From NCBI GenBank assembly GCA_945874145.1, contig CAMCFN010000004.1:69407-133406 (forward strand): a stretch of DNA of 64,000 nucleotides. Reading direction: 5' to 3'. The stretch is from Akkermansia muciniphila. GTDB taxonomy: Bacteria > Verrucomicrobiota > Verrucomicrobiia > Limisphaerales > SXTU01. The notes below the pieces were generated by a model, which saw only the letters and a list, made by a program, of their open reading frames with translations, was not told where the DNA came from and ran no database searches. A program made the position numbers and the translations under genes. Shown here one piece after another: positions 1 to 64,000 of the stretch (its first letter is position 1; each line of letters starts with the position of its first letter).

Positions 1-1058
<1,058 letters not shown>

Positions 1059-1105
1059 CTGCGCGGCTTGCGCGGGCGGGCGGGTTGGATCATCTTCCCC
1101 GAACC

Positions 1106-2974
1106 ATGAAGCGATTCCACTTCGCCTGTGCGCTGGTGTGCCTGCTGGCCCTCGCGCGTCCCGCCTTCTCCCTCACCGTTGCCCCCGCCACGCCGGACGA
1201 ACGCGTGAAAAACGCCGCCGCCATCTGCCATGCAACGGTGCTCGGCGCGGAAAGTTTTCGCAGCGAAGCCGACGGCGGCATCTACACGCGGACCTGGCTG
1301 CGGGTGAACGAGGCGTTTAAGGGGAAGTTTCCCGCAACCATCACGGTGGTTCATCGCGGGGGTCGGGTCGGCGAGGAAGGTGAGGTTTCCAGCGACGCTC
1401 CCAAGCTGAACGTCGGCGAGGAACGCCTCTTCCTGCTCGGGCAGCGCGCGGACGGCACGCTCTTCGTGGACAATGGCGCCAGTGGAGCTCCGTCTCTGGC
1501 CAGCGTCGGTTCAACGAAGACGGCGAGTTTCACCGTGACGGATCCGAACGCCCTGGCCCTGCTCTCCGCCGCACGCACCCGTTATCCCAGCGCGAGCGGA
1601 CCTGACCTGACCGCGCAGGCCGCCAGCATGCTGGTTCCGCTCGCCGTGCCAGGCCTCTCCACGAACGCCTCCGGCGTCTCCCGCCGCTTCACTGCCGGCG
1701 ACCGAGGCGAGCCCATCGAATACTTGGTGGATGCGGATTTTCTCCCCTCCGGCATCACTCAGGCGCAAGCCCTGGCTGCGGTGAGCAATGCCTTTCAAGC
1801 GTGGGCCAACGTGACCAGTCTGCGCTTCCGCTTCTTGGGCGTGACGAGCTTTGGCACTGCGGCCGGAAATGTCGTGACCAACGACGGGCGCATTCGGCTT
1901 CAGTTGCACGACCTCTACAACAGCATCAATGGCTCCACCACCTTGGGCGTCGGCGGGAATTCGTTCAGCATCTCTGGCACTTTTCCCAATGGCGGCATGG
2001 GGGGCAGTGTGGCGGGCAATGAGTTTTTCCCTGTCAGCTACGGCTATCTGGTGATGAAGCACACGCAGTCCTCGCTGCAAACGCTCGCCACCTTCGAGGA
2101 AGTGCTCTGTCACGAGATCGGCCACGTGTTGAGCATGGCGCATTCGAGCGAGAGCCAGTTCGAGCCGGACGGCCCGCTTCGGCAGGCCATGATGTTCTTC
2201 CAAGTCCACGCCGACGGGCGCGGCGCGGCGCTCGGCAGCTATGATCCGCCCGTCGTGCAGCAGGTGTATCCGACGAACAACACGCCGCCGTATGGCTACA
2301 ACCGGATGCTGCACGTCGTAACGGCCGGCACGGCACCCAACATCACGGGCATCAACGAGGTCGAGGTGCGTGGCTACGACGCGCAGACCAACTCGCTGAC
2401 GTTGAATGTCACCAGTGCGACCGCGAACAACGGCACCTTCAGCCTCACCGGCGGCACGTTGCGCTACACGCCCGCCGCGTTTTTCAGCGACTCCGCGCGA
2501 CTCGACCCGGCGGGCGGCTCCGCTTACGACCGGGCGTTCCTGCGGTTCAGCGATGGCGTCAACGGCTCGCCCTACATGGAGGTGCGGGTGCTTTCCTTCA
2601 ACGCCGACACCTTCTCCGATGGTGTGCCGGACAACTGGATGACGCAGTTCTTCGGCAGCGCGAACCCGGGCGCCGGTGCCCTGCGCGGACCGAACGATGA
2701 CTTCGACGGCGACGGTAGGAGCAACCGCGACGAGTTCCGCAGCGGCACCAGCCCGGTGGATACGAACTCCGTCCTCCGTTTCACCTCCAGTTCTGCCAGC
2801 ACCATCAACTGGCTCGCTACCGCCTACGAACTCTACGAAGTGCAGGCCTCAACCGACTTTACGAACTGGTTCCGCGCCGGCAATCCGGTTGTGCCCTCGA
2901 CGACCAACGGCAGCTTCACCAACTTCCCGGCTTCGACCAACCGCCTCTTCTTCCGCGTGCTGCGCGTGCCGTGA
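1106..2974 (+). CDS. Secreted matrixin-like zinc metalloprotease
   Basis: Predicted exported protein of 622 residues. The ATG at 1106 starts a clear signal peptide (KR, then FACALVCLLALARPAFS); an in-frame TTG at 1085 would put seven residues before it and is less likely. Around residues 336-346 lies HEIGHVLSMAH, the zinc-binding HExxHxxxxxH motif of matrixin/metzincin proteases, followed by a Met (QAMMF) that could be the Met-turn. A C-terminal stretch near residues 520-555 (DDFDGDGRSNRDEF) resembles a calcium-binding thrombospondin type 3/dockerin-like repeat common in secreted verrucomicrobial proteins. Substrate unknown. The stop overlaps the GTG start of the next gene by four bases (GTGA), suggesting translational coupling. 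Confidence 0.8.
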   Translation: MKRFHFACALVCLLALARPAFSLTVAPATPDERVKNAAAICHATVLGAESFRSEADGGIYTRTWLRVNEAFKGKFPATITVVHRGGRVGEEGEVSSDAPKLNVGEERLFLLGQRADGTLFVDNGASGAPSLASVGSTKTASFTVTDPNALALLSAARTRYPSASGPDLTAQAASMLVPLAVPGLSTNASGVSRRFTAGDRGEPIEYLVDADFLPSGITQAQALAAVSNAFQAWANVTSLRFRFLGVTSFGTAAGNVVTNDGRIRLQLHDLYNSINGSTTLGVGGNSFSISGTFPNGGMGGSVAGNEFFPVSYGYLVMKHTQSSLQTLATFEEVLCHEIGHVLSMAHSSESQFEPDGPLRQAMMFFQVHADGRGAALGSYDPPVVQQVYPTNNTPPYGYNRMLHVVTAGTAPNITGINEVEVRGYDAQTNSLTLNVTSATANNGTFSLTGGTLRYTPAAFFSDSARLDPAGGSAYDRAFLRFSDGVNGSPYMEVRVLSFNADTFSDGVPDNWMTQFFGSANPGAGALRGPNDDFDGDGRSNRDEFRSGTSPVDTNSVLRFTSSSASTINWLATAYELYEVQASTDFTNWFRAGNPVVPSTTNGSFTNFPASTNRLFFRVLRVP

Positions 2975-3909
2975 GTGGGGTCACGCCAGCGTGGGTGAAC
3001 GCCCTGCCGGACGAGGATTACCAGCACAGCTTCGGCCTCAAGGCTGGCAGCGCGGAGAAATTCTTCGCCCCGACCGAGCGCCACGTCGACCTACTCGCCC
3101 AGCGCCGCCACTGGCTGCGAAGCGACACCGCCCGTTGTGCTGCGCTGTTGCCGGGAGCGGAACCGTTGCTGGAGGAAGCCACCGCGTTGGCAAGGCAGTG
3201 GAACTCGCTGCCGGCCGACTCCCTCTCCTCCCCGCAAGGGAGGAGAGGGCCGGGGAGAGGAGGAACGACACCGCCGAACGATGCCCCTCTCCCCAACCCT
3301 CTCCCCGCTCTTTCGTCGCAGGGAGAGGGAGAAGACGATGCTTGGTCACGCTGCCTCGCGCTCGGTGAGGCGTGGGAGCCGGATTACCTGCTACTGAAGC
3401 CGGATGCCGCAACCGGCCGTTTCCACCTGGTCGGCGGCTGCGTGTGCTTCCCGTCCTCGTGGCGGTTCGAGGAGAAAGTCGGCCAGCCGCTGGAAGTCAT
3501 CCACACACCGGTGCCGCACCTCAACGAGCAGCTCGCTTCCCCCATCCACAACTTCCTCAGCCGCCTCAAGCCCGGAGCCGCGTGGTGTCGCGCGAACTGG
3601 GGCCTGAGTCGATCATCGGAGTTGAACCAACATCCCGCGCGCGGCCTGCCCAAGCTCCGCCCGCCGTTGCGCGAGGACGAGGTTTGGCTGCGCGTGGAAG
3701 ATCAGGCGCTGTTCGCGTTGCCGGAGAGTCGCGGCGTCCTCTTCGGCATCCGCATGACCGTGATTCCGCTGGCCGAAGTGAAGCGTCACCCCGCCGCCGC
3801 GCGCGGACTCGCCCGCGCGTTGCGCACGATGCCGGACGCGATGCTGGACTATAAAAGCCTGCTTGCGGCGAAGGAGGAGTTGCTGCGTTTGCTGAAAACG
3901 GAAGTTTAA
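2971..3909 (+). CDS. DUF3445 (heme-dependent oxidative N-demethylase-like) protein
   Basis: 312 residues from a GTG start that overlaps the upstream stop. The body (DEDYQHSFGLK near the start, LGEAWEPDYLLL, GGCVCFPSSWRFEEKVGQPLE split over the middle, then HTPVPHLNEQL and ANWGL) matches the DUF3445 family, some members of which are heme-dependent oxidative N-demethylases (family knowledge). Between about residues 82 and 122 is a Pro/Gly/Arg-rich insertion encoded by an inverted CT-rich repeat; it falls in what should be a loop and keeps the frame. Enzyme activity here is inferred only from family membership. Confidence 0.75.
   Translation: MSGVTPAWVNALPDEDYQHSFGLKAGSAEKFFAPTERHVDLLAQRRHWLRSDTARCAALLPGAEPLLEEATALARQWNSLPADSLSSPQGRRGPGRGGTTPPNDAPLPNPLPALSSQGEGEDDAWSRCLALGEAWEPDYLLLKPDAATGRFHLVGGCVCFPSSWRFEEKVGQPLEVIHTPVPHLNEQLASPIHNFLSRLKPGAAWCRANWGLSRSSELNQHPARGLPKLRPPLREDEVWLRVEDQALFALPESRGVLFGIRMTVIPLAEVKRHPAAARGLARALRTMPDAMLDYKSLLAAKEELLRLLKTEV
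3219..3333. repeat. CT-rich inverted repeat inserted in frame in the DUF3445 gene
   Basis: The left arm has CTCTCCTCCCCGCAAGGGAG-like sequence running into GGCCGGGGAGAGG; the right arm begins CCCCTCTCCCCAACCCTCTC and ends CAGGGAGAGGGA. The arms are imperfect reverse complements. Translation reads through as SLSSPQGRRGPG ... PLPNPLPALSSQGEG. This is the look of a small palindromic repeat that landed in coding DNA without breaking the frame. Confidence 0.7.
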
Positions 3910-3917
3910 CGCCAGGA

Positions 3918-3972
3918 CGCAAAGGCGCAAAGCCGCAGGGCATTGACGGACAGATTTCTCAGCGCCTTTGCG
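3918..3972. repeat. Inverted repeat between convergent genes (possible bidirectional terminator)
   Basis: CGCAAAGGCGC at 3918-3928 is matched by GCGCCTTTGCG at 3962-3972. It lies between two convergent stop codons (3909 on plus, 3988 on minus). It could end transcription from both sides or be another dispersed repeat; the loop is long (33 bases) and there is no clear T-run. Confidence 0.4.
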
Positions 3973-3987
3973 TTGAACCGGGCGGCC

Positions 3988-5214
3988 TTACTCCGAGATT
4001 TCCTCCGTCGTCGGCGTCGCGGGCTTCGCCTTCCGGCCCATTGGCACTTCGGTTCCCAGCATCACCACGCTCACGCCGATGAGCGCGGCGCACATCCATG
4101 CCATGTTCGCCATGCCCATCGTGCCGACGAGATGAAACGCGATGAGCGGGGCCAGCACGCCGCGCACGCCGGTGAAGCATGTGTGGACGCTCATGTAGTC
4201 CGCCACCCGCCCGGGTGGCGCGAATTTTGTCACCCACAGGCTCCACGCCACGTCGCCGCCCGCATTGGAGATACCAAAGATTACCGCCCCCATGAGCAGG
4301 CCGGTCATGCTGTCGCTGACGAAGAACGACAGGATGCCCAGCGCGAAGCCGACGTTCAGCACCGCGCGCAGCGTGAAGAAGTTCATCCGGTCGAAGAGCC
4401 AGCCCCAAATCGGGCTGCACACCAGCCGCGCCATGTTCGGGACCACGCCGGCGAGCAGCGCCACCGTTGCCACGTCCAGCTTCAAGCCGTAGCGCTCGTT
4501 GGCCAGATACTCGACGCGCAGCGGATACATCATCAAGTTGCCCATGCCCATGAACATCCAGGAGATCAGCGTGAGCCGGAACAAACGGTCGTCCCGCACA
4601 TGCCGCATGGCCCGCAGGGGATGCGTGCCCACGCTGGCCGCCAGCGGTTCGGAGGGTATCCGCGACTGGCACCACGCGCCAAAGGCATACGCCGCCGAAA
4701 AGACCAGCAACAGCCCACGGAAGTAATCCAGCCGCACCGCAAGCAGGCGTCCGCCCAGCTCGTTCGCCAGTGCCGCCATGCCGATGCGAATGATCATGGT
4801 CTTGGAAAAGAGCCGACCACGCTGCTCCGGCGGGTAGTTCACCTGATACACCTGGGTCATCAGCGGAATGGCCGAAGCCCCGCACGCGGTGGCAACCACA
4901 CAGCCCAGCACATAAATCGACAGCGCTGGCGCGCATACCGCCACCAGCAGCGCCACTGCCCCCATGTAGCCCAAGCAGGACGCCGCCCGCGCCACGGGCC
5001 AGCCCCGGCGTGCGACCTCGTTCACCACCAGCGGGCTGAGGAGATGTCCGAGGCTGCCGCCCAGTGCGATGAGCGCCTTGGCGGTTGGCCCCGCTTCGAA
5101 ATGCCGCACGGCGATCAGCAGCAGGAACGTGGTGGCCGCCGCTTCCAGCACGCCCATGGCCACGGCGCGCAGGCGCTCGTAGCGGAAGGTGATTTGGGTG
5201 TGCGCGAGGGACAC
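3988..5214 (-). CDS. Major facilitator superfamily transporter
   Basis: 408 residues with about eleven to twelve hydrophobic segments (examples VLEAAATTFLLLIAV, YMGAVALLVAVCAPALSIYV, FFTLRAVLNVGFALGILSFF) and a charged cytoplasmic middle loop after residue 200. The PEQRGRLFSKTMII stretch between early helices fits the MFS loop signature position. Inner-membrane transporter, substrate unknown; distant members of this layout are annotated simply as MFS permeases. It is followed on the same strand upstream by a repeat-containing gap and then the YdjM-like and ribokinase genes, so a sugar link is possible but not shown. Confidence 0.8.
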   Translation of the reverse strand: MSLAHTQITFRYERLRAVAMGVLEAAATTFLLLIAVRHFEAGPTAKALIALGGSLGHLLSPLVVNEVARRGWPVARAASCLGYMGAVALLVAVCAPALSIYVLGCVVATACGASAIPLMTQVYQVNYPPEQRGRLFSKTMIIRIGMAALANELGGRLLAVRLDYFRGLLLVFSAAYAFGAWCQSRIPSEPLAASVGTHPLRAMRHVRDDRLFRLTLISWMFMGMGNLMMYPLRVEYLANERYGLKLDVATVALLAGVVPNMARLVCSPIWGWLFDRMNFFTLRAVLNVGFALGILSFFVSDSMTGLLMGAVIFGISNAGGDVAWSLWVTKFAPPGRVADYMSVHTCFTGVRGVLAPLIAFHLVGTMGMANMAWMCAALIGVSVVMLGTEVPMGRKAKPATPTTEEISE

Positions 5215-5239
5215 GAGGGGAGAGTGAGGAAAAGCGAGT

Positions 5240-5301
5240 GATTAGTAATTAGCAAATAGTGCGGCGCGCACGACACCTGACTAATCACTAAACACTAATC
5301 A
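5240..5301. repeat. AT-rich inverted repeat (GTGATTAGTAATTAG type)
   Basis: GTGATTAGTAATTAG near 5240 is matched in reverse complement by CTAATCACTAAACACTAATC near 5280-5299. The AT-rich repeat stands out in a GC-rich region and fills the gap between the two minus-strand genes; its right end reaches the stop codon of the upstream gene. Confidence 0.5.
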
Positions 5302-5871
5302 CTTCTTCTCTCCCGCTGGAAACCGCCGCCGCAACGTCGCCACCACCGCTGCGTCCGCTCGGGAGGAAACCATTTCCAACGGCGAGTAACCGCGCCGCCA
5401 CGCGAGCCGCAGGGTCATGGCAATCAGCCCGGCGGTGAGCACGAAGTTTGGCCACGCGTTGAGCTTCCACTGGCCGGACCATGCCAAGGTGAGCGCCTTC
5501 GACCCGGGCCAGAGATACGGGATGTCCCAGATGTGGCCGTCCGGCCCACGTGCGCCGACGAGGTCGCAGAACAGGTGCAGATGAAAGCTGAGGAGGACCA
5601 GTGCAGCGACCTTCCAGCGGTGTTGCGCAAACGGGACGGCCAGCGCGGTGATGAACAGCGCGAACGTCAGGTTGTGGCCTAGCACATGGTGGTAGTCGCT
5701 CCACCAGTTCAGCTCGTGCTGCGTGCCACGGGTGCAGAACTCAACGACGATGCCCAGTCCGTCGGCGTCCGGCGCGATGCCGGCGATGGCCACCAGGGCG
5801 CGTTCGCGGCGGTTCAGTTCGGCGGCGCTGGCCACCATCCAGCCCACAAGGAAGTGGGTGACGGGACTCAT
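5299..5871 (-). CDS. YdjM/DUF457-like membrane-bound predicted metal-dependent hydrolase
   Basis: 190 residues. The ATG at 5871 gives MSPVTHFLVGWMVASAAELNR, the usual start of the DUF457/YdjM family (PxTH followed by a hydrophobic segment). Conserved acidic and His residues follow: AGIAPDADG, DYHHVLGHNLTFA, FHLHLFCDLVGARGPDG. Several hydrophobic segments suggest an inner-membrane protein. Members are called predicted hydrolases, and E. coli YdjM is LexA-regulated; no LexA box was identified here. The start lies 4 bases after the ribokinase stop, so the two are probably co-transcribed. Confidence 0.75.
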   Translation of the reverse strand: MSPVTHFLVGWMVASAAELNRRERALVAIAGIAPDADGLGIVVEFCTRGTQHELNWWSDYHHVLGHNLTFALFITALAVPFAQHRWKVAALVLLSFHLHLFCDLVGARGPDGHIWDIPYLWPGSKALTLAWSGQWKLNAWPNFVLTAGLIAMTLRLAWRRGYSPLEMVSSRADAAVVATLRRRFPAGEKK

Positions 5872-5875
5872 TCCG

Positions 5876-6793
5876 TCAGCCTTGCCGCTGGAGCCACTCC
5901 TCGACTTCACCGTGCGTGGGGATGCTCGACTGCGCGCCGCGCCGGGTAACGGCGATGGCCGCCGCCGCACAGGCGAAACGGGCGGCTTCCCGCACGGGCA
6001 CGCCCCCGACCAGTCGCGCCACGAACGCGCCGATGAAGGTGTCGCCCGCGCCCACGGTGTCCACCGCCGCGACCTTGAAGCCCGGCACGTGCCCCGTGAA
6101 CTCGGGCGTGTCCACCCACACGCCGTTCGCGCCAAGTGTCACCGCGACGCGCGGACAGGCGGAGCGCAGCTTAATCGCCACGGCCGCGCCCGCCGCGCTC
6201 CCCGCGTCGCGCACTTCCGAGCCGCTCAACTTGGCGGCCTCGTTCTCGTTGGGGATGATCCAGTCGCAGAGGTGCAGCAACGCGTCGGTCACCGGTGCGA
6301 AAGGAGCCGGGTTCAACACGGACAGCACCCGGCACTCACGCGCCAACCGGAGCGTTGCTGCGACCGAGTCCATGGGCGTTTCCAACTGCACAATCACCGC
6401 TTGCGAACGGAGGAAGGAGTCGCGATTGGCCAGCACGTCGGCAGCGGTGAGCGTCTCGTTGGCGCCGTTGGCGACGACGATTTGGTTCTGCCCGGTGGCA
6501 TCGAGGACAATCATCGCCGTGCCGCTGGCCACGGTGTCCCGGCGGATTACGCCGCGGGTGCCAACGCCGGCTTCCAGAAGATTGGCCACCATCTCATCGC
6601 CAAACGCGTCCTGTCCCACCGCCCCCACCATCGCCACCGGCACGCCCATCTTGGCAACGGCGTAAGCCTGATTGGCTCCTTTGCCACCGGGAGCACGGCG
6701 GAAGTTCTTCCCGAGAATCGCCTCACCCGGAGCTGGAAAGCGCGGGGCCTCGATGAACAAATCCATGTTGAAGCTGCCAACGACGGTGATCAT
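5876..6793 (-). CDS. rbsK: Ribokinase (PfkB family)
   Basis: Phosphorylates D-ribose to ribose 5-phosphate with ATP in the cytoplasm. 305 residues, the usual family length. N-terminal substrate-binding signature GSFNMDLFIEAPRFPAPGE, then PfkB signature 1 APGGKGANQAYAVAKMG at about residues 34-50, and PfkB signature 2 DTVGAGDTFIGAF near residue 247, with the catalytic Asp in GAGD. The NEN in IIPNENEAAKL is the typical nucleotide-site stretch. No rbs transporter genes are nearby; the neighbours are the YdjM-like gene (same strand) and a secreted protein. Confidence 0.9.
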   Translation of the reverse strand: MITVVGSFNMDLFIEAPRFPAPGEAILGKNFRRAPGGKGANQAYAVAKMGVPVAMVGAVGQDAFGDEMVANLLEAGVGTRGVIRRDTVASGTAMIVLDATGQNQIVVANGANETLTAADVLANRDSFLRSQAVIVQLETPMDSVAATLRLARECRVLSVLNPAPFAPVTDALLHLCDWIIPNENEAAKLSGSEVRDAGSAAGAAVAIKLRSACPRVAVTLGANGVWVDTPEFTGHVPGFKVAAVDTVGAGDTFIGAFVARLVGGVPVREAARFACAAAAIAVTRRGAQSSIPTHGEVEEWLQRQG

Positions 6794-6906
6794 GGGTGGA
6801 ATGAAAGCAGGCTGAAGCGCGGAGGGCGAGCGGACTTTGCCTGAGAGGAGAGCTTCTGGATTTCTTAGTAGGACAGCGCATCCCGCCGGTCCCCCCTTTA
6901 AAACAT

Positions 6907-6920
6907 CCCGCTGGAGCGGG
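6907..6920 (-). terminator. Possible weak terminator hairpin downstream of the 6956-7774 gene
   Basis: On the minus strand CCCGC-TCCA-GCGGG forms a 5-bp GC stem with a 4-base loop, followed by ATGTTTTAAAG. It lies about 36 bases beyond the stop of the minus-strand gene. The stem is short and the T-run only four bases, so it may be another small repeat. Confidence 0.35.
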
Positions 6921-6955
6921 TTCTTGAAGTCTGAGGTCAGGCGGGACGCACTGAC

Positions 6956-7774
6956 CTACTTGGTTGGTGGCACGACGCGTTTGAAGTCCTTCGCCTCCTC
7001 GCGGTAGTGGAGTCGCTTGTTGGCAAGCAGTTCGCGACCGCTCATCTCGAAGTCGATCGTCGTCGGCAGCCACGCGTTTGGTTCGACCAGGGTGCGGTCC
7101 AGCGTCATCCCAAATTGTCTTAGCACGCCCACGACCCCGCCGATGAGCGTGACTTCTTCGGTGAGCCAGAACTTCAGCCGCGCCAGCTCCCAGTCCTCCG
7201 CGTCCACCCATACCTTGCCCGCGACCTTGTTCGCCACGCGGTCGGTCACGTTCTTGACCGGCAAATCCTTGCTGCGCGGCGTGAACTCTACCACCCACGC
7301 CGTCCGTCCGCGCACCGTCTCCTGCCCCGTGATCTTGAACGCGTAGCGCGCGAGCATCTCGTCGGTGAACTGCCATTCCTTGTCGCGCTTGGTGGCCTCG
7401 GGACTCCGCGCTGGCTTCTTGCCCGCGCGCACGGCGGCTTCGCGTTCCTCCTCGGCCTTGCGCTCCTTGTCGGTGAGGGGCTGCCCGTTTCGCTCCACGA
7501 GCCGGGCGAACGGCTTGCCATCAATGGGAAACCACTCCTGCCGCGACTGCTTGCGCTCCTCCAGTTTGCCTTTGCCGTCAAATTCCTCGAACTCACGCAG
7601 TTTTTTGAAGGTGAACTGCGCGGTGGTGTTCTGCGTGCGCTCCCACTTCGAGCGCGCGACGACATTGGAGGCAAGCTGTTCGAAGGTCGGCGGAACGGCG
7701 TTCGTGACCGTGATGGGCTTTGGCGGCTCGCCGGCGAAGCTCCAAAAGCCAAGTTCCAAGCTCCAGAGAAGCAC
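6956..7774 (-). CDS. Secreted protein of unknown function (outer-membrane lipoprotein-sorting-like)
   Basis: About 272 residues from a GTG at 7774; no ATG is available and the start is uncertain. The N-terminus (LLWSLELGFWSFAG) is hydrophobic and could act as a signal peptide, but it is encoded by a GGAGCTT-type repeat. The rest is charged: a helical Lys/Glu-rich part, then TAWVVEFTPRSKD, KVWVDAEDWELARLKF and TTIDFEMSGREL. These resemble the beta-rich fold of LolA/DUF4292-like proteins that measure a reduction in surface lipoproteins. The assignment is a resemblance only. It is downstream of a hairpin repeat and of the NHL-repeat gene on the same strand. Confidence 0.6.
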   Translation of the reverse strand: MLLWSLELGFWSFAGEPPKPITVTNAVPPTFEQLASNVVARSKWERTQNTTAQFTFKKLREFEEFDGKGKLEERKQSRQEWFPIDGKPFARLVERNGQPLTDKERKAEEEREAAVRAGKKPARSPEATKRDKEWQFTDEMLARYAFKITGQETVRGRTAWVVEFTPRSKDLPVKNVTDRVANKVAGKVWVDAEDWELARLKFWLTEEVTLIGGVVGVLRQFGMTLDRTLVEPNAWLPTTIDFEMSGRELLANKRLHYREEAKDFKRVVPPTK

Positions 7775-7784
7775 CAGGCTCCAA
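7741..7784. repeat. Short imperfect CCAAGCTCC repeats at a gene start
   Basis: Units such as CCAAGTTCCAAGCTCCAGAG and CACCAGGCTCCAAAC follow each other. On the minus strand they read TGGAGC/TTGGAAC and encode WSLVLLWSLELGFWS, the start of the neighbouring protein. Confidence 0.5.
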
Positions 7785-7803
7785 ACACCGCCGCGGCCCG
7801 CCG

Positions 7804-7895
7804 GCGCGCGGCCTTCAGGCCGCTTCAACGGGCGGCAGTCTTTGGCATCCGAAACCGGCGCGCAGTGCGGGCGCTGAAACGGCCTGAAGCCCGCG
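7804..7895. repeat. Family A hairpin-pair repeat, copy 1
   Basis: Left arm GCGCGCGGCCTTCAGGCCGC followed by TTCAACG; right arm GCGCTGAAACGGCCTGAAGC followed by CCGCG. The arms are reverse complements of each other and each holds its own small palindrome (GGCCTTCAGGCC). It lies between two minus-strand genes and matches the other family A copies at 9.1, 47.0, 55.7 and 60.4 kb in design. Confidence 0.65.
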
Positions 7896-7964
7896 ATCCA
7901 CGCGCGCGATTGACCGCCATCGGTCCCATGCACTGTATTGGGCGGATTCACTTCAAAGGAGGCT

Positions 7965-9053
7965 TCACGGTTTGATGACCCGCACCCGGTGCGCCTCGCT
8001 GTCGCCGATGAAGACGCTCCCATCCCGGTCCACCCACAGGCCATGCAGGCGCGCGAGCTTGCACTTGAGCGGGTCGCCGTCCGGGCCGTCGCCCTTCTCG
8101 CCGGTGCCGCAGATGAGTTCGAGCGTGCCCTTCTTCACGTCCACCATGCGCACGCTGTGGCTCTCGGTGTCGGCGAGATAGACGTTGCCGTTCGGCGCGA
8201 CGGCGATGCCCTTGGGACCGGAGAGCGTCGCCTCCTTCGCCGGACCGCCGTGGCCGGTGAAGCCCTTCTTCCCCGTGCCCGCGATGTGCTGAATCTTCCC
8301 GGCCTTGAGGTCGAACTTGAACACCTGATTGCCCTCGCGCGTGGCGAGCCAGAGGTTGCCCGCTGCGTCGAAATCCAGCGAGCGCGGCCCGTTGAGCGGC
8401 GTGCCGGCGATGGGCGAGCCATCCGGCGTCGGCCCGGACTTGCCCACCCCGGCGAAGGTGCTGATGACGCCGGTCTTCATGTTGACCTTGCGGATGACGT
8501 GGTTGCCGATGTCGCAGATGAAGAGGTCGCCGGCGGGGTCGAACTGGATGCTGTGCGGCTGCTTGAACTGCGCGTCCTTCGCCGGGCCGCCGTCGCCGGA
8601 GTAACCCGCCTTGCCCGTGCCGGCGAAGGTCGTGATGACGCCGCTCTTCAGGTCCACCTTGCGCACGGCGTTGTTGCCCATGTCCACGATGTAGAGGTCG
8701 CCGGCTTGGTCGAAGCGGATTTCGTGCGGGAGGTTGAACGTGGCTTGGAGCGCGGGGCCGCTGTCGCCGGTGTAACCCTTCTGGCCATTGCCCGCGACGG
8801 TGTGGATCTTCCCGTCCGGCGTGACCTTGCGCACGCGTTGGCCGGTGTATTCGCAGAACCAGATGTTGCCATCCGGCCCGCGCACGACGCCGAAGGGATT
8901 GTTGATTTGCGCCGCCGTCGCCGGCCCGCCGTCGCCGGAGTAGCCAGCTTGGCCGTTACCCGCGAAGGTGGCCGTGGTGGCGGCGTGGGCGCAGGGGGAA
9001 AGCAGCGTGGCGGTGAGCGCAACGAGGCCGAGAATGCGAAGCGGTGTCGTCAT
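7965..9053 (-). CDS. Secreted NHL-repeat (beta-propeller) protein
   Basis: 362 residues with a signal peptide (LRILGLVALTATLLSPCAHA). At least six repeats follow, each with a G-x-G-x-x-G-Y-S/T-G-D-G-G-P-A loop (for example GNGQAGYSGDGGPA, GTGKAGYSGDGGPAKDA) and an FDxAGDLYIxDxxNxxVRKV strand block, the NHL pattern that builds a six-bladed propeller. Such proteins are extracellular or periplasmic; binding partner and any enzyme activity are unknown. The start follows a hairpin repeat that separates it from mtnA. Confidence 0.85.
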   Translation of the reverse strand: MTTPLRILGLVALTATLLSPCAHAATTATFAGNGQAGYSGDGGPATAAQINNPFGVVRGPDGNIWFCEYTGQRVRKVTPDGKIHTVAGNGQKGYTGDSGPALQATFNLPHEIRFDQAGDLYIVDMGNNAVRKVDLKSGVITTFAGTGKAGYSGDGGPAKDAQFKQPHSIQFDPAGDLFICDIGNHVIRKVNMKTGVISTFAGVGKSGPTPDGSPIAGTPLNGPRSLDFDAAGNLWLATREGNQVFKFDLKAGKIQHIAGTGKKGFTGHGGPAKEATLSGPKGIAVAPNGNVYLADTESHSVRMVDVKKGTLELICGTGEKGDGPDGDPLKCKLARLHGLWVDRDGSVFIGDSEAHRVRVIKP

Positions 9054-9109
9054 GTTGCGGAGAGCGTAGCACAGGCTGGTGCGGAGCCAAGCGGCGAGGA
9101 GCGCGGCGA

Positions 9110-9207
9110 GGAGCGCGGCCTTCAGGCCGCTTCAGCGTCCGAGCGGCGTTGGTGAGACGATTGGCCTGTGAACTCCGGACGCTGAAGCGGCGTGAACGCC
9201 GCGCTCC
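9110..9207. repeat. Family A hairpin-pair repeat, copy 2
   Basis: The left arm starts GGAGCGCGGCCTTCAGGCCG and runs to CTTCAGCGTCCG; the right arm is its reverse complement with GGCGTTCACGCC in place of GGCCTTCAGGCC, about 32 bases on each side with two differences. The two differences keep each inner palindrome paired. It ends two bases before the mtnA stop. Confidence 0.75.
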
Positions 9208-9208
9208 T

Positions 9209-10342
9209 TCACTTCGGCCCGCCCAGCTTCTGCCGATGCTTCCACAACTCGCCGGGCTTGAAGATGCCTTCGGGCGTGATGATGCCGGTGATGAGTTCCG
9301 GCGGCGTGACATCGAAGCCCGGATTGCGCGCCCCGCTGCTCGGATTCGCCACCCGCACATAAGCGCGCTCCCCGCCCTTTTGCCTTTCACCTTTTTCCTT
9401 TTGCCTTGTGACCACTCCCCACGCCCCGAGCACCTCACTCTCACTCCGCTCCTCGATAGGAATGTCCCGCCCCGACTTCATCTCCCAGTCAATCGTCGAG
9501 CGCGGGATGGCCACGTAGAAGGGGATGCCGTGGCTCTTCGCCAGCACGGCCTTGGTGTAGGTGCCAATCTTGTTCGCCACCTCGCCGGTGCGGCCCAGCG
9601 TGCGGTCGCTGCCCACGATGACCAGGTCAATCTCCCCGCGCCACATGAGGAAGCCGGCGGCGTTGTCGGCGATGATTTGGTGCGACACGCCCTGCTGCGC
9701 CAGCTCCCACGCGGTGAGCGTCGCGCCCTGCGAGCGCGGGCGCGTCTCGTCGCAGAAGACGTGGAACTTGCGGCCCGCCGCCTGCGCCGCATACATCGGC
9801 GCGGTGGCGGTGCCGATGTCCACGAAGGCCAGCCAGCCGGCGTTGCAATGCGTGAGCACCCTCATGCCGTCGCGAATCAACTTCGCCCCGTGCTGGCCGA
9901 TGGCTTCGCAATGCGCCACGTCCTCGTCGGCGAAGTGCTCGGCGGCGGCGAGGGCGAGGGCCTGCTGCTCGGCGACGGTGGTGCCGGCGGACATCGCGCG
10001 ACGCACATCAAGCATCGCGTTGACGGGGTCCACAGCGGTGGGGCGGGCCTCCTTCAGCACGGTGAAAACTTCTTCCACATACGCCTGAAACTTCACCAAG
10101 TCCTTGCCGCGAAACGCCCGCGCGCCCTGCGCCAGCCCGTAAGCCGCCGTCGCGCCGATGGCTCCCGCGCCGCGCACGACCATGTCGCGGATGGCGACGG
10201 CGGTGGCGCGGAAGTCGCGCGTGCCGACGACCTTGAACTCGTGCGGCAGCAGGCGTTGCTCGATGAGCCGGACTTGGTTCTTCGCCGCCTCGAAGCTGAC
10301 GGTGCGGTAGTGGCGCGTGCGCCCACGGACGGTCACGTTCAT
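9209..10342 (-). CDS. mtnA: S-methyl-5-thioribose-1-phosphate isomerase
   Basis: Converts 5-methylthioribose 1-phosphate to the ribulose form in methionine salvage. The ATG at 10342 gives MNVTVRGRTRHYRTV; 377 residues. Family features: RDMVVRGAGAIGATAAYG near residues 52-70, THCNAGWLA near 167 (catalytic Cys), DETRPRSQGATLTAWEL, DNAAGFLM, and GSDRTLGRTGEVANKIGTY (catalytic Asp), ending with FDVTPPELITGIITPEG. A 20-residue Lys/Glu/Arg-rich insertion (TRQKEKGERQKGGER) lies near residue 310 and is encoded by a pyrimidine-rich repeat. No other salvage genes are next to it. Confidence 0.9.
   Translation of the reverse strand: MNVTVRGRTRHYRTVSFEAAKNQVRLIEQRLLPHEFKVVGTRDFRATAVAIRDMVVRGAGAIGATAAYGLAQGARAFRGKDLVKFQAYVEEVFTVLKEARPTAVDPVNAMLDVRRAMSAGTTVAEQQALALAAAEHFADEDVAHCEAIGQHGAKLIRDGMRVLTHCNAGWLAFVDIGTATAPMYAAQAAGRKFHVFCDETRPRSQGATLTAWELAQQGVSHQIIADNAAGFLMWRGEIDLVIVGSDRTLGRTGEVANKIGTYTKAVLAKSHGIPFYVAIPRSTIDWEMKSGRDIPIEERSESEVLGAWGVVTRQKEKGERQKGGERAYVRVANPSSGARNPGFDVTPPELITGIITPEGIFKPGELWKHRQKLGGPK
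9377..9409. repeat. Pyrimidine-rich repeat inserted in frame in mtnA
   Basis: CCCTTTTGCCTTTCACCTTT followed by TTCCTTTTGCCTT: three TTTTGCC/TTTCACC-type units. In the gene direction it reads as repeated AAAGG/AAAAGG units and encodes a Lys/Gly/Glu-rich stretch not expected in MtnA. Confidence 0.6.
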
Positions 10343-10484
10343 GCGCGGGAGTGTGCGGAGCGGACAGGGATGGGGAAAGGATTTTGGCGGGGCGACGGAT
10401 AGCAACCGTGTGCTGCGGACGGTAAGCTCCAGAGGCGGCGGATTTCACCGTGCGTTGTGCGCCGCTTTCCCGTAGCTTCGCCCC

Positions 10485-10715
10485 ATGCCAGCACTCGCCC
10501 GCATTACACACGACCCCAACGTCATGGGCGGCAAGCCTTGTATCCGCGGCCTGCGCGTGACCGTGGGGACCCTCGTGGGTTTGGTCGCCGCCGGCCATTC
10601 GCATGAGGAGATTCTGCGCCTGTATCCCTATTTGGTAGCCGAGGACATCCGCGAGGCGCTGGCCTACGCGGCTTGGCGGGTGGAGGAGTTGGAAGTGCCG
10701 TTGGCCGTCGCGTGA
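10485..10715 (+). CDS. DUF433 antitoxin-like protein
   Basis: 76 residues with the compact DUF433 layout: ITHDPNVMGGKPCIRGLRVTV, then the helix-turn-helix part GTLVGLVAAGHSHEEILRLYP and YLVAEDIREALAYAAW. Family members pair with DUF5615 (PIN-like, VapC45-type) proteins and are thought to neutralise and autoregulate. The stop overlaps the GTG start of the next gene (GTGA). An upstream promoter was not resolved. Confidence 0.85.
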   Translation: MPALARITHDPNVMGGKPCIRGLRVTVGTLVGLVAAGHSHEEILRLYPYLVAEDIREALAYAAWRVEELEVPLAVA

Positions 10716-11074
10716 GGCTGCTCGTTGACATGAATCTGTCGCCCGAGTGGGTGCCGTATCTGCACGAGCGTGGCTTTGAGTCCGTTCACTGGTCCACCAT
10801 CGGAGCCTACACCGCGCCGGACAGGGAAATCATGCAATGGGCGCGGGACAACGCTTGCGTGGTGTTCACTCACGACCTCGACTTCGGCATCCTACTGGCC
10901 CTCAGCAAGGCGGGCGGTCCGAGTGTCATCCAGGTTCGCACTCAGGACGTGTCCCCCGCGCATCTCGGCCCGCTCTTGGTGGCGGCCCTGCGGGCGCACG
11001 GCGATGCGCTGGAGCGTGGGGCGTTGCTCAATGTGGACGAGGCCAAGTCCCGAGTTCGCATCTTGCCGATTTGA
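10712..11074 (+). CDS. DUF5615 PIN-like toxin candidate
   Basis: 120 residues from a GTG at 10712 that overlaps the antitoxin stop by four bases; the overlap decides this start over an in-frame ATG at 10673. Family motifs: RLLVDMNLSPEWVPYL (first acidic residue), WSTIGAYTAPDREIMQWA, and VVFTHDLDFGILLAL (second acidic pair). These match the PIN/Mut7-C-like DUF5615 domain of predicted RNases in type II toxin-antitoxin pairs. Toxicity is inferred from the family and the coupling. Confidence 0.8.
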   Translation: MRLLVDMNLSPEWVPYLHERGFESVHWSTIGAYTAPDREIMQWARDNACVVFTHDLDFGILLALSKAGGPSVIQVRTQDVSPAHLGPLLVAALRAHGDALERGALLNVDEAKSRVRILPI

Positions 11075-11104
11075 GCCACCTGAAACACTCAGCACCTTAA
11101 CCCC

Positions 11105-11338
11105 ATGATTGACACCATCGTCCAAGAAGTGCGCGAGGCCCGCGCACAAATCGCGGCAGATTTCGGCCATGACCGCGCCCGCTTTTGGGCCTGGGCACGA
11201 GGCCAGCAAGCCGCCGAGCGCAAAGCCAAGCACCAGCTCCCCACCAGCTCGGAACAACCGCAGGAGACAACCGGCGGGGCGTTGGTGCCGCCCGTGATTC
11301 GGAAGCAGCGTGTGCGCCGCGCCCGGGTCGCAGCTTGA
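11105..11338 (+). CDS. Small protein following the DUF433/DUF5615 pair
   Basis: 77 residues: MIDTIVQEVREARAQIAADF, then GHDRARFWAWARGQQ and a basic, probably disordered tail ending RKQRVRRARVAA. It resembles the short proteins starting with an xxVEEVRxxREEHAxxFxYDLxAI pattern that are often found beside toxin-antitoxin genes (recollection, not searched). It starts 30 bases after the toxin stop on the same strand, so it may be the third gene of the operon. Function unknown. Confidence 0.65.
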   Translation: MIDTIVQEVREARAQIAADFGHDRARFWAWARGQQAAERKAKHQLPTSSEQPQETTGGALVPPVIRKQRVRRARVAA

Positions 11339-11345
11339 GTCTAGC

Positions 11346-11384
11346 CTAGCTCTGACTCAACCGTTTCACTGGTGCCTCGAACAT
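11346..11384 (-). pseudogene. 3' remnant of an aldo/keto reductase-like gene
   Basis: Read on the minus strand it encodes [13 protein letters not shown] and a TAG stop. The intact aldo/keto reductase at 12418-13599 ends [13 protein letters not shown] and TAA, and the DNA matches in the same orientation with only a few differences over 39 bases. Homology ends where the family B repeat begins, so this looks like the leftover end of a second copy. Confidence 0.5.
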
Positions 11385-11398
11385 CTGCGACGGGCACG

Positions 11399-11615
11399 CG
11401 CCGGAGGCGCGGATGAAGGTAGCCGGTGGGAAGCGAAGCGCACCCACCGGAAAGGCCCCGCAGCGAGGGGCGTCCCGGAGGGACGCATGAAATGCGCGTT
11501 AACAAGGCAACGTTCATGCGCCCCGCTGGGGCGCGGGACGTTCGGGCGGCGGGTCCGGTGGGTGCGCCTCTCCCTGCGGTCGAGGCTGCCCACCGGCTAC
11601 CTTCAGCGGCCCTCC
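11399..11615. repeat. Family B compound palindromic repeat
   Basis: Outer arms are inverted: GGATGAAGGTAGCCGGTGGG on the left, CCCACCGGCTACCTTCAGCG on the right. Inside are further palindromes (GGGCGTCCCGGAGGGACGC, GCGCCCCGCTGGGGCGCG-like). It occupies most of the 477-base gene-free stretch 11339-11815. The rest of that stretch is AT-richer and shows no convincing gene. Confidence 0.65.
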
Positions 11616-11815
11616 TAGGCTGCGTCAGAGTTTTTGGACAAGGTGCTAAGATTTTCTGCGGGATAAGGCACCCTCGGGGGCGTGGCATCCGGGTCAGAAT
11701 GGAACAGATGCCCGGCACCAATAAACCCATCTTCCTTAATAAGGTCGACGAAATTGCGGTCGAGTAAGAAGTTAGGCGGCAAGTTCGTGCGAAACGTTCA
11801 CTCAAGAGGAAAAAT

Positions 11816-12373
11816 ATGTTGCACCGATGGTTTGCTATCACAGTCGCCTTACTTGCTGTCGCCGTGTCAGCAACTGCGCAAGTTGCCGACTCTGCCGTCA
11901 CACACGCGGCTCAACTGAAGACGAGCTTGGCGAAGTGGGAAAAAGTCCGCGACGAGAGCGGTGGGGATTACTCTTATCAGGTCCGATGGTCTTCAGCCTT
12001 CGGATTCGGTCATACCACCACGGTCACTGTCCGGGGGAACAAGGTCGTCGAGCGAAAGTATGAGGTGTTTGACCTGCCCCAGCCGGTCAAACTGGGGGAA
12101 AATCCACCAGCACCCAAGCCCCAATGGGTGGAGTCGGGAAAGGAATTGGGCACTCACAAGAACGAAGGCGCCGCCGCCCGCACGGTGGATGAGTTGTATG
12201 CAGCGGCAACGAAGCTGCTGGAAACGAAAGTCCCAGAGGGTCACCAACGGTATTTTGGGTTCGACAAGCAGGGACTGCTGAACCATTGCCTCGTCGTTGA
12301 TACCAGAATCGCCGGCGATGCTCCGAGCACGGGGATAGGACCTATCCAGATTCAACTGAAGCCGACGAAGTGA
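11816..12373 (+). CDS. Secreted hypothetical protein
   Basis: 185 residues with a signal peptide (WFAITVALLAVAVSATAQ, cleavage likely after TAQ). The ATG is preceded by a good ribosome binding site, AAGAGGA, five bases away. The mature part alternates beta-type stretches (YSYQVRWSSAFGFGHTTTVTV, KVVERKYEVFDLP) with a helix (TVDELYAAATKLLETKV) and ends with a CLVVDTRIAGDAP segment. Not recognised. It sits alone between the family B repeat and the convergent aldo/keto reductase, in DNA a little less GC-rich than the surroundings. Confidence 0.7.
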   Translation: MLHRWFAITVALLAVAVSATAQVADSAVTHAAQLKTSLAKWEKVRDESGGDYSYQVRWSSAFGFGHTTTVTVRGNKVVERKYEVFDLPQPVKLGENPPAPKPQWVESGKELGTHKNEGAAARTVDELYAAATKLLETKVPEGHQRYFGFDKQGLLNHCLVVDTRIAGDAPSTGIGPIQIQLKPTK

Positions 12374-12417
12374 GGGCGTGAAAAAGTGGCGGGCTGGCCA
12401 CCGAACCAGCCGACTCG

Positions 12418-13599
12418 TTAGCTCTGACTCAGCCGCTTCACCGGTGCCTCCCACATCATCGCGTGGGCCTCGCGTAGAATCTCCGGGATGCGGGCGGCGA
12501 AGGGGCTGTGCTGCACAGTCGCCAGCAGCTTGCGCTCGTCGAAGCTGGCGGCGTTGTGGCCGGGGAACCAGTGGTCGGCCTGGCCTAGCAGGTTGTAGCG
12601 CATCTTGCCCCAGTCGGTGAGGTTGAGGGCTTTGGCGTAGGTCCAGAGGCGGAGGATTTCGCTCACGTTGATTTCGCCGGGCACGTCGCCGTAGTTCGGC
12701 AGGCCCTCGGACCACCGGCGGCACCAGTCGTCGCCCAGCACGCGGAGCATCTCGGCGCGCAGCCGGGCCTCGATGGGCGCGATGGCTTCCGCCGCGCGGT
12801 CGTAGTGCGCGAGGCCGGCGACGTGGTCGTCGAAGTCGCTGGGCTTGGCCGCGCCGCAACTGAGGGTGTGGACTTGCGGACGCGCGAGGCAGTAGAGGGA
12901 GTTGAACTGCATGGGCGTGAGCGGCGCGCAGAAGTCCACGAGCTTCGGCGGCGGGGCGTAGAGTTTCCCGCCCTTGTCGTTGGGGCTGATGATGAAGACG
13001 CCCATGTCGTGGCGGGTGGCGGCCTCGATGGTGGTCCAGTTGAGGTCGTTGACGAAATACCAGTGGACGTTGAAGTAGGCGAACTCGCCGGAGTTGACGG
13101 CGTCGAGGATGACGTCGGTGGTGGCGTGGGTGCTGAAGCCGATGTGGCGGCAGCGGCCTTCGCGCTGGAGCTTGCGGGCGGCTTCGAGGCAGCCGCCTTT
13201 GCGGAGGGTCCAGTCGAGATGCTGGCGATTGTTGATGCCGTGGAAGGAGAGGAGTTCCACGTGGTCGAGCCGCAGATACTTCATGGACTGGTCGAAGGTG
13301 CGGAGGAATTCCTCGGGCGTGGCGAAGGGGGCGACCTTGGTCTGGACGATGAGCTTGTCGCGCTTGATTTGCGGCAGCACCCAGCCGAGCTGCATTTCGC
13401 TGGAGCCGTAGCCGCGGGCGGTCTCGATGTGGTTGATGCCGAGTTCGAGCGCGCGGTGGATGGTGGCTTCGAGGTTGGCCTGGCCGTCCTTGGGGACTTC
13501 GGCGGGCGGCACGTCCTGCCACTTGTGCTGGTAGCGCATCCCGCCGCAGGAGAAGACGGGCATCTGGAGTTCGGTCTTCCCGAAGCGGCGGTATTTCAT
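12418..13599 (-). CDS. Aldo/keto reductase
   Basis: 393 residues, NAD(P)H-dependent oxidoreductase of the AKR superfamily. N-terminal [20 protein letters not shown] is the usual start; [19 protein letters not shown] carries the catalytic Asp/Tyr region (here ETARGYG, with Glu-Thr-Ala in place of the common Asp-Thr-Ala), [10 protein letters not shown] the Lys, and LLSFHGIN the His. The C-terminal part (residues 300-393) lacks an obvious ferredoxin-type CxxC cluster. Substrate unknown; genes around it point to carbohydrate or alcohol oxidation. Confidence 0.85.
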
Positions 13600-13658
13600 G
13601 CGCGGAGCTTGGCGGGATGCGCGGCGTGAGGCAACCGCGTTTGCCGATGCAGCCCTGC

Positions 13659-15092
13659 CTAGCTCAGAATTTCCTTCACCACACGGCTCGGCTCGACGCC
13701 GGTGAGGCGGAAGTCGAGGCCTTGGTGCCGGTAGGTGAGCCGCTCGTGGTCCATGCCGAGCAGGTGCAAGGCCGTCGCGTGCAGGTCGTGAACGTGGACG
13801 GGGTTCTCCGCGACGCTGAAGCTGAAGTCATCCGTCGCGCCGTAGGTGAGGCCGGCCTTCACGCCGCCTCCCGCCATCCACATGGTGTAACAACGAGGGT
13901 GGTGGTCGCGCCCGGCTTCGATGCTGTCCCACTTGCCTTGACCGACGGGACTGCGACCGAACTCGCCGCCCCAGATGACGAGCGTCTGGTCGAGCAGGCC
14001 GCGCTGCTTCAGATCGCGGATGAGGCCGGCGGTGGGCTGGTCGGTGTCGCGGCAGCGCGCGACGCACCAACTCGGCAGACGGCTGTGATGGTCCCAGTCG
14101 GGGTGGAAAAGCTGGATGAACCGCACGCCGCGCTCGACGAGGCGACGGGCTTGAATGCAGTTCGCGGCGTAGCTGCCGGCGCGACGCGAGTCCGGCCCGT
14201 AGAGTTCAAAGGTGGATTCCGACTCGCCGCTCATGTCGGTCAGTTCCGGCACGCTGGTCTGCATGCGGTAGGCCATTTCATACTGGCGGATGCGCGTGGC
14301 GATTTCGGGGTCGCCGGTTTCCGCGAGGCGCATCTGGTTCAACTCGCCGAGGCCATCGAGCATTCCGCGCCGCAACTCGCGCGGCAGGCCGTCGGGGTCG
14401 TGCAAGTAGAGAACCGGGTCGCGTGAGTTGCGGAGCTTCACGCCCTGAAAGCGCGACGGCAGGAAGCCGCTGCCCCAATAGTGGTCGTAGAGCGGCTGGT
14501 CGCTGGGCCGCTGCATCTTCGAGATGAGCACGAGGTAGTCCGGCAAGTTCTTGTTCTCGCTGCCGAGGCCGTAGCTGGCCCACGCGCCCATGCTGGGGCG
14601 GCCGGGAATCTGATGGCCCGTGAGAAACTTGGTCATCGCCGGCGCGTGGTTGATTTGGTCGCTGTGCATGGACTTGATGAAGCACAGGTCATCCGCCACG
14701 CCGCGCAAATGCGGCAGCCACTCGCCGATGGTCGCACCGCTGCGTCCGCATCGCTCGAAATTCGTCCGCCCCGGCATCAGCAGTTGCTTCTGGTTCGAGG
14801 TCATCGTCGTGACGCGCTGGCCCTGCCGCACCGAGTCGGGAATCTCGATGCCCGCCCACTTCTCCAACTGCGGCTTGTAGTCATACAGCTCCAACTGCGA
14901 CGGCCCGCCGGACTGCGTGAGGAAGATGACGTGCTTGGCCTTGGCCGCGAAGTGCGGCAGGCCGGCTGGCGCCGCAGTCGAGGGCGCGGCAGAAACGCGC
15001 TGGAGCAATTGCGACAAGGCCATCGCCCCAAGGCTCACGCCCGCACCGCGCCCGAGAAAGTATCGGCGAGAGATGTCTAGCGGCTCATTCAT
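13659..15092 (-). CDS. DUF1501 protein (Tat-exported)
   Basis: 477 residues from the ATG at 15092. The N-terminus has a twin-arginine signal, [20 protein letters not shown]. The body shows the sulfatase-like DUF1501 features [55 protein letters not shown] and [17 protein letters not shown]. In planctomycetes and verrucomicrobia this family is regularly encoded beside PSCyt1/DUF1549/DUF1553 genes; the biochemical role is unknown. It overlaps the upstream PSD1 gene by 8 bases, so they form one operon. Confidence 0.9.
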
Positions 15093-18000
15093 GGGTGATG
15101 GCTTCATCGAGGTTGAAGGCGAGGCTGGCGACGACCGTGTAGGCGGCCAGTTCGGCTGCGCTGAGTTTCGCGTCGATCTTGAACTGCGCGCCAGCCAGCA
15201 GTTTCGCCGCCTCGGCGGGCTTGGTGCGATACAACGCGAGTGCGCGGTCGAACTCACGTTGCAGCACGGCGGCTTCCTTTGCGCTGGGCGGACGGGCAAG
15301 CACGCGGCGGTAGATTTCAGCAAGGCGGTCTTCGGGCTTGCTCGCAGAACGGAGAATTCCTGCCGCCAGTGCGCGCGAGGCTTCGAGGAAGGTTTCGTCG
15401 TTGAGCAACGTGAGCGCCTGGAGCGGTGTGTTCGTGCGCGGGGTGCGGACCTCGCAGACGCGGCGCTGCGCCGAGTCGAAGAGGAACGTTGGCGCGATGC
15501 TGCGACGCCAGAAGGCGTAGAGCGAACGGCGATACTGTGCGGCGCCCTCGCTCGGCTCGTATTTGAAGCGGCCCATGAAGATTTCCTCCCACACGCCTTC
15601 GGGCTGGTAGGGCTTCACGGGCGGGCCGCCGAGCGAGGGGTTGAGCAGGCCGCTGCTGCGGAGCGCGGCATCGCGGAGCATCCACGCGGGCAGGCGGAAG
15701 CGGGGCGCGCGCGCGAGCAGGCGGTTCTCCGGGTCACGGGCCAGCAGCGCTGGAGAAGCGATAGAACTTTGGCGATATGTGGCACTCGTCGCCATGAGTT
15801 GGAGGATGTGTTTCACATCCCAGCCGCTCTCCATGAACTCGACCGCGAGCCAGTCGAGCAACTCCGGATGCGTAGGTCGCTCGCCTTGCAGGCCGAAATC
15901 CTCGGGCGTCCGCACCAAGCCGTTGCCGAAGAGCATCGCCCACAGGTTGTTCACGACCACACGAGCGGTGAGCGGGTTGTCGCGAGCGGTCAGCCAGTTC
16001 GCGAGACCGAGGCGGGTTTTGTCCGCGTTGGTCGGCCAAGGCGCTACGGCTCCGGGCACGCCGCGTTCAACCTTATCGCCATGCTTATCCCACACGCCGC
16101 GCAGCAGGATGTGCGTGGCACGCGGCTCCTTGCGTTCGGCGAGGACCATGACATTGAGTTTCCCGGCTGCCGCCTTCACTTCGCTTAACTGCCGGTTCGC
16201 CCGGTCCAGCGCGCCTTTCTCGATTTGGTAAGGTGTGTGGTCGGCGAGGAATTGGTTGAAGAGTTTCGCGCGCAGTTTCGCATCAAGCGCGGCGAGGTCG
16301 GTCAACTTCGCGGCGGCAAGCTGCTCCAGTGGGGCGGTCTCCACGCTGCGAATCGCGTCGCCCGCCTGATCCGTCGCCGACACGCGGAAGCGACCGATGT
16401 TCGCGTCGCCGAGGGTCGAGCGGTGGCGCAGCTCGAAGATGAGTTCCTCGTCTGCGTCGAGCACGAGCGGCTCGGCCAGCGCGAAGACGGCGCTGCGCGG
16501 CTGCTTCGGGTCGAGGCCTTTCGTCGTCCAGCCGTTGCGCGGGTCGTCGTCGAGCACGCCCTTGATGTCGCCGTATTCGCGCGCGCCCTTTTGATCGGCA
16601 GAGGCGTCGGCGACCGCGCCGGTCACGAGCACATCGCGAATCTGTGAACTGCCCCGCCGACGCACCTGCACCTTGATGTCGGTCAGAATGAATTCGCCGG
16701 ACTTGCCACGCGACAACCCGCCGCCGGTGTGCGATGCGTGCGGCAGCACTTCCAGCTTCAGACCGGTCACGCGCGGCAACTTCACCGGGCCGATGATGCG
16801 GTAGTCCTCGTGATTCGGATTCGGCCCGCTGGCTTGCACGATGGCGTCCGCCTCCTGCACAAGGCGTGTTCCCTCGATGCTCTCCAGCTCGCTCGCGCGC
16901 AGCGGATGCCAGGCGGAAAAGCCCTTTGTCACGGCCTTCGCTTGCACGGCCAGCCAGTCGGCAAAGGGTGCTTCCGCTGCCTTGCGCGCCTCGGCCTCGC
17001 GCGGTTTGCGCTCGTCCACCAGCGCTTGCGCCTCGGTCACGGCGCGGGCGGCGAGCGGGGATTGGTAACTGAGGTAAGGCTTTGCCGCGCTGCCGGCCTT
17101 GCCGTCCTCGTCAATCGAGTTGAAGAACGCGGCGAGCCGGTAGAAGTCCGCGTGCGGGAGCGGGTCGTATTTGTGCGCGTGGCACTGGACGCAGTTGAGC
17201 GTGAGGCCGAGCCAGACCGTGCCGACGGTGTTCACGCGGTCGATGACGTAGTCCACGCGCGACTCCTCGGGGTCGCGGCCGCCCTCGCCGTTGGTCATGT
17301 GATTGCGGTGGAAGCACGTCGCCAACTGCTGCTCGGGTGTCGCGTTCGGCAGGAGGTCGCCGGCGAATTGCTCGCGCGTGAACTGGTCGAACTTCATGTT
17401 CGCGTTGAAGGCGGAGATAACCCAGTCGCGCCACGGCCAGTTCGAGCGAGTGGCGTCGGACTGGAAACCATCCGTATCCGCGTAGCGCGCGGCGTCGAGC
17501 CACCCCATCGCCATGCGCTCGCCGAAATGCGCGGACTTCAGCAGTCGGGCGACGACCTTTTCGAAGGCATCAGGCGAACGGTCGGCGAGGAAGGCGTCCA
17601 GCTCCGCAGTCGTCGGCGGCAGACCGGTGAGGTCGTAGGACACACGGCGAATCAGCGTGTGCTTCGCGGCCTCGGGAGAAGGCTTCAACTTTTCCTGGGC
17701 GAGCCGGGCCAGGACGAAGCGGTCAATCGCGCTCTTGGCTCCAGCGACTGCCGACGGTGGAGCTTTGACTGGCGGCACGAAAGCCCAATGCGCCTCATAC
17801 TTCGCCCCGGCGGCAATCCACCGCTTCAGCACGTCCTTCTGCGCGGAGGTGAGTTGCTTGTGCGAGTCCGCCGGCGGCATCAAGTCGGCGGCGTCTTTGG
17901 TCTCGATGCGCTTTACCAGCGCGCTGCCGGCAGGCTTGCCGGGGACGATGGCGATTTCACCCGACTTGGCCGGCTTGGTGGCGCTGTCGCGGAGGTCGAG

Positions 18001-18177
18001 GCGCAGGCCGCCCTTGGCCTGCTTCGCGTCCGGTCCATGGCAGGCGAAGCAGTTGTCGGACAGAATGGGGAGAACGTCGCGGTTGAAGCTGGGCGCGTCG
18101 GCAGCCAATGAGCTGAGGTCCGCTGCAAGCAACAGGCAGGCTGCCGTGCCGTGGCGCAGGAAAAATCGCGGAATCAT
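15085..18177 (-). CDS. PSD1/DUF1549/DUF1553 protein with planctomycete-type cytochrome c domain
   Basis: 1030 residues from the ATG at 18177, with a signal peptide (FFLRHGTAACLLLAADLSSLA). A PSCyt1 domain starts near residue 30 with a heme-binding CFACH (43-47). DUF1549 follows (IDRFVLARLAQEKLKPSPEA, RRVSYDLTGLPPT, GWLDAARYADTDGFQ) and carries a second CVQCH near residue 362. DUF1553 occupies the C-terminal third (NPLTARVVVNNLWAMLFG, TNTPLQALTLLND). The set is typical of large exported proteins in Planctomycetes and Verrucomicrobia. A role in periplasmic redox or glycan breakdown is suspected in the literature but not established. Confidence 0.9.
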   Translation of the reverse strand: MIPRFFLRHGTAACLLLAADLSSLAADAPSFNRDVLPILSDNCFACHGPDAKQAKGGLRLDLRDSATKPAKSGEIAIVPGKPAGSALVKRIETKDAADLMPPADSHKQLTSAQKDVLKRWIAAGAKYEAHWAFVPPVKAPPSAVAGAKSAIDRFVLARLAQEKLKPSPEAAKHTLIRRVSYDLTGLPPTTAELDAFLADRSPDAFEKVVARLLKSAHFGERMAMGWLDAARYADTDGFQSDATRSNWPWRDWVISAFNANMKFDQFTREQFAGDLLPNATPEQQLATCFHRNHMTNGEGGRDPEESRVDYVIDRVNTVGTVWLGLTLNCVQCHAHKYDPLPHADFYRLAAFFNSIDEDGKAGSAAKPYLSYQSPLAARAVTEAQALVDERKPREAEARKAAEAPFADWLAVQAKAVTKGFSAWHPLRASELESIEGTRLVQEADAIVQASGPNPNHEDYRIIGPVKLPRVTGLKLEVLPHASHTGGGLSRGKSGEFILTDIKVQVRRRGSSQIRDVLVTGAVADASADQKGAREYGDIKGVLDDDPRNGWTTKGLDPKQPRSAVFALAEPLVLDADEELIFELRHRSTLGDANIGRFRVSATDQAGDAIRSVETAPLEQLAAAKLTDLAALDAKLRAKLFNQFLADHTPYQIEKGALDRANRQLSEVKAAAGKLNVMVLAERKEPRATHILLRGVWDKHGDKVERGVPGAVAPWPTNADKTRLGLANWLTARDNPLTARVVVNNLWAMLFGNGLVRTPEDFGLQGERPTHPELLDWLAVEFMESGWDVKHILQLMATSATYRQSSIASPALLARDPENRLLARAPRFRLPAWMLRDAALRSSGLLNPSLGGPPVKPYQPEGVWEEIFMGRFKYEPSEGAAQYRRSLYAFWRRSIAPTFLFDSAQRRVCEVRTPRTNTPLQALTLLNDETFLEASRALAAGILRSASKPEDRLAEIYRRVLARPPSAKEAAVLQREFDRALALYRTKPAEAAKLLAGAQFKIDAKLSAAELAAYTVVASLAFNLDEAITHE

Positions 18178-18375
18178 GCGGCGAGTTTGACGTGCCGCCG
18201 CTGGTTGGCAACTGGAGTGATTTGCAGGACGGCTCCGGTTCAAGGGGTAATTCGCAGGATGGGGAGGATCGGCCCAGACCCGGCGTGAGCGAGCCACCCA
18301 TCAACGTGCCGGGCCGCAGACCAGCGCTCCGATTGTCTGAGGACAGGCGAGGACGCCAGCCGCCCTTGGCGCTGG

Positions 18376-19401
18376 TCAGAGCTTCAAGTCGGAGACCTTC
18401 ACGCCCTTTTTGTAGCCTTTGAAGGAATACATGGAGGGCTTGTATTCGCCGATGTAGTTCACGTCGGCCTTGGCGGGGACTTCGAGGCCGAGGCCCCAGA
18501 AGACGCTGTTGACGATGAGCCGCCGGGTGCCTTCGCTTTGGAGATCGGTGGCCGCCCCCATGGTCGTGGTGAAGATTTTGTTCACCTTGCCGGCTTCGTT
18601 CCTCACTTCGCGGGTCCACGCGACCGGCATCATGGGCTCGTTTACGCCCTGTTCCAGCTTGTCGTTGGCGCGCTTCTTCTTGTAGTCGGCGGGCGCGGTG
18701 TCGGCGGTCATGCCTTTGAGCACCTGTCCACGGAGGAGGATCTTGGCGTCGGCGGGCGGGTAGGCTTCATAGACGTCGGAGTCTGCAAAGATCTGGCCGG
18801 TGCCGGTGAGGAGGGGATGTTTCTCCGCGCCGGGTTCGACGACCCCGAGGCAGGCCTCGACCTTGTGCCGGCCCCAGTGGGAGATCCACGTCTCGCCGAG
18901 GACTTGTTTGCCGAAGCCGCCCTTGTTGCCAAAGTTCCATTTCTCGTAAGGCCCCTTCAGCCCGTTGAAGGCGTGGGTGCTGGTGCGAAGGGCGATGAGG
19001 GGCACGCCCCGGTTCACGGCGGCCTCAAACTTTTTGTTCGCGTCGTCGTTCCAATGGCGGAAGCGCAGGAGCATGACGATGGCGTCCGCGGAATCGAGCG
19101 CTTCGGGGTGCGAGAGACTGCCGCCGGCGTCGGGGTTGATGGTGCCATCCGCATCCACGGAGAAGAGCACGGTGGATTTGAAGCCGTGATGCTGGCTGAG
19201 AATTTTCGCGAGCATCGGCAGGCCCTCTTCGCTGCGATACTCCTCATCGCCCGCGAGGAAGACGATGTGCTTGCCCTGGCCGGGGCCGGCCTTGGGCGCG
19301 TAGGTGACCCAGTCGGGGTCAGCCGCACCGGCCAGTGTGGCCAACGAGGTGGCAAGCAGGATTCCGAAGATGCGACGGGGAAGAAGGACGGTCAGTTTCA
19401 T
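18376..19401 (-). CDS. ThuA-like domain protein (secreted)
   Basis: 341 residues from the ATG at 19401, with a signal peptide (FGILLATSLATLAGA). The ThuA-like, class I glutamine amidotransferase-like fold is seen in HIVFLAGDEEYRSEEGLPML, ADAIVMLLRFRHWNDDANK, GVPLIALRTSTHAF and HPLLTG; the usual catalytic Cys is not evident. ThuA relatives are tied to trehalose or other sugar use. The C-terminal VNYIGEYKPSMYSFKGYKKG is a verrucomicrobial-type end. It lies 198 bases upstream of the PSD1 gene on the same strand; the gap shows nothing convincing. Confidence 0.85.
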   Translation of the reverse strand: MKLTVLLPRRIFGILLATSLATLAGAADPDWVTYAPKAGPGQGKHIVFLAGDEEYRSEEGLPMLAKILSQHHGFKSTVLFSVDADGTINPDAGGSLSHPEALDSADAIVMLLRFRHWNDDANKKFEAAVNRGVPLIALRTSTHAFNGLKGPYEKWNFGNKGGFGKQVLGETWISHWGRHKVEACLGVVEPGAEKHPLLTGTGQIFADSDVYEAYPPADAKILLRGQVLKGMTADTAPADYKKKRANDKLEQGVNEPMMPVAWTREVRNEAGKVNKIFTTTMGAATDLQSEGTRRLIVNSVFWGLGLEVPAKADVNYIGEYKPSMYSFKGYKKGVKVSDLKL

Positions 19402-19502
19402 GTTTGAATTGGGCGTTGGACGCGGGCGGGACTCTATGACTTCGCGCAATTCCCGCAATCCTCTTTACCCGCGCTGCTGCTGGGGCTAAACGATTCCCAG
19501 CC

Positions 19503-20732
19503 ATGAGTCCGGCACTGCCGCCTGAAATCCGCGTTGAGTCCAGCCGCCATGGGAAACGCTACCTGCTGCCGCCGCGCGAGACCGGGCCGCTCAAGGTTGT
19601 CGCGGTCTTCTTCATCGGTTTTGGCTGCCTGTTCGGCGGGTTCGCGCTCTTCTGGATTCTCGGCGTGCTGGGCGTGTCGCAGAAGGATGGTTTTCAAATT
19701 GGCGGCTTGCTCTTTGCGCTCTTTGGCGTTCCGTTTCTGGGCGTCGGCCTGGGTATCATCGGCCTCGGCGTGTTCGCGCTGTGTGGCCGGTGCGAAATCG
19801 AAGTGCAGTCCGGCGAACTCGTCGCGCGCGAGCGTGGCGGGCCGTTCTGGTGGACGCGGCGCGTTCCGCTGAAGGACATCCGGCGGTTCACACTGGTCAC
19901 GGATGCCGTGCGCATTAACGGCCAGCCCGTCAAGTCGGGGGCCCTGGCGGACACGGGGATGCTGGGAGCCGAGGTTGGCACCGCCAACCCGCGTTTGGTG
20001 ACGATGGGGTATTCGCGGGCGTGGATGGAGAGCCTGGCCGACCGCCTCACGGCGGATCTCGCTGCTCAAACTGGCACCACGCTGCCGCCTCCTGTCGCCC
20101 AGACCGTCACGCACTCCGCCACCAGCAGGGAGGGACTCAGCGGCGATCGTTTCGACCCGCCGGCTGCGACGACGCTCCGCATCACGGAACAGGCGGGCGG
20201 CATCATCGCGGTGGTGCCGCCGCAAGGGGCGCGTAGCACGCGTGGCTTGTTGTTCTTTGCCATCATCTGGCTGGTGTTCGTCGGTGTGGTCGGGGCTGGG
20301 TTCGTGATCGCCCCGGAGTCACAGAAACGGCGTCGGAATCAAAGCAAGGCAATCCCAGGCGTAGTCATCGGCCTGTTCGGTCTGGCCGGTGTCGGGATGC
20401 TTGTCGCCGCCGTGAACCAGATGCGCCGGAAGGCCAGTCTCCGCGCCTCACGGAACGAGCTCATCATCGTTCAGCAGTCGCTCTTTGGCACCAAGACCTT
20501 CAAGCGTATTCCCGCCGAGCTGGCTGCTATTCGCGTAGGCGGAAGCGGGATGGTGATCAACAACGTGCCGGTGCTGGAACTCCAAGTCCACGACAACGCC
20601 AACGGGAAACACGGCTTCTTCAGCAACCTGACCAACGACGAACTGCACTGGCTGGCCACGCACTTGCGCCACGCCGCCGGCGTCGGCGAAGCACCGGGTG
20701 AGGGCAACGAGCCGCCGAAGCTGGCGGGCTAG
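19503..20732 (+). CDS. Integral membrane protein of unknown function
   Basis: 409 residues. Two hydrophobic hairpins are visible: residues 30-95 (VVAVFFIGFGCLFGGFALFW, GLGIIGLGVFALCG) and 245-305 (GLLFFAIIWLVFVGVVGAGF, GVVIGLFGLAGVGMLVAAV). Each is followed by a soluble beta-rich segment that reads like a PH-type domain (CEIEVQSGELVARERGG ... VPLKDIRRFTLVTD, and LRASRNELIIVQQSLFG ... IPAELAAIRVGGSG). The protein may therefore be an internal duplication. No name is offered. It is divergent from the ThuA-like gene. Confidence 0.7.
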   Translation: MSPALPPEIRVESSRHGKRYLLPPRETGPLKVVAVFFIGFGCLFGGFALFWILGVLGVSQKDGFQIGGLLFALFGVPFLGVGLGIIGLGVFALCGRCEIEVQSGELVARERGGPFWWTRRVPLKDIRRFTLVTDAVRINGQPVKSGALADTGMLGAEVGTANPRLVTMGYSRAWMESLADRLTADLAAQTGTTLPPPVAQTVTHSATSREGLSGDRFDPPAATTLRITEQAGGIIAVVPPQGARSTRGLLFFAIIWLVFVGVVGAGFVIAPESQKRRRNQSKAIPGVVIGLFGLAGVGMLVAAVNQMRRKASLRASRNELIIVQQSLFGTKTFKRIPAELAAIRVGGSGMVINNVPVLELQVHDNANGKHGFFSNLTNDELHWLATHLRHAAGVGEAPGEGNEPPKLAG

Positions 20733-20805
20733 GCGCTGGTCCTGGCCAGCCTCCGGTTGCTTGCCTTCGGGGAAGTTTGCCCGCCATACTCGCCGCGCGT
20801 TTCAC

Positions 20806-21882
20806 ATGAGCACACTGAACTTTGCGATCATCGGCACCGGCGGCATCACCCTCCAAAACCACGTTCCCGGACTCAAGTTGTGCCCGGACGTGAAGATTCA
20901 CGCCCTCTGCGACGCCAATCCCGCGACGCTCGAAGCCGCCCGGAAGGAAACCGGCGCGCCGGTCACCTCGACTAAGTGGGAGGACATCGTCAGCCGCGAC
21001 GACGTCCACGCCCTCATCATTGCCACGCCGAACGCGTTTCATCCGCCCGTGGCCATCGCCGCCGCCCGTGCGGGCAAGCATGTGCTGAGTGAAAAGCCCC
21101 TGGCGCTGAATGCCGTGGATGCAAAGCAGATGGCCGAGGAGGCGGACAAGGCGGGTGTCCGGCACATGACCGCGTTCACCTATCGATTCGTGCCGGCCAT
21201 GCGGTATCTCAAGCACCTCGTGGATCGGGGTGATCTGGGGCAGGCTTATCATTACCGGTCCTGCCGGTTGCAGGATTGGGGCACGCGGAACTTGGGCTGG
21301 CGGCAGCAGAAGCGCCTCGCCGGCACGGGCGAAATTGGCGACATGCTTTCGCACCGCATCGATTTCGCGCACCACCTCATCGGCCCGATGAAGCGGTTGG
21401 TGGCGAACTTGATGACGTTGACCCCGACGCGGGATGGCGCGCCCAACGACACGGATGACTGGGTGGCAATCCTGGCGGAGTTCCAGAACGGGGCGAGCGG
21501 TGTGCTGGAAAGTTCGAAGTTGGCCAGTGGCACTAATGAAAGCTGGCGTAGCCCTGACCGCGTAGAGCTGAATGGCAGTGAGGCCAGCTTCAGCTTCACC
21601 ACTGGGAGCTGGAATGAGCTGCAATTCGGCAAAGTTGGCGGGCCGGGCTTGAAGGCGCTGGCCATTCCCAAGGAGTTTTACACTTGGCCGGGTTCGCCCC
21701 GCGATCCCGGGGTGGGCGATCCGTTGGTGAGCTTCCGCTACGATCAGGCGGTGGAGTTTGTGAATGCCATCCGGGAACAGCGGTCGTGCTCTGTGACTTT
21801 CCACGATGGGGCCCGGATGCAGTCCGTGACGGATGCGGCCCTGCGTTCGACGGCAGCACGGCAATGGGTGGACCTGCCTTGA
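20806..21882 (+). CDS. Gfo/Idh/MocA family oxidoreductase
   Basis: 358 residues from the ATG at 20806. Rossmann nucleotide-binding start NFAIIGTGGITLQNHVPGL, then ALIIATPNAFHPPVAIAAAR and the family signature GKHVLSEKPLAL (Lys of EKP). The C-terminal part holds GEIGDMLSHRIDFAHHLIG, the substrate-side Asp/His motif. These enzymes oxidise or reduce sugars, inositols or amino sugars with NAD(P). Substrate unknown; proximity to ThuA-like, aldo/keto reductase and PSD1 genes is compatible with sugar catabolism. Confidence 0.9.
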   Translation: MSTLNFAIIGTGGITLQNHVPGLKLCPDVKIHALCDANPATLEAARKETGAPVTSTKWEDIVSRDDVHALIIATPNAFHPPVAIAAARAGKHVLSEKPLALNAVDAKQMAEEADKAGVRHMTAFTYRFVPAMRYLKHLVDRGDLGQAYHYRSCRLQDWGTRNLGWRQQKRLAGTGEIGDMLSHRIDFAHHLIGPMKRLVANLMTLTPTRDGAPNDTDDWVAILAEFQNGASGVLESSKLASGTNESWRSPDRVELNGSEASFSFTTGSWNELQFGKVGGPGLKALAIPKEFYTWPGSPRDPGVGDPLVSFRYDQAVEFVNAIREQRSCSVTFHDGARMQSVTDAALRSTAARQWVDLP

Positions 21883-22012
21883 GTGCCGCTGGCGACGGAT
21901 CGGTCAGGGTTTGGCCACCGTGTTTTTGGTTGTCGCGCCGTGACGGATCCACTATCAAGCGGGGGTTAAGCTCGGCTCCGGATCGGGGTTGGAGAAACTG
22001 ACGAATCGGCCC

Positions 22013-22285
22013 ATGAAAGACATCCTAAACCGCTTCAGCCTCGAAAGCGTTAAGATCAACAGCCAGACGATCAGCATCGCCGTGCTGCTGTATCTCGTCA
22101 TGCTGGGCTGCGTCTTGTGGAGCATCCAAGTGCAGCCTTTCAACAAGAAGGAACGGTTTTCTTGGATGGTAATTGTCATCCTACTTGGGCCCCTGGGCAT
22201 TCTCGGCTACTTGCCAGTGGCTTGGCGCAATGCGGCCACCGGGTCGCTCTCGTTCTGGCGCAAGCCCAAGCGCGGCCAACAGTGA
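22013..22285 (+). CDS. Small membrane protein (PLDc_N-like)
   Basis: About 90 residues from the ATG at 22013; a TTG eight codons upstream is the alternative. Two hydrophobic helices, IAVLLYLVMLGCVLWSI and WMVIVILLGPLGILGYLPV, separated by a basic loop (FNKKERF), with a basic tail (WRKPKRGQQ). The layout resembles the phospholipase D nuclease N-terminal (PLDc_N) membrane module. It stops 28 bases before the beta-barrel gene, so it may be the first gene of the export locus. Confidence 0.6.
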   Translation: MKDILNRFSLESVKINSQTISIAVLLYLVMLGCVLWSIQVQPFNKKERFSWMVIVILLGPLGILGYLPVAWRNAATGSLSFWRKPKRGQQ

Positions 22286-22312
22286 GCGAGGCGTTTTCCC
22301 GCTCGTCTCCCC

Positions 22313-23971
22313 ATGCGTTCTTCCAAGCGCCGCTGGCAAGCCCTGTTGGGTAGCGCGCTGGGATTGGCCTGTGTGCCAGCCATGCACGCTCAGGTGGTGT
22401 ATGCCCAGAATGCCGGTTCGCCCACGGCGACGCTCCGCTCTGGGACGGAGGGGTTGACGCAGACTTCGCTGAATGAAAAGGGCAACGCCGAGTTGGGCGG
22501 GGCCGGGACGGTGGAGTCCAGTTTGGTGCGCGATGCCGATGTGGCGCAGGATGCATTCTTCCGTTCTTTCCAAAACGGGGTCATCCGCACCCCGAAGTTG
22601 GGTTATGGAACGGGGCGGTTGACCATCTCCGCGCCCTTGTCGCCCGGCGTGGGGGTAAGTTTGTTCGGTTTCCGGGGGAAGCCCGAGGATGCAGAGCTAA
22701 AGCTCGGAAATTTCTACCTGGACATCATCTCCTTGAGCGGGACCGCGCTGTGGAGCGACAACATCAACCTGGTTGAGACGGGCAAGCAGTCGGAGGAAAT
22801 CGCCGTGGTGCGCTTGCAGGCGAACCTCATGTATCAGATCAACGAGGCGATGCGCTTGTCAGCGGGCGGCACGGCGATCTGGTTGCCCTTCAAATCGGAC
22901 ATTGGCTTCACCGATCCGATGGCCGATTACAATTTTAGCCTGACGCCGGTTTTCCAGACGCAGTTCGCCTACGACATCCCCTTCAACAAAGTGGATGTGC
23001 AAATCCTCGAAAGCTTTACGGTGCAGAGCGGAGGTTTTGGCATGGGCCGGGCGTTCGATCTGCTCAACCGCGAGGCCGATAGTCTGGACGACACGGCGGG
23101 GCGGTATGGTTTTCGCGACATTCAGTCCCAAGCTGCCACCCAAAGGCGGTTTACCTCCACGCCCACCTATCGGAATGCTTTTGGGGCCAATGTAAGCACG
23201 CTGCTGCCGACGGTGACGCGCATGACCTTCGGATATTCCCACGACAATTTTTGGCAGCAGCGGGATACGCTTGGTCAGCAGAGCAGTGCGGATACCTTTG
23301 TCGCCCAACTGGTCTCCGAGCGAGAAAATCTCCGCTTCAAGCCCCACTTCTCCTACAGCGCCCGCCATTTGAATAATCGGTTCGGCTACGACTCCAGCGT
23401 GAATGGCGGGATTCAGGGGCCTATCTCCCCCTATTTGGACCTCCGGGCTGAAATGGGATACTTCCTGCCGGGTGATGAATCCATTGAAGGCTACACTTGG
23501 CGGGTCTCGCTCCTGCATCGGCCTAGGGAGCGGATACAGCACCAGTTGGACTACCTGCGTGCCATCACCTTCCCGGCGCGTTCCTTGATCACCACCGTCG
23601 CTTATACGGCGCAGTTTCAAGCCAGCCAGGACATCTTGCTCGAAGGTGGCGCGCAGGAGCAAAACGTCGAACCCCTCGACAACCCCAACAACTCATTTGG
23701 CGGCAAACAGTTCCGAACCGAGGGGCGGCTGAATTTTCGGGTCGCCGACCGCATTACCTCGCGCTTCGGCTACGCATGGAACCACAGTGTTGGCCGCGGC
23801 ATTGCCCCCCTCCGTTTTGACACGCACACCATCCGCGCTGAACTGGCCATCGCGCACACGCCCACCTTTCAGTCTTCCATGATCTATCAGCACGAGTTTC
23901 GGGATTCCAACCGAGCGCTCGACAGTTATGTGGAAAACGTCATCTCGCTCACGCTCACTAGAACCTTCTAG
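22313..23971 (+). CDS. Predicted outer-membrane beta-barrel protein of the exopolysaccharide locus
   Basis: 552 residues with a signal peptide (LLGSALGLACVPAMHAQ). After about residue 100 the chain alternates short amphipathic strands rich in aromatic ends (RLTISAPLSPGVGVSLFGF, YNFSLTPVFQTQFAYDIPF, YTWRVSLLHRPRERIQHQLD, LITTVAYTAQFQASQDILL) and ends NVISLTLTRTF, a C-terminal Phe signature for BAM-assembled barrels. It directly precedes the Wza-like gene, so a role as an outer-membrane partner of polysaccharide export is a reasonable inference. No family name was recognised. Confidence 0.7.
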   Translation: MRSSKRRWQALLGSALGLACVPAMHAQVVYAQNAGSPTATLRSGTEGLTQTSLNEKGNAELGGAGTVESSLVRDADVAQDAFFRSFQNGVIRTPKLGYGTGRLTISAPLSPGVGVSLFGFRGKPEDAELKLGNFYLDIISLSGTALWSDNINLVETGKQSEEIAVVRLQANLMYQINEAMRLSAGGTAIWLPFKSDIGFTDPMADYNFSLTPVFQTQFAYDIPFNKVDVQILESFTVQSGGFGMGRAFDLLNREADSLDDTAGRYGFRDIQSQAATQRRFTSTPTYRNAFGANVSTLLPTVTRMTFGYSHDNFWQQRDTLGQQSSADTFVAQLVSERENLRFKPHFSYSARHLNNRFGYDSSVNGGIQGPISPYLDLRAEMGYFLPGDESIEGYTWRVSLLHRPRERIQHQLDYLRAITFPARSLITTVAYTAQFQASQDILLEGGAQEQNVEPLDNPNNSFGGKQFRTEGRLNFRVADRITSRFGYAWNHSVGRGIAPLRFDTHTIRAELAIAHTPTFQSSMIYQHEFRDSNRALDSYVENVISLTLTRTF

Positions 23972-24004
23972 CGCCCCGCCCCCGATGGATGTGGAAGTTT
24001 ACCT

Positions 24005-24034
24005 TTGCCAACCGGCCCTACTCTCTGGCATAAA
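24005..24034 (+). promoter_or_regulatory. Possible sigma70-type promoter ahead of the export protein gene
   Basis: TTGCCA at 24005 and CATAAA at 24029 with an 18-base spacer, in the 143-base gap between the beta-barrel and Wza-like genes. The match is partial and this is only a candidate. Confidence 0.25.
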
Positions 24035-24114
24035 CCGTCCCGATTCGAGCAAAGTTCTGACCGTTCTAGGTTTGTTCGATTTTCAGCATGGCGGATCGAG
24101 TTCGGGCCAACATC

Positions 24115-26487
24115 ATGATTAGCCGCTCACTGCGCGCCGCGTGCGCCGCGCTATTCCTTTTTGCGTTCGCCGCTCTGAATGACGGCAATGCCCAATCTTC
24201 GGCATCCCAAGTGGATGCGGTGCGGCGTCAGTATGTCCAAGCCTTACAACGGGGTGACATCAATGCCGCCGAGCGCTATGAAAAGGAGTTGAGGGCGCTG
24301 GAATCCCGCACTCCGATTGCAGCTAGCTTGGCCGCCTCCCCTGCCACGCCGTCGGCTTCCGCTACTTCCACCTTCTTTTCCGCTCCGGCTGGTCGTGCCG
24401 CCGTGGCTCCGGGAGACACCTCCACGGTCTTCAATGCGCCTACCGCGCCTCCACCCGGACTTGCGGGGCCGAGTTTTTCTCCGAGCAGCCCTCGGTCAAG
24501 CCCTGCGGCTTCGACCAGTCCTTCCCTCGCCACCGGATCCGCCCCTACTTCCAAGCCGCCGCCATTGGCTCCTTCACCCCCGGTGTTTTCGCCTACCGCG
24601 CCGCTTGGTGCGGGGGCAGCAGCGACGCGTGCAACCATTCCGACTTCGAGTGGTCTGGGCTTTTCGGCTTCCACCCCGCTGGCCACCGAGGAGCCTCGAC
24701 CGGTGGAATTGCCGCCCGGCGTGTTGGATGCCAAAGAAGCTCAGGCGGTGCTGTCGAAGCTGGAAGAATTTCGGATGGCAGAAAGTCAGACGAGCCGCCG
24801 CAGCACGGGGTTGAGTCCTGAACCAACGCGCCCTGCCCCTGCCCCGCTTTCCGCTTCGCCCGTGGCGATGCCTCCGGCAGCAGCCTTCCCGCCAGTGGCT
24901 CCGGCAAGCGTGGCCTCCACGGTGAATCTCTCCGGGGCTCCAGACGACTTGCGGCGCCGGCTGGACGATCTCACACGCCGTAAATCCGAACTCCAAAACG
25001 AGGCCGAAAAATTGGCCAAGGAGAATGCGGACTGGGAGGCGCGTTATAACGCGGCCAAAGCCGAGCTGGCCCGGATTGAAACTGAAAACAAGAGTGCCGA
25101 CCGGCTCCAGTCCATTCGCAGTGAGATCGGCCGCCTAGACACGGATTCCACGCAGTTGATGCAGGACATCGAGGCCGTGCGCGCCAACCAGGAGCGCAGT
25201 GCGCGGGAGGTGCTCACGCGCTCGGTCACTCCCACCGCCGTCACGTTGCCGCGGTTGGATCGCCCGGTAATCCCTGCCACCCCCGCTCCGCCCAGCACCG
25301 AGCCGGAAAGGAAAGGGCCGCCTCAGTTCAAGACCGCATCCTCGACGCGCGGCACCTCGGGGGGTAGCACCGAGGGTAACATAGTCCGCACCGGGCGCAC
25401 GGGAGCGGATTCCGTGGCTTTGCAGCGGGAACTTGATCGCTTGACCGAACGAAAAGAATCCATCCTGCGGGAAATTGATGAGGTGCAGGTCAAGTTTCAG
25501 GCTGCGGACCGCGAGTTCGCCATGGCGAATCGCACTGGTCAGCAAGCCGACATGGATCGGTTGTCCCGGGACAAGTCTTCGCTCGATGCACGTTTCAAGA
25601 CCGCCCAGGCCGATTTGATGAAGGTGGATGCCGAAATCCAGGCCAAAGTCGGAGAATTCAAGTCGGCGATGGGGGCAGGAGATCCCAACATGGCTGCCGC
25701 CGGTGACGCCATCCAGATTATCGTGGCCGAGGATGATAGCTTTAACGGGGTTTACTCCGTGAAGCGCGATGGCAACATCATCCTGCCCCGGGTGGGCCGG
25801 GTCGCAGTGGCGGGGAGGGACATCAGCGAGGTTGAGGCAGCGGTCAAGGCGCTCTTGGAGGAGACGCAGCTTACCAAGGCGACCGTCACGGCTGATTTTA
25901 AGAGCAAGGCACAGACTCCGACTGGCGCGGGCGTGGGGGCCGACGACCCGGTCATCATTTATCTTGCGGGCGAGTTCATTACTCCGGGGCCGCTCAAGAT
26001 GCCCCCGGGCGTCGCTCCGACCCTCATCACGACCATCATCCGGTCAGGCGGCATCACCCCCTCCGGTGATCTGACGCGGACCAAGTTGCTGCGGATTGAG
26101 AACGGCCAGGGAGCGGTGGAAGAGGTTAATGTGGCCGCCATTCTTTCTGGCAACATCCCGCCCACTGATATCGCCTTGAATCCAGGGGACATCATCATGA
26201 TCCCGGCGTTTGCGCCCGTGGTTTATGTGACCGGGAACATCAACAAGCCCGGCACGTTGCGCCTCTTCCAAGATGAAACCCTGACGGCGTATGCCGCCAT
26301 TCTTCGCGCGGGCGGCTTCTCCCGATTCGCCAATTTGAAGAAGTGTTCCGTGGTGCGCGAACTGGGCAATGGCGAGAAGATTCAGATGCCCCTGAACGTG
26401 AAGGAAATTCAGAAAGGCCTGGCACCTGACATCGTGCTCCAAGGCAAGGACATCGTAGTTGTGCCTGAGAGCTTCTTCAGCTTCTGA
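24115..26487 (+). CDS. Polysaccharide export protein (Wza-like, Poly_export + SLBB)
   Basis: 790 residues from ATG 24115 (ATG 24088 would add nine); signal peptide LRAACAALFLFAFAALNDGNA. Residues about 60-270 are Pro/Ala/Ser-rich and probably disordered; two coiled-coil stretches follow (LRRRLDDLTRRKSELQNEA; LQRELDRLTERKESILREID). The Poly_export domain starts near 530 (DAIQIIVAEDDSFNGVYSV, RDGNIILPRVGRV), then SLBB domains near 620 (VIYLAGEFITPGPLKM) and 705 (VVYVTGNINKPGTLRLF). The long N-terminal part is unlike E. coli Wza (about 380 residues). No lipobox Cys was seen at the signal cleavage site. Expected to form the outer-membrane/periplasmic export channel with the BY-kinase encoded next. 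Confidence 0.85.
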   Translation: MISRSLRAACAALFLFAFAALNDGNAQSSASQVDAVRRQYVQALQRGDINAAERYEKELRALESRTPIAASLAASPATPSASATSTFFSAPAGRAAVAPGDTSTVFNAPTAPPPGLAGPSFSPSSPRSSPAASTSPSLATGSAPTSKPPPLAPSPPVFSPTAPLGAGAAATRATIPTSSGLGFSASTPLATEEPRPVELPPGVLDAKEAQAVLSKLEEFRMAESQTSRRSTGLSPEPTRPAPAPLSASPVAMPPAAAFPPVAPASVASTVNLSGAPDDLRRRLDDLTRRKSELQNEAEKLAKENADWEARYNAAKAELARIETENKSADRLQSIRSEIGRLDTDSTQLMQDIEAVRANQERSAREVLTRSVTPTAVTLPRLDRPVIPATPAPPSTEPERKGPPQFKTASSTRGTSGGSTEGNIVRTGRTGADSVALQRELDRLTERKESILREIDEVQVKFQAADREFAMANRTGQQADMDRLSRDKSSLDARFKTAQADLMKVDAEIQAKVGEFKSAMGAGDPNMAAAGDAIQIIVAEDDSFNGVYSVKRDGNIILPRVGRVAVAGRDISEVEAAVKALLEETQLTKATVTADFKSKAQTPTGAGVGADDPVIIYLAGEFITPGPLKMPPGVAPTLITTIIRSGGITPSGDLTRTKLLRIENGQGAVEEVNVAAILSGNIPPTDIALNPGDIIMIPAFAPVVYVTGNINKPGTLRLFQDETLTAYAAILRAGGFSRFANLKKCSVVRELGNGEKIQMPLNVKEIQKGLAPDIVLQGKDIVVVPESFFSF

Positions 26488-26541
26488 ACCCCAGCCCATG
26501 AATTCCCTCAACGAAATCGTGGTTCAAGCGGTGGCTGCGCG

Positions 26542-28734
26542 ATGATACCCGGAGCGCAAAAACGCAAGGCGGACTTCACGGATGTGGTGATGTATGTCGC
26601 CATCGCCACGAAGCACCTCCGCATGATCATCCTGCTGATCACGCTTTCGCTCTCGGCGGGACTGCTGTTCTACATCTTTTCCCGCCCCGTCTATTACTCG
26701 AAGAGCACCATCCGCTACACGGCTATCGGAACCCAAACGCCTGATGCGGACACTCGACTCAAGGGCGAGGATTTTCGCCGCTTTTCGGACAATGCTTTCC
26801 TGAACGACTTCGATGCTGACCACATCGTAAAGAAGACGGATGCCAAACTGGGCAACTACGGTGAAGTGGGTCGGCCCAAGAAGGAGTTTCTCAAGCAGGT
26901 GCGTGCCACTTGGACCACCGATCACAACATCGAACTCAATGTGTGGGCCTACAAGCCCGAGTGGGTGCGGCTTTTTCCCTCGAACATGGTGGAGGTCTTC
27001 CTTGAAGATCGTCGGGAACGGGCGCTCCGGCAGTATCAGGCCGAGACGAACAAGTTCCAGGCTGTGATCGCAGACCTCAGTGTGCGCTGGCAGGAACAGT
27101 TGCGGGTTGAAGGGCGGTTGACTGCTGAGTTTAACCCGGAAAAGCTCAAATTCGAGTTGGATCAACTGCAAACGGTGCCCCGCAGTTTGGATCTGTTTCG
27201 GCGCAAGCTGCAGGAGTGGACATTTGTGGACAACAAGGTCAACAACCCGGTGTATTCCGACAGCGAACGCCTTCAGTTCTATTACTCGATTGACTATAAT
27301 GTGGACGCGGGAACCTATGTGGAGATGGATGCCGTCACCCGGGAACGTCTGCCTGCCAATGCGCGGCCATCCAACGGCACGGTGATTATTCGGCCGGGCG
27401 TGGGCCGCTCTGGTGCGGACGAATGGTATGAGTTGGAACAGGAAAAGGTGCGACTGGAGCGCCTCATCAAGGAATTATCCCTAACGTTCAAGCCCTCGCA
27501 TCCCAAGATGCAGGTCGTAAATCAGCAACACAGCCTGATCGAGCGCAAGGTGAAGGAAACCCTGAGTCAGGCCCGCGCCAAATTTGAGATCCATGGACGA
27601 CGTTTGAAGCAAAAGGTGGCTGAGTTGGAGGCGCAGGAGCCGCTATGGAAGGAGCAGCGGGAGCGTTATGACAAATATCTTCAGGAATACAACCTGATCA
27701 AGCAGGGGGGCATTCGCTATGATTCAATGATCTCGGAAATGCAGAAGCAGATGGCCGAGGCAGCCCTTGCCCTGCGTAACGAGCGTGTAGACTTGAAGTT
27801 CATGGACTTCGACAGCATTCGCGATGAAATCCCGATCTCACCCAACCGTTTGAAAATTGTGATGATGGCGCTTGGATTGGGCGTGGCGTTGGCCCTGGGT
27901 GTGCCTTTCCTGCTGGAGTTCATGGACCAGACGGTCACCAACATGGAGAAGATGGAAGAGGCGACGAACGTCCGTGGGCTGGGCTTGGTCCCGGACTTCG
28001 AGGATGAAATTGCCGAGTCCTACCCGCTCATCCTCAACGACGGGGTGGCCAATCCAGACTTCATCGAGAACTTCCGTGTCATTCGCACCAATTTGCTGTC
28101 CAGCGCGGCCACTTCCAAGTTCCCGCAGGTCATCATGGTGACGAGCACCACGCCGAAGGAGGGCAAGACGGTGGTTGCTTCCAACCTGGCGCTTTCCTTC
28201 GCGCAAATGGGGGAGAAAACGCTGATCGTGGACGCCAACCTGCGGCGGGGCATCCAGCATCACCTCTTTGGAAGCCGATCAGCCCCCGGCTTGAGCAACG
28301 TGCTGGTGGAAAAGTATGATGTCGAGGACGCTTGTCGCCCGACCACGATGGAGAATCTGCACATCCTCCCGTGTGGTGATGAGTTGGAAGGCGATATTGA
28401 ACAGCTCGGAGCGCCTGCGTTCGTGTTGGCCATTGAGAAACTCCGCAAGCGCTACCAGCGCATCATCGTGGACAGCACGCCGGTCCTCGGCCTCGCTGAG
28501 ACCAGTATCATGCAGCCGGCGATGGATGGAGTCGTGCTGGTGATCCAATGCGGCCAGACTCCGACTCGTGCCGTGCGAACAGCCATTGAAATCCTTGAGG
28601 CCAACCACGCCAACTTCTACGGCTTTGTGCTGAACCGGCTCGATTTGATGGCGACCATGAACCGGTTCCACTACTACTACTACACGAACCATTACTACAA
28701 CCGGTATCAGTCTTTGACTCGTGCCAAAGGCTGA
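26542..28734 (+). CDS. Chain-length regulator with BY-kinase domain (Wzc-like)
   Basis: 730 residues, inner membrane. A first TM helix at about residues 28-50 (MIILLITLSLSAGLLFYIF), a long periplasmic coiled-coil domain, and a second TM near 435-453 (IVMMALGLGVALALGVPFLL). The cytoplasmic bacterial tyrosine kinase domain follows: Walker A TTPKEGKT (Lys 542), Walker A' LIVDANLRRG (Asp 564) and Walker B RIIVDSTPVLG. The tail holds seven tyrosines within 12 residues (711-714, 718, 719, 722), the expected autophosphorylation cluster. Kinase state controls polysaccharide chain length with the Wza-like partner. The Walker A' reads DANLR where DADLR is usual. Confidence 0.9.
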   Translation: MIPGAQKRKADFTDVVMYVAIATKHLRMIILLITLSLSAGLLFYIFSRPVYYSKSTIRYTAIGTQTPDADTRLKGEDFRRFSDNAFLNDFDADHIVKKTDAKLGNYGEVGRPKKEFLKQVRATWTTDHNIELNVWAYKPEWVRLFPSNMVEVFLEDRRERALRQYQAETNKFQAVIADLSVRWQEQLRVEGRLTAEFNPEKLKFELDQLQTVPRSLDLFRRKLQEWTFVDNKVNNPVYSDSERLQFYYSIDYNVDAGTYVEMDAVTRERLPANARPSNGTVIIRPGVGRSGADEWYELEQEKVRLERLIKELSLTFKPSHPKMQVVNQQHSLIERKVKETLSQARAKFEIHGRRLKQKVAELEAQEPLWKEQRERYDKYLQEYNLIKQGGIRYDSMISEMQKQMAEAALALRNERVDLKFMDFDSIRDEIPISPNRLKIVMMALGLGVALALGVPFLLEFMDQTVTNMEKMEEATNVRGLGLVPDFEDEIAESYPLILNDGVANPDFIENFRVIRTNLLSSAATSKFPQVIMVTSTTPKEGKTVVASNLALSFAQMGEKTLIVDANLRRGIQHHLFGSRSAPGLSNVLVEKYDVEDACRPTTMENLHILPCGDELEGDIEQLGAPAFVLAIEKLRKRYQRIIVDSTPVLGLAETSIMQPAMDGVVLVIQCGQTPTRAVRTAIEILEANHANFYGFVLNRLDLMATMNRFHYYYYTNHYYNRYQSLTRAKG

Positions 28735-28749
28735 GGCCTGCACGTCCCC

Positions 28750-29706
28750 ATGAGTGCGGCGAATCCCACCTCCGCCCGTCCGTCTGGCGTCTCGATAGTC
28801 ATTCCTGCCTACAACTACGCCCGGTTCTTACCGAGCGCGGTGGAGTCGTGTTTGAAGCAGGACTATCCAAATTTCGAGGTGGTGGTGGTGGACGATGGGT
28901 CAAAGGACAACACGCGGGAGGTGATGAGCCGATACAGCGCGCCGGTGCGCTACGTTTACCAAGCCAACGCCGGGCTTTCGGCAGCCCGGAATACCGGCAT
29001 CAGGGAGGCGCGATTTGATTACGTGGCCTTCCTTGATGCCGACGATTTGCTCTTGCCCACGCATTTGCGCGACAGCATGGAAGCTTTCGCAAAGTTGCCC
29101 CAAGATTATGCCTTGGTCGCCTGTGACGACAAGTTGGTGGACGTGGATGAGCAGCAGCTTCCCTTCGCCGTTCATGTGCCCGTGCTGCCGCGGGAAGTGA
29201 GCCTGAAGGACATACTGATGCGCACCCGCTTCTCGCCGACGGGCGTGGTGGCGCGCAAGGACGTCTTCACACTCTGCGGTGGCTTTGACACTACGCTTCG
29301 CAGCACTGAGGACCGGGACATGTGGATCCGGATCGCAGCCCGGCGGCGGATCTGGCATCAAGGCAAGGTGCTCGTCCACATCCGCAAGCACGGCAACAAC
29401 ATGAGCAACAATGCCGACCGCATGAAGAGCAACATGGCGGCGGTGCTCAAGAAGTCCTACGACGCTGGGGTGGTGCCGCAGTCCAATGTTTGCTTCTGGC
29501 TCCAAGTTTTCAGCTACTGGCGTTACCAGACTTCGCTCATCTACAACGGCATCCGCCAGCCGTTGCGCGCGCTCCGAGATCTGCTGATTTCCCTGCTGCT
29601 TTGGCCGTGGTTTCTGGACCCGGGGGCGAACGGCAACCGGTTCCTCTTTCGCCTCCGCGCCTTGGTTCGCTATGCCTTGAATGGGATTCGTGGAGAGGTG
29701 AAATAG
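28750..29706 (+). CDS. Glycosyltransferase family 2
   Basis: 318 residues. GT-A fold N-terminus: SIVIPAYNYARFLPSAVES, VVVVDDGSKDNT, QANAGLSAARNTGI, and the nucleotide-sugar/metal motif AFLDADD at about residue 95. The acceptor side TEDRDMWIRIA carries the probable catalytic acid. The C-terminal 60 residues are hydrophobic and basic and may sit on the membrane. It starts 15 bases after the BY-kinase gene, so it is part of the same operon and probably adds a sugar to the exported polymer. Confidence 0.9.
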   Translation: MSAANPTSARPSGVSIVIPAYNYARFLPSAVESCLKQDYPNFEVVVVDDGSKDNTREVMSRYSAPVRYVYQANAGLSAARNTGIREARFDYVAFLDADDLLLPTHLRDSMEAFAKLPQDYALVACDDKLVDVDEQQLPFAVHVPVLPREVSLKDILMRTRFSPTGVVARKDVFTLCGGFDTTLRSTEDRDMWIRIAARRRIWHQGKVLVHIRKHGNNMSNNADRMKSNMAAVLKKSYDAGVVPQSNVCFWLQVFSYWRYQTSLIYNGIRQPLRALRDLLISLLLWPWFLDPGANGNRFLFRLRALVRYALNGIRGEVK

Positions 29707-29798
29707 TGAGCCGCATCCAAGTTTTGGCCAGATGGAATGACTGTTGGGCTGGCGCTTATTCTCTTCCGTTGCCCAGTTGGATTTAACAGGGGTTCACC

Positions 29799-30932
29799 AT
29801 GCGCCCGCTTCGCATTCTGCACGTCGTCTTCTCCCTCGAACCGGGCGGGATGGAAAATGGCATCGTCAACGTCGCCCGCCGATTGCCGCCGGAGGAGTTT
29901 GAGGTTCACGTTTGCTGCTTGGAGCGCGGTGGGGCATTTGTTGAACGACTTCCGAAGCCTGAAAATGTGGTCGTGCTGGGCAAACTGCCGGGCTTTTCCC
30001 TGCGGGTTGCGCTGGGTGTCGCGCGGCACGCGGCGCGGGTGGGCGCGGACGTGCTGCATCCCCACAATTTGGGCCCGCTGACCTACGCGGTGCTCGGTTC
30101 AGGCTTTGGCCTCTGGAAGCCGGTGCTGCAAGGGGAACATGGAGTTTTTCAAGGCGATCAAGGCAGCTCCGCCCGGCTGCGTCAGCGTCAGCGGCTCTAC
30201 CGTTGTTGCCGAAAAGTGCATACCGTGTCCGAGTCGCTGCGGCGCTACCTGATCGAGCACGGGTTCCCGGCTGAGAAGATCAGCGCGATCATCAATGGCG
30301 TGGACACGGAACGCTTTCAACCGGTGGACAAGGCCCGCGTCCGCACACAGCTCGGCTTGCCCGCCGCGGGCCAGTTCATCGGCATCGTGGGGCGCTTCGA
30401 CCCCAACAAAAAGCACCTCGTGCTGATTGAGGCCTTCAACCGGTTGGCCGCGCGCCTGGCCGGGGCGCGGTTGGTCATCGTGGGAGACAAGGGGGCGGAG
30501 AAGGAAAAAATCCACGCCGCCGTGGCGGCCAGCCCGGTCCGGGAGCGCATTCATCTGGCGGGTTTCCAAGCCAACCCGACGCCTTGGTATCAGGCGTTGG
30601 ATTTGCTCGCTGCGCCGTCCATCTTCGAGGGCCTGTCCAACGCCGTGCTAGAGGCGATGGCCTGCGGTGTGCCGTGCCTCGCGCACACCGCGTGCGGGAA
30701 TGCCGAGGTCATCACCAGTGGGGCCGATGGGTTTCTCGCCGCGTTGGACTCGGTGGACGTGCTGGCGGAGGAGGTGCATCGAGTGCTGGCTGATCCAGCG
30801 GCTTTGGCGGCGGTGGGTAGCCGGGCGCGGAGTCGCGTCGTGCGTGATTTTTCGATGGAGGCGATGGTGGGCAACTACGCCCGGCTCTACCGCGAGGTGG
30901 CTGGGCGGCCGCAAGAACGCGCCGGCCATTGA
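29799..30932 (+). CDS. Glycosyltransferase family 4
   Basis: 377 residues, GT-B fold. N-terminal domain: RILHVVFSLEPGGMENGIVN (glycine loop for acceptor side). C-terminal donor-binding domain: IGIVGRFDPNKKHLVLIEAF, ARLVIVGDKGAEKEK, RIHLAGFQANPTPWYQALD, and the EX7E motif in EGLSNAVLEAMACGVP. It transfers a sugar from a nucleotide-sugar donor, probably in polymer assembly with the GT2 encoded before it. No flippase or polymerase (Wzx/Wzy) is present in this window. Confidence 0.9.
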   Translation: MRPLRILHVVFSLEPGGMENGIVNVARRLPPEEFEVHVCCLERGGAFVERLPKPENVVVLGKLPGFSLRVALGVARHAARVGADVLHPHNLGPLTYAVLGSGFGLWKPVLQGEHGVFQGDQGSSARLRQRQRLYRCCRKVHTVSESLRRYLIEHGFPAEKISAIINGVDTERFQPVDKARVRTQLGLPAAGQFIGIVGRFDPNKKHLVLIEAFNRLAARLAGARLVIVGDKGAEKEKIHAAVAASPVRERIHLAGFQANPTPWYQALDLLAAPSIFEGLSNAVLEAMACGVPCLAHTACGNAEVITSGADGFLAALDSVDVLAEEVHRVLADPAALAAVGSRARSRVVRDFSMEAMVGNYARLYREVAGRPQERAGH

Positions 30933-31042
30933 ACAATCCGGCGGGGGGCCAGTCCATATCCGTGGCCATAGGTTTTCTGGGGGCAGCGGAAGTTCCCGGT
31001 TGAACCCGAGCCAAGTCGTCGCCCATGCTACTGACAAAACCT

Positions 31043-33211
31043 ATGAAACCGATGCTCTCGACGGTCCTGACTTTGGCGCTGCTTTGCGGGGAGCTTTCGG
31101 CGGTCGAATTCACTCCGGCACAGGCGGGCAAGATCACGCAGTCAGTCGGCGATATTCTGGACCGCGCCCACTACAAGGGGGAGCGCTTGAACGACGGCGT
31201 GGCGGAAAAGCATCTGCGGAACTTCCTCGACGCGCTGGACTACAACCACATGTTTTTCCTCCAGACGGACGTGGATGAATTCACGGGGAAATATGCCACC
31301 AAGCTGGACAACCTCACCAAGGCGGCCGATGCGCAGCCCGCGTTTGAGATTTATGAACGTTACCTCGCCCGCCTGAACAGCTGTCTGGCTCGGATTCCGG
31401 CGCTGGTCAAAGCGCCGCACGATTTCACCAAAGACGAGAAGTTCCTGGCGCAGCGCAACAAGGGCCCTTGGCCGAAGGACGAGGCGGAGGCCGCCGAGGT
31501 CTGGCGGCAGCGGATTAAGTTCGAGCTGCTTAATGGCAAGCTCACGGACGAGAAGGTGGAGAAGACGGCTGAGAAGATCACCAAGCGCTACGCCCGCTTG
31601 CAGAAGAACATGAAGCAGTTCGACACCAGCGAAATCTTGCAGGTTTATCTTTCAGCGCTGGGGCATGCTTTTGACCCGCATTCGGACTACATGGCCCCGG
31701 CGGATGCGAAGAACTTCGACATCCACAACGTGAAGCTGAAGCTCAACGGCATCGGGGCCCAACTCCGTCAGGATGACGAGGGCTACACGGAGATTGTGAA
31801 CCTCACCCCGGGCGGGCCCGCCGAGTTGAGCAAGAAGCTCAAGCCCAAGGACAAGATTGTGGCCGTGGCCCAAGGCGACGCCGAGCCCGTCGATTGCCTC
31901 GACATGAAGCTGGGCGAGGTGGTGGACATGATTCGCGGCAAGAAGGGCTCTGAAGTGCGGCTTACGATCGTCCCGGTGGACGCGATCAGCGATTCCGAGC
32001 GCCGGGTGATCCGCATCGTTCGGGATGAAATCAAACTCACCGAGCAATACGCTTTTGCCCGCATTGTTGACCACGTCACCCCGGACGGGAAGAAGCAGCG
32101 TCTCGGAGTGATTGATCTGCCTCAGTTCTACCAGAAGTGCGCCGCCGACGTGGAGAAGCTGCTCACTCGGCTCCAACAGGAGAAAGTGACCGGTGTCATC
32201 CTCGACCTGCGGCGGAATGGTGGCGGCCTGCTCAACGAAGCCGTGGAGCTGACCGGGTTGTTCATCAAGCGCGGTCCGGTCGTCCAAGTTCGCAACCCCA
32301 AGCAAACCGAGGTGTTGGAGGACGAAAATGTGCGCGTCACCTACGACGGCCCGCTCATTGTTGCCGTCGGCCATCACAGCGCTTCGGCCTCCGAGATCGT
32401 GGCGGCGGCGTTGCAGGACTACGGCCGGGCCATCGTGGTGGGCGATCAGGCCACGCATGGCAAGGGCACGGTGCAGACGCTTTACCCGTTGGAACAATGG
32501 ATGGGCAAGCGGCAGGTGACCGACCCCGGCCAGCTCAAGTTCACGATCTCCAAGTTTTACCGCATCGCCGGTGGCACCACCCAGAAGCACGGCGTCACTC
32601 CGGACATCATCCTGCCCAACGTCCTCGACTTCTTGGAAACCGGTGAAGCCTTCCTCCCCAACGTCCTTGATGCCGACAACATTGCGCCGGCCAAGTATCA
32701 GCGCGTGGATCGGATCAACGGCAGCTTGGAGGGGTTGCGTAAGAATTCCACCGACCGTCTCGCCAAGGACCGGGACTTTGCCTATGTCCGCGAGGACATC
32801 GAATTGGTGAAGAAGCAGCGCGCCGACAAGCACATCTCGCTCAACGAACAGAAGCGCATCCAGGAGAAAAAGGAAGCCGAGGCCCGGGCCGAGGCCCGCA
32901 AGAAGGAGCGCGACGCCCGCCCGCCCGAAGCCAACAGGGTTTTCCTCGTGAAGACCGAGACGGTGGACAAGAACCTGCCGCTCGTGGCCATCCAACCCCC
33001 GAAGCAAAAGGAACCAGCCAAGACCGACAAGTCCGAAACAAGCCCGGACAAGGTGCCGGGCGAGCACGATGAAGAGCCGCCGGACACCGATGCGGGCAAG
33101 GCGGTGATTGATGTCTATCTCCGGGAAACATTGAACATCCTCAGCGAATACTCCCGCCAGCCGGCCCGCGAAGCACAGCGCGAGATCGTCGCCGTGCCGG
33201 CGGCGAAGTAG
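31043..33211 (+). CDS. Carboxy-terminal processing protease (Prc/Tsp, S41)
   Basis: 722 residues from ATG 31043 (ATG 31025 would add six). Signal peptide MLSTVLTLALLCGELSA. The N-terminal Tsp domain (LRNFLDALDYNHMFFLQTDVDEF), a PDZ domain near 235-330 (GIGAQLRQDDEGYTEI ... GGPAELSKKLKPKDKIVAV), and the S41 core: LDLRRNGGG, then HHSASASEI (catalytic Ser 448 by alignment to Tsp) and THGKGTVQ (Lys 474). A Lys/Glu-rich C-terminal part matches the DUF3340 end of Prc. Periplasmic protease that trims or degrades tagged proteins. It follows the glycosyltransferases by 110 bases and need not belong to them. Confidence 0.9.
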   Translation: MKPMLSTVLTLALLCGELSAVEFTPAQAGKITQSVGDILDRAHYKGERLNDGVAEKHLRNFLDALDYNHMFFLQTDVDEFTGKYATKLDNLTKAADAQPAFEIYERYLARLNSCLARIPALVKAPHDFTKDEKFLAQRNKGPWPKDEAEAAEVWRQRIKFELLNGKLTDEKVEKTAEKITKRYARLQKNMKQFDTSEILQVYLSALGHAFDPHSDYMAPADAKNFDIHNVKLKLNGIGAQLRQDDEGYTEIVNLTPGGPAELSKKLKPKDKIVAVAQGDAEPVDCLDMKLGEVVDMIRGKKGSEVRLTIVPVDAISDSERRVIRIVRDEIKLTEQYAFARIVDHVTPDGKKQRLGVIDLPQFYQKCAADVEKLLTRLQQEKVTGVILDLRRNGGGLLNEAVELTGLFIKRGPVVQVRNPKQTEVLEDENVRVTYDGPLIVAVGHHSASASEIVAAALQDYGRAIVVGDQATHGKGTVQTLYPLEQWMGKRQVTDPGQLKFTISKFYRIAGGTTQKHGVTPDIILPNVLDFLETGEAFLPNVLDADNIAPAKYQRVDRINGSLEGLRKNSTDRLAKDRDFAYVREDIELVKKQRADKHISLNEQKRIQEKKEAEARAEARKKERDARPPEANRVFLVKTETVDKNLPLVAIQPPKQKEPAKTDKSETSPDKVPGEHDEEPPDTDAGKAVIDVYLRETLNILSEYSRQPAREAQREIVAVPAAK

Positions 33212-33253
33212 GCCGGGCAGGCATCCTGCACGATGGCATTACTTTGTTGAGGT

Positions 33254-33800
33254 ATGCACAAACCTCAACCTTCTCGCTCTGGTGTTAAGTTTCCTGCTGG
33301 GGTCGTGCTCGTCGTTTTGCTGCTTGGAGTCGCCCTTGTGGCGGTTTTGATTGGGCGCAAGAAACTGGAAAGCGAGCCTCCACTTGTTGCCGATGGCGGG
33401 TTTAGGGTTTGTTTTGCTTCGGAACCAGCATCCAGTCGGCGCGCCAATGCTGGTGAACGGCAAGGCCGGGCGGCCGGATCGGGTCCGCAGGTAACAAAAT
33501 TGACACCAAAGGCTTCGGACTACACTCCACCCGAGGGCGCATCCTGGCATCGGGCCGTGCTTGAGAAATCACCCAAAGAATGGGGCCAAACTCATGGCCG
33601 AAACTTACGCGCCGAGGCGCGGGCGGAGATGCTGGACTACTTTCAGCATACAACGAATCTAACCATCCGAGTTCAGTTGGCCGAAGCCATGATGTCACAG
33701 ATGATGGGTTAGGATCTTGTGCTGGCGGTGGCCCATGCCGTAACCAATGACTATCGGCACCTGACGGTCAGCGGTGACGATGCGTGGGAGATCCTAAATC
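33254..33800 (+). pseudogene. 5' part of an IS-interrupted gene (unknown function)
   Basis: An ATG at 33254 opens 152 codons to a TAG at 33710, and the same frame then continues open to 33800, where the IS begins. It encodes a short basic N-terminus, one hydrophobic helix (GVVLVVLLLGVALVAVLIG) and a helical segment. Joining 33254-33800 to 35137-35588 gives 333 codons in one frame, open except for the TAG at codon 153. That continuity is the evidence that both sides are one gene. A GTG at 33719 just after the TAG could instead start a separate gene in the same frame. Function unknown. Confidence 0.6.
33790..33800. repeat. Target site duplication, left copy
   Basis: GATCCTAAATC, repeated exactly at 35126-35136 on the other side of the IS. 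Eleven bases is within the range known for IS4-family insertions. Confidence 0.85.
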
Positions 33801-35125
33801 AGAAGTGTCCCGCTTAAAACGCCAGTAAACATTGATGATTATCGGTGTCGGGTGATGGGGGCGTGGGTGGAAGTCGAGCAAGGGCCTGTGAAATGGGCGT
33901 TTTCTCGAAGAGCGTGAGGCTCAAAATCTGTAGAATGGTGTAGAGGCTGGCCTCCAAATGCAGACGCTTTTTCAAAATGGCGACGAGTAGATAAACGGCG
34001 ATGGCGCTCCAGACTTGGGTGCGCACCGCGTTGGGGCTGGTGCCATAAAAGGCTTTGATCCGCAGATGTTGCTTGATCCATTTGAAGAACAATTCGATCT
34101 GCCAGCGGCCCCGATACAGTTGCGCGATGGTCAGCGCCGGCACGGTGAAGTTGTTGGTCAAGAAGACGAGCGCCTTGCCTGTTTCGGGATCGCGATAGCC
34201 GATGCGGCGCAGCGGGGCGGGATAATCGTGTTGGGCCTTCAGGCCGGCCATCGCCACGGTCTGGTCGAACCGCAAGCCGGTGGTTTTGTCCACCGGCCGG
34301 GAGTAACGGCGGGCGCAGCAGAAGTTTTGCTTGGCCCGGGTGACGAAAAAAGCACCGCACTGATGCAGCCGATGCCAGCGAGCGAAGTCGAGCTAGCCGC
34401 GATCCATGATGTAGAAGGAGCCGGCTTCCCAGACGAGTTGGTCGAGGATGTTGACATCATGCGCACTGCCTGTGGAGACAATGATGACGGTGGGAAAGTT
34501 GCCCTGGAGAGTCAGCCGGGTGTGGAGTTTGATGGCGGCCTTGCGCTTGCGAAACGTGGCCCACGGAAAGAGCGAGAGGCAGAGGTCAATGGTGGTGGAG
34601 TCCAGTGCGTAAGCCGCCGCTTGGAGTTCGAAGCGAAAGGGTTCATCGGCGTAGAGCGCGGTGGCTTGCTGGATGAGCACCTGGGCGAAGTCGGCAAAGA
34701 TGCGCCAGTCCCGCTTTTCGTTGGCCACCGCCAGCGTGTTGCGGGCGGTGGGTTGGCGGATGCCGGCGTGATAGAGCTTTGGGCCGAGGGCTGCCAGACA
34801 GGTTTCGATGTCGCGCAAACTTTCGCGCCACGTCAGTTGGGCGAAAGCCAGCACTAGGAACTGTTCGTAGGTGGGCAGCTTGCGGACGCGGAAGTTGCCG
34901 CGGTAACGGGCGACACACTTGTCGAACTAGTATTTGGGGAGGAAGTCGAGGAGTTGGGCAAAGACGGTGCGACCTTCGTTCATCAGGTGAAAAACCGCAG
35001 GAATGCGGGAAACCACCCTCGGAGAGTCGTAGCGGAGTTGAAATCGAAAAATGCCCGGACAGCGAGAAAACCCAGATTTTATAGGGCTGACATCGTTGTC
35101 AGCAAAACCTTAACGGGACAGTAGT
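33801..35125. mobile_element. IS4-family insertion sequence, about 1325 bp
   Basis: Bounded by imperfect terminal inverted repeats, AGAAGTGTCCCGCTTAA at the left and ACTACTGTCCCGTTAA (reverse complement of the right end), and flanked by the 11-bp direct repeat GATCCTAAATC. It carries one transposase gene on the minus strand spanning almost the whole element. The exact duplication argues that the insertion is fairly recent even though the transposase has two stop codons. Confidence 0.85.
33814..34983 (-). pseudogene. IS4-family transposase with two internal TAG codons
   Basis: From ATG 34983 the frame runs 390 codons to a TAA inside the left terminal repeat. It has a DUF4372-type N-terminus (MNEGRTVFAQLLDFLPKY, CVARYRGNFRVRKLPTYEQF), the DDE core with YALDSTTIDLCLSLFPWA (first Asp) and a middle IMDRG (second Asp region), and YRGRWQIELFFKWIKQ with the catalytic Glu (YREK-like). 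TAG at codon 19 replaces a probable Glu and TAG at codon 197 a probable Tyr (DRGY is the usual motif). No frameshift is present. Probably inactive unless read through. Confidence 0.8.
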
Positions 35126-35136
35126 GATCCTAAATC
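35126..35136. repeat. Target site duplication, right copy
   Basis: GATCCTAAATC, identical to 33790-33800. Confidence 0.85.
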
Positions 35137-35588
35137 TGTTTTCCACTCTGCAATTGGCTACCACGAGCTCCCAAACTGCCTACGATCTAGCAGTGCAGGG
35201 GGTTGAGTTTGAGTTCTGGGAGCGGCACCGTCCCTTCGTTCGAGCGCTTGAAGATGATAGGGTCGAGAATCCGTGGGCCTTAACCGCGTTTGCGGGCGAT
35301 GCCATTACTGCGCTCGGCTTTTCGGATGATCCCCGAGTGCCAGCCATACTCGCAGGATTGCGAGCGAGAGATGTTAACTACACCTACTACATGAGGGGAG
35401 CACTGGTGGATGCAGCCTATCGACAAGACCTGCTTGCGCGAAAGAATGAGCCGGGGTTCAAAGCCACGACTTCAGGAAACTTTTTGGACGGCTTCGACAA
35501 TTGGAGGCGAAACACCCCGAACGGCAAGGATTGGGGAAGTTGGTCGGATGCACTCGGGAAGCAGCGTCCGACAATCAAGCGGGATTAG
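35137..35588 (+). pseudogene. 3' part of the IS-interrupted gene
   Basis: Continues the frame of 33254-33800 after removing the IS and one target copy: the codons ATC CTA AAT CTG TTT are restored at the junction. It encodes about 150 residues (QTAYDLAVQGVEFEFWERH, WALTAFAGDAITALGFSDD, YYMRGALVDAAYRQDLLARK) ending in TAG. The sequence is helical with conserved-looking aromatic residues but no known domain was recognised. An out-of-context GTG inside the IS end could start a shorter product, but the natural start is upstream. Confidence 0.6.
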
Positions 35589-35737
35589 CGTTAGGCAGGC
35601 ACTGCCCATCGGGCTCCTGCTTACCGGGGGCAACGGAATCCGCTTCCTTACGTGAGCGGCTACCTAGTGCGGCCGCCAATTTCTTTGCCCCGGCCGCAAC
35701 TTTCTCCTAGCCTTGCCGTTCAAGTCTCTGTTGCTGA

Positions 35738-37489
35738 ATGGCCTTTGTCTCCATCAAGAACGTCTTTGCCCGCGCCGCGCTGGCCACGCCGGAGCAGTTT
35801 GATGCGTGGTCCAAGCTCTGGCGGTTGGCGGTGGAGGGCGGTTCGGTTGAGCCGCTGATCGCTTTCATGGCGCGGGAGGCCGGTCTGAGCGAGGAGGTCT
35901 TTCTGGAGCGGCTGGCGACGGCCTTGGGCTGGCCCTTCATCAATCTCAAGGTGCTCGACATCCCGGCCGAGGCGCGAGGCCGCGTCTCCACGAAGGTCGC
36001 TTTCCAGCATTTCGTCATCCCGACGAGCTTCGTGGAGGGGGTGCTGCAGGTGGCGGTTTGCAATCCATTCGACACCGCGCTGATCAATGCGGTGCAGTTT
36101 GATGCCCATTGCCCGGTGCAGTTCGCGCTCGCGCCGCGAGGGGAGATCGAGAAGGCGTTGAAGAAGTATTTCGGCGTGGGAGCGGAGACGCTGGACCAAA
36201 TGGCCGAGGATGATCCGCTCGAACTGGACCTGCCGTCGGACAAGGAAATTACCGAGGGCGATCAGGAGGCGAGCGTCATCAAGTTCGTGAACCAGATTGT
36301 CTGGGAGGCCTTCAAGGCGCGCGCCACGGACATTCACTTCGAGCCGGCAGAGGACGAGTTGCGCATTCGCAACCGCATTGACGGCATCCTGCATCAGATC
36401 CCGCTGCCACCGCAGCTCAAGCGCTTCCAGGCCGCCATCATCTCGCGTATCAAGGTGATGTCCGGCATGAACATTGCCGAGAAGCGCCTCCCGCAGGACG
36501 GCCGCATCAACGTCCGCATCAAGGGCGAGGAAATCGACATCCGCGTCTCCACCGTGCCGACGGTTTATGGCGAAAGCGTCTCGCTCCGCCTCCTGCTGCG
36601 CGGGAAGATTTTTCTCAGCTTGGACAAGCTCGGCTTCACACCGACCGAGGAGACGGCCATTCGCGACATCATTTACAAGCCACACGGCATCATGCTCGTC
36701 ACCGGGCCGACCGGATCGGGCAAATCCACGACGCTCTACGCCTTCCTCAGCTCCATCAACTCGGTCCACAAGCGCATCATCACTATCGAGGAGCCGGTTG
36801 AGTATGAGCTGAAGGGCATCAACCAGATCGCCGTGCGCTCGGACATCGGGCTGACGTTCGCGATGGGCTTGCGCCACATCCTACGCCAAGACCCGAACGT
36901 GGTGATGGTCGGCGAAATCCGCGATCAGGAGACGGCGGAGATCGCCATTCGCGCCGCGCTCACGGGTCACTTGGTCTTCAGCACGCTGCACACGAACGAC
37001 GCGCCCAGCGCCTTCACGCGCTTGATCGACATGGGCATTGAGCCCTTCCTCGTGGCGTCGTCCGTGGAGGCCATCATGGCGCAACGCCTCGTCCGCACCA
37101 TCTGCCCGAAGTGCAAAGTGGAGCAGAAGGTCGAGCGGGATTACCTCAAGCGCATTGGTTTTCCGGCGGATGAAGTGGCCACGACGCAGTTCATGCGCGG
37201 CACGGGCTGCGAGGATTGCCGCATGCTGGGTTATCAAGGCCGGCAAGGCATTCACGAACTGCTGCTCGTCACCGAGGCGCTGCGCCCGCTTATCATGAAT
37301 CGCGCCTCGGCCTCGGCCATCGCCCAGCGGGCGCAGCAGGACGGCATGAGAACGCTCCGCACGGACGGTTGGAAAAAGGTGCAGGCCGGCATCACGACCA
37401 TCGAGGAAGTCCTGCGCGTCACGCAGACCGAGGAGCATCTCAAGTCCTTGATGGATGACACGGGGACGATGTTTCTGACCAAGGCGTGA
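35738..37489 (+). CDS. Type IV pilus/type II secretion assembly ATPase (GspE/PilB)
   Basis: 583 residues. N-terminal MshE-N-like domain (residues 1-150), then the secretion ATPase: DIHFEPAEDELRIRNRIDG, Walker A GPTGSGKST at 323-331, Asp box RIITIEEPVEYEL, Walker B VVMVGEIRDQETAEIAIRAA, His box FSTLHTND. A tetracysteine zinc site follows (CPKC and CEDC, about 24 residues apart from the first pair to the second within the C-terminal domain). Hexameric inner-membrane-associated motor that drives pseudopilin assembly. The last bases overlap the GTG of the next gene. Confidence 0.92.
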   Translation: MAFVSIKNVFARAALATPEQFDAWSKLWRLAVEGGSVEPLIAFMAREAGLSEEVFLERLATALGWPFINLKVLDIPAEARGRVSTKVAFQHFVIPTSFVEGVLQVAVCNPFDTALINAVQFDAHCPVQFALAPRGEIEKALKKYFGVGAETLDQMAEDDPLELDLPSDKEITEGDQEASVIKFVNQIVWEAFKARATDIHFEPAEDELRIRNRIDGILHQIPLPPQLKRFQAAIISRIKVMSGMNIAEKRLPQDGRINVRIKGEEIDIRVSTVPTVYGESVSLRLLLRGKIFLSLDKLGFTPTEETAIRDIIYKPHGIMLVTGPTGSGKSTTLYAFLSSINSVHKRIITIEEPVEYELKGINQIAVRSDIGLTFAMGLRHILRQDPNVVMVGEIRDQETAEIAIRAALTGHLVFSTLHTNDAPSAFTRLIDMGIEPFLVASSVEAIMAQRLVRTICPKCKVEQKVERDYLKRIGFPADEVATTQFMRGTGCEDCRMLGYQGRQGIHELLLVTEALRPLIMNRASASAIAQRAQQDGMRTLRTDGWKKVQAGITTIEEVLRVTQTEEHLKSLMDDTGTMFLTKA

Positions 37490-38880
37490 AACCCTCTCCC
37501 CCCAATGTTTGCAATGTGCTGGAGCTGTCGGCTGACCGGCGTCGGCTGTGGAGCTTTGACATTGGCGGGGACGGGGAAGCGGAGTTCGACTGCGAGCTGC
37601 CCGGCCTGCCGGGAGATCCGCTGCCGGCCCGGTTGGTGGGGAAGAACTGGCGTGCCCTCTTCAGCCCGCGCCTGAACATCGCCTGGCTGCCAGTTGGCAG
37701 TGTTTTCCTGCGTGCCGCGCAGTTTCCCAAGTGCGACCGCGCCGAACTGCACGCCATGGTGGAACTGGCGCTGGAGAAGATTTCCCCGCTTCCGGTGGCG
37801 CAAATCGTTTGGAGTCTCGAACCGGTGCCGGCCCACAGCACCGTGCCGAGCGAGATGCAGACGGTCATCGTGCTCATCGCCGCACGGCACGAGGTGGAGA
37901 AGTTTCTGGGCACGCTGGAAGGCCGGGGTTTTCTGGCGGACCGCTTGGAAGTGCCGTTCCTGCACCAGTTGCTCGCCAGCAAGATTGATGGGGATGCGGC
38001 CTGGATTTATGCCGGCCATGGCGAGCAGTCCAACACCTGCTTGCTGGCGTGGTGGTATGGCGGAGAGTTGCGCAGCCTGACGATGGTGAAGCTCTCCACG
38101 CCGGAACACTGGCGGCGCGAGCTGGGTGAAGTGCTCGCGCAGTCGGCCTGGGCGGGCGAAATGGACGGCTGGATCACCGGCCCACCGCGTTACCGGCTCG
38201 TTGCCGCGCCGGAGGATCAGGAAATCTGGCTGCCGGTGCTGCGTGATCTGGCGGATGGTATCGTGGACGTGGCCAAGCCACAGGAAACCACCGTGCTGGC
38301 GACGCAGGCGGCGCAGCGGGCCGCGCGTGGCGAGAGCCAGGCGAACCTGCTGCCGCCGGAGTTCACGGCGCGCTACCGGCAGCAGTTTGTGGACGGCGTC
38401 TGGATGCGCGGGCTGGGCGCGCTCGTGGTGCTTTATTTGTTTGGCGTCGCCCTCTTCTTCGCCGCGCTCGAATACGCGCAAAGCGAGAAGCGCGGGCTGG
38501 AGACGCAGGTCCAGCAGATCTCCGGCTCCTACACCAACGCCCTCGTCACCAAGGAGCGGATCAAGGTGCTACAGGAGCAGATCGCGCTGAAATACGCCGC
38601 CATCGAAAGCCTCAAGGCCGTCTCCGCCAAGCTGCCCGAGGGCATGACCCTCTCCGATTTCTCCTTCCAACGCGGCCGCAACGTTCTGCTTCGGGGCGTT
38701 GCGCCGGCGGAACAGATTTCCAAAATCACAGATTACAATGGGGCCTTGCAAAAAGTGGAGTTGAACGGCGCGCCGCTCTTCAGGTCCGTCAGTGCCCCGA
38801 GCATCTCCGGCAGCGGGGCCAATCCGGCTCAGATGGGCTGGTCGTTTAGCTGCGAGCTGCGTTCCGCAGAAGTCGAATGA
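37486..38880 (+). CDS. PilM-PilN/GspL-like assembly protein
   Basis: 464 residues from a GTG overlapping the upstream stop by four bases. The N-terminal 280 residues look like the actin-like cytoplasmic domain of PilM/GspL (LRAAQFPKCDRAELHAMVELAL, DRLEVPFLHQLLA, TPEHWRRELGEVL). A single TM helix (MRGLGALVVLYLFGVALFFA) near 310 is followed by a coiled coil and a periplasmic ferredoxin-like fold (LPEGMTLSDFSFQRGRNVLL) as in PilN. Having both halves in one chain is the GspL layout. It links the ATPase to the periplasmic partner encoded next. Confidence 0.8.
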   Translation: MKPSPPNVCNVLELSADRRRLWSFDIGGDGEAEFDCELPGLPGDPLPARLVGKNWRALFSPRLNIAWLPVGSVFLRAAQFPKCDRAELHAMVELALEKISPLPVAQIVWSLEPVPAHSTVPSEMQTVIVLIAARHEVEKFLGTLEGRGFLADRLEVPFLHQLLASKIDGDAAWIYAGHGEQSNTCLLAWWYGGELRSLTMVKLSTPEHWRRELGEVLAQSAWAGEMDGWITGPPRYRLVAAPEDQEIWLPVLRDLADGIVDVAKPQETTVLATQAAQRAARGESQANLLPPEFTARYRQQFVDGVWMRGLGALVVLYLFGVALFFAALEYAQSEKRGLETQVQQISGSYTNALVTKERIKVLQEQIALKYAAIESLKAVSAKLPEGMTLSDFSFQRGRNVLLRGVAPAEQISKITDYNGALQKVELNGAPLFRSVSAPSISGSGANPAQMGWSFSCELRSAEVE

Positions 38881-39476
38881 AGACGTTTTTCGACAAGCTC
38901 AACCTCGGCGCGGCGGAGCGGCGCATTGTCGTGGGGGCGGCGCTGGTGCTCTTCGTCGTCTTGAACGCGCTGTTCATCTGGCCGCACTTCAAGGACTGGC
39001 CCAAGCTGCAAGGCGAGATCTCCCGCGCCCGGAAAACCCTCGTTGATTATCAGAAGGAAGCGGACCAGTTGCCCAAGCTCCGCCAGCGTGAGGAGGAACT
39101 CAAAGGCACCGGCGGTGCGCAGCTCGCCTCGGCGGAGATGGCGCTCGCGCTCTTGAAAATCGTCCAGCCCAAGGCCGCCGCCGCCGGCATCAATGTCACG
39201 CAATGGGATCCGCGGAAAGTCACCGGCCCCCGGGCCAGCGAGTTCTTCGAGGAGCAGACACTGCGCATCAGCTTCCAGAACACCGGCGACGCCGAGCTGC
39301 TCAAGTTCATGGTGTCGCTGGGCGAGGATAATTCCACCATCCGCATCCGTGACTTGACCGTGAAACCCGATCCCACGCAGATGAAATTGATGGGTGAACT
39401 GACCATGGTCGCGAGCTATCAGAAGGCCGCGCCCACCGGCAAGCCGCCGTCCACCGCCACTCCCAAACGTCCATGA
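38877..39476 (+). CDS. PilO/GspM-like periplasmic assembly protein
   Basis: 199 residues, ATG overlapping the previous stop by four bases (ATGA). One N-terminal TM helix (IVVGAALVLFVVLNALFIW), a coiled coil (EISRARKTLVDYQKEADQLPK), and a small alpha/beta domain (LRISFQNTGDAELLKFMVSL). That order is typical of PilO and GspM, which dimerise with PilN/GspL. The next gene overlaps it again by four bases. Confidence 0.75.
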   Translation: MKTFFDKLNLGAAERRIVVGAALVLFVVLNALFIWPHFKDWPKLQGEISRARKTLVDYQKEADQLPKLRQREEELKGTGGAQLASAEMALALLKIVQPKAAAAGINVTQWDPRKVTGPRASEFFEEQTLRISFQNTGDAELLKFMVSLGEDNSTIRIRDLTVKPDPTQMKLMGELTMVASYQKAAPTGKPPSTATPKRP

Positions 39477-41866
39477 AAACCCAACTGACGGGCCTTCTCT
39501 GCGCGGTCTTTGTCGCCACGCTCGGCGCGCAGGTGCCGCCGCCGGCCGCCCCCGCCCAAGGCAAATCCCCGGCCATCAAGCTGCCCGTTCGGCCCTTGAA
39601 CCCCGTGGCTCCCGCCAATGTCAGCACGCTAGGCACCAATGGCACCCGCATCCAAACTGTTCCGGGCACCGCCGCTCCCGAGCTGCTGCCGTTGACCGGT
39701 CCGGGAAGCAATCTGATCGCCCCCCCGACGGCCAACACCAACCGCCCGCCTGCCCCCGGAGTGCTGGCCCTGCCCGGCGGTCCGGCGGGGGCGTCTGGCA
39801 CCAACGCCGTGCTGCCCAAGCCCTCGCTGGAAGGCATGACCAATTCCGTCGGCGAACTCGTTCTCGACCCCACCACCACGCGCTTTCAGGCCGCGCCGCT
39901 GGAGCAGGTGATGGAGGTTTACTCCGACTTGACCGGGCGCACGGTTCTGCGCTCGCCGGCCGTGAATTTTGACCAGATCAAGATCACGCTCTACACCAAG
40001 ACCCCGCTCACCCGGGCCGAGAGCATTCAAGCCATCGACAGCATCCTCGCCCTCAATTCGATTGCCGTCATCCCCACCGGCGAGAAGTTTCTCACCGTTG
40101 TGCCCATGGCCGCCGCACTGCAAGAGGCGGCGGCGTTCAACACGAACTCCATGCGCGAGCTGCCCGAGGCCAGCCAATACATCACGAAGATCATTCAGGT
40201 CACCAACGCCAAGCCCAGCGAGATCGTCGCGGCCATCCAGCCCTTTGCCAAGTTGCCCGGCGGCATCCTGCCCATCGACGCCACCGGGGTGATCGTCCTG
40301 CGCGACAACGCCATCAACATCAAGCGCATGATGGAAGTGCTCGCGAAGATCGATGTGGTGGTGCCCTCGGACGAGGAGTTCAAGGTGATCCCGATCAACT
40401 ACGCGCTCGCGGCAGACGTGGCGCAGGTGCTCGGCAGCTTCACCGCGTCCGGGCCAGCGGCGGGGGGCAGCAGCACGAGTCGCACGGGCGGCTCCAGTTC
40501 CACGACCCGGCGGACTGGCAGCAGCTCGCCGTTCGGGGCGAACACGGGCCTGTCTGGCGCGACCGGCGCGACCCCGTTCGGGACCCAGCCCGGCGTGAAC
40601 ACTGGCATCCCTGGCGCGGCCCAGCCGGGCACCCAGCAGACGCAATTTCAGCAGCGGCTCAACCAGATCGTCAGCAACATCACCGGCGGCCGCGCCGGAG
40701 CCGCGCCCTTGCTGGGCGAGGCGCGCATCATTCCCTACGACCGGAGCAACTCCCTGCTGGTGTTGGCCAACAAGGCCGAAATGACGATGCTCACCAACCT
40801 GTTGGCGAAAATTGACGTGCCGCAGCAGCAGGTGCTCATCGAGGCGCTGATCTTCGAGACCGACATTGGCCACCAGTTGGACATCAACTTCGGCCTTGGA
40901 CAGAAGACCGCCAATCCCGGGGCCAAATTCTCTGGCCGGGGCGGCATCAATTCCGTCATCAACTTCTCCACGAACACCACGGTGCTCGGCGTGGGCGCGA
41001 CCACCGGTGGTTTTGGCTATCTGGCGCAAATCGGCGCGAACTGGGCGGCCGCGATCCAGATGCTGGAGAGCGATTCCCGCACCGAGGTGCTCTCCCGGCC
41101 GCGCATCCAGACCTCGCACGCCGAGGCCGCCAACATCTTCTCCGGTGGCACCACTCCTTACGTCACCGGCAGCGTCTCAGGCGCGGGCTTTGGCACCCAG
41201 CAGCAGATCCAGCAGCTCCAGATCGGCATCAGCATGTCCGTGCTGCCGCTCATCACGTCCGACGGACTCGTGGTGCTCGACATCAACCAGACCATTGAAG
41301 GCGAAAACGGCACGGTGGCCATTGATGCCAACTTGCGGGTGCCCAAAACCGTTCGGCACACCGCGCAGGCCAAGGTCGCCGTGCATGACGGTGAAACAAT
41401 CATCCTTGGCGGCCTCATCCGCACGGCCAAGACCAAGAGTGTCTCCGGCGTGCCCGTGCTCAAGGACATTCCCGGCCTCGGCATGTTCTTCCGCTCCACC
41501 AGTGAGAATCCCACCCGGAAAGAACTCATGGTGCTGATCCGCCCGACCGTGCTGGCCACGCCGAAGTCCGCCTCGCTGGCAGCGCAGGCGGAACGCGCGC
41601 GTTCCTCCTCCATCCGCGCCGTGGAGCGTTCGGTGCAGGAGCAGGATGCCAAGGTGGATCGGGAAACGGAGCGGGCTGAGATCGAGCACCTGCGCAAGGA
41701 GTTGGAAAAGAAGCCCCGCACCAAGGAGCCGTTCTTCCAGTTCATGCCCGGCCGCACTCCAACCACGCCGCAGCCGGAATCGGCCGTGCCGCTCCCGGTG
41801 CCCGCACCGGCCACGGAGAAGAAGGAATCCAACGACATCTTCGAGCTGCCCCGGACCACGCCCTGA
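39473..41866 (+). CDS. Secretin (GspD/PilQ)
   Basis: 797 residues with a signal peptide (LTGLLCAVFVATLGAQ). A Pro/Thr-rich linker, then N-type domains (residues about 140-330; PLEQVMEVYSDLTGRTVL, ITKIIQVTNAKPSEIVAAI, VIPINYALAADVAQVLGSF), a Ser/Thr/Gly-rich insertion near 325-390, and the secretin core (PQQQVLIEALIFETDIG, LSRPRIQTSHAEAANIFSGG, VGINPxx-type strands, GLIRTAKTKSVSGVPVLKDI, GMFFRSTSENPTRKELMVLI). It forms the outer-membrane ring. A charged tail follows the core. Last gene of the four-gene overlapping operon; no GspC, GspF or prepilin peptidase is in the window. Confidence 0.92.
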   Translation: MKTQLTGLLCAVFVATLGAQVPPPAAPAQGKSPAIKLPVRPLNPVAPANVSTLGTNGTRIQTVPGTAAPELLPLTGPGSNLIAPPTANTNRPPAPGVLALPGGPAGASGTNAVLPKPSLEGMTNSVGELVLDPTTTRFQAAPLEQVMEVYSDLTGRTVLRSPAVNFDQIKITLYTKTPLTRAESIQAIDSILALNSIAVIPTGEKFLTVVPMAAALQEAAAFNTNSMRELPEASQYITKIIQVTNAKPSEIVAAIQPFAKLPGGILPIDATGVIVLRDNAINIKRMMEVLAKIDVVVPSDEEFKVIPINYALAADVAQVLGSFTASGPAAGGSSTSRTGGSSSTTRRTGSSSPFGANTGLSGATGATPFGTQPGVNTGIPGAAQPGTQQTQFQQRLNQIVSNITGGRAGAAPLLGEARIIPYDRSNSLLVLANKAEMTMLTNLLAKIDVPQQQVLIEALIFETDIGHQLDINFGLGQKTANPGAKFSGRGGINSVINFSTNTTVLGVGATTGGFGYLAQIGANWAAAIQMLESDSRTEVLSRPRIQTSHAEAANIFSGGTTPYVTGSVSGAGFGTQQQIQQLQIGISMSVLPLITSDGLVVLDINQTIEGENGTVAIDANLRVPKTVRHTAQAKVAVHDGETIILGGLIRTAKTKSVSGVPVLKDIPGLGMFFRSTSENPTRKELMVLIRPTVLATPKSASLAAQAERARSSSIRAVERSVQEQDAKVDRETERAEIEHLRKELEKKPRTKEPFFQFMPGRTPTTPQPESAVPLPVPAPATEKKESNDIFELPRTTP

Positions 41867-42009
41867 ACTCCGGATCGCAGCCTTCACCGCAGAAAGCGGA
41901 GCAGTGAAAGTGCAGCCGGAAGTCGTTTGGCATACGCACGTTGCTGCGGCGTGAACACCCCCTTCCGCAGACGAATCTTCCGAAGCAATTTTGGCTTCAG
42001 AGTTCGCTG

Positions 42010-42237
42010 TCAACCTAGGCCGCGAAGCAGGCGGCCGGCGAAGCGCGCGAGGCGCCCGCTGAAACTGCGGTCTTCGGTGGTGGTGTGGGTGCCCACCACC
42101 GTGCGGCAGCGGAAGCAGAGCAGTTCCACCGTGCGGCTGCCGGCGGATTCCACCGCACGCTCGCGCACCGGTTGGGAGACGCGGCAGGTGGGACAGTAAA
42201 GCTCGGTGGCCTTGAGGGCGTTGAACTGCTGGCCCAC
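42010..42237 (-). CDS. Small zinc-ribbon protein downstream of adenylate kinase
   Basis: 75 residues from a GTG at 42237, one base after the adenylate kinase stop. It has ELYCPTCRVSQP and ELLCFRCRTVVG, two CxxC knuckles about 30 residues apart, followed by a basic tail (RLARFAGRLLRGLG). The spacing suits a single zinc ribbon. The name is not known to me. The tight spacing suggests it is translated with adk. Confidence 0.65.
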   Translation of the reverse strand: MGQQFNALKATELYCPTCRVSQPVRERAVESAGSRTVELLCFRCRTVVGTHTTTEDRSFSGRLARFAGRLLRGLG

Positions 42238-42238
42238 G

Positions 42239-42820
42239 TCAGAGCTTGGCGATGACGCGCAGGATGTCGCGCAGCACCTCGACCGGGGTCTGGGTGGCGT
42301 CGATGCTGTGGACGATGTCGGGACCGTAGAAATCGAGGACGGGCTTGGTTTCGCCTTCGTAAACTTGGAGGCGGTTGCGGATGACATCGAGGTTTGCGTC
42401 GTCCAGTCGGTTATCGCGGAGGGCGCGGCGTTGGAGGCGCTGGACCATCTTGTCCATGTCCGGGCAGGTGAGGTGCAGGAGGGCGCGGACGTCGAGGGTG
42501 CCTTGCAGCATCTGGGCTTGGGCAGCATTGCGCGGGATGCCATCGAGCACGACGGTGTCGCGCTCGGGGTTGAAGCGGCCCAGCATGGTGTTGGCCTGAA
42601 TGTTGTTGCGCCAAAGATCCACGGTGGCCTCGTCGGGAACGAGTTCACCCCGGCTGGAGTAATCGAGGAAGACACTGCCCAACCGGCTGTCGGCGTTGAG
42701 GTTGCGGAAGACATCGCCGCAGGCGCAGTGGTAGAAGTTCGGGATGGTGCCAAGGATCTTGCCCTGAGTTCCCTTGCCCGAACCGGGGGCTCCGAAGAGC
42801 AGTATGGTGCGCAGCTTCAT
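42239..42820 (-). CDS. adk: Adenylate kinase (short form)
   Basis: 193 residues: P-loop LLFGAPGSGKGTQ, NMP-binding region (CACGDVFRNLNADSRLGS, in place of the usual STGDMLR), DGIPRNAAQA (usual DGFPR), and RDNRLDDANLDVIRNRLQVY with the Arg/Asp pair of the nucleotide site. The LID domain is short, so there is no zinc site. Cytoplasmic: AMP + ATP to 2 ADP. The differences from the standard motifs suggest it may be a paralogue rather than the main enzyme. It lies 5 bases after the upstream membrane-protein gene. Confidence 0.8.
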   Translation of the reverse strand: MKLRTILLFGAPGSGKGTQGKILGTIPNFYHCACGDVFRNLNADSRLGSVFLDYSSRGELVPDEATVDLWRNNIQANTMLGRFNPERDTVVLDGIPRNAAQAQMLQGTLDVRALLHLTCPDMDKMVQRLQRRALRDNRLDDANLDVIRNRLQVYEGETKPVLDFYGPDIVHSIDATQTPVEVLRDILRVIAKL

Positions 42821-42825
42821 GTCGG

Positions 42826-43887
42826 TTAGCCTTCTTGGGGGCGGAGGTGGATTTCCTGAACTTCAACGATCTGCAAAGTCTCATCCATGCTGCCACCGTT
42901 TTCCTGCGGGCAGTTCACCACGATCTCGCTCTGGCTGATGCTGACGACGCGCTTGCTCCAGTATTCCCCGCGCGGGCAGACCCACACGAGCCACATGTCG
43001 CGTTCGGCCGGGCCGGGGACGAGCTTGAAGAAGCCGGCGAACTTGGTCTCGATGAAGCGTTTGTTGATGTTGGTTTCGCCCCGGCGGAACACTGCCGGGG
43101 TAAGGCCAGCGGCTGCGGCCGTTGGCGCAGGGGCAGGGGCAGGAGCCACCGGTGCGGGTGCGGCGGCGTGGGCGACTGGTTTGGCCGTGGCGACCGGCTT
43201 GGCCTTCCCGAGTGCCATGCCTTTAGGTTTCGGATCCGCCTTGGGCGCTTCGTGGCTCTGCTTCGCGGCTTGCTCGACGGCCGTGGGCTTCTTCTCCTCC
43301 TCCGTCTTGATGGGCGGCATGATGAGGAAGGCAATCGGGGAGGCCACACCCACAAAAGGGATGGCGGCCAAGCCCATCACCAACTGCTTGGGCCGACGAC
43401 GGTAAAGCGCAACTTCATAGCCCGCGTAGATAGTGGCCGCGTAAATGGCCACTAGGCTCAACCAGCCCACACCGGTGGTGAACAAGCCGGCAAAGAGGCC
43501 GGGGGACTGGGGCAGTTCAGGCTTTTCCTTCACCTCGGTGAATTTGGCGGGTGGGCGGGTGGAGATCGGAACCTCGGGCGCTTCGGCTTCACCGGCGGCG
43601 GCCCCGCCGACCCCGGCCGGAGCTTCCTCCAGCAGCAGTTCCACAAAGGCGCGAATTTTCGGGTTCTTCGCGAATTCCTTGAGCGCTTCCTGAGAAAAAT
43701 TCACCCAAGGCGTGCGGGGGAGCAACTTGCCGTCCGGGGCCTTGATGACGACGCTCTTCTCGTTGGGGCCGATGGCTTCGCCGGAAAGCGTGGTGCCGTC
43801 TTTGAGCTTGTAATCCGCCGCGCAGACCGCGCCGGTCAGCCAGGCGGCGGCGAACGCGAGCGCGCAGTAGGTTGAAAGGCGTTGCAT
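42826..43887 (-). CDS. Exported/membrane protein with N-terminal beta domain and Pro/Ala-rich linker
   Basis: 353 residues from ATG 43887, with a signal-like N-terminus (LSTYCALAFAAAWLTGAVCAA). A short strand-rich part follows (YKLKDGTTLSGEAIGPNEKS), then TM helices (LSLVAIYAATIYAGYEVALY; LVMGLAAIPFVGVASPIAFL), a Lys/Pro/Ala-rich linker (AAAPAPVAPAPAPAPTAAA), and a soluble C-terminal domain (RFIETKFAGFFKLVP, DMWLVWVCPRGEYWSKR). The SLSGEAIG-type beginning resembles the small domain of verrucomicrobial envelope proteins. No function is assigned. First gene of the operon with adk and the zinc ribbon. Confidence 0.65.
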   Translation of the reverse strand: MQRLSTYCALAFAAAWLTGAVCAADYKLKDGTTLSGEAIGPNEKSVVIKAPDGKLLPRTPWVNFSQEALKEFAKNPKIRAFVELLLEEAPAGVGGAAAGEAEAPEVPISTRPPAKFTEVKEKPELPQSPGLFAGLFTTGVGWLSLVAIYAATIYAGYEVALYRRRPKQLVMGLAAIPFVGVASPIAFLIMPPIKTEEEKKPTAVEQAAKQSHEAPKADPKPKGMALGKAKPVATAKPVAHAAAPAPVAPAPAPAPTAAAAGLTPAVFRRGETNINKRFIETKFAGFFKLVPGPAERDMWLVWVCPRGEYWSKRVVSISQSEIVVNCPQENGGSMDETLQIVEVQEIHLRPQEG

Positions 43888-44052
43888 CAGGGCCCGATGT
43901 TGAACAAAAGGCCGTCTCGGGCAACCAGAAAATCCGCTGCGTGAAATTTCCGCCGCGCTGGCTGCTTCACCGTCTGAGCGCCGCTGGCGAAACGATTGAC
44001 CGTGGCCGCGCGGACAGTGAAGCCACCTAAACACCGGGCGACTCCGGCTCCG

Positions 44053-44080
44053 TTCCAATTCCTGAGTTCCAATTCCTGAG
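44053..44080. repeat. Tandem 14-bp direct repeat
   Basis: TTCCAATTCCTGAG occurs twice without a gap in the 242-base space between the divergent membrane-protein and aminotransferase genes. The rest of that space shows nothing I can name. Confidence 0.75.
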
Positions 44081-44129
44081 TTGCCGAGCAGCGCGCGGTT
44101 CCCGTAGGGTGCGCCGACGTTTTTTGCGC

Positions 44130-44996
44130 ATGAAAGTCTATATTGACGGGAAGTTTTACGACGAGGACAAGGCCAAGATTTCCGTGTTTGATCACGGTCT
44201 GCTCTATGGCGACGGCATCTTCGAGGGCATCCGCGCCTATCACGGCAAGGTGTTCAAGCTGAAGGAGCACGTCGAACGGCTCTACTATTCGGCTAAGGCC
44301 ATTCTGCTCACCATCCCAATGACGCCAGCCGAGATGACCAAGGCCGTCCTCGACACCTGCCGGAAGAACAAGATCACCGACGGCTACATCCGCCTCATCA
44401 TCACGCGCGGCGTGGGCACGCTGGGCTTGAACCCGAACCGCTGTAAGGCCCCCTCGGTCATCGTCATCGCCGGGAAGATCCAGCTTTACCCGCCGGAGAT
44501 GTATCAGCGCGGCATGGACATAGTAACCGTGGCGACGACGCGCAACCTGCACAACGCGGTGAACCCGGCCATCAAGTCGCTCAACTACCTGAACAACATC
44601 CTCGCGAAGATCGAGGCGAACATCGCCGGGGTGGAGGAGGCCATCATGCTCAATTCCGAGGGCTACGTGGCCGAATGCACGGGGGACAACCTGTTCCTCA
44701 TCAAGGGCAACGAGCTGCTCACCCCGCCGCTTTCCGCCGGAGCGCTTTACGGCATCACCCGCGGCGTGGCCATGGAACTCGGCCGCGAGCTGGGCTTGAA
44801 GATCGGCGAGCCGAACCTCACCCGTTACGATGTTTACAATGCGGATGAGTGCTTCCTCACGGGCACCGGGGCGGAGATTATTCCCGTCGTGAAGGTGGAT
44901 GGCCGCGTGATCGGCACCGGCAAGCCCGGGGTGATTTCGCAGCAGCTCATCGAGAAGTATCACGCCTTGACGAAGGTGAGCGGCGAGCCAATTTGA
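44130..44996 (+). CDS. ilvE: Branched-chain amino acid aminotransferase
   Basis: 288 residues from ATG 44130 (an in-frame start at 44109 is less likely). Fold-type IV PLP enzyme: MKVYIDGKFYDEDKAKISV, YGDGIFEGIRAY, the PLP Lys 149 in AIKSLNYLNNILAKIEA, EGYVAECTGDNLFLIK, and DECFLTGTGAEIIPV. It transfers amino groups between Leu/Ile/Val and 2-oxoglutarate; D-amino acid and aminodeoxychorismate lyase relatives are alternatives, but the GIRAY and TGTGAEI motifs favour IlvE. Confidence 0.85.
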   Translation: MKVYIDGKFYDEDKAKISVFDHGLLYGDGIFEGIRAYHGKVFKLKEHVERLYYSAKAILLTIPMTPAEMTKAVLDTCRKNKITDGYIRLIITRGVGTLGLNPNRCKAPSVIVIAGKIQLYPPEMYQRGMDIVTVATTRNLHNAVNPAIKSLNYLNNILAKIEANIAGVEEAIMLNSEGYVAECTGDNLFLIKGNELLTPPLSAGALYGITRGVAMELGRELGLKIGEPNLTRYDVYNADECFLTGTGAEIIPVVKVDGRVIGTGKPGVISQQLIEKYHALTKVSGEPI

Positions 44997-45009
44997 AGGC
45001 AGCGCTTTG

Positions 45010-45418
45010 AACCACGGATAGACACGAATGAACACGAATTCCATCCGCCGAGAGGTTCTCATTGGCGTCGCTGGATTCGTGGTGGGCATGGTGCTTTCGC
45101 TGGCGATTTTCAGCTGGCATCCATCCGGCGTTCCCCGACTGCAAGTCGATAGTCGCGGCACAGGTTGGAACCATGTCGCGCTCCTCAGCCCCGCTGACTC
45201 CGAATTCATTGTGTTGCCGCGGCACTTAGCCGTGTCCGTCGGGACGCCGGTTCTTTCCCCTGAACTTCGCGTTCACACACTCAGCGAACCGCCGGAGCCT
45301 CGGGTGGTCGCACCACCTGTGATTTCAGTTTCAGGTCGTCATCCGTATCATTTGATCGACCTTCGTCCCGTGGCCGATCAGCCGAAGAATTAGTGTCCAT
45401 TCGTGTTCATTAGTGGTT
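45010..45418. repeat. Inverted-repeat cassette around a small gene
   Basis: Left arm AACCACGGATAGACACGAAT continuing GAACACGAATTCC; the right arm, reverse complemented, reads AACCACTAATGAACACGAAT continuing GGACACTAATTC. About 31 bases each with roughly six differences. The small gene between them begins inside the left arm and ends at the right arm. A single arm of the same family sits at 63301-63331. Confidence 0.6.
45028..45393 (+). CDS. Small single-pass membrane protein inside the inverted-repeat cassette
   Basis: 121 residues. The start codon lies in the left repeat, so MNTNS is encoded by repeat DNA. One TM helix (VLIGVAGFVVGMVLSLAIF), then a short soluble part rich in Pro and Val (LRVHTLSEPPEPRVVAPPV) with no recognised domain; the TAG stop is in the right repeat. 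It could be a real gene captured between repeat arms or a chance frame. Unusual for the region in being bounded by repeats on both ends. Confidence 0.5.
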   Translation: MNTNSIRREVLIGVAGFVVGMVLSLAIFSWHPSGVPRLQVDSRGTGWNHVALLSPADSEFIVLPRHLAVSVGTPVLSPELRVHTLSEPPEPRVVAPPVISVSGRHPYHLIDLRPVADQPKN

Positions 45419-45428
45419 TGCCTCTCTC

Positions 45429-45938
45429 ATGCTCTGCAACGTCTGCAAACAAAACGAAGCCAAGGTCCACCTGACGCAAATCGTCGGGGACAAGATGCAG
45501 AAGGTGGATCTCTGCGAGGCTTGCTCCAAGGAAAAGGGTGTGGGCGATCCCGCGAGCTATTCCTTGGCCGAGCTGCTTCTGGGGCAGAGCCTGCCCACGG
45601 ACGAGGTCGCCCCGGAAGCTGAGGCGGCGGTGGATGTTGAGACGAAGTGCCCGACGTGCGGCTATTCGCAGGCTGACTTCAAGAAGGCCGGCCGGTTTGG
45701 CTGCTCCGATTGCTACACCACCTTTGGCGAGGGGCTCGGCACCATGCTGAAAACCATGCACAAGGGCCTGCGCCACACTGGTAAGGTGCCGGCGGCGCTC
45801 CAGCAGGCGCGCGAGGCCACCCAAAAGTTGAAGGCCCTGCAAAAGAAGCTGGAGAAGACCGTGGCGGAGGAGAACTTCGAGGAGGCGGCGCAACTGCGGG
45901 ACGAAATCAAACGCCTCAAGGACAAGGTCACGGCCTGA
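45429..45938 (+). CDS. mcsA: McsA-like UvrB/UvrC-motif protein
   Basis: 169 residues: zinc-ribbon CxxC pairs (Cys 3/6, 29/32, 74/77 and 92/95), then a C-terminal UVR motif helix (VAEENFEEAAQLRDEIKRLKD). In Bacillus McsA activates the arginine kinase McsB and helps present clients to ClpC. The next gene begins five bases downstream, so the two are one operon. Confidence 0.85.
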   Translation: MLCNVCKQNEAKVHLTQIVGDKMQKVDLCEACSKEKGVGDPASYSLAELLLGQSLPTDEVAPEAEAAVDVETKCPTCGYSQADFKKAGRFGCSDCYTTFGEGLGTMLKTMHKGLRHTGKVPAALQQAREATQKLKALQKKLEKTVAEENFEEAAQLRDEIKRLKDKVTA

Positions 45939-45942
45939 ACCC

Positions 45943-47016
45943 ATGAACATCCACGAGTTCCTCGTCCCGCCGGCGGTCTTCTGCCAGCGCACCGGTCCCA
46001 ACGACCGGATCGTCATGTCCAGCCGAGTGCGGCTGGCCCGCAACCTCCGGAAATTTCCCTTCCCCGCGTGGGCGAAGAAACCGGATCGCTTGCGGGTCTT
46101 GGAGGCCATCCAGCCTGCAGTGGAGTCGTTGCCGCAGCTGGAGCCGCGCTTCTCCTCGGCGATGGATGACCTTACGGCCTTTGACAAGCAGATCCTCGTC
46201 GAGCGCCACCTCATCAGCCGCGAGCACGCCGCCAAGGGAGCCGGCAGCGGATTGGTTTTGAACCGCGAGGAAAGCCTCTGTGTGATGATTAACGAGGAGG
46301 ATCACTTGCGCATCCAGTCCTTGCGGCCCGGCTTGCAGTTGAAGGCCTGCTGGCAGGCCATTGATGCGCTGGATTCCGCGCTGGAGGCCAAGCTGGACTA
46401 CGCGTTCTCCCCGGAGTTGGGCTACCTTACCGCGTGTCCCACCAACCTCGGCACGGGCATCCGCGTGAGCGCCATGCTCCACCTGCCAGGTTTGGTCTTG
46501 GCCGAGGAGATCACCCGCATCATCAACGCGGCGAACAAGCTTAACTTTGCCGTGCGCGGGCTTTACGGCGAGGGCACCGAGGCGCTCGGGAACGTCTTCC
46601 AAGTTTCCAACCAGATGACCTTGGGTGAGTCCGAGCCGCAGATCATCGAGCGCATCAGTAAGGCGCTGAACCAGATCATCGAGGAGGAGGAAAACGCGCG
46701 GAGCATCCTGCTGGAGAAGAAGCCCAAGGTGGTGCTCAACCACATCGGTCGCGCCTACGGCATCCTCGCCAACGCCCACACGATCTCCTCCAAGGAGACC
46801 ATGAACCTGCTCTCGCTGCTGCGGTTGGGCATTGATCTGGGCATGTTTGGCGGGCTGGACCGCTCGCTCTGGGACGAAATCTTCCTGCTCACCCAGCCGG
46901 CTCATCTGCAAAAGCAGTTCACGGAGAAGCTCGGAGCCGACGAGCGCGACATTCACCGTGCCGACATGCTGCGCGAGCGCCTGCGCTCCGTGCCGCGCCC
47001 GCAGTCGCCCAAGTAA
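45943..47016 (+). CDS. mcsB: Protein-arginine kinase McsB
   Basis: 357 residues of the guanido-kinase family. SSRVRLARNLRKFPFP at the start, then the active-site part CPTNLGTGIRVSAMLHLP with the reactive Cys 165, and the phosphagen-kinase-like GLYGEGTEALGNVFQVSN. It phosphorylates arginine on proteins, marking them for ClpCP in Firmicutes. Pairing with McsA points to the same stress system here; the only Clp in view is ClpB at 1 kb, so the unfoldase partner, if any, is outside. Confidence 0.88.
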   Translation: MNIHEFLVPPAVFCQRTGPNDRIVMSSRVRLARNLRKFPFPAWAKKPDRLRVLEAIQPAVESLPQLEPRFSSAMDDLTAFDKQILVERHLISREHAAKGAGSGLVLNREESLCVMINEEDHLRIQSLRPGLQLKACWQAIDALDSALEAKLDYAFSPELGYLTACPTNLGTGIRVSAMLHLPGLVLAEEITRIINAANKLNFAVRGLYGEGTEALGNVFQVSNQMTLGESEPQIIERISKALNQIIEEEENARSILLEKKPKVVLNHIGRAYGILANAHTISSKETMNLLSLLRLGIDLGMFGGLDRSLWDEIFLLTQPAHLQKQFTEKLGADERDIHRADMLRERLRSVPRPQSPK

Positions 47017-47023
47017 GCTTGGA

Positions 47024-47129
47024 GGAGCGCGGCGTTCACGCCGCAGCAGGGTTGGGGCACAGGAACCTCTTGTATTTGCTGGGGCACTTCGTTCGCGCGC
47101 AGCCTTCTGCGGCGTGAACGCCGCGCTCC
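47024..47129. repeat. Family A hairpin-pair repeat, copy 3
   Basis: Left arm GGAGCGCGGCGTTCACGCCG followed by CAG; right arm is its reverse complement (CTGCGGCGTGAACGCCGCGC followed by TCC), about 23 bases each. It lies between mcsB and the histidine kinase gene and probably does not encode anything. Confidence 0.75.
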
Positions 47130-47247
47130 GAGGGCCGTGCCGCGAAGTTTGAACTTTCGTCCGAGGCTGGACTTTGCCTAGTGTCCCTCCGCAAACAGCC
47201 CGTCGGTCGGCATGCGATGCCGGGACGCGGGCATGGTTTTCTGACTG

Positions 47248-49392
47248 ATGAGCGACGGCAAACAGGCGCGAATCTTGGCGGTGGACGATACCGGGGCCTT
47301 GCACGGGGTGCTCCGCGCGGCCATCGCGCTCGACACTGGCGCGCACCTTGTGCTTACCCCCGCCGGCTTGGGTGAGGCCTTGGGCATCACCCGGCTGGAG
47401 CGGGCCACCGACCAGCCATACTCGGTGGCGTTTCTCGCGCTCTCGCCCGTGACTGCGGTGGCGGCCTTGGAAGTGGGCATGCAGATGTCCATCGAGGATG
47501 GCGAGCTTCAGTTGGTGTTTTGCCCGGCAGCCGATCACGCGGCGGCCTGGGATACCGTGCGAACCCGGTTCGGCACGCCGGATCGGGTGCTGTTGCTGCG
47601 GCAACCGGTGGACGTGCAGGAGGCCTTGGCGGTGATGCGCACGCTTTCCGCCAAGTCGGAGTTGCACCGTGATTTGCGGCTGGCGCGGGCCGAGACCGCC
47701 GCCCAGCGCCGCGATCAGGTAGCGGCCACCACGGCCGCCCAGTCTGGCTTCGCGCAGGAGGCGCAGTTTGAGCGGGCGCTGATGGACACCTTTCTGCTCA
47801 ACGCCCCGGACGCAGTGTATTTCAAGGATCGCGAATCCCGGTTCGTGCGTGCCAGCTTGGCGCTCGCGCAGCGAGTCGGCTACTCGGACCCCAACGAACT
47901 GGTGGGCAAAAGCGACATGGACCTGTTTGCGGAGGCGCACGGCCTCTCGGCCTTTGGCGACGAACAGGATGTCATCCGCACCGGCCGCGCCATCTTGGGC
48001 AAGGTGGAGCAGGAGACGCTGCCTGATGGCCGCTATTGCTGGGTGCTCACCTCCAAGCTGCCGTGGCGCAATCCGGCGGGCCAGATCGTCGGCACCTTCG
48101 GCATCAGCAAGGATATCACCGCTCTCAAGCGCGCCGAGGAAGAGTTGCAGAACTCCAGCGACATGCTCCAGGCGCTGCTGGACAACATCCCCGACCGCAT
48201 CTATTTCAAAAACGCCCAGTCCCGCTTCATCAAGGTGGGCAAGGCGTTGGTGAAACGGCTGGGCATGACCGCGCCGGAACAGGTCATCGGCAAAACGGAC
48301 TTTGATTTCCATCCGCCTGAGCTGGCCCGGCAATTCGTCCATGATGAGGAGCACATCATGGCCACGGGCGAGGCCATCATCGGCAAGACGGAGCAGCAGA
48401 TCGGCCCGGACGGCCAGCCGATCTGGGCGTCCGTGACCAAGGTGCCGGTGTATGACCGCATGGGCCAGATCGCCGGCATCATCGGCATTTCGCGTGACAT
48501 CACAGCACTCAAACGGGCGGAGGATGAGCTGCACCTGAAGAACAAGGAGCTGGTCGACGCTTCCCGCGCCGCTGGCATGGCTGAAGTGGCGACCGGCGTG
48601 CTGCACAACGTCGGCAATGTGCTCAACAGCGTGAACGTCGCCGCCACGCTCGTCAGCGACATGGTTCGGCGCAGCAAGGCCGTGAACCTTGCCCGGCTGG
48701 CGGCCATGCTCAAAGAGCACGGCCACGATCTCAGCACCTTCCTCACCCGGGACGAGAAGGGTAAGCAAATCCCCGCTTACCTCGAACAGCTCGGCAAGCA
48801 TTTGGCCGAGGAGCAGCAGACCCTGATGCGCGAAATGGATGAGATGCGCAAAAGCGTGGACCACATCCGCGACATCGTCGCCACCCAGCAAGGCTACGCC
48901 AAGGTGGGCGGCACCGTGGAGCCCATCGTCGCCGTGGACCTCGTCGAGATGGCCTTGCGGATGCAGCTCTCCGCGCTCACCCGCCACGACGTCACGCTCA
49001 ACCGGCAGTATAGCCCGGTGCCGACCGTGCTGGCCGAGAAGCACAAGGTGCTGCAAATCCTCAACAACCTCATCCGCAACGCCAAACAGGCGATGGAGGC
49101 TAATCTCGATGGCCGGAAGCACCTCACCATCCGCATTGCGCCCAACGGCCAGGGCGGCGTCAGCATCCAAGTGCTCGACAACGGCGTGGGCATCTCCCCC
49201 GAGAATCTCGCCCGAATTTTTTCCCACGGCTTCACCACGCGCCAGAGCGGGCATGGCTTTGGCTTGCACAGCGCCGTGCTGGCGGCCAAAGAGATGGGCG
49301 GGACACTCACCGTTCACAGCGAGGGCGTGGGCAAGGGAGCGACCTTCAGCCTAGAATTGCCCGCCCAGCCCAAAGAGGATCAAAAATCTTGA
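47248..49392 (+). CDS. Cytoplasmic histidine kinase with pseudo-receiver and two PAS domains
   Basis: 714 residues, no TM helix. Residues 1-135 look like a receiver domain (ILAVDDTGALHGVLRAAI ... RVLLLRQPVDVQEAL), but the phosphoacceptor strand reads VAFLALSP with no Asp. Two PAS domains follow (about 180-300 and 305-430; FLLNAPDAVYFKDRESRFV, LLDNIPDRIYFKNAQSRFI), each ending in a VGxx/ITALKRAE coiled coil. The HisKA-like helix holds GVLHNVGNVLNS with His 453, then the N box (NNLIRNAKQAME, catalytic Asn near 611), DNGVGI and GHGFGLHSA. It overlaps the next gene by four bases. Confidence 0.8.
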   Translation: MSDGKQARILAVDDTGALHGVLRAAIALDTGAHLVLTPAGLGEALGITRLERATDQPYSVAFLALSPVTAVAALEVGMQMSIEDGELQLVFCPAADHAAAWDTVRTRFGTPDRVLLLRQPVDVQEALAVMRTLSAKSELHRDLRLARAETAAQRRDQVAATTAAQSGFAQEAQFERALMDTFLLNAPDAVYFKDRESRFVRASLALAQRVGYSDPNELVGKSDMDLFAEAHGLSAFGDEQDVIRTGRAILGKVEQETLPDGRYCWVLTSKLPWRNPAGQIVGTFGISKDITALKRAEEELQNSSDMLQALLDNIPDRIYFKNAQSRFIKVGKALVKRLGMTAPEQVIGKTDFDFHPPELARQFVHDEEHIMATGEAIIGKTEQQIGPDGQPIWASVTKVPVYDRMGQIAGIIGISRDITALKRAEDELHLKNKELVDASRAAGMAEVATGVLHNVGNVLNSVNVAATLVSDMVRRSKAVNLARLAAMLKEHGHDLSTFLTRDEKGKQIPAYLEQLGKHLAEEQQTLMREMDEMRKSVDHIRDIVATQQGYAKVGGTVEPIVAVDLVEMALRMQLSALTRHDVTLNRQYSPVPTVLAEKHKVLQILNNLIRNAKQAMEANLDGRKHLTIRIAPNGQGGVSIQVLDNGVGISPENLARIFSHGFTTRQSGHGFGLHSAVLAAKEMGGTLTVHSEGVGKGATFSLELPAQPKEDQKS

Positions 49393-50753
49393 GCAGCATA
49401 CCTGAAAACAAGCGCGTTTTGATCGTTGATGACAACCGCGCCATCCATGAGGACTTCCGCAAGGTGCTCACCGACAGCGGCAGCTCCAGCGGGCTGGACG
49501 CCGCTGAGGAGGCCCTGTTTGGCGACACCATTGCTTCGCAGCCGAAGCGCGTCACCTTCCAGCTCGACTACGCCTCGCAGGGCCTCGAAGGCGTCGCGAA
49601 AATTCAGGAAGCCCACGCGGCGGGCAGTCCTTTTGCCATGGCCTTCGTGGATGTGCGGATGCCTCCGGGCATTGATGGCATCGAGACCACAGTGAAAATC
49701 TGGGAGGCCGCGCCGGACACCCAGATTGTCATCTGCACCGCCTACTCGGACTACTCCTGGGACGAGATGGTGGGCAAGGTGGGCTACTCGGACAAACTGG
49801 TGTTGTTGAAGAAGCCGTTCGACAACGTCGAGGTGCTCCAGCTCGCCTGTGCCTTGACCGAAAAATGGCGGCTGGGCCAGGAATCGAAGCTCAAACTGGA
49901 ACAACTCGAACGCATGGTGGCCGTGCGCACCGCTGAGTTGCGCAGCACCGTGGACCTCCTCCAGCACAGCCTTACGAATTACAAGCGCACCGAGCAGCGC
50001 CTTCGTCGCAGCGAGGAACGTTTCCGGCTCATCACCGAGAACGCTGCCGACCTCATCATCGTGGTGGATGGCACCGGCCGGCCGCAATACCTCAGCCCCT
50101 CCGTGGTCCATGCGCTCGGCTACGCCGCAGAGGAGTTGCTGCGCGGCTCGCTCTTCTCGCTGGTCCACCCGGAGGACCGTGCGGACACAGTGGACATCCT
50201 CAAGTCCGCTTTGCGCCAGAGCACCGATCAAGTGCTCGAATACCGCCTCCAGCACAAGCAGGGTTACTGGCGCAAGTTCGAGGCCCACGCCAGCGTCGTG
50301 CGCGAAAGCGAGACGACCCTCACCAACCTCGTTATCGTGGGCAGGGACATCACCGAGCGCGACCGGGTAGAAAAAGAAAATTTCCGGCTGGCCATTGAGC
50401 TTCAGCGGGCCGGTGACTCTGGCAACCTCGCCGCGCTGGCCGCGGCGCTGGCCACCGAGCTGGGACCGTTGCTCGAGGTCATCCAAGAAAAAGTGCGTTT
50501 CGCCGAGGACGCTGCGCGCCAGTTGCAACCGCTCCTCCGCGCCGAGAAGGAACTGCTGGCGGCGGCCATCGCGCAACAGCTCACGCCCGAACTCCTCGCC
50601 CGGACCACGGCCGCCGACCGGGCCACCGATGTGGATTACCTCGCCGCTGAAGTGCCCAAGGCGCTGGCCGACTGCCAAAAGAAGATCGAGCGCATCGTCG
50701 ATATCCTCGCCGATTTGCAGGCCAACGCCCCTGACCCAAGCCCCCCGGCTTGA
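49389..50753 (+). CDS. Receiver-PAS response regulator partner of the histidine kinase
   Basis: 454 residues from a TTG at 49389 overlapping the kinase stop; AGAGGA stands about ten bases upstream and no earlier ATG exists before the conserved VLIVDDN, so the rare start is well supported. Receiver domain residues 8-135 with phosphoacceptor Asp 88 in MAFVDVRMP and the switch region VLLKKPFDN. A coiled coil and PAS domain follow (SEERFRLITENAADLIIVVDG ... LVIVGRDITERDRVE). The C-terminal 110 residues are helical with no kinase motif and no DNA-binding domain, so the output is probably protein-protein. Confidence 0.8.
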   Translation: MSSIPENKRVLIVDDNRAIHEDFRKVLTDSGSSSGLDAAEEALFGDTIASQPKRVTFQLDYASQGLEGVAKIQEAHAAGSPFAMAFVDVRMPPGIDGIETTVKIWEAAPDTQIVICTAYSDYSWDEMVGKVGYSDKLVLLKKPFDNVEVLQLACALTEKWRLGQESKLKLEQLERMVAVRTAELRSTVDLLQHSLTNYKRTEQRLRRSEERFRLITENAADLIIVVDGTGRPQYLSPSVVHALGYAAEELLRGSLFSLVHPEDRADTVDILKSALRQSTDQVLEYRLQHKQGYWRKFEAHASVVRESETTLTNLVIVGRDITERDRVEKENFRLAIELQRAGDSGNLAALAAALATELGPLLEVIQEKVRFAEDAARQLQPLLRAEKELLAAAIAQQLTPELLARTTAADRATDVDYLAAEVPKALADCQKKIERIVDILADLQANAPDPSPPA

Positions 50754-50784
50754 CAAGCCTAAGCCGCGCCGATTGAGTCGCCGC

Positions 50785-51222
50785 GTGCAACCCACTCGCT
50801 CCTTCGTTTTGCCGCTCAAATGCCTTGGCCAGATCCTCGGCTGGCTGGTCCTTCTCAGCGCGCTTTCCGCCACCGCCCAGCCTGCGGCTAATCCCACGGT
50901 GGCCGGCACTTGGACTTACACGCTCGACGTCTCGCTGGACACATCCGTGGATTTCACCGCTGAATTAAAGCAGGAAGGTGAAAAAGTCACTGGCACCGTG
51001 AAAGTGCAGGAGCTAGTGACGGTGATTGAGAAGGGCCGCTTCAAGGACGGCCAGCTCACGTTTGAAATTCCGCGCGAGTATGGTGGCGTGAAATTCACCT
51101 CTCGCTATCAAGGCAAGGTCACGGGCGATCAGATCAAGGGCAAGATCCTCTCCGGCGTCGCCCCGGCCGAACGCACTTACGAGTGGAACGCCAAGCGTGC
51201 CAAATCGGCGGCCAAACCCTGA
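50785..51222 (+). CDS. Secreted small beta-rich hypothetical protein
   Basis: 145 residues from a GTG at 50785; a TTG at 50773 is the alternative and no ATG exists. Hydrophobic signal stretch ILGWLVLLSALSATAQ, then a repeated strand pattern TWTYTLDVSLDTSVDF, GEKVTGTVKVQELVTVIEKG, FTSRYQGKVTGDQIKGKI. It looks like a small secreted beta-sandwich of the kind found in many verrucomicrobial predicted proteins. Function unknown. It sits 30 bases behind the response regulator. Confidence 0.6.
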   Translation: MQPTRSFVLPLKCLGQILGWLVLLSALSATAQPAANPTVAGTWTYTLDVSLDTSVDFTAELKQEGEKVTGTVKVQELVTVIEKGRFKDGQLTFEIPREYGGVKFTSRYQGKVTGDQIKGKILSGVAPAERTYEWNAKRAKSAAKP

Positions 51223-51246
51223 GCGGACGGGCAACTTTTTCAGCTC

Positions 51247-52725
51247 ATGTCCAAGCGCGTGCTCATTGGCGGTCTCTTCCACGAAACCCATACGTTCCTC
51301 GACGGGACCACCGGCCTTGCTGACTTCGAGGTGCGGCGCGGCGCTAAACTGCTTGCCTGCACCGGCGATGCCTCGCCGCTGGGGGGCGTCTTGGAATCCG
51401 CCCAACGCTTCGGCTGGACCGTGCTGCCGACGGCCGACTTCCGCGCCTCGCCCAGTGCCTTGGTGAAGGACGAAGTGGTCGAACGGTTTTGGTGCGAGTT
51501 TTGCAAACACGCCGAGCCGGAGCTGGCGCGCGGCGTCGATGGCATCTACCTGGTGCTCCACGGAGCGATGGTTTCCGAGTCGCTGCCGGATGTGGAAGGT
51601 GAGCTGCTCGCCCGCTTGCGTGCATTGCCCGGAGCGGAGCGGGTGCCGATCTTCGGCGTCTTCGATCTGCACGCCAACTTCACCGCGCGCATGGCGGAAC
51701 ACGCCAACTGCCTCGTGGCTTACCGCGAGAATCCGCACACCGATGGTCGCGAGTCCGCGCAGCGGGTCGCCGCGTTGCTCCAACGCTGCTTTGAAACCAG
51801 GCAGCTCCCGCGCCTCTGTTTTGCCTCCGTCCCGGTGATCTGGCCACCCACCGGCACCGGCACGGCGAGTGAACCGATGCGGGAGCTGGAGGCGTTGGCG
51901 CGGCGGTTGGAAACGAACCCCAACCTCTGGGCGGCCAATGTCGTGGCTGGATTCTCCTTCGCGGACACGCCGGATACGGGCGTGAGTTTCTCCGTGGTCA
52001 CCACCGGCAGCGACGCCGAGGCCGGCGCCGCGCTGGCTGAACTTTCCACGCTGGCACTTCGCACTCAGGCGTTGGGCAATGTCAGTGAAGCTCCTGTGGA
52101 CGAAGTGCTGGCCCGACTGCTGCCCGCTCCGCCCGGACTCACCGTCCTCGTCGAGCCGTCCGACAACATCGGCGGCGGCGCGCCCGGCGATGGCACCGGT
52201 TTGCTGCGCTCCCTGCTTCGACACCAGCTTCCCGACTGCGCGGTTGCCATCAACGATCCGGAGGCGGTTGCGCGACTGGCCTCGATCGCGGTCGGAGCGC
52301 GCGTGACCCTGCCAATCGGCGGGAAGGGCAGCCGGTTGGACGCGGGGCCGCTCGTGCTGGAGGTGGAACTATTGTCCCGCCGCAACGGCCTGTTCCAACT
52401 GGAGGACAAGCAAAGCCATCTCGCCTCAATGGCGGGCGACGCGTTTAACATGGGGCCATGCGCATTGGTGCGGCACGCTGGGGTGACGCTGCTGCTCACG
52501 AGTCGCAAGACGCCGCCGTTCGACCTCGGCCAGTGGCGCAGTCAAGGTTTGGAGCCGAAGGATTTTTCCTTCATTGGGGTGAAGGCTGCCGTGGCGCACC
52601 GTCGGGCCTACGATCCAATCGCCGCGCGGATGCTCTGGGTGGACACGCCCGGCCCTTGCACGAGCAACGTGCGCGCACTGCCCTACCGCCGCTTGCGCCG
52701 TCCGGTGTTTCCGCTGGATGCGTGA
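51247..52725 (+). CDS. M81 family metallopeptidase (MlrC-like, DUF1485)
   Basis: 492 residues. Zinc-site regions of MlrC-type proteins: RVLIGGLFHETHTF (His near residue 13), GIYLVLHGAMVSE, FGVFDLHANFTARMAE, and YRENPHTDGRESAQR. The C-terminal domain (SDNIGGGAPGDGTGLL) completes the family. Named for microcystinase-C activity in some bacteria; the natural substrate elsewhere is usually unknown, and no cyanotoxin link is implied here. Confidence 0.85.
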   Translation: MSKRVLIGGLFHETHTFLDGTTGLADFEVRRGAKLLACTGDASPLGGVLESAQRFGWTVLPTADFRASPSALVKDEVVERFWCEFCKHAEPELARGVDGIYLVLHGAMVSESLPDVEGELLARLRALPGAERVPIFGVFDLHANFTARMAEHANCLVAYRENPHTDGRESAQRVAALLQRCFETRQLPRLCFASVPVIWPPTGTGTASEPMRELEALARRLETNPNLWAANVVAGFSFADTPDTGVSFSVVTTGSDAEAGAALAELSTLALRTQALGNVSEAPVDEVLARLLPAPPGLTVLVEPSDNIGGGAPGDGTGLLRSLLRHQLPDCAVAINDPEAVARLASIAVGARVTLPIGGKGSRLDAGPLVLEVELLSRRNGLFQLEDKQSHLASMAGDAFNMGPCALVRHAGVTLLLTSRKTPPFDLGQWRSQGLEPKDFSFIGVKAAVAHRRAYDPIAARMLWVDTPGPCTSNVRALPYRRLRRPVFPLDA

Positions 52726-52740
52726 AGTCTGGGGTTCCGC

Positions 52741-53397
52741 TTACTCGAACTGTTTTCGAAAGCGGAGGAATTCTGCCTGCAATTCGGCCACGGTGGCCTT
52801 TAGCGTGGCGACTTCGCTTTCCAGATTTTCCAGCCTACCCGGCGTCGGTGCGGGCGGGGCAACCGATGGCGTGAACGGGACGGATGGATCTTCCAGCCCC
52901 GGTTCCCCGGACAACAGTTGCACAAAGCGCCGCTCCTTCTGTCCGGGGCGGGGTTCGAGCATGCGCACCAGCGGGGCATCTCCGGCGGCGAGCGCCGCGA
53001 GGGCGGTCTCCAGCTCGGCGATGGACTCGCACGGGTGCAGGCGCTCGGTGCGGATGCGCAGTTCTCCGGGCGTTTGCGGGCCGCGCAGGAGGAGCACGCA
53101 GAGCAGGGCTACTTCGCCGGGATTCAACTCAAAGACACTCAACAGATTGTGGCGGAACTTTTCCACGCGTGCGCCTGCACCCCACACTTTCGTGGCGAGC
53201 TGCTTGCCGCGCAGGTCATCCAGACCGAGGGCGACTTCCTGCTCGCTGAAATGCACCACGGGATCGCGGTTGGTGGACTGGTTACACGCCGTGGTCACGG
53301 CAAGGAGTGAGAGCGGATAAACATCCGGCGTGGTGCGCTCCTTCTCGATCAGGCAGCCGAGGATGCGGGTTTCAACAGGGGACAAGATCAATGCCAT
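52741..53397 (-). CDS. YceH family protein (DUF480)
   Basis: 218 residues from ATG 53397: ILSPVETRILGCLIEKERTT, PDVYPLSLLAVTTACNQSTN and a repeated winged-helix body, which is the YceH/DUF480 pattern. The family is a pair of winged-helix domains of unknown role. It ends 15 bases from the stop of the convergent M81 gene. The C-terminus is a coiled coil (LENLESEVATLKATVAELQ). Confidence 0.85.
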   Translation of the reverse strand: MALILSPVETRILGCLIEKERTTPDVYPLSLLAVTTACNQSTNRDPVVHFSEQEVALGLDDLRGKQLATKVWGAGARVEKFRHNLLSVFELNPGEVALLCVLLLRGPQTPGELRIRTERLHPCESIAELETALAALAAGDAPLVRMLEPRPGQKERRFVQLLSGEPGLEDPSVPFTPSVAPPAPTPGRLENLESEVATLKATVAELQAEFLRFRKQFE

Positions 53398-53462
53398 GCG
53401 GCCTTTTAGCACTTGAGCGGCCGGGTCTCAAACTTATACCTGCCCAGCCGCTGGCTTGCGAG

Positions 53463-54770
53463 TTGACTCAGATTAAATGTTACCGGGGCGGGGAGTTGGA
53501 CGAGGTGTCCGACGATACGTTGACTCAGATTCGTGGTTACCCAAGCCCCGAACATGAGTCTGTCCGCCAAACGCGAGGCCCTGGCCCGCATTCACGGCCG
53601 TTACGGCCGCGCCGGTCGGCCGCACAAGTCGCGCATCCTCGATGAGTTTTGCGCCACCTGCGGCTATCATCGCAAGGCCGCCCTGCGGCTGCTGAACCGT
53701 CCCATGCCCACTGGGCCGCTCAAACGCTCGGGCCCCAAGCGCACCTACGAGCCAGCGCAGGTGCTGCCTGTGCTCAAGGCCATCTGGCTGGCCAGCGAGC
53801 AGCCCTGCAGCAAACTCCTGAAGGCGGCGCTGCCCCACTGGCTGGCCCATCACCAACGGCGCACCGCACCCTTGTCTGAGGCTTTTAAGGAAAAACTCCT
53901 CCAGATCAGTCCGGCGCAGATCGACCGGCTCCTGCGGCCCGCTCGGGTGCAGCATCCCAAGAAGGGCCTCCCCACCACGCGGCCCGGCACGCTGCCGCTG
54001 CGCCAGTCTGTGCCCACCCGCGGGGGGCCGCCCGACACCACGCGGCCCGGCTCCGTCGAGGCCGACACCGTGGCGCATTGCGACGACTCCACGGAGTGGT
54101 GACTATGTCAATTCCCTCACGTTCACCGAGCTTTACAGCGGGTGGACGGAGAACCGCGCCGTCTGGAACAAGAGTGCCGAGGCCGTGCTCGTGCAGGAGC
54201 TGGAGCTGGAGCTGGTGGTGCCCTATGAGATGAAGAACTTCCACACCGACAACGGGGGCGAGTTCCTCAACTGGGCGCTGCACCGGCACCTGACGGGGCG
54301 GCCGATGCAGCTGCCTTGGACGCGCAGCCGGGCCTACCGCAAGACGACAATGCGCACTGCGAGCAGAAGAACTGGACGCATGTTCGGCAGCGCTTTGGCC
54401 ACGAGCGCTTCGGCCATCCTGAGCTGGTGCCGCTGATGAACGAGCTGTATGCCAAGGAATGGAGCCAGTTCACCAACCACTTCAAGCCGACGTTCAAGCT
54501 CCTGAAGCGTGAGAAGAAGGAGGGCAAGACCAAGCGGGTCTACGAGCCGACCCCGCGCACGCCCTATGAGCGGCTGCTGGCGAGCCCGGACCTCCCGGAG
54601 GCGACGAAGGCCAGGCTGCGGGCACAACACGCTGGGTTGGATCCCTACGAGCTGAAGAAAAGCATTGAGGCCAAGCTGGGGAGATTCTTCACTGCGTTGG
54701 GTAACTTGGATCGTGAGTCAACGAAGACCTGACGGTCCCCAGCTCCCGGTAACATTTAGCCGTGAGTCAA
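53463..54770. mobile_element. Integrase-type IS with four terminal motifs (about 1308 bp), degenerate
   Basis: Outer inverted repeats: TTGACTCAGATTAAATGTTA (then CCGGGG) at the left, and TTGACTCACGGCTAAATGTT (then ACCGGG) as the reverse complement of the right end. Inner copies, TTGACTCAGATTCGTGGTTA (then CC) at 53520 and TTGACTCACGATCCAAGTTA (then CC) from the right at about 54721, repeat the pattern TTGACTCA-N8/9-GTTACC. Four sites in all, as direct and inverted pairs. Encodes one rve-type transposase with two frame-changing errors. No target duplication was found at the outer ends. Family not certain (IS481/ISNCY-like). Confidence 0.75.
53554..54732 (+). pseudogene. DDE integrase-type transposase with two compensating frameshifts
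   Basis: From ATG 53554 in frame 1 (MSLSAKREALARIHGRYGRA; FCATCGYHRKAALRLLNRP; GSVEADTVAHCD with a first catalytic Asp) to about 54096, where one extra base sends the frame to a stop at 54102. Homology continues in the next frame (GDYVNSLTFTELYSGW, MKNFHTDNGGEFLNWAL with the second Asp) to about 54343, where one base appears lost and the original frame resumes (NAHCEQKNWTHVRQRF with the Glu) to the TGA at 54732. The two errors cancel. The protein is therefore inactive as it stands. Confidence 0.8.
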
Positions 54771-54830
54771 TACGGCTTGTGTGTCGCACGCTTGCCTTCA
54801 CCCTGAGCCGTGTGTTTAGTTGCCCGCCAC

Positions 54831-55286
54831 ATGCCGCCCGCCGCCACGCCGTCGCGCCCCACCCAGAGCGCGGAAGATTACTTGGAGCGTATCCATGAGT
54901 TGATGGAGGAGAAGCAGTGCGCGCGTGTTGCGGACATTGCCTCCTCGCTCAACGTCAGCCAGGCCAGCGTCACCAGCATGGTTCAGAAGCTTGCCGAACA
55001 GGGTTACCTCAACTACCAGAAGTATCGCCGAGGACCTGGGCTATCCCTGACAAAAAAAGGTCTTGTCGTAGCCCGCCGCATTCGGCAACGGCACGCCACG
55101 CTCTCACGATTCTTTTCCCTCCTCGGTTTGGACCCGGCCACCCAGCAGGCCGACATCGAGGGTATCGAACATCATCTCAGCCCCGACACGGTGGCGTGCC
55201 TGGCGGATCTGGCGGAATTTTTTGAGCACAACCCAGCGGTGCTGGAGCAATTCTCCAAGTCCCGGGCACGGGTTCAAAACCCGTGA
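54831..55286 (+). CDS. DtxR/MntR-like metal-dependent regulator
   Basis: 151 residues from ATG 54831. SAEDYLERIHELMEEKQCAR starts the winged helix; ADIASSLNVSQASVTSMVQKL is the helix-turn-helix and YQKYRRGPGLSLTKKG the wing. Then the dimerisation part LSRFFSLLGLDPATQQADIEGIEHHLS, as in MntR. Probable manganese or iron responsive repressor; its operators were not identified. It starts 60 bases after the IS end and overlaps the following gene by four bases. Confidence 0.85.
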   Translation: MPPAATPSRPTQSAEDYLERIHELMEEKQCARVADIASSLNVSQASVTSMVQKLAEQGYLNYQKYRRGPGLSLTKKGLVVARRIRQRHATLSRFFSLLGLDPATQQADIEGIEHHLSPDTVACLADLAEFFEHNPAVLEQFSKSRARVQNP

Positions 55287-55681
55287 CGCCACACTCCCCC
55301 CGCACGCCCATTCCGTGGGATCGGCTAACCGTCCTGGCGGAAGAGGAGGTGTGCGCCACGATTGCGGATCTGCCGGCGGAACTCCGTGCCCGCGCCGAGT
55401 CGCTGCCCGTGCTTTACGAACGGGTGCCCAGCGAGGATCTGCTGACCGATGGAGTCACCCCGGACACGCTGGGGCTTTTCGTGGGCGAAGACTTTCCGCA
55501 TGGGGAGGGCGGGCCCCTGCCACTGCCGCCGCAAATTATCCTGTTCCTGGATAACCTGTGGGACTTTTCCGGAGCAGATGAGGAGGTGTTTCTCGATGAA
55601 GTCCGCGTCACCTACGGCCACGAACTGGGCCACTACCTCGGGTTGAGTGAGGAGGAATTGGACGAGCGCGGGTTGTTGTGA
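55283..55681 (+). CDS. Minimal zincin-like metallopeptidase
   Basis: 132 residues from a GTG overlapping the MntR-like stop. The C-terminal HELGHYLGLSEEEL (HELGH at 113-117) is the zinc-binding motif of the small matrix-metalloprotease-like (DUF1025-type) family; the upstream LPPQIILFLDNLWDF matches the usual strand before it. No signal peptide, so probably cytoplasmic. The coupling to a metal regulator suggests joint expression. Confidence 0.8.
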   Translation: MTPHSPRTPIPWDRLTVLAEEEVCATIADLPAELRARAESLPVLYERVPSEDLLTDGVTPDTLGLFVGEDFPHGEGGPLPLPPQIILFLDNLWDFSGADEEVFLDEVRVTYGHELGHYLGLSEEELDERGLL

Positions 55682-55683
55682 GC

Positions 55684-55764
55684 GGAGCGCCGGTCTCCGC
55701 CCCGGCGTGCTCGCGGGCAGTTTCGTAACGGAATCACAACGCTCGGGTCGGAGTCCGGCGCTCC
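55684..55764. repeat. Family A hairpin-pair repeat, copy 4
   Basis: Left GGAGCGCCGGTCTCCGCCCC; right, reverse complemented, GGAGCGCCGGACTCCGACCC. The design GGAGCGC plus inner palindrome is the same as the other copies but the inner part differs. It lies between convergent genes. Confidence 0.65.
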
Positions 55765-55769
55765 ACCTA

Positions 55770-57605
55770 TCACGCCTCGATAAACTTGATCGAGCGCGCC
55801 TTCTCCGACCGTTTGCGGGCGTTCTCATCAAGCACCTTCTTGCGGAGGCGAAGATTCTTGGGCGTGGCCTCGACGTATTCATCCACGTCGATGTATTCGA
55901 GGGCGCGCTCCAAACTCAGCTTCATGGGCGGCGCGAGCTGGATGCCCTTGCCGTCGCCGCCGGACCGCATGTTGTTGAGCTTCTTTTCCCGCACCGGGTT
56001 GACCATGAGGTCGGTGTCGCGGGCGTTTTCGCCGACGATCATGCCGACATAAATTGCGTCGCCGGGCTCGACCATGAGCTTGCCGCGTTCCTGCACCATG
56101 TTGAGCGCGTAGGGGGTGGCTTCGCCGTTGTCCATCGAGACCAGCGAACCGTTCTTGCGGGCGGGGATTTCGCCGCGGTCCTCGCCGTATTCGTGGAAGA
56201 GGTGGCTCATCACGCCCATGCCCTTGGTCATGTTCACGAGGTCGGTCTCGAAGCCGATCAGGCCGCGCATGGGCACGAGCGCCTCGACGGACACCGTGTT
56301 GGCGACGTGATTCATGTTGGTGATCTGCGCCTTGCGGGTGGAGAGCGTCTCCATGATGGCGCCGAGATTCTCATTCGGGATTTCGACGTAGAGCTTCTCG
56401 ATGGGTTCGAGGGAGGTGTCGTCCGGGCCTTTTTTCCAGAGCACCTCGGGCCGGGACACGAGGACTTCGTGGCCTTCACGGCGCATCTGCTCGACGAGGA
56501 TGGCGATCTGCATTTCGCCCCGGCCGGAGACGGCGAAGATCTTCGGGTCACTCGTCTGCGCGATGCGCAGGGCGACGTTGGTGCGGATTTCCTTAACGAG
56601 GCGGTCCCAGATGTGGCGCGCGGTGACGAGCTTGCCGTCCTGGCCGGCGAGCGGGCCGTCGTTGACCGCGAACTCCATCTGAATGGTCGGCGGATCAATC
56701 GGGATGTAGGGAATGGCCGGGCGGGCCTCGGAATCGCAAATCGTTTCGCCAATGAAGACATCCTCGAAGCCGGTGAGGCCGACAATGTCACCGGCGTGCG
56801 CCTCCTGCACCTCGATGCGCTTCATGCCCTCGAAGTGGAAGATCATCGTGATCTTGCCCTTGGTAATGCGGCCGTCGCCGTGGCGGCAGATGGCGGGCTC
56901 GCCTACCTTCACCTTGCCCTCGACGATCTTGCCGAAGGCGATCCGGCCGAGGTAATCGGAGTAATCCAAGTTCGCCACGAGCACCTGAAAGCCGTCGCCG
57001 GCCTTGGCGCGCGGGGGCGGGATGTGCTTCACGATGGCGTCGAAGAGCGGCTCCATCGTGCCGCTGACGTGTTCGAGTTCGACCTTGGCGTAACCATCCT
57101 TGGCCGAGCAGTAGATGAACGGGAAATCCAGTTGCTCGTCGGTCGCGTTGAGCGACATGAACAGCTCGAACACCAAATCCAGCACCTTTTTGGGCGTGGC
57201 GTTGGCGCGGTCAATCTTGTTGATGACCACGATGGGCTTGGCCCCGGCTTCGAGCGCCTTGCGCAGCACGAAGCGCGTCTGCGCCTGCGGGCCGTCGGTG
57301 GAGTCCACCACGAGCAGCACGCCGTCGATCATGTTCATGATGCGCTCCACCTCGCCGCCGAAGTCGGCGTGGCCCGGAGTGTCCACGATGTTGATGTGGT
57401 AGTTCTTGTATTTGAACGCGGCGTTCTTGGCCTTGATCGTGATGCCCTTTTCCTTCTCAAGGTCCATCGAGTCCATCAGGCGCTCTTCCGACGACTCATG
57501 CTGGTTGGCGCGGAACGTGCCGGATTGTTTCAGGAGGCAGTCCACGAGCGTGGTTTTGCCGTGGTCCACGTGCGCGATGATGGCGATGTTGCGAATGTGC
57601 TGCAT
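55770..57605 (-). CDS. typA: Ribosome-associated GTPase TypA/BipA
   Basis: 611 residues from the ATG at 57605 ([20 protein letters not shown]); an ATG at 57632 would add nine residues and cannot be excluded. G1 AHVDHGKT, switch [14 protein letters not shown]4 NKIDR and G5 SAKDGYA are all present, then domains II-V with [17 protein letters not shown] and [11 protein letters not shown]. Translational GTPase that binds ribosomes under stress and at low temperature. The gap upstream (57606-57853) shows no gene on either strand. Confidence 0.92.
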
Positions 57606-57853
57606 ATCAAAAGCTGTTACCGGCGTGTCCATAGTGCAAGTGACCAACCCACGCAGCGAAAGCCAACGGAAGTGCAGGCGGTCACCGGGCGCGGGAATCT
57701 GCCGGGCCGCGCACTATGCCGGGCGGCAGAGAAAGGTCAAGCGGCGGTTCTGAGTTTGGTGAGTGTGACAAGCTGAGGGACCGACTCTGGCGGGCGGACC
57801 ACGGAGCCATGCAGCCCGTCGGCTGCTCCGGTCTGAAGCCATGCCCCGTGGGT

Positions 57854-58861
57854 TCAGCCAAGGCCAAGAAACTTGTCCCGGCCCGCCACCAACGCCGCCA
57901 TCTTGCGATCCGCCACGCTGCGGGAGAGCATCCAGAATCCACAGTCGGGATGCACCCAGCGCACGCGTTCGGCTCCCAGCACCTTCACGGCATGGGCAAG
58001 GCGGGCGGCGATGAGATCAGGCGATTCGACCTCGTTGTCCTTGATGTCCACGACCCCGAGGCCCAGGGCGATGCCGGGGCGAAGCTCACGGAACACCTCC
58101 AACTCGTCGTAGCCTCGCCGGGCAAATTCCAAGACGAGATGATCCACGTCGAGGCGGTTGAGGAAGGGCAGGAGATTGCGCCAATATCCTTTCTGGATGC
58201 TCTGCCCGCCGTAGTTGCCGAAGCAGAGATGCAGCCCCTTCTGCCCGCGCACCGCTTGGAGGACGTGGTTGATCGGCTCGTGCGCCCAGTCCGCGTCCTC
58301 CGGGTGCCCGGTGAGATTGGCTTCGTCCACCTGCACGACGGCGGCGTCAATATCCGCCACCTGCCGGCGCAGCACTTCGGCCAGGGCCATGGTGAGCGCG
58401 CGGGTATCCGGGTAAAACACGTTCACCAGCGTCTTGGCCAGCATGTAGGGCGAAGTCAGCGTGAACTTCAGCGGCCGGGAAGTGAGCCCCTTCACCGCCT
58501 GCCAGGCCGCCGGGAGGTTCAGCGTGCCTTCGCCCACCGGAGCCCGCACCACGCCGGCCGGCTGCGTGCGGAACTTCATGCCGGGTGCCGACCGGAACTT
58601 GAACAACTCCTCGCGCGACAGACCCGGGTCGATGCCGGTCATCGGCCGGATAAAATAGTCGATCATCCCATTGGTCTCGGGGTGATTCACATCAAACCGG
58701 GACAGCTCCCCGTCCGCGATGACGTCCAACCCGGCGAGTTCCTGGGTCTTGAGCACCACTAGGATGGCATCGCGCAACGCGTTAGCCGTGGGGAAGGCGG
58801 CGAGCCACGCCGGGACCGGATAACTGCCGACGACGGTGGTCTGAATGGCGGGCGTGGACAT
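57854..58861 (-). CDS. Cobalamin-independent methionine synthase-like (MetE C-terminal-like) protein
   Basis: 335 residues: TTVVGSYPVPAWLAAF, GLDVIADGELSR, VVQVDEANLTGHPEDADW, HLCFGNYGG and VRWVHPDCGFWMLSR. These are the zinc ligands (His, Cys in HLC and Cys in PDCGFW) and the fold of the MetE C-terminal barrel, without the N-terminal half of true MetE. Such shorter proteins act as methyltransferases on homocysteine or related thiols, or on the uroporphyrinogen-decarboxylase side. Substrate open. Confidence 0.8.
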   Translation of the reverse strand: MSTPAIQTTVVGSYPVPAWLAAFPTANALRDAILVVLKTQELAGLDVIADGELSRFDVNHPETNGMIDYFIRPMTGIDPGLSREELFKFRSAPGMKFRTQPAGVVRAPVGEGTLNLPAAWQAVKGLTSRPLKFTLTSPYMLAKTLVNVFYPDTRALTMALAEVLRRQVADIDAAVVQVDEANLTGHPEDADWAHEPINHVLQAVRGQKGLHLCFGNYGGQSIQKGYWRNLLPFLNRLDVDHLVLEFARRGYDELEVFRELRPGIALGLGVVDIKDNEVESPDLIAARLAHAVKVLGAERVRWVHPDCGFWMLSRSVADRKMAALVAGRDKFLGLG

Positions 58862-59019
58862 GTCGCGATAACACCGCCTGCGGGTCGGGCTGGAAAGCCA
58901 AATCAGCTTGTAGCACGCGGTGCCGCAGCGGATTTCACGGTTGACGCTTGGCTTCAGCGGCCCGTAGGCTTTTCTAATAACTGCTAGGCTGCGTGTCGCA
59001 CGTCCGGCGGAAAGCTCTC

Positions 59020-59229
59020 ATGGCCGAAGGTTATTGCGTCAAATGCAAGGCGAAGAAGGAAATCACCGACGGCGTTGAAGAGGTGATGAAGAACGGGCGC
59101 AAGGCCATCAAGGGTCGGTGCCCCGCCTGCGGCACGGTGATGTTCAAGATTTTGGGTGGCAAGGCGGCTGCCTCGGCCGTTCCCCCGTCGGCTTCGGAGC
59201 CGCCCGCTGCCACTCCACCCGCAGCCTGA
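59020..59229 (+). CDS. DUF5679 small zinc-ribbon protein
   Basis: 69 residues from ATG 59020. MAEGYCVKCKAKKEITDGVE, then KGRCPACGTVMFKILG: two CxxC knuckles as in the DUF5679 family of short archaeal/bacterial proteins. An Ala/Pro/Ser-rich tail follows (PPSASEPPAATPPAA). Function unknown. It ends 27 bases before the NDK gene and may be co-transcribed with it. Confidence 0.75.
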   Translation: MAEGYCVKCKAKKEITDGVEEVMKNGRKAIKGRCPACGTVMFKILGGKAAASAVPPSASEPPAATPPAA

Positions 59230-59256
59230 TCGGTCGGTTATTTCCCCCCAATTCTC

Positions 59257-60435
59257 ATGGCCCAGCAACTTGCCTACGTCATTGTCACGCCTTACACCCT
59301 GGCCAAATCCCGCACTGGCGGCATTTTGGCCCGGTTGATCAGCCGCACGGGTTTGGAACTCGTCGCCGCCCGCCTCTTTGGCGCGCGGCAGGAGCTGGTC
59401 GAGGAATACTCCAAGGTGGTCATCTCGGCGGCGGACCCGCAGGACCGGGGCGTGCAGCAGCTCATCCACGATTACATCGTTCGTGAATTGGGGCCGGACC
59501 CGAAGTCCGGCCGCCGTCGCCGGTGCATGATGCTCCTGTTCAAGGGCGAGGACGCCGTGCGCAAGATCCGCGCGGTGGTCGGCAACATCAGCCACACCAG
59601 CCGCACGGGTGAAACCATCCGCGACACGTTCGGGGACTACGTTCTCGATGAGCACGGGCAGGTGCGCTACTTCGAGCCCGCCGTGCTCGCCGCGCCGAAT
59701 GCCGACGAGGCCAATCAGAAGCTCAAGCTCTGGGCGCGTTATTCCGATGCCGATGGCGGCATCCTCGATGATTGCGTCGAGCATCCCACCGATGTGCCGG
59801 TGGAGCGCACGTTGGTTCTCATCAAGCCGGACAATTTCCGCTTTGCCACCGGCCGCCCGGGCAACGTCATCGACTTCTTCAGCCGCACCGGCCTTTACAT
59901 CGTCGGCATCCGCGTGCTCCACATGAGCACGGCGCAGGCGATGGAGTTTTACGGCCCGGTGAAGGACTTCCTCCGCACCAAGCTCAAGGGGGTGATCGCT
60001 GCCAAGGCCAAGGCCGTCCTCGAAAAGGATCCCAGCATCGGCTTCACCATCCCGCCGGAAGCCGAGGCCAAGCTCGCCGACATCCTCGGCCCCGTCTTTG
60101 GCGACAACCAGTTTGACAACATCGTGCGCTTCATGTGCGGTCGTTCGGAGTCGGAATGCTCGCCGGACCAGCTCGCCGAACCTGGCACCGAGAAGTGCAT
60201 CGCGCTGGTTTACGAAGGGCAGAACGCCGTCGCCAAAATCCGCGACGTGCTCGGCCCCACGGACCCGGCCAAGGCTCCTCCCGGTTCCATCCGCCGCGAG
60301 TTTGGCTCGAACATCATGGTCAACGCCGCCCACGCCAGCGATGCCCCGGACAGCGCCCGCCGCGAACTCGGCATCGTCAAGGTCGAGGCCAACGATTTAA
60401 AACGCGTCGTCGAGCAGTTCTGCGGCAGTTTGTGA
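59257..60435 (+). CDS. ndk: Two-domain nucleoside diphosphate kinase
   Basis: 392 residues, two NDK folds in tandem (about 1-185 and 186-392). The second has RTLVLIKPDNFRFATGRPG, FYGPVKDFL and MVNAAHASDAPDSARREL with the phospho-accepting His 359. The first keeps the fold (VIVTPYTLAKSRTGG, LISRTGLELVAARLF) but at the histidine position reads FEPAVLAAPNADEA, with no His. One active site, presumably with a regulatory or scaffold half; a single 140-150-residue domain is the usual NDK length. Confidence 0.8.
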   Translation: MAQQLAYVIVTPYTLAKSRTGGILARLISRTGLELVAARLFGARQELVEEYSKVVISAADPQDRGVQQLIHDYIVRELGPDPKSGRRRRCMMLLFKGEDAVRKIRAVVGNISHTSRTGETIRDTFGDYVLDEHGQVRYFEPAVLAAPNADEANQKLKLWARYSDADGGILDDCVEHPTDVPVERTLVLIKPDNFRFATGRPGNVIDFFSRTGLYIVGIRVLHMSTAQAMEFYGPVKDFLRTKLKGVIAAKAKAVLEKDPSIGFTIPPEAEAKLADILGPVFGDNQFDNIVRFMCGRSESECSPDQLAEPGTEKCIALVYEGQNAVAKIRDVLGPTDPAKAPPGSIRREFGSNIMVNAAHASDAPDSARRELGIVKVEANDLKRVVEQFCGSL

Positions 60436-60440
60436 ACGAA

Positions 60441-60513
60441 GCGCCGGTGTTCAACCGGCGTGCTCGCGTCTCCCTTTCGCAGGCGGCTTGTGCAGGTTGG
60501 ACACCTGCGCTCC
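60441..60513. repeat. Family A hairpin-pair repeat, copy 5
   Basis: Left GCGCCGGTGTTCAACCGGCG; right, reverse complemented, GGAGCGCAGGTGTCCAACCT followed by GC. Each arm is a hairpin of its own (GCCGGT/ACCGGC; GCAGGT/ACCTGC). Between the ndk stop and the glutathione peroxidase gene. Confidence 0.6.
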
Positions 60514-60531
60514 ATGCGCTACTCTCCCGCC

Positions 60532-61080
60532 ATGAAACTCGCGCTCACGCTCATCCTCGCCGTGCTCACCCAGCTCGCTGCCGCCCAGTCCAAGCCGCTC
60601 GCCGACATCCCGCTCAAGGATATCAACGGCAAGGACACCTCGCTGAAGGCCTATGCCGGCAAGGCGCTCCTCATCGTCAACGTCGCCTCCCAGTGTGGGG
60701 CCACCCCGCAATACGGCGGTCTCGAAGTGCTCCACAAGCAATACGGTCCGCGCGGTTTCACGGTGCTTGGCTTCCCCTGCAACGACTTCGGCGCGCAGGA
60801 GCCGGGCAGCCCGGCCGAGATCAAGGAATTCTGCACCACGAACTACAAAGTCACCTTCCCGCTCTTTGCCAAAGTCCACATTGCCGACGGGCCTGAACAG
60901 CACCCGCTCTTCACCGCGCTCACCGGCAAAGACTCCCCGCACCCCGGCCGCGTGACTTGGAACTTCAGCAAATTCCTCGTGGGCCGCGACGGCAAGCTCG
61001 TCGCGCGCTTCGACACCGGCACCGAGCCGGATGACGCGGCGCTCGTGAAGGCCATCGAGAAGGCGCTGGCGGCGAAGTGA
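60532..61080 (+). CDS. Glutathione peroxidase family protein (exported)
   Basis: 182 residues from ATG 60532, with a signal peptide (MKLALTLILAVLTQLAAAQ). Peroxidatic Cys 55 in NVASQCGATPQYGGLE (a Sec/Cys position), then the signature GFPCNDFGAQEPG with the Gln, and RVTWNFSKFLVG with the Trp. Thiol peroxidase of the GPx/BtuE type; periplasmic form. In-frame ATG at 60514 would lengthen the N-terminus and weaken the signal peptide. Confidence 0.85.
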   Translation: MKLALTLILAVLTQLAAAQSKPLADIPLKDINGKDTSLKAYAGKALLIVNVASQCGATPQYGGLEVLHKQYGPRGFTVLGFPCNDFGAQEPGSPAEIKEFCTTNYKVTFPLFAKVHIADGPEQHPLFTALTGKDSPHPGRVTWNFSKFLVGRDGKLVARFDTGTEPDDAALVKAIEKALAAK

Positions 61081-61089
61081 GCCTTCGCC

Positions 61090-61962
61090 TTGCACCCGCT
61101 CCCCGCCCGCGTTAAGAAAGCCCGCCGCTGGCTCGTGCCTTTGCTGGGACTGCTGGTGGTCGCCCTGATGCTTTACCGCTTCGAGCACAGCCAAGTTTAT
61201 CATCCGACCCGCGACTCGGAATACACGCCCGACGACGTGGGCCGCCCTGCGGAGGACGTCTGGCTGAAGACAGCCGACGGTGTGCGCCTCCACGCCTGGT
61301 TCTTCGCAGCGGAAAAGTCCTCGCCTCGCGCCAAGTTCGTGATGCTTTTCTGCCACGGCAATGGCGGCAACCTCACCTCGCGTCCCGGCTACTACCGCGC
61401 GATTCTCGAAACCGGCGTCAACCTCCTCACCTTCGACTACCGTGGCTACGGTCGCAGCGACGGCGAGCCGAGCGAAGCCGGCACTTACACCGACGCCGAG
61501 GCAGCCTACCAGTGGCTCCGCACGCGCGGCTTTGCGCCGGAGCACATCCTCGTCTGGGGCGAGTCGCTGGGGGGTGGCATCGCCAGCCACGTCGCCGCCA
61601 CCGAACACGTCGGCGGCCTCATGCTGCAAAGCACCTTCACGAGCATTCCGGACATTGGCGCAGAGGTTTTCCCCTGGCTGCCGGTGAAACTCATCAGCCG
61701 CATCAAATACGACACGCACAGCCGCCTGCCGCATCTCAAGTGTCCGGTCGTCGTCATGCACAGTCGGGCGGACACCACCATTCGCTTCGGTCACGGCGAG
61801 CGGAACTTCGCTGCCGCGCGTGAGCCAAAGGCGTTCGTCGAAATCGGCGGCGACCATAACGACGCCCTCCTCGCCAACCGCTCCGCCTACGTGGCCGGGG
61901 CTGAGCGGTTGGTGCGACTGGCCGAAAGCGCGCAGGTAAGAAAGCGGGAGAGTGAGAACTGA
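61090..61962 (+). CDS. Membrane-anchored alpha/beta hydrolase
   Basis: 290 residues from a TTG at 61090. A TM helix near the N-terminus (WLVPLLGLLVVALMLYRF), then the hydrolase fold: oxyanion region FCHGNGGNLTSR, DYRGYGRSDG, nucleophile elbow VWGESLGGGIAS (Ser), the acid in VVVMHSRADTTI, and His in IGGDHND. The pattern matches YtkP/FrsA-like alpha/beta hydrolases seen widely (often called lysophospholipase-like). Substrate unknown. It starts ten bases after gpx. Confidence 0.8.
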   Translation: MHPLPARVKKARRWLVPLLGLLVVALMLYRFEHSQVYHPTRDSEYTPDDVGRPAEDVWLKTADGVRLHAWFFAAEKSSPRAKFVMLFCHGNGGNLTSRPGYYRAILETGVNLLTFDYRGYGRSDGEPSEAGTYTDAEAAYQWLRTRGFAPEHILVWGESLGGGIASHVAATEHVGGLMLQSTFTSIPDIGAEVFPWLPVKLISRIKYDTHSRLPHLKCPVVVMHSRADTTIRFGHGERNFAAAREPKAFVEIGGDHNDALLANRSAYVAGAERLVRLAESAQVRKRESEN

Positions 61963-62203
61963 ATCCGAACTCCGATGTTTGCGCTCCGAGGGAGCAACGC
62001 CCCGGGCTAGCTTGTGTGAGGCTCTCGGCCTTGGACCAGCGGGAGCGCGGCGTGCGCCCACGGCGCGAGGGATGAAGCCGACGGTCGCATCGGGATTCGC
62101 GATTGCCATCTCCACCTCCCTGTAACTCGCTTGCACACGTGGATGTCTGCGCTACAATACACGGCGGCGCGCAATTAACTGTCAAAGACCCGCAACAACT
62201 CTT

Positions 62204-62953
62204 ATGAACACAGCCTCGCCCCGCCCCGCCCGCAGTGCCTTCACTCTCATCGAACTCCTCGTCGTGATCGCCATCATCGCGATTCTGGCGGGGATGCTTC
62301 TGCCGGCATTGGGGAAAGCCAAATCCAAGGCCCACGATCTTGCCTGCAGGAACAACCTCAAAACTCTGGCGATGGCCGCCATGCTTTATGGCCAAGACTA
62401 TGACGACATCACTCCCATCACCTACGGGACGGCCGCGGTCATCGGCACCTCGAACATTTGGTATCGGTCGCTTGGCTACTACGCTGGCAAAGCAGGCGAC
62501 CTAGCGGCCGGACGAGCCGGCAAGGTTTTCGAGTGTCCGGGCTTCAAGCCGATCGCCTCGCAGAGCACCGCCGGCTTCATCACGAGCTTGGGGATTTGTT
62601 ACGGGCAAAACCGCTACCTGACCCAGTTGCCGAACGCGGCGGTGCGTTTCGCCACGATTGATGATCCCACGGACACCCAGATCCACGCCGACACTGACGG
62701 CTACAACGCGGTCAACTATCAGGACAACCTCGCCACTTTCCCCGTAGGCATCAACACCACTCTCTACCGGCACAATGGCGGCTACGAAACGAGCAGCATG
62801 GGAAATCAATACACCCGGCCGGTGCCGACGGGTATGGGCTTGTCGCAAGGCCCGCGCTCCGGCACGGCCAACTTGAACTGGGTTGACGGCCACGTCTCCA
62901 GCCTGAAGTGGACCAACAATATCACGCGACTGTTTACCATTCAGCGGGACTGA
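62204..62953 (+). CDS. Type II secretion pseudopilin-like protein
   Basis: 249 residues. N-terminus [20 protein letters not shown], the prepilin signature with processing before Phe and the helix that follows ([20 protein letters not shown]), as usual in the verrucomicrobial H-X9-DG family. The C-terminal [10 protein letters not shown] is that family's end motif. Secreted or surface pseudopilin; peptidase and assembly partners would be elsewhere, perhaps including the 36-42 kb operon. The 241 bases upstream hold no convincing gene. Confidence 0.85.
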
Positions 62954-62966
62954 GCGCTCGCCGCCC

Positions 62967-63168
62967 TTCCCGCCGGCAAGCCCGCGGCGCGGCTTGTCAT
63001 CATCAGCTTCAAACACGACGTGTGCGTGGAGGCGAAGAAGCTCTTCCTGTAATTTCGGTGCTGTTCCTGGCCAGCTTCAAGCAGGACAAAGCCACCAGCG
63101 CATGGTCGCCCACAGCGGAGGAGTTGATTAAGCGATCAAAAGCCATCGGACTGGGCTGCCTTAACCTC
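62967..63168 (+). pseudogene. Broken partial copy of the glycerophosphodiesterase gene
   Basis: Reads LPAGKPAARLVIISFKHDVC and VEAKKLF, then changes frame and continues PVISVLFLASFKQDKATSAW followed by SPTAEELIKRSKAIGLG. The same sequence in the intact gene downstream is SGKPASQLVIISFSHPVC, EAKKLFPKIPVLFLSS and so on. It covers only the middle of the protein, with a frameshift near 63050, so it is a fragment and not a functional gene. Confidence 0.75.
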
Positions 63169-63300
63169 CCCCGGTTGAGCACGTTTCGGTTCTGCGACAG
63201 TTCCCTCCGTACCAGCCGGCTGGCCGATGGCATCGCGGACACCGAAGAGGCCGGACGCATGACAGGCCCCCCTCCATCCTCACCTCGCACTGTCGGCCAC

Positions 63301-63331
63301 CAAATCCGTGTTCATCTGTCCATCCGTGGTT
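63301..63331. repeat. Single arm of the AACCACGGAT repeat family
   Basis: Reverse complement reads AACCACGGATGGACAGATGA then ACACGGATTTG, matching the arms of the cassette at 45010-45418. It stands 13 bases before the start of the downstream gene. Confidence 0.6.
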
Positions 63332-63343
63332 AAACTCACCCTC

Positions 63344-64000
63344 ATGAAACTGACCGCTTTGCTTTTGCTTCTGCTCGGCTTCGTCGCCAAGACTTCCGCC
63401 GTGGACATCATCGCGCACCGGGGCGCTTCGCACGATGCGCCGGAAAACACGCTCGCCGCCTTCAAGCTCGGCTGGCAGCAGCAGGCTGACGCGGTCGAGT
63501 TGGACATCTGGCTGACCAAGGACGGCAAAATCATCGTCTCCCACGACACGGACACCAAACGCGCTACCGGCATCGCGAAGAAAATTCCCGAGAGCACACT
63601 GGCCGAGTTGCGCGCGCTCGAAGCCGGCTCCTGGAAAGACCCGAAGTGGAAGGGCGAGAAACTGCCCACCCTCACCGAGGTGCTGGCGCTTATCCCTGCC
63701 GGCAAGCGTCTGGTCATCGAAATCAAGTGTGGTCCCGAGGTGCTGCCCGAGCTGGAGCGCGACCTCAAGGTGTCTGGCAAGCCCGCGTCGCAGCTCGTCA
63801 TCATCAGCTTCAGCCACCCGGTGTGCGCGGAGGCCAAAAAGCTCTTCCCCAAGATCCCCGTGCTGTTTCTCTCGAGTTTCAAGCAGGACAAGGCCACGGG
63901 CGCGTGGTCGCCGACGCCGGAGTCGTTGATTGCGAAAGCCAAATCCGCCGGGCTGGATGGCCTCAACCTCGCCTTCAAAGGCCCGCTCGATGCCGCGTTC
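63344..64000 (+). CDS. Glycerophosphodiester phosphodiesterase, 5' part (runs off the window)
   Basis: 219 codons visible from ATG 63344; the 3' end is outside. Signal peptide MKLTALLLLLLGFVAKTSA, then the GDPD core VDIIAHRGASHDAPENTLAA with the catalytic His/Arg and Glu (HRG and ENT), ADAVELDIWLTKDGKIIVSH (metal-binding Glu/Asp, second His), and TLTEVLALIPAGKRLVIEIK. Periplasmic enzyme hydrolysing glycerophosphodiesters to glycerol 3-phosphate and an alcohol. The remaining C-terminal half should follow beyond the window. Confidence 0.85.
   Translation, partial: MKLTALLLLLLGFVAKTSAVDIIAHRGASHDAPENTLAAFKLGWQQQADAVELDIWLTKDGKIIVSHDTDTKRATGIAKKIPESTLAELRALEAGSWKDPKWKGEKLPTLTEVLALIPAGKRLVIEIKCGPEVLPELERDLKVSGKPASQLVIISFSHPVCAEAKKLFPKIPVLFLSSFKQDKATGAWSPTPESLIAKAKSAGLDGLNLAFKGPLDAAF

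Follow-up and report, generated by a model that had tools for sequence, protein, structure and literature searches.

A two-domain nucleoside diphosphate kinase of Verrucomicrobiota that pairs a domain keeping the catalytic histidine with one lacking it

Nucleoside diphosphate kinases (NDKs) are among the most uniform enzymes in biology. Identical subunits, each a single small domain, normally make up the oligomeric enzyme, and single-domain NDK is the rule in bacteria. The residues that bind phosphate and ribose, together with the catalytic ones, are listed in PMC7554756. A tandem arrangement is found in the eukaryotic protein NME7 (FAP67), a component of ciliary microtubules that is also associated with the gamma-tubulin complex. 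According to PMC13256974 and PMC7024210, its domain A autophosphorylates, while domain B is inactive and yet required to bind the gamma-tubulin ring complex. In a search of the open-licence PMC literature, no paper dealing with a bacterial NDK of the tandem or dead/live type was found.

The window, that is, the whole stretch of 64,000 nucleotides analysed here (contig CAMCFN010000004.1), contains a gene for a fused NDK in which one half lacks the catalytic histidine (Table 1). When each half was scored alone against PF00334, residues 1-188 reached 32.3 bits and residues 179-392 reached 97.2 bits, both above the cut-off of 27. PF00334 was the sole domain type detected in the 392-residue protein (Pfam scan, E ≤ 1). 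The source genome (4.58 Mb in 157 contigs, 82% complete) was searched with the same profile at E ≤ 1, and the only matches were four pieces of this gene; the normal single-domain ndk that the first-pass annotation had proposed to look for elsewhere was thus not found in it. A fusion created by mis-assembly was ruled out by the 131 homologous rows, which come from many genomes, with no internal stops among the matches listed. A scan for promoters and terminators around the gene found nothing. On the opposite strand, an open frame of 449 residues (58984-60333, minus strand) covers most of the gene and looks like the shadow of a GC-rich coding sequence rather than a gene.

Table 1. Coordinates of the fused NDK gene, its parts and its upstream neighbour within the window
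Feature	Coordinates	Strand	Remarks
DUF5679 zinc-ribbon gene, neighbour	58993..59229	+	likelier start 59020; ends 27 bases upstream of the NDK gene
Two-domain NDK gene	59257..60435	+	ATG start, 392 aa, 43.0 kDa; 131 homologous rows
First half, pseudo-NDK domain without catalytic His (residues 1-178)	59257..59790	+	PF00334, fold, Leu144
Conserved motif TPYTLAKSRTGG (residues 11-22)	59287..59322	+	replaces the K-P-D loop; Thr11 for the active-site Lys
Conserved motif GETIRDTFGD (residues 118-127)	59608..59637	+	Arg122 is the equivalent of M. tuberculosis Arg104
Conserved motif YFEPAVLA (residues 138-145)	59668..59691	+	strand of the would-be catalytic His; Leu144 instead
Second half, catalytic NDK domain (residues 179-392)	59791..60432	+	PF00334 97.2 bits, nine active-site residues
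Extended helical hairpin (residues 244-294)	59986..60138	+	between alphaA and beta3 of the second half
NAAHASD motif	60322..60342	+	Asn356, catalytic His359 (codon 60331-60333), Ser361, Asp362

The family alignment comprised 131 rows, namely the window protein, 80 loci of a contig search and 50 others. The 80 loci were the best 80 of 141 relatives in one scan of genome contigs, and their record titles were verrucomicrobial, lentisphaeral, kiritimatiellal, plain "bacterium" or apparently wrong names. All nine listed site residues are present in the second half (K190, Y232, R329, T335, R346, N356, H359, S361 and E370). Y232, R329 and T335 were conserved in 131/131 rows, and K190, R346, N356, S361 and E370 in 130/131, with one gap each. 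H359 was found in 129/131 rows, the exceptions being one gap and one Gln, which belongs to genus g202. From this conservation we infer that the second half is the active NDP kinase of the cell, working via a phosphohistidine. By established NDK chemistry, the gamma-phosphate of an NTP would be passed to His359 and from there to an NDP. The full protein scored below the cut-off of every NCBIfam NDK equivalog (NF001908 and others; best 116 bits, cut-off 155), and the model places an enlarged helical hairpin above the nucleotide cleft. Both observations could point to a live half that is a protein histidine kinase or some other phosphotransferase instead of an NDP kinase, but the conservation of nine out of nine active-site residues argues against this, and we consider it highly improbable. 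The helical insert itself is dispensable, since the double NDKs of family f63 (L138, L139 and L146) are without most of it.

The first half was aligned by profile to single-domain verrucomicrobial NDKs. In this alignment Thr11 corresponds to the active-site Lys, Tyr51 to the Tyr, Arg105 and Arg122 to the two Arg, and Pro141 to the Asn, while Leu144 occupies the position of the catalytic His; the strand that carries it is preceded by a nine-residue insert. The first half has lost the catalytic His together with the active-site Lys, Thr and Asn, and retains the fold and the pocket Arg and Tyr residues. A His at the active position of this half, which would contradict the proposal of one dead domain, was looked for and found in none of the 131 rows at columns 139-146. 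His133 of the window protein was ruled out as a substitute nucleophile, since just 12/131 rows have a His there. The pocket residues were found in 114/131 (Tyr51), 89/131 (Arg105) and 125/131 rows (Arg122), and the family-level motifs TPYSLxKSRTGG, GETIRDTYGD and YFEPAV are almost invariant. Mean conservation of the pocket loops was 0.794 against 0.550 in the remainder of the half, and 0.36% of circular shifts equalled it; the contrast is indicative only and biased upward, because the loop borders were picked partly after viewing the conservation. Judged from its sequence, the first half is constrained and gives no sign of decay. The retention of Tyr51, Arg105 and Arg122 makes binding of an anion or nucleotide plausible, and it would suit a regulatory sensor, with the live half tuned by a nucleotide or other ligand on the dead one. 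Of the nucleotide site, however, the dead half lacks the Lys, the Thr and the Asn.

An AlphaFold2 model of the full protein, built on an 88-row alignment, had a pLDDT of 93.2 and a pTM of 0.90, so the mutual placement of the two domains is predicted with confidence. In the model, Leu144 and His359 take equivalent positions, each in the middle of a short strand (143-145 and 358-360, respectively). When folded on its own, the first half had a pLDDT of 93.6 and matched NDKs at Z of about 15-16, with a Z of 16.3 and an rmsd of 2.0 over 128 residues against the M. tuberculosis enzyme. The second half (178..380) matched single-domain NDK structures at Z 15-17, mostly over 110-139 residues and with identities up to 40%. 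The first-pass annotation had claimed an NDK fold for both halves and the catalytic His for the second one only. Modelling of both halves bore out the former, in agreement with the PF00334 matches on each, and the profile alignment and the model agreed on the latter.

In Foldseek, the top 11 matches were chains of ciliary or flagellar doublet microtubules, all with two NDK domains and about as large as NME7/FAP67. With VIA-align, both domains of the predicted model could be placed at once on Chlamydomonas FAP67 (6u42_5O), with a Z of 25.8 and an rmsd of 3.0 over 277 residues (1..380). In the BFVD, the four matches at E ≤ 0.001 were chains of 129-170 residues. The confident model suggests that the two domains stand side by side in an NME7-like manner. 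Such an arrangement would also be expected of a scaffold, that is, of a dead half that does nothing more than substitute for a dimer partner and stabilise the live half, its pocket motifs being structural. PMC7554756 describes functional NDKs as dimer-based oligomers, which is in line with this reading. A (S/T)RTG turn at the alpha1-beta2 junction is common to both halves and was seen in 0/17 of the single-domain sequences listed for comparison; it likewise suits the scaffold, and it favours an internal duplication or a symmetric contact.

A sample of 387 genomes, evenly drawn from the phylum, was screened for both kinds of NDK. A match of the full protein at E ≤ 1e-35 was required to score a genome as double; in one genome so scored, G367, the gene lies at the end of a contig and shows no more than its second half. 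It was found that 169 genomes carry the double NDK, 120 a single-domain NDK only and 98 neither, and a single-domain NDK besides the double form was present in 2/169 (G135 and G369). A hand count of the 58 genomes of the order gave 40 with the double form only, 11 with the single form only, 6 with both and 1 with neither. The comparison with other verrucomicrobial NDKs thus revealed that the double form is widespread in the phylum and mostly the sole NDK of its genome. The rule of single-domain NDKs in bacteria, invoked in the first-pass annotation, is general knowledge; within this phylum the double form is common, at 169/387 genomes. The two types avoid each other, with Fisher p values of 5e-36 (phylum) and 6e-7 (order) in tests that ignore shared ancestry. 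This is the behaviour of interchangeable enzymes, and it speaks further against a live half that is something other than an NDP kinase. The expression "sole NDK" is weaker than it sounds, because 98/387 genomes are without a clear NDK and no catalytic one was found in two genomes of g202, so that NDK activity is not essential. The enzyme seems to be dispensable in several lineages.

Several observations were made in the course of this survey. With PF00334 at E ≤ 0.01, nothing was matched in genomes G105, G031, G071, G074 and others, which are 95-99% complete. A further NDK-like protein, P0002 (L156:1318-2526, minus strand, genome G072), has an open frame of 403 residues with one NDK domain that is split by a very long insert and retains KPE and NGVH. 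Its relatives occur in 21/387 phylum genomes, and in several of these both usual NDK types are missing. Loci L019, L020 and L021 represent another type of single-domain NDK, longer by some ten residues, which occurs in genomes G014, G022, G024 and G044 (PF00334 E about 1e-35). Verrucomicrobial double NDKs with 67-88% identity were also found in six MAG records titled Proteobacteria, Klebsiella pneumoniae or Akkermansia muciniphila (L037, L039, L041, L042, L044 and L058), and these titles look wrong. In viral contigs, 29 stretches matched a pattern and no relative was among them; among 40 plasmid records, none had 80% of the query covered at one place.

In a tree of 99 rows and 140 columns, the dead halves, the live halves and the single-domain NDKs were each found on one side of a branch, with supports of 100/100 for the dead halves and 98/92 for the live halves. 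This pattern fits one old origin of the live/dead pair. The tree, which has no outgroup, is compatible with a dead half that arose as a copy of the live half and equally with another origin. Profile probabilities favoured neither, at 98.7 between the dead half and the single-domain NDKs and 98.5 between the dead and live halves.

The first-pass annotation had suggested that the DUF5679 gene just upstream may share the function of the NDK. Among the best 80 of 141 relatives, 68 have DUF5679 41-228 bases upstream of the double NDK, and a hand count placed it next to the gene, on one contig with it, in 43/46 double-NDK genomes of the order. The suggestion is nevertheless not supported in this form. 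By the same kind of count, 8/11 genomes of the order with only a single-domain NDK also carry DUF5679, in other neighbourhoods, for instance before genes that we take from their sequence to be panC-like or glgP-like. In the deeper double-NDK branches it is absent beside the gene. At 10/11 deep loci (L103-L109, L111, L112 and L114) another gene, which by its sequence is presumably aspartate-aminotransferase-like, starts within about 115 bases downstream of the double NDK. As adjacency varies by lineage, neither neighbour is a demonstrated partner, and DUF5679 was rejected as such. No papers on DUF5679 were found in the open-licence PMC literature.

Two genera, both known from MAGs, lost opposite sites, one genus for each direction. 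Genus g202 (L174, L175 and L177) has Gln for His359 in 3/3 species. In one of its genomes, G402, the Lys, the second Arg, the Asn and the Kpn loop are also lost, and the frame is still open. The dead-half motifs are retained in this genus: of 16 positions, its three genomes match the window protein at 16, 16 and 14. G306 and G402 share an identity of 0.659 in the dead half and of 0.519 in the live one, the reverse of the usual order; live-half identity averaged 0.723 (sd 3.4, minimum 56%) across 835 other family pairs whose dead halves are about as similar. No catalytic NDK was found with PF00334 in G306 and G402 (MAGs 80-82% complete); the third, G443, which is 56% complete, was searched with the window protein only. 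In genus g206 (L176 and L178-L181) the dead-half motifs are gone in 5/5 species, while the live half keeps 9/9 site residues. Across the 5 pairs compared, the dead halves were 37-53% identical and the live halves 76-89%.

Since g202 and g206 lost opposite sites, either half's site can go without the other's. A scaffold predicts joint decay, but the two halves decay separately in g202 (3/3) and in g206 (5/5). The N-terminal part of the g206 dead half is still NDK-like, so a scaffold role could persist there; as the whole explanation, it appears unlikely to us. A regulator should not outlive the catalysis that it regulates, and in g202 the dead half does, which leaves the sensor slightly less probable again. 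A mere prop or regulator of catalysis would not be expected to be kept after the active site was lost, and the dead half probably serves a purpose of its own that does not depend on catalysis. The reading that we favour, with moderate confidence, is that of a bifunctional two-domain NDK, in which a live NDP kinase is joined to a dead half that acts as its built-in partner and has a binding role of its own. The dead half would replace the partner subunit that NDKs normally need, as the model and the analogy with NME7 suggest. It may also bind something in its rebuilt pocket, be it a nucleotide, another anion or a protein partner, as its conservation and the dissociation would indicate. This putative binding would be independent of the catalytic half, given the lineages that lost one site and kept the other. 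A more specific proposal sees the dead half as a binding domain that was derived from the NDK pocket and selected for a function of its own, was joined to the kinase early in much of the phylum, can outlive it when catalysis is lost and has a counterpart in NME7; in our judgement this proposal has an even chance of being correct.

The double NDK is real and occurs across the phylum, as a moderately surprising variant of a known enzyme; the strongest new evidence is the double dissociation. Much of the phylum has replaced a uniform NDK by a fused live/dead pair. The two genera with opposite site losses offer a ready comparison set for pseudoenzyme functions that go beyond aiding the twin domain. 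For annotation, it should be considered that the window protein lies under the NCBIfam cut-offs and that proteins of this kind can be missed or mis-scored.

The second half shares its fold and active site with the bacterial single-domain NDKs (PF00334), such as the Ndk of M. xanthus and M. tuberculosis. The protein differs from these in that its chain comprises two domains, of which one is dead, that its alphaA-alpha2 hairpin is extended and that it scores below the NCBIfam equivalog cut-offs. The NDK of Pyrobaculum aerophilum (1xqi) is an enlarged NDK chain too, of 182 residues, and matched the first half with a Z of 15.4 and an rmsd of 2.6 over 137 residues; unlike the double NDK, it is a single domain. 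In the open-licence PMC literature, a search on the Pyrobaculum enzyme yielded nothing beyond a review in which it is not described. NME7/FAP67 is the best structural match that spans both domains and, in the predicted model, has the same mutual arrangement, with tandem NDK domains of which likewise one is competent and one inactive. In contrast to the bacterial protein, in which the NDK domain starts at residue 1-3 and no DM10 was found (Pfam scan, E ≤ 1), NME7/FAP67 has a DM10 domain, and its live domain comes first instead of second. Identity was 22% to NME7/FAP67 and 27-40% to single-domain NDKs, which makes convergence more probable than descent. A live/dead tandem of NDK domains, as known from cilia, thus also exists in bacteria, probably by convergence. 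If the proposed binding role is true, the double NDK would be a bacterial counterpart of NME7, whose inactive domain is needed for gamma-tubulin complex binding, with the difference that the bacterial protein is usually the only NDK of its genome.
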